A program made the translations under genes and the position numbers. Positions 1-12,178 of a stretch of 12,178 nt of DNA are shown piece by piece. The notes beneath the pieces are model-generated. The model saw nothing but the letters and a program-made list of their open reading frames with translations, was not told the DNA's origin and did not search any database. The stretch is from Actinomycetota bacterium (GTDB taxonomy: Bacteria > Actinomycetota > Acidimicrobiia > IMCC26256 > PALSA-610): positions 1 to 12,178 of the forward strand of contig JAUZEI010000357.1 of the NCBI GenBank assembly GCA_030839105.1, in the 5' to 3' direction. Every line of letters starts with the position of its first letter. Within the stretch, counting starts at the first letter, position 1.

Positions 1-1
1 T

Positions 2-214
2 ACGTTGGTCACGTACAGCGGATGCGACGCAGGCGCGCAGGTCGCGTTGTGGCAGCTGACCGGTTCCGGTCACGTGTGGCCGGGGGCGCCGTTCAACACC
101 GGCCCGAAAGAGACGTGGCTTCTCGACGGTGTAGGCCGCGGCACCACGCTCATCGACGCGAACGAGGAGATGTGGAAGTTCTTCAGCCGGCACGTACTCC
201 CGCGCGCGCCCTGA
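2..214 (+). CDS. C-terminal end of a PHB-depolymerase/LpqC-like alpha/beta-hydrolase esterase (partial)
   Basis: The reading frame is open from the left edge and stops with TGA at 212-214, so about 70 codons of a longer gene are visible. The segment contains YSGCDAGAQVALWQLTGSGH followed by VWPG. This matches the end of secreted esterases of the polyhydroxybutyrate depolymerase/LpqC type, where the GH.WPG histidine is the last member of the Ser-Asp-His triad. The final stretch (IDANEEMWKFFSRHVL) fits the usual closing helix of that family. The nucleophile serine and any signal peptide would lie outside the window, so substrate and location cannot be judged. The gene converges on the secreted repeat protein with only 8 bases between the two stop codons and no obvious terminator. 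A feruloyl-esterase-like member of the same fold is an alternative. Confidence 0.7.
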   Translation, partial: TLVTYSGCDAGAQVALWQLTGSGHVWPGAPFNTGPKETWLLDGVGRGTTLIDANEEMWKFFSRHVLPRAP

Positions 215-222
215 CATCGACG

Positions 223-1371
223 TCAGGGAAACGAGATCGGCATGGATCCGAAGAAGTGGGCGTCACCGAACGCGAAGATGCCGTTGTCCGCGCCGACCAA
301 CCAGTAGCCGTTGCCGGTCGACGTCGCGGTCATCCCGGAGACGGGTGCATTGAGGTGCGCGCCGCCGAGCGATCCCTTGAACGGCACGCCGCCGAACGCG
401 AAGACGCTCCCGTCGGAACCGACGAGCCAGTAGCCACCGTGCGGTCCCGCGGTGATGCCGACGATCGGTGCGTTGAGCAGCACGCCGCCGAGCGAGCCGG
501 CGAAGGCGGCGTCGCCGAATGCGAACACACCGCCGTCGGACGCGGTGAGCCAGTAGCCGTGCCCGCTGGGTGTGGGAGCGATGCCGACGACGGGCTGGTT
601 CAGATGTGTCGCTCCGAGTGAGCCGAAGAACGTCGCGCTCCCGTACGCGAACACACCACCGTCGTTGGCGACCACCCAGGTGCCGTTCCCGGTCGGCGTG
701 GAGGCGATGCCGACGACGGGCGTGTGCGACGGGGCGGCTGTGAACGCGGTGGCGTCGCCCTCGTGTGTCAGCGCTCCGGTCTGCGTGACGGTGCGATAGC
801 CGTGATCGCTCGGAGTGCGGGCGATGCCGACCGCGCTCGGCGGCGGTGGACTCGGGAACGACGCGAAGTTCGAATGTGCTCCGCCCGTCGCGGCGAAGCA
901 ACTGGTCGGCGTGATTCCGACGGACGCCGACTGGCCGCCCGCCGTGAACGTGAGCACGCCGGGAACTGCGGGGTCGGCGCAATGGAACCCCTGCCAGGCG
1001 ATGGTCAGTAAGGGCGGGAGGCGGCCGGGGGCGAACGAAACCGTCTGGGTCGCGGTGATCGGGTTGTTGTCGATGGTGGTGTAGCGCATCGCCGTGTTCG
1101 CGGGCGTTGCGGTCACTGTGAACGTGAGGAGGGTCGTACACCGCTGGGCGGAGTTGGCCGGTCGCACGACCGCCGACAGGAATTCCGTCCCCGCCGCGCC
1201 CTGCTCCGAGATCGGACCGAAGCGAAAGCCGCAGCCGACCACCGGTGCAAGGGCCGCCCGGGCGTCCGACGCGGTCGCGGTCACGGCCGGTATCGCCAGG
1301 GCGAGACCGACCCCGATGACAGTGGTTGCCGAGGTGAGTGAGCGACGTGCGATCGAGAGCCGAGTCCGCAT
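223..1371 (-). CDS. Secreted protein with four-cysteine domain and five 40-42-residue GYWLV/FAFGDA repeats
   Basis: The product has 382 residues. It begins with a basic segment and a hydrophobic core (about residues 13-33) ending near ASDARA/A at 39-40, a convincing Sec signal peptide. Residues 41-165 form a Thr/Val/Pro-rich, probably beta-rich domain with four cysteines (47, 78, 131, 158) that could make two disulfides. A proline-rich linker (about 172-179) leads into five tandem repeats that run to the C-terminus. The repeat core reads PVVGI..TP.G.GYWL..SDGGVFAFGDA.F.GSLGG..LN, which looks like four short beta strands per unit; five units would suit a small beta-propeller, but that is inference. 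The ATG start is supported by a GGAGG ribosome site at about 1377-1381, five bases upstream. No catalytic motif or membrane anchor is visible. Proteins with this repeat are, to my knowledge, common in Acidimicrobiia and poorly characterised. The function is unknown; a surface or cell-wall role is likely from the export signal. Confidence 0.85.
   Translation of the reverse strand: MRTRLSIARRSLTSATTVIGVGLALAIPAVTATASDARAALAPVVGCGFRFGPISEQGAAGTEFLSAVVRPANSAQRCTTLLTFTVTATPANTAMRYTTIDNNPITATQTVSFAPGRLPPLLTIAWQGFHCADPAVPGVLTFTAGGQSASVGITPTSCFAATGGAHSNFASFPSPPPPSAVGIARTPSDHGYRTVTQTGALTHEGDATAFTAAPSHTPVVGIASTPTGNGTWVVANDGGVFAYGSATFFGSLGATHLNQPVVGIAPTPSGHGYWLTASDGGVFAFGDAAFAGSLGGVLLNAPIVGITAGPHGGYWLVGSDGSVFAFGGVPFKGSLGGAHLNAPVSGMTATSTGNGYWLVGADNGIFAFGDAHFFGSMPISFP
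226..837 (-). repeat. Five tandem coding repeats of 40-42 codons
   Basis: Reading along the minus strand, the units are residues 179-217 (837-721), 218-259 (720-595), 260-301 (594-469), 302-342 (468-346) and 343-382 (345-226). Units 2 to 5 keep the pattern G.W(L/V)V..D.G(V/I)FA(F/Y)G followed by F.GS. Unit 1 is degenerate: it keeps VGIARTPSDHGY but has lost the WLV, SDGG and FAFGD positions. Unit 5 ends within the gene terminus (FFGSMPISFP) and lacks the LN linker. The units differ at many codons, so they are old protein repeats rather than recent DNA duplications. Confidence 0.85.
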
Positions 1372-1404
1372 GACGTCCTCCGTGGGCCGTGGGCGAGGAT
1401 GCCG

Positions 1405-1433
1405 ACCGTATACACGTATCGGGCCGTCGTCAC
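1405..1433 (-). promoter_or_regulatory. Candidate sigma-70-type promoter for the secreted repeat protein
   Basis: On the minus strand there is a -35-like GTGACG (1433-1428), a 17-base spacer and a -10-like TACGGT (1410-1405). Transcription would start near 1398 and give a leader of about 27 bases containing the GGAGG ribosome site. The element lies in an 84-base gap that is locally less GC-rich (GTATAC and ACGTAT at 1408-1419). It would let the repeat protein be expressed separately from the ligase operon upstream. Called from consensus fit only. Confidence 0.4.
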
Positions 1434-1441
1434 GCGGCCCG
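1420..1441 (-). terminator. GC-only hairpin after the ligase gene, possible terminator
   Basis: CGGGCCG at 1420-1426 can pair with CGGCCCG at 1435-1441 around an 8-base loop, a 7-bp all-GC stem about 15 bases beyond the ligase stop codon (1456-1458). There is no run of T afterwards, so it is not a classical intrinsic terminator. It overlaps the candidate -35 box of the next gene. Such hairpins are frequent by chance at this GC content. Confidence 0.25.
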
Positions 1442-1455
1442 CAGCGGGCGCTCGG

Positions 1456-2886
1456 CTACGTGAGCCCTTGCGCACTTGCGCGCAGCTCGCCTTTCGCCAG
1501 CTTCCCCCCGGACGAGCGGGGCAACGTGTCGACCACTACGAGTCTTTCCGGCCAGAGCTCCTTGCCGGTACCGCGGTGCTCCAGGTGCGCACGGAGGGCG
1601 TCGAGCGTGATGCGTTCGCAGCCGGCGCGCATCTCGACGAACGCACACACACGCTCGCCGAAGGTCTCGTCGCGAACGGCGACCGCCGCGCACAGCGCGA
1701 TCGCCGGATGCGATGAGACCTCGTCCTCGACCTGCGCGGCACTGATGTTCTTGCCGCCCCGGATGATGATGTCGGACGTGCGCCCGACGACGGTGAGGTA
1801 GCCGTCCTCGTCGATGGTGGCGAGATCGCCCATCCGCATCCAGCCGTCCGCAGTGAAAAGTTGCGCGTTCGCGGCCGGGTCGTCGTAGTAACCGACACAG
1901 AGCGCCGGCCCCTTGCCCGCGGGCACGCCCGGCCGGCCCGGGGCGGTGATGTCGGCGCCGGTGTCGGCGTCGAGCAGACGTACGTGCATCTCCGGGATGA
2001 CGCGGCCGGCAGTGCGCAGTCGCTTCGTTTGCGGGTCGTCGGGTGTGGTGCACGACAACGCGCCGGTCTCGTTCGATCCGTAGAACTGCAGGACGCGCGC
2101 ACCGGTGCGATCCTCGAACTCCTTCGCCCGCTCGAACGGCACCATCTCGCCGCCTGTGAACATGATCCGCAGCGACGAAAGGTCGTACTCCGCGAGCGCA
2201 GGGGAGTTGAGCATCATCACGAACTGCGTCGACACCGCGGCGAGGACCGTCACGCGGTAGCGCTCGATCGCGCGCAGCACGAGAGCGGCATCGAAACGCG
2301 CGCACGCCACGCACGTTGCCACTGCGATCGCGGGCGAGAAGTGGGCCGTCCACAACCCGAATCCGAACGGTGCGGGGAGCGCGGAGAGGAATACGTCGTC
2401 GGCGGTGAAGTGCGCGACCCGGTGCGCGAATTCGTGGAACGCGAACCAGCGCGCCTGCGTGTGCATCACCATCTTGGGCAGGCCCGTCGTGCCCGACGTG
2501 GAATTCAGGTACCAGAGCTCCTCGGGGCCGATGGGGTGCTCACGACCGTCACCGGCCAAGGCGGGAGGTTCCCGCAGCAACGCCCGCGCTCCGGCGCGCT
2601 CGACCAGGTGTGCGACCTCTCGCTCACCGGCGCGGGCGCCGATGCCCACCGCGACGATCCCGGCCTTCTCGCACGCGAGCATCGCCGCGTGCACGCCCGG
2701 ACCATCGGGGAGCTGCAGCGCGACGCGATCACCGGCTTCGAACGAATCGAGAGTGCCGGTCATCAACGACGAGCGCGTGTCGTACTCGTGCCACGTCATC
2801 GACTCGCCCGACGCGGCTTCGACGAAGGCCACGCCGTCGGGATGCGCACGGGCGTTGCGGGCTACGACCTCCGCGATGGTTCGCAC
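1456..2886 (-). CDS. Acyl-CoA synthetase-like AMP-dependent ligase (ANL superfamily)
   Basis: This 476-residue enzyme would activate a carboxylic acid with ATP to an acyl-AMP and pass it to a thiol, normally coenzyme A, in the cytoplasm. All core motifs are present: the phosphate loop STSGTTGLPK (129-138), FYGSNETG (268-275) for adenine and acyl binding, MGDL (352-355), the hinge region VVGRTSDIIIRGGKNIS (366-382), and near the C-terminus LPRSSGGKLAKGEL, where K462 is the expected catalytic lysine. It is slightly shorter than typical 500-550-residue members, mainly in the N-terminal part. The GTG start at 2886 is the first usable one after an in-frame TGA at 2899-2901, and a GAGG ribosome site overlaps that stop. 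It is the last gene of the three-gene minus-strand operon, 12 bases after the amidohydrolase. The substrate cannot be read from the sequence; fatty, alicyclic and aromatic acids are all possible. Confidence 0.9.
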   Translation of the reverse strand: MRTIAEVVARNARAHPDGVAFVEAASGESMTWHEYDTRSSLMTGTLDSFEAGDRVALQLPDGPGVHAAMLACEKAGIVAVGIGARAGEREVAHLVERAGARALLREPPALAGDGREHPIGPEELWYLNSTSGTTGLPKMVMHTQARWFAFHEFAHRVAHFTADDVFLSALPAPFGFGLWTAHFSPAIAVATCVACARFDAALVLRAIERYRVTVLAAVSTQFVMMLNSPALAEYDLSSLRIMFTGGEMVPFERAKEFEDRTGARVLQFYGSNETGALSCTTPDDPQTKRLRTAGRVIPEMHVRLLDADTGADITAPGRPGVPAGKGPALCVGYYDDPAANAQLFTADGWMRMGDLATIDEDGYLTVVGRTSDIIIRGGKNISAAQVEDEVSSHPAIALCAAVAVRDETFGERVCAFVEMRAGCERITLDALRAHLEHRGTGKELWPERLVVVDTLPRSSGGKLAKGELRASAQGLT

Positions 2887-2898
2887 GGAAGGGCGGCC

Positions 2899-4143
2899 TC
2901 AGGGAAGCTGATGACGGAAGAGCTCGGACGCGTTCCGCCACGTGATCCGCTCGGCCTCGTCGTCGGGAACGTTCTGATCGCGAAGTTGGCGCCGGAGCAT
3001 CGCTTGCGTGTCGGGCCACGACGAGTCGGCGTGCGGATAGTCGGATTCGACGAGGACGTGCTCGAGCCCGATGCGATGGCGCAACGCCATGTTCGAATCG
3101 TCGTCGAGCGCGCAGAACCAGAAGTTGCGGCGCAAGACCTCGCTCGGGGTGAGCTCGACGTCGCGCCACGTCGGTAGATAGCCGAGCTGATACCTGAAGC
3201 AATGGTCGAGGCGGTCGATGATCCCGGCCACCCAACCGATGCCGCCCTCGGAGAGACAGATCTTGATGTCCGGGAACCGCACGGGGATCTTCGAGTAGAG
3301 CCAGTCGACCGCGCTGTACATGCCGTACGCGCCGAACAACACGGCCGGTATCTCCGGAGGCGCGTCGACCGAGGTTGTCGGGGAGGTCCCGGACGAACCG
3401 ACGTGCAGGCACAGCACCGTCTCGGTCTCTGCGCACGCCGCGAACAACGGGTCCCAGTAGCCGGAGTGGATCGTGGGCATACCGAGCTTGTCAGGTGCCT
3501 CCGAGAACGTCACCGCCCGGAAGCCGCGCGCCGCGTTGCGCCGGATCTCCTCGGCCGCCATGTGTGGGTCCCGGAGGTACGCGATCTGGTTGGGAATAAA
3601 GCGGCCCGGCGCCGCGCCGCACCAGGCGTCGAGGTGCCAGTCGTTGTACGCGCGCATCGCGACGAGCGCGAGGTCGTCGTCGGTCGGCCACATCGTGAGA
3701 CGCTGGCCGACGAATCCAGGGAGGAACGACGGGAAACACAACGACGCGGCGACGCCGTCGATGTCCATGTCGTTGACGCGCTCGCGCACGTCCCATGCGC
3801 CTCGTCGCATCTCGTCGAACCGCGTCGGCTCGAAGCCGTACTCGGTCGACGGCCGTCCGACGACGGCGTTGAACCCGACGTTCGGCAGCACCTGTCCCTG
3901 CCACACCCAGGCTTCGCCGCCGTCATCGGTTGGCACGACGCGCGGTTCGTCGTCCGCATACTTCCTGGGGAAGCGCCCCGTGAATGCGTCGGGCGGTTCG
4001 ACGACGTGATCGTCGACGGAGATGACGGTGTACGTGCGCTCGCGTGCTTCCGGCTCCGGCAGCCAGCTGATCGATTCGCGACGACCCTTGCCGCCGCCGA
4101 AATGCTCGTTGCCCGCGAGGTCGTCGAGTGAGAGACCGGTCAC
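2899..4143 (-). CDS. Amidohydrolase of the ACMSD/COG2159 type (amidohydrolase 2 family)
   Basis: The product has 414 residues and looks like a cytoplasmic metal-dependent hydrolase or decarboxylase with a TIM-barrel fold. Expected metal and catalytic positions are visible: D.H in ISVDDHVVEPP (D44, H46), H247 in CLHVGSSG, a conserved SEGGIGWV segment (298-305), and D368 in VESDYPHADSSWPD. A WRNASELFRH tail (402-411) is typical of the family's end. Family members include aminocarboxymuconate-semialdehyde decarboxylase and gamma-resorcylate decarboxylase, so C-C cleavage is as plausible as hydrolysis. The open frame extends upstream to 4335, but the GTG at 4143 is preferred: it overlaps the aldolase stop as GTGA, has GAGG seven bases upstream, and avoids a basic, low-complexity extension. 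It is translated between the aldolase-like and ligase genes, suggesting consecutive steps on one substrate. Confidence 0.88.
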   Translation of the reverse strand: MTGLSLDDLAGNEHFGGGKGRRESISWLPEPEARERTYTVISVDDHVVEPPDAFTGRFPRKYADDEPRVVPTDDGGEAWVWQGQVLPNVGFNAVVGRPSTEYGFEPTRFDEMRRGAWDVRERVNDMDIDGVAASLCFPSFLPGFVGQRLTMWPTDDDLALVAMRAYNDWHLDAWCGAAPGRFIPNQIAYLRDPHMAAEEIRRNAARGFRAVTFSEAPDKLGMPTIHSGYWDPLFAACAETETVLCLHVGSSGTSPTTSVDAPPEIPAVLFGAYGMYSAVDWLYSKIPVRFPDIKICLSEGGIGWVAGIIDRLDHCFRYQLGYLPTWRDVELTPSEVLRRNFWFCALDDDSNMALRHRIGLEHVLVESDYPHADSSWPDTQAMLRRQLRDQNVPDDEAERITWRNASELFRHQLP

Positions 4144-4877
4144 GTCAGTACCTCGGGCTCGCTTCGCAGCAACTGGCGGACGGCGCCGTCCCAGTAGGCC
4201 TGCGGGGTGTTCTGCCGCAGCGCGGCCTGCAGCGTGGGGCGTGCCTCGCCGGGAACCTCGATTGGCTTGTGGCCGACCACGAGCGCGTCGAACGTGAAGC
4301 GGCACATGCGTTCGAACGTCGTGGCCTTGTAACACGCGGCGGGAATTGTGGGCGCCGTCACGATCGCGCCGTGGTGCGCGAGCAAGATGCCGCTCGCGTC
4401 ACCGACCTGTTCTGCGAGCCAATGGCCCTCGCTCGCGTCGCCGACACCGCCGTACTCGTCGACGAACGCCAACTCACCGTCGAAGATGCACGAGTTCTGG
4501 TGCACCATCCGGGGATGCTCACCGATCGTCGAGAGCAAGGTGGCGTAGTACGGATGGTTGTGCACGATGACACGCGCGTCGGCGCGCGCCCGGTGCAGCT
4601 CGGTGTGAAGAAAGACGGCGGGCGTGACGTCCCACTCGCCGTCGACGATCCGGCCGTCGGCGTCGAGACGCAGGATGTCTGAGGCGCGCACCTCCTCCCA
4701 CCACAGGCCCCAGGGGTTGCACCACATTCCGCCGTCGTCGGTCGCAACCGTGATGTGACCCGACAGGTTCTCGCGCCAGCCCTCCCTCGCCAGGACGCGC
4801 AGCGCGCAGGCGAGCTCCTGTTGCACCGTCAGTTCGTGACCGATGCCCGGTCCGGTTCGGGGCAGACGCACGGTCAT
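4140..4877 (-). CDS. Class II aldolase/adducin family protein
   Basis: The product has 245 residues, the usual length for this family. It keeps ENLSGHITV (36-44), the metal-binding VHNH (H106, H108) and LAHHGAI with H169, which line up with the three zinc histidines of L-fuculose-phosphate aldolase. In that enzyme the catalytic Glu sits in the SSE segment before the histidines; here the aligned residue is Ala87 (TPAVFLHTELH). This resembles the adducin-like branch and argues against a classical sugar-phosphate aldolase. Some relatives decarboxylate dihydroxyphthalate, so a decarboxylase is a reasonable alternative. It is the first gene of the operon. The ATG at 4877 lacks a good ribosome site; a GTG two codons downstream (4871) lies seven bases from a -10-like TACCGT and could be a leaderless start. 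Confidence 0.85.
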   Translation of the reverse strand: MTVRLPRTGPGIGHELTVQQELACALRVLAREGWRENLSGHITVATDDGGMWCNPWGLWWEEVRASDILRLDADGRIVDGEWDVTPAVFLHTELHRARADARVIVHNHPYYATLLSTIGEHPRMVHQNSCIFDGELAFVDEYGGVGDASEGHWLAEQVGDASGILLAHHGAIVTAPTIPAACYKATTFERMCRFTFDALVVGHKPIEVPGEARPTLQAALRQNTPQAYWDGAVRQLLRSEPEVLT

Positions 4878-4878
4878 G

Positions 4879-4908
4879 ACGGTATCCGCGAGACTCCCCG
4901 GTCGTGAA
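4879..4908 (-). promoter_or_regulatory. Weak promoter candidate for the aldolase-amidohydrolase-ligase operon
   Basis: On the minus strand TTCACG (4908-4903), an 18-base spacer and TACCGT (4884-4879) resemble -35 and -10 boxes. Transcription would begin around 4872, inside the annotated start region, which fits only if translation begins at the GTG at 4871. The -35 match lies in the first copy of the 14-base repeat shared with the divergent gene, so both transcription units meet in a 54-base gap. Confidence 0.25.
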
Positions 4909-4945
4909 GGTCGCTCGGTGAAGGTGGCTCGGTGAAGGTGCTCGT
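4904..4945 (+). repeat. Three 14-base direct repeats forming overlapping mini-ORFs up to the NmrA-like start
   Basis: The copies are GTGAAGGTCGCTCG (4904-4917), GTGAAGGTGGCTCG (4918-4931) and GTGAAGGTGCTCGT (4932-4945); the third is the first codons of the gene and differs by a one-base deletion. Copies 1 and 2 each encode V-K-V-A-R followed by TGA. Each TGA (4919-4921, 4933-4935) overlaps the next GTG as GTGA, so the second mini-ORF ends on the start codon of the NmrA-like gene. Copy 2 also supplies an AAGGTGG ribosome-site-like stretch five to eleven bases before that start. Confidence 0.85.
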
Positions 4946-5732
4946 GATCGGCGCAACCGGTGAGCTCGGGCGCGAGGTCGCGTCCATCCTCTGGGAGAGG
5001 CCCGGCGTTCAGGTGCGGGCGTTCGTGCGCCGGCCGCTTACCGCCGAAAGCCCGCCGGTCGACGAGGTCGTCACCGGCGATCTGCGGGATCGCGATTCTC
5101 TGCGGAACGCGTGCGCGGGCATGAGGACCATGTTCCTCGTCTCCTCGCCGACGCAGGACCAGGTGGAGCTCGAGACCAACGCGATCGAGGCCGCGGAAGC
5201 GGCGGGCGTCGAGAGGATCGTCAAGGTCTCGAACATCCCGCTCCCCGGACTCGACACCGGTCTGCACGGCAACCATCGGGCCGTCGAACGCAGGCTCGCG
5301 GCGTCGAGATGCCGGTCGACCATCGTGCAGCCGTCGTTCTTCTCCAGCGTCCTCGACAAGCAGGGCGACGTCGTTGCGCGCGGTGCAGTGGTCTTGCCGA
5401 CCGGGCCGGGCAAGATCGCGTGGATCGACCCCTTCGACATCGCGGCGGTGGCGGCCGAGGCACTGGTGCGTTTCGACCTCGACGGGCCGCTGCATCTCAC
5501 CGGCCCCGACGCGCTCGACGGCGACGAGGTCGCGGCCCGGTTGGGTGTGAAGCGCATCGACCTGCCCCTCGACAAGTGGCGCGCAACGGTCGTCGCGTCC
5601 GGGCTCGATCCGTGGCTCGCGGATTCGAGCGTGCACCTCTTCGAAGCAGTCGCACGGGGCGCGCTCGCGCAAACGACGGACACCGTCGAGAGCGTGCTCG
5701 GCCGGCCGCCCCGGCGCGTGTTCGAGCGTTAG
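4932..5732 (+). CDS. NmrA-like NAD(P)-binding protein (atypical short-chain dehydrogenase)
   Basis: The product has 266 residues. It opens with KVLVIGATGELG, the GxxGxxG nucleotide-binding turn of a Rossmann fold (residues 2-13), followed by an acidic strand end VVTGDLRD (46-53), IVKVSNIPLPG (96-106) and IVQPSFFSSVL (131-141). The order matches NmrA/quinone-oxidoreductase-2-like atypical SDRs. The classical YxxxK catalytic pair is absent, as usual in that group, so it may be a redox sensor or a reductase acting on small quinones or ketones. The C-terminal T.TVESVLGRPPR is also typical. The GTG at 4932 begins the Rossmann strand directly and is the last GTG of a 14-base repeat relay. The gene is divergent from the aldolase operon and its TAG stop interlocks with the TAA of the opposing carboxylesterase. 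A link to the neighbouring catabolic genes is possible but not shown. Confidence 0.87.
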   Translation: MKVLVIGATGELGREVASILWERPGVQVRAFVRRPLTAESPPVDEVVTGDLRDRDSLRNACAGMRTMFLVSSPTQDQVELETNAIEAAEAAGVERIVKVSNIPLPGLDTGLHGNHRAVERRLAASRCRSTIVQPSFFSSVLDKQGDVVARGAVVLPTGPGKIAWIDPFDIAAVAAEALVRFDLDGPLHLTGPDALDGDEVAARLGVKRIDLPLDKWRATVVASGLDPWLADSSVHLFEAVARGALAQTTDTVESVLGRPPRRVFER

Positions 5733-7090
5733 GGCAGACGGCCGAAGATTGGGTGCTGCGTGACGTCGTGTACGCGACGTCCGAGGACGCGCGCCGACGG
5801 ATACTGAGGCCAACCCGGATCGCCGGTACGCGCGAACGCGGCCCACGCCTCGCGCATCGACCTCGACAACGCGCGTCCGTCGTCGTCGAGGCCGACGAAT
5901 GCATCCCACCCGTCGACGAAGTTGCCGAACGGGAACGGGATATCGATCCCGTGGCATGCTCCGACTGTCGGGCCCTCCCAACTGAAGCAGTACGTGTACG
6001 TCGGACCGTGCGGCGCGTGCGCTTCGAGCACGGCCCGGCACGGCATCTGCATCTCGTTGTCACCGAACAGCGCGCGCCAGATCTCGTGGGTGTCGTCCGT
6101 CGCGAGCACCCGTTCGTAGCCTGCGACGATCGTGTCGGCGGCGGTCTCGTCGACACCGAGATAGCGAGCCGCACGCCGCACCACCTTGGCGCGCGGTGGC
6201 GACGCGGAGGACGAATCCACGAAGAGTCGCATCTCGTCGGCGGTCGTACCGGCGATGAGCGCGACGCCGGACGCTTCTTCCGCGGCCAGGGCCGCCGCAG
6301 GTGGCGCCGACAGCACGTCGCCGTCGACCATCGGGTGGAACGGCATCATGCCCACCGTTCCGAGCAGAGAGACCATCGCCGTCGACTGCGCCGCGACCAG
6401 GGCGTCCGCCGACAGGTCGCGCAGCCCGCCGGAATCGCCGACGCCCGCTTCCTTGACGAGGGCTTCGAGCACGAGTGCGGCGCGCGCTTCGTCGAGCGTC
6501 GCGGATGTCGCCCCGCTCTGCACGATCGCACCGCAGAGCAGACCACGCGCTGACGGTGATGCAAGCGCGTGCAACAACAGTCCACCGCCCGCGGACTCGC
6601 CGAACGCGACGACGCGAGAAGGGTCACCGCCGAGCGACGCGATGTTGTCGCGCACCCATTCCAGCGCGCAGATAGCGTCGCGCACCCCGCAGTTGGCGAC
6701 CCCACCGAACGACCGCGCGTCGAGAAAGCCGAACGCGCCCAGCCGGTAGTTCACCGATACCACGACGGTCTGTTGTTCGTTCGCGAGCACTGTTCCGTCG
6801 TACACGGGTTGGGATGACGCCCCGATGACGAACGAGCCGCCGTGGAACCACACCAGAACCGGAAGCGAAGCGTCCGCGGCGGGCGTCCACACGTTCAGTG
6901 TCAAGCACGCGTCTTCGTCGGTGTCGCGAACCTTCATGCCGGGCACGATGTCGCCGAGCGGACCGTCGAGTTGTTGGGGCGCGGCGGCGCCGAAATGCGA
7001 ACCATCGACAGGCGCCGCGGGGAACGCGATCGGTCGAGGTGCCGCGAATCGTGCTGCAGTCGCGTAGGGAATACCGAGAGAGGTCCGCAC
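5729..7090 (-). CDS. Type B carboxylesterase/lipase (para-nitrobenzyl-esterase-like)
   Basis: The product has 453 residues and hydrolyses carboxylic esters by a Ser-Glu-His triad. Visible elements are LGIPYA near the N-terminus, DEDACLTLNVWTP (58-70), the oxyanion-hole HGGSF (83-87), VSVNYRLGAFGFL (111-123), FGESAGG with nucleophile S166, an acidic residue probably E286 (GTTADEM), and H380 in ACHGIDIPF. No signal peptide is seen, so it is probably cytoplasmic. The start is GTG at 7090: the frame upstream meets a stop at 7100-7102, and no other start lies between. This leaves a short N-terminus and only a weak ribosome site. The end overlaps the NmrA-like gene by four bases, tail to tail. Some type B esterases act as carbamate or xenobiotic esterases; the substrate here is unknown. 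Confidence 0.92.
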   Translation of the reverse strand: MRTSLGIPYATAARFAAPRPIAFPAAPVDGSHFGAAAPQQLDGPLGDIVPGMKVRDTDEDACLTLNVWTPAADASLPVLVWFHGGSFVIGASSQPVYDGTVLANEQQTVVVSVNYRLGAFGFLDARSFGGVANCGVRDAICALEWVRDNIASLGGDPSRVVAFGESAGGGLLLHALASPSARGLLCGAIVQSGATSATLDEARAALVLEALVKEAGVGDSGGLRDLSADALVAAQSTAMVSLLGTVGMMPFHPMVDGDVLSAPPAAALAAEEASGVALIAGTTADEMRLFVDSSSASPPRAKVVRRAARYLGVDETAADTIVAGYERVLATDDTHEIWRALFGDNEMQMPCRAVLEAHAPHGPTYTYCFSWEGPTVGACHGIDIPFPFGNFVDGWDAFVGLDDDGRALSRSMREAWAAFARTGDPGWPQYPSARVLGRRVHDVTQHPIFGRLP

Positions 7091-7193
7091 CTGCGCAGCC
7101 TACGAAGCATTGATGCCCTGCAACCACTGTCGGGACCGCTCGGTCGTCGGCTACCATTTCCCCAACGTGACCGCGAACAGGTGGAGCGTTTAG
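7091..7193 (+). promoter_or_regulatory. Divergent intergenic region with purA ribosome site and candidate -10 box
   Basis: This 103-base gap separates the carboxylesterase start from purA. AGGTGGAG at 7179-7186, seven bases before the purA GTG, is a good ribosome site. TACCAT at 7152-7157 fits a -10 box and would give a leader of about 30 bases; I see no convincing -35 at the right distance. A 12-base inverted repeat, GACCG-CT-CGGTC (7134-7145), lies just upstream of the -10 and could be an operator, but such palindromes are common at this GC content. I see no purine riboswitch; the gap is too short for one beside the promoter. Confidence 0.4.
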
Positions 7194-8486
7194 GTGCCGG
7201 GCGCAGTGATCGTCGGCACCCAGTGGGGCGACGAAGGCAAGGGTCGGGTCACCGACTATCTCGCCAAGGAGTCGTCAATGTGTGTCCGCTATCAGGGCGG
7301 CCACAACGCGGGCCACACGCTCGTGGTCGACGGCGAGGTCTTCAAGCTCCAACTCGTGCCGAGCGGGATCCTGTATCCGTGGGTCGTGCCGGTCATCGGG
7401 AACGGCGTCGTCGTCGATCCCGCCGTGCTGATCGACGAGGTCGACATGCTCGAGGGCAAGGGCGTCGACACCCGCCTCCTGCGCCTCTCCGGCAACGCGC
7501 ACCTGATCATGCCGTACCACCAAGAGCTCGACCGGATGACCGAGCGTTACCTCGGGAAGAACAAGCTCGGAACCACGAAGCGCGGTATCGGTCCGGCCTA
7601 TGCCGACAAGGCATTGCGCGTCGGCATTCGCGTCCAGGACCTGCTCGACCCGAAGATCTTCCGCGAGAAGCTCGACCTCGCATTGCGCGAGAAGAACGGC
7701 GTGTTGGCGAAGGTCTACAACCGGCTCCCGATCGATGCCAAGGAGCTCGCGGACCGCTATCTCGCGATGGTCCCGCGCCTCGCGCCCATGATCGACGACA
7801 CCGTGCACCTCGTGCACGAAGCGCTCGACGCACAGCAGTGGGTGTTGTTCGAGGGCGCGCAGGCGACGTACCTCGACCTCGACCACGGCACCTATCCGTA
7901 CGTGACATCGAGCAACCCCATCGCGGGAGGGGTGTGCACCGGCGCGGGCGTGGGTCCGCTCGCGATCCAGCGCGTGGTCGGACTCGTGAAGGCGTATCAA
8001 ACACGCGTCGGCAGCGGTCCGTTCCCGACCGAGCTCTTCGAAGGCGACGCGGTCGGCGACATGCTCGTCGAGCGCGGCCGCGAGTTCGGTACGAACACCG
8101 GACGTCGGCGGCGTACGGGTTGGCTCGATCTCGTCATGCTGAAGCATGCGGTCCGTCTCAACACGTGCACCGAGCTCGCGCTCACGAAGCTCGACATCCT
8201 CTCGCCGCTCTCCGAGTTGAAGGTGTGCGTCGCGTACGAAGGTGAGGACGGCACGCGCTACGACCACGTGCCGTATCACCAGTCGGTGCTGCACAAGGTG
8301 AAACCGGTGTACGAGACGCTGCCGGGATGGGAAGTCGAGATCGAGAGGGTCGGCCGGCTCGAAGACCTGCCGCCGTGCGCGCGCGACTACGTGCGCTTCG
8401 TCGAGGACTTCGTCGGCGTGCACGTGAGCATCGTCGGCGTCGGTCCGGCTCGCGATCAGACGATCGTGCTTCCCCGCGCCGCGTGA
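7194..8486 (+). CDS. purA: Adenylosuccinate synthetase
   Basis: PurA joins IMP and aspartate using GTP to make adenylosuccinate, the first step from IMP to AMP. The 430-residue length is normal. Key motifs are all present: [10 protein letters not shown] (8-17) with catalytic D13, GGHNAGHT (35-42) with H41, KRGIGPAY (129-136), [20 protein letters not shown] (219-238) continuing to SSN, the segment [14 protein letters not shown] (299-312) that contacts IMP and aspartate, and [11 protein letters not shown] at the end for guanine binding. GTG at 7194 follows a strong ribosome site and places the glycine-rich loop at the usual distance from the N-terminus. It is the first gene of the purine operon, and its TGA is the entry point of the GTGA repeat leading to purD. 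Confidence 0.98.
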
Positions 8487-8514
8487 ACGGGTGATCGGGT
8501 GATTGGGTGAGCAC
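8483..8514 (+). repeat. 8-base GTGA repeats forming a chain of 3-codon mini-ORFs between purA and purD
   Basis: The units are GTGAACGG (8483-8490), GTGATCGG (8491-8498), GTGATTGG (8499-8506) and GTGAGCAC (8507-8514), the last being the start of purD. The first GTG overlaps the purA TGA (8484-8486). Each of the first three units reads GTG-NNN-GGG/NGG-TGA as a 3-codon ORF (V-N-G, V-I-G, V-I-G) whose TGA overlaps the next GTG: TGA at 8492-8494, 8500-8502 and 8508-8510. The last TGA lies on the purD start codon. No good ribosome site precedes purD, which fits dependence on translational coupling. Confidence 0.88.
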
Positions 8515-9790
8515 TCGCGTTCTCGTCGTCGGCGCCGGTGGCCGCGAGCATGCCCTCGCATGGGGTTTGGCGCGTTCGCCGCTCGTCGACGACATCGTCT
8601 GCGCGCCCGGCAATCCCGGCATGGCGACGATCGGTGAGTGCCTGCCGGTCGCGCCGACCGATCCCGCCGCGGTCGCCGACCTCGCGACGAAGCTGGACGC
8701 CGATCTCGTCGTCGTCGGCCCGGAAGACCCCTTGGTCGCGGGAGTCGTCGACGCGGTCGCGGCGTCGGGTCGCAAGGCGTTCGGTCCGAGCGCCGCCGCC
8801 GCAAGGCTCGAAGGCTCGAAAGCGTGGATGAAAGACGTGTTGATCGAGGCGGGGGTGCCGACCGCGCGCTACGGGACGTTCGGGTCCGGCCAGGAACCGG
8901 AAGCGCTCGACTTCTTGCAGACGTTGCCGGGCCTCTACGTCGTGAAGACGGATGGACTCGCGGCGGGCAAGGGCGTCGTCGTGACCGAGTCGATCGCCGA
9001 GGCACGCGATGCGGTGCGCGCATATCTCTCTGGTGTCGCGTTCGGTGATGCCGGCCGCACGTGCGTGATCGAAGAAGGGCTGACCGGCCCGGAGGTCTCG
9101 TTGTTCGCGCTCTGTGACGGGCGGCGCGCCCGCGCCGTCGCCACCGCGCAGGACCACAAGCGGGCGTTCGACGGCGACGCCGGCCCCAACACCGGTGGCA
9201 TGGGCGCATACTCACCGGTGCCCTTCGTTGACGCCGGCGTGGTCGACGAGCTGATGGAGCGGGCGCTCGTCCCGACGCTGGCCGAGCTCGACCGTCGCGG
9301 TGCTCCGTTTCGCGGCACGCTGTTCTGCGGGATCATGCTGACGCCCGACGGCGCGAAGGTGCTCGAGTACAACGTGCGGTTCGGCGATCCTGAATGTCAG
9401 GTGGTCGTGCCGCGCCTCGCGAGCGACCTGTTCGCGCACCTGTCGGAGTCGGCGTCCGGTGATCTCACGACGCCGGTCGAGCTCTCCGACATCGCGTGCG
9501 TCGGTGTGGTGCTCGCCTCCGAGGGCTACCCGCCCGCACCCGAGCGCCGGGGAGACGTCATCGCCGGCATCGACCGAGGAGGCGCGCACGAGGGCGTGGT
9601 CGTGTTCCAATCCGGCACCGCGACCGACGACCGGGGCGACGTCGTGACGAACGGCGGCCGCGTGCTCACGGTCACCGCCGTGGGAGCCGACGTGAGTGAG
9701 GCGCGCGACCGGGCCTATGCCGCGGCGGCCGAGATCTCGTGGCCCGGCGTCCACTACCGTCGCGACATCGGCGCTCAGGCCCTCCCGTGA
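8507..9790 (+). CDS. purD: Phosphoribosylamine-glycine ligase (GAR synthetase)
   Basis: PurD condenses 5-phosphoribosylamine with glycine using ATP, the second step of IMP synthesis. The 427 residues show the ATP-grasp layout: VLVVGAGGREHALAWGL (5-21), APGNPG (33-38), VGPEDPL (70-76), KTDGLAAGKGV (147-157), the region FDGDAGPNTGGMGAYSP (221-237), and LEYNVRFGDPE (286-296) with metal- and ATP-binding residues. GTG at 8507 is the only start that leaves the first beta strand intact; the frame has a TGA at 8492-8494 just upstream. The end overlaps purB by GTGA. Cytoplasmic and complete. Confidence 0.98.
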   Translation: MSTRVLVVGAGGREHALAWGLARSPLVDDIVCAPGNPGMATIGECLPVAPTDPAAVADLATKLDADLVVVGPEDPLVAGVVDAVAASGRKAFGPSAAAARLEGSKAWMKDVLIEAGVPTARYGTFGSGQEPEALDFLQTLPGLYVVKTDGLAAGKGVVVTESIAEARDAVRAYLSGVAFGDAGRTCVIEEGLTGPEVSLFALCDGRRARAVATAQDHKRAFDGDAGPNTGGMGAYSPVPFVDAGVVDELMERALVPTLAELDRRGAPFRGTLFCGIMLTPDGAKVLEYNVRFGDPECQVVVPRLASDLFAHLSESASGDLTTPVELSDIACVGVVLASEGYPPAPERRGDVIAGIDRGGAHEGVVVFQSGTATDDRGDVVTNGGRVLTVTAVGADVSEARDRAYAAAAEISWPGVHYRRDIGAQALP

Positions 9791-11097
9791 TCCCCCGCTA
9801 CTCGCTCCCCGAGATCTCCGCGCTGTTCACCGACGAGGCGCGCTTCGGGACGTGGCTCGAGGTCGAAGTCCTCGCAGTAGAAGCGTGGGCGCGCCTCGGG
9901 GTGGTTCCGGTCGAGGATGCTCGAGCGGTGCGTGATCGCGCCGGTTTCGATGTCGCCGCGATCCACGAGCGCGAACGGATCACCGACCACGACGTCGCCG
10001 CGTTCGTCGACGTCGTGCAGGAAACGGTCGGACCGCCCGCCGGCGCGTGGGTGCACTACGGGCTCACCTCGAGCGACGTCGTCGACACCGCGCTTGCGCT
10101 GCAGATGACGCGTGCGATTGATCTCATCGCCGGCGCAGCTGCCGAGCTCGAGAACGCGATCGCGAAGCGAGCCCGCGAATTCCGTGACACACCGATGGTC
10201 GGGCGTACCCACGGCATCCACGCCGAGCCCACGACCTTCGGCGCCAAGCTCGCACTCTGGGCGATGCAGGTGCGTCGCGATCGCGAAAGGCTGGCGCGGG
10301 CTCGAGCGACCATCGCGGTCGGCAAGCTGTCGGGCGCAGTGGGCACCTACTCGAACGTCGATCCGGAGGTCGAGCGCTACGTCTGCGAGCAGCTCGGTCT
10401 GCGGCCCGTACCGGCGACCCAGGTACTACCGCGTGATCGGCACGCCGAGGTCATGTACACGTGCGCGTCGATCGGTGCCAGCATCGAGACCTTCGCACTC
10501 GAGATCCGTCACCTGCAACGCACCGAGGTGCGGGAAGCGGAAGAGGGTTTTCGCGAGGGGCAGAAAGGCTCGAGCGCGATGCCCCACAAACGCAACCCGA
10601 TCAAGTCGGAGCAGATGTGCGGACTCGCCCGTGTCCTGCGCGGGACCCTGCAGGCCGCGCTCGAAGACGTGGCGCTGTGGCACGAGCGCGACATCTCACA
10701 TTCGTCCGTCGAGCGGATCATCGTTCCCGACTCGCTGATGTTGACCTACTACGTGCTCGTGAAATGGCGCCAGGTGATCGAGAACCTGCAAGTGCATCCT
10801 GATCGCATGCTGCGCAACCTCGACGCCTCGTTCGGGCTCGTGTTCAGCCAGCCCGTGCTGCTGGCGCTCGTCGAAGCGGGCCGCACCCGCGACGAGGCCT
10901 ACCGAGTCGTGCAACGCAACGCGATGCGCGCGTGGCAGGAAGAGCGGCCGTTCCGCGAGCTCCTCGCCGCCGACCCCGACGTGACGGCGACGCTCGATCC
11001 GGCGCGCCTCGACGCGTGCTTCGACCTCAAGCGCGCGCTCGCGAACGTCAACCGCGTCTTCGACGCGCTCGACAACATGGGAGACCTGCCGGCGTGA
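9787..11097 (+). CDS. purB: Adenylosuccinate lyase
   Basis: PurB removes fumarate twice in purine synthesis: from SAICAR (made after PurC) and from adenylosuccinate (made by PurA). The 436-residue protein belongs to the fumarase/aspartase superfamily. It has YGLTSSD (91-97), GRTHGIHAEPTTFG (139-152) with the general-acid histidine 142, and the mobile signature loop GSSAMPHKRNP (261-271) carrying the catalytic serine. The frame is open back to 9739, but GTG at 9787 is chosen because it forms a GTGA overlap with the purD stop and gives the standard N-terminus IPRYSLPEI. It in turn overlaps purC by GTGA, so the three genes are probably coupled. Confidence 0.97.
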   Translation: MIPRYSLPEISALFTDEARFGTWLEVEVLAVEAWARLGVVPVEDARAVRDRAGFDVAAIHERERITDHDVAAFVDVVQETVGPPAGAWVHYGLTSSDVVDTALALQMTRAIDLIAGAAAELENAIAKRAREFRDTPMVGRTHGIHAEPTTFGAKLALWAMQVRRDRERLARARATIAVGKLSGAVGTYSNVDPEVERYVCEQLGLRPVPATQVLPRDRHAEVMYTCASIGASIETFALEIRHLQRTEVREAEEGFREGQKGSSAMPHKRNPIKSEQMCGLARVLRGTLQAALEDVALWHERDISHSSVERIIVPDSLMLTYYVLVKWRQVIENLQVHPDRMLRNLDASFGLVFSQPVLLALVEAGRTRDEAYRVVQRNAMRAWQEERPFRELLAADPDVTATLDPARLDACFDLKRALANVNRVFDALDNMGDLPA

Positions 11098-11975
11098 GCG
11101 ACAGCGGTTTGCCGCACCTCTATTCCGGAAAGGTGCGCGAGCTCTACGAAGTAGGGATGGACGCGCTGCTCATGGTCGCGAGCGACCGGGTCTCGGTGTT
11201 CGACGTCGTGTTGCCCGACCTCATCCCGGACAAGGGGCGCGTGCTCACCGCGCTCTCGAACTTCTGGTTCGAACACACCGCCGACATCGTCCCCAACCAC
11301 GTGATCTCGTCCGATCCCACCGACTTTCCCGAGATCGCCGGCGACGTCGCGGGCCGGGCGACGCTCGTGCATGCCGCCCGGCCCATCCGCCTCGAGTGCG
11401 TGGTGCGCGGCTACGTGTTCGGGCACGGCTGGAGCGAATACCAGGAGACCGGAACCGTCGGTGGGTTCGCGGCGCCTGCGGGGCTGAAGCAGGCCGACAA
11501 GCTGCCGCTCCCACTGTTCACCCCCACGACGAAGGCGGAGACCGGCCATGACGTGGCGCTGAGCGCGCGCGAAGCCATTGATCTCGTCGGCGCGCAGCTG
11601 TACGAGGAGTTGAAGGATCTCTCGCTGAAGCTCTACGAACGCGGCGCGCACCACGCGGAGAGCTGCGGTCTCATCCTCGCCGATACGAAGTTCGAGTTCG
11701 GAGAGCGCGACGACGAGGTCCTCGTCATCGACGAGATGATGACGCCCGACTCGTCGCGGTACTGGCCTCGGGAGAAGTACAAACCCGGTACCGCGCCGCC
11801 GTCGTTCGACAAGCAGTACGTGCGCGACTTCATGGACGCGACGGGCTGGGAACACGAGCCGCCCGCACCGAACCTGCCGCCCGACGTCATCGCGAACACG
11901 CGCGCCAAGTACATCGAGGCCTACGAGCTCATCACCGACTACGCCTTCTCCGACTGGTACGGCGCCGACGACTGA
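11094..11975 (+). CDS. purC: Phosphoribosylaminoimidazole-succinocarboxamide (SAICAR) synthetase
   Basis: PurC ligates aspartate to CAIR using ATP; its product goes to PurB. The 293-residue protein is the longer form found in many Actinobacteria and yeast rather than the roughly 240-residue E. coli form. Motifs include YSGKVRELYEV (10-20), SDRVSVFDVVLPD (30-42), ECVVRGYVFG (101-110) and GHGWSEYQ, LFTPTTKAETGHD (141-153), LILADTKFEFG (193-203) and DEMMTPDSSRYW (213-224). GTG at 11094 overlaps the purB TGA; a GGGAG stretch about ten bases upstream can serve as a ribosome site. Upstream in-frame extension to 10932 is arginine-rich and is a purB shadow. Confidence 0.97.
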   Translation: MSDSGLPHLYSGKVRELYEVGMDALLMVASDRVSVFDVVLPDLIPDKGRVLTALSNFWFEHTADIVPNHVISSDPTDFPEIAGDVAGRATLVHAARPIRLECVVRGYVFGHGWSEYQETGTVGGFAAPAGLKQADKLPLPLFTPTTKAETGHDVALSAREAIDLVGAQLYEELKDLSLKLYERGAHHAESCGLILADTKFEFGERDDEVLVIDEMMTPDSSRYWPREKYKPGTAPPSFDKQYVRDFMDATGWEHEPPAPNLPPDVIANTRAKYIEAYELITDYAFSDWYGADD

Positions 11976-11981
11976 CGGGCC

Positions 11982-12011
11982 CGGCCCGGTCGGGTGGCTA
12001 CGCTCGGGCCG
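11982..12011 (+). other. Possible stem-loop in the purC-purS gap
   Basis: CGGCCCG (11982-11988) can pair with CGGGCCG (12005-12011) around a 16-base loop. It lies soon after the purC stop and before the putative purS promoter, so it could weaken readthrough, but it lacks a T-run and the gap is very GC-rich. Weakly supported. Confidence 0.2.
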
Positions 12012-12023
12012 AAGTCGGGGCGG

Positions 12024-12036
12024 TAACATCGATCGA
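12024..12036 (+). promoter_or_regulatory. -10 box placed for a leaderless purS transcript
   Basis: TAACAT at 12024-12029 fits the TANNNT -10 pattern, and six bases separate it from the A of the purS ATG, the spacing expected if transcription starts at the start codon. No purine-rich ribosome site lies at the normal distance. Leaderless transcripts of this shape are frequent in Actinobacteria. No clear -35 is seen. An alternative -10-like TACGCT lies at 11999-12004. Confidence 0.4.
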
Positions 12037-12178
12037 TGCCCGCGTTCAATGCGCACGTCGAAGTCACGCACCGACCCGGCATCGCCGATCCCGCGGGCGC
12101 GACCGTCGAACGGGCGTTGCCGGCGCTCGGGTACACGAACGTCGCGCAGGTGCACATCGGCAAGACGATCAAGCTGGT
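12036..12178 (+). CDS. purS: Phosphoribosylformylglycinamidine synthase subunit PurS (partial, 5' end)
   Basis: The first 47 codons are visible before the window ends. They read as MPAFNAHVEVTHRPGIADPA, then GATVERALPALGYTNV and a QVHIGKTIKL strand, matching PurS: a small protein of about 80 residues that bridges PurQ and PurL in the multi-subunit FGAM synthase. The start is ATG at 12036, unlike the GTG used by the other purine genes here, and it is separated from purC by 60 bases rather than overlapping it. By analogy with other Actinobacteria purQ and purL should follow, but they are outside the window. Confidence 0.9.
   Translation, partial: MPAFNAHVEVTHRPGIADPAGATVERALPALGYTNVAQVHIGKTIKL

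Follow-up and report, generated by a model that had tools for sequence, protein, structure and literature searches.

The window, that is, the whole 12,178-nucleotide stretch of DNA analysed here, belongs to a 3.48-Mb draft genome (hereafter G000; 691 contigs, 74% complete) and carries, in this order on the + strand, purA, purD, purB and purC. The purD/purB and purB/purC junctions are single GTGA overlaps, at positions 9787 and 11094, as the preliminary description of this DNA had reported, and both are likewise single overlaps in the related genomes G008, G009 and G010. At the purA-purD junction direct overlap of stop and start codon is absent: the two genes lie 20 nt apart, and only the mini-ORFs between them overlap. 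Positions 8483-8510 read GTGAACGG GTGATCGG GTGATTGG GTGA, three full 8-bp units followed by the purD start; continued with the first piece of purD, the interval reads GTGAACGG GTGATCGG GTGATTGG GTGAGCAC. The following features were identified around this interval:

7194..8486, +: purA, adenylosuccinate synthase, stop codon TGA at 8484-8486 (TIGR00184, 529 bits, cut-off 395.55; open reading frame)
8483..8494, +: mini-ORF 1, GTG AAC GGG TGA, its GTG sharing a 4-nt GTGA with the purA stop (reading frames)
8491..8502, +: mini-ORF 2, GTG ATC GGG TGA (reading frames)
8499..8510, +: mini-ORF 3, GTG ATT GGG TGA, its stop overlapping the purD GTG (reading frames)
8483..8510, +: tandem array, period 8, 3.5 copies (Tandem Repeats Finder)
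8498..8504, +: GGTGATT, Shine-Dalgarno-like, ending 2 nt 5' of the purD start codon (duplex energy)
8507..9790, +: purD, phosphoribosylamine-glycine ligase, GTG start (TIGR00877, 470 bits, cut-off 288)

The three full units share the pattern GTG-NNN-GGG-TGA, with the TGA of each overlapping the next GTG. GTGA thus occurs four times in the array (8483, 8491, 8499 and 8507), the first instance holding the purA stop and the last being the purD start, and GGTGA stretches are present within it. Rereading of the sequence recovered the coordinates, frames, 3-codon ORFs and TGA/GTG overlaps from purA to purD exactly as first described. The four 8-base units of that description stand as regards period and GTGA starts, but only three are full, the supposed fourth (GTGAGCAC) lacking the closing GG.

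Such a chain is rarely produced by chance, a point that the preliminary description had proposed to simulate: a chain reaching purD arose in 0.2% of shuffles of the purA-purD gap. Searched with at most one mismatch, GTGANYGGGTGA has three matches in the window, all of them in the purA-purD array, against 0.49 expected, and 2 of 200 shuffles reach three. A 21-bp pattern taken from the array (at most two mismatches) occurs at one place in the 3.48-Mb assembly, with no match for the reversed control. A dispersed repeat or mobile element is ruled out for the purA-purD array, which occupies a single place in the genome.

Copy number of the array among relatives

Comparison of four genomes of the genus revealed different copy states at the purA-purD junction. 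In G008 and G010 (PurD identity 84% and 82%) the junction reads GCCGC GTGAGC, a bare overlap; in G009 (PurD identity 93%) it reads GCCGC GTGAGCGG GTGACCGG GTGAGC, with two units. Unit counts are therefore 0 in G008, 0 in G010, 2 in G009 and 3 in G000. At the sequence level, these relatives show that the array arose by tandem duplication from one ancestral GTGA overlap between purA and purD, in agreement with the earlier proposal of an expansion in 8-bp steps that leaves the overlaps intact; no unit breaking the GTG/TGA overlap was seen in G009, the sole relative with units.

The purA-purD junction could be read in 54 of the 58 genomes of the order, with purA upstream of purD in 53 of the 54. 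These junctions comprise bare overlaps and short or longer gaps, and the array is present in G000 and G009 only, ruling it out as a general feature of purA/purD. Because G008 and G010 have a bare overlap and the array is absent elsewhere in the order, the 8-bp expansion can be placed in the lineage of G000 and G009. Assembly error is unlikely, since a separate assembly (G009) shows a different copy number at the same place. A PurD scan of named genomes returned mostly distant relatives. A phylum-wide repeat was also rejected: GTGANNGGGTGANNGGGTGA was found in 11 of 396 genomes of the phylum, including that of the window, and its reversed control gave 4 matches in 1 genome.

The five full units of G000 and G009 carry A, T, T, G and C at position 5 and C, C, T, C and C at position 6, the remaining six positions being invariant. 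Four-fold sites differ between the two genomes at 64 of 268 positions in purD and 49 of 252 in purA; given this divergence, the constancy of so short an array is not informative on its own.

Serial mini-ORFs at other junctions

A second chain lies within the same window, upstream of an NmrA-like gene:

4904..4935, +: two 14-bp copies of the NmrA-like gene start, GTGAAGGTCGCTCG and GTGAAGGTGGCTCG (Tandem Repeats Finder, frames, relatives)
4932..5732, +: NmrA-like NAD(P)-binding protein, target of the second chain (PF13460, 70.5 bits; PF05368, 56.5 bits; both above cut-off)

Each 14-bp unit is an ORF of 5 codons that ends on a TGA overlapping the following GTG. The 14+14 chain is present in G000 and G009, and its relay is intact in G009 despite units only 71% alike; G008 has no chain and one copy of the start. 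Comparable chains occur at further junctions in the genus, and the arrangement is not restricted to purA-purD. Between an AMP-ligase and a CoA-transferase III gene (CaiB-like, PF02515), G000 and G009 carry GTGAGTGG GTGAGCGGGTC GTGAGCGGG, with steps of 8+11, G008 carries GTGAC GTGACCGGG, with a step of 5, and G010 has a bare GTGA. Between a Zn-ribbon gene and RNase H, 8+8 chains are found in G010 (GTGACGCC twice) and G008 (GTGACACT GTGACCCT), and G000 has a bare GTGA; a search for RNase H in G009 did not find it. At the junction of a short-chain dehydrogenase (SDR) with a HAD gene, G008 carries GTGAGCTC twice (8+8), G010 spans the gap with TAATG plus one 3-codon ORF and G009 with a single 13-codon ORF that begins at TTGA; in G000 there is an open TTG overlap. 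In G057, from another family of the order, an M20 peptidase gene is joined to the ATG of a B12-binding gene by three copies of GTGAGACC followed by GTGAG (8+8+8+5). This last chain, with its final step of 5 bp, and the RNase H chain of G008, on a short, N-containing contig, failed the coding flag, and both were inspected manually. The survey added a 17+17 case in G008 (L240), single duplications of 11 bp (L261) and an 8-bp case in G001 (L371). As searches with 8-bp patterns were what led to the CaiB and RNase H loci, the 8-bp steps there do not count as independent support for that period; no selection on period was involved for the 11- and 5-bp steps at CaiB, for L240, L243 and L261 or for the NmrA chain. 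Divergence among the units of the RNase H and NmrA chains has left every GTGA in place. Conservation of the internal GTGA is below significance: changes affect 0 of 8 such sites and 6 of 16 others (one-sided P 0.059). In G006, the Zn-ribbon/RNase H junction (L339, on G006:C49) holds a short ORF that begins at a GTGA overlap and terminates on TTGA just before RNase H; this may be a one-step relay.

A survey of 1.24 Mb of DNA from the genus, comprising 1059 genes and 562 same-strand pairs as defined by our own codon-usage gene caller rather than by annotation, yielded 83 gapped pairs (an NTGA stop followed by a gap of 4-80 nt); the CaiB junction of G009 (L219), with a predicted gap of 0, falls outside this set. 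At least two serial mini-ORFs bridge 9 of the 83 pairs, against 0.38 expected by shuffling, 0.77 by dinucleotide shuffling and 1.83 by rotation. When the two purA/purD junctions are set aside, 7 are seen vs 1.55 by rotation (Monte Carlo P 3.5e-5, Poisson 0.0011). Bridges of one relay show no excess among the 83 gapped pairs, with 11 against 9.3-10 expected. Wrong-frame chains gave 0 and 1 multi-relay pairs vs 9, a control to which we attach no weight because NTGA starts favour the true frame; the shuffles and the rotation provide fairer nulls. In 0.4 Mb of G001, which represents a different genus within the family, at least two relays were seen in 1 of 30 gapped pairs (0-0.22 expected), a difference in the same direction from too few pairs to conclude. 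Apart from purA/purD there are seven multi-relay bridges, and five of them have equal steps (L240, L243, L260, L262 and L274; 17+17, 8+8, 11+11, 14+14 and 20+20), mostly with little sequence repeat beyond the TGA. By its translation, L262 resembles a release-factor-1 to prmC junction.

Step lengths and periods were also compared. Across 11 loci with duplicated NTGA starts, the duplication length was 2 mod 3 at eight, in frame at three and 1 mod 3 at none (P 0.009 and 0.012), in a tally that pools several scans, is partly post hoc and leaves out L221, a 15-bp ATGA repeat that does not lie at a predicted start. Order-wide, CGTGA triples received the coding/coding junction flag in 4 of 22 arrays at period 8 (L283 not counted), in 0 of 5 at period 7 and in 0 of 30 at period 9, where 30 of 81 matches were read; the period comparison gives P 0.019, and 0.13 without the two purA/purD places.

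Period-8 GTGA arrays also lie away from gene junctions. Those not flagged as coding/coding junctions make up 18 of 22 in the order search and 11 of 13 in the phylum search, the two flagged among the 13 distinct arrays read in the phylum being that of the window and L161, in G079. In G009 (L285, on G009:C341), an 8-bp GTGATCGC array stands behind a gene stop and does not reach the next gene start. Two genomes of another actinobacterial family, G150 (L155) and G193 (L156), carry period-8 GTGA-N4 arrays, constant in GTGA, with no coding/coding junction seen by the codon-usage measure; L156 has five units in which the other bases vary. Arrays of the L156 type, sitting where no junction is seen, indicate that GTGA constancy can arise without a relay, and since no gene start is reached at L285 and no junction is seen at L155 and L156, the repeat alone is no proof of function.

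Proposed translational coupling and alternative readings

Termination-reinitiation at 4-nt ATGA/GTGA overlaps has already been described in PMC6728339 and PMC10666635; according to the latter, such coupling is strong when genes overlap by 4 nt and almost gone once they are about 20 nt apart. Given that loss, the 20-nt gap between purA and purD would need either a bridge or a start signal of its own. Every step of the array has the geometry of a 4-nt overlap junction, as did the ancestral purA/purD junction, and each step taken singly would be ordinary, already known overlap coupling; the array differs in having three successive overlaps within 28 bp, with 3-codon ORFs between them.

The reading we consider most likely, and hold tentatively, is that the array acts as a relay through which purD translation stays coupled to that of purA across the 20 nt. 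A ribosome finishing purA would reinitiate at the overlapping GTG, make a 3-residue peptide, stop on the next GTGA and repeat the cycle until purD, the chain of overlapping mini-ORFs restoring the 4-nt geometry at every step. Duplications of 3n-4 bases (5, 8, 11, 14 or 17) would be the kind that leaves the relay intact and, because the unit lengths seen fit this series, copy number could vary with coupling kept. The copy ladder with its retained overlaps, the recurrence at other loci and the excess of multi-relay bridges all appear to support a relay; counting against it, serial reinitiation should shed ribosomes at each step. Our confidence in the relay as a function was lowered by the arrays without a junction in the phylum search.

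The rival we take most seriously is ribosome binding, in which the GGTGA(TY) stretches pair with the 16S tail as a Shine-Dalgarno array, giving purD its own binding site and making the mini-ORFs by-products. The duplex between the 16S tail and a 16-nt segment whose end lies 2 nt upstream of the start codon, computed for the array only at the stretch before purD, has an energy of -12.8 kcal/mol in G000 and -10.3 in G009, vs +0.6 in the array-free G008; -10.3 is also reached by the CaiB chain of G000. The GG of the unit, which a relay alone would not need, is invariant in all five full purA/purD units, and the peak of GGAG, GAGG and AGGA about 9-13 nt upstream of gapped starts indicates that the genus uses Shine-Dalgarno signals. 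As GGGTGATYGG is a strong anti-Shine-Dalgarno complement, a point overlooked in the preliminary description, purD might initiate on its own. Yet GGTGA lies at position -9 in only 2 of 255 gapped starts, and values close to the inside-gene mean of -4.3 are obtained for the RNase H chains (-3.8), the HAD chain (-5.1) and the CaiB chain of G008 (-3.8). Since these lack a match, pairing with the 16S tail is not the common trait of the chains and may have been added at purA-purD, where GGTGATY copies at the usual Shine-Dalgarno distance may contribute to purD initiation alongside a relay; as the sole explanation of the array, we regard ribosome binding as unlikely. A functionless origin through slippage, with short tandem duplications merely tolerated beside the purA stop, would account for the period-8 arrays off junctions and for L285, whose units follow a stop without reaching a start. 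It fits poorly with multi-relay bridges above all three nulls, with the predominance of 2 mod 3 among NTGA start duplications and the absence of 1 mod 3 (the partly post hoc tally), and with junction-flagged arrays at period 8 as opposed to periods 7 and 9, and we rate it, too, as rather improbable. Much further down in probability is an attenuator, in which repeated ribosome loss at the mini-ORFs would put purD output below the level of a bare overlap: a passage of PMC8708949 reports that minigenes can increase or decrease translation downstream, according to their distance, and that very short ORFs can be toxic via peptidyl-tRNA drop-off, but no sequence mark suggests that purD needs less product than its neighbours.

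If the relay holds, a tight gene overlap could be stretched without loss of coupling; relatives with two or no copies suggest that the join between linked genes can lengthen without breaking the ribosome hand-over. With copy states of 0, 2 and 3 inside one genus, the question is directly testable by reporters, and if ribosomes do step through the chains, these would constitute a natural minimal test of repeated termination-reinitiation within 30 nt. A wider and more doubtful reading of the sequences is that serial mini-ORF relays are an evolvable form of coupling in this lineage, 3n-4 start duplications being retained since ribosomes would step through ORFs of 2 to 5 codons, and copy number acting as a heritable dial of operon stoichiometry.

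Mycobacterial interspersed repetitive units (MIRU) are described in a passage of PMC12548453 as repeats whose own ORF is coupled at -4 nt to those on either side. They are the closest precedent, and by its frames the array shares the -4 nt arrangement. MIRU units are dispersed, apparently mobile and tens of bases long, whereas the array has 8-bp units, stands at one place in the genome and belongs to a set of chains with their own unit sequence at each locus; with two MIRU features absent, the array would work like a MIRU junction without being a MIRU. Apart from the MIRU passage, no description of serial start/stop relays of 5-17 bp was found in the open-access literature searched. Regulatory minigenes such as the txe leader and ler, two-codon or very short ORFs that alter downstream translation (passage of PMC8708949), likewise lie close to a start codon; unlike the array, they are neither tandem nor serially overlapping between two operon genes. 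Outside the order, the array of L161 reads GTGACGGG GTGACGGG GTGATGAG in a 9.2-Mb actinobacterial genome and barely passes the junction flag, making it a possible relay there.
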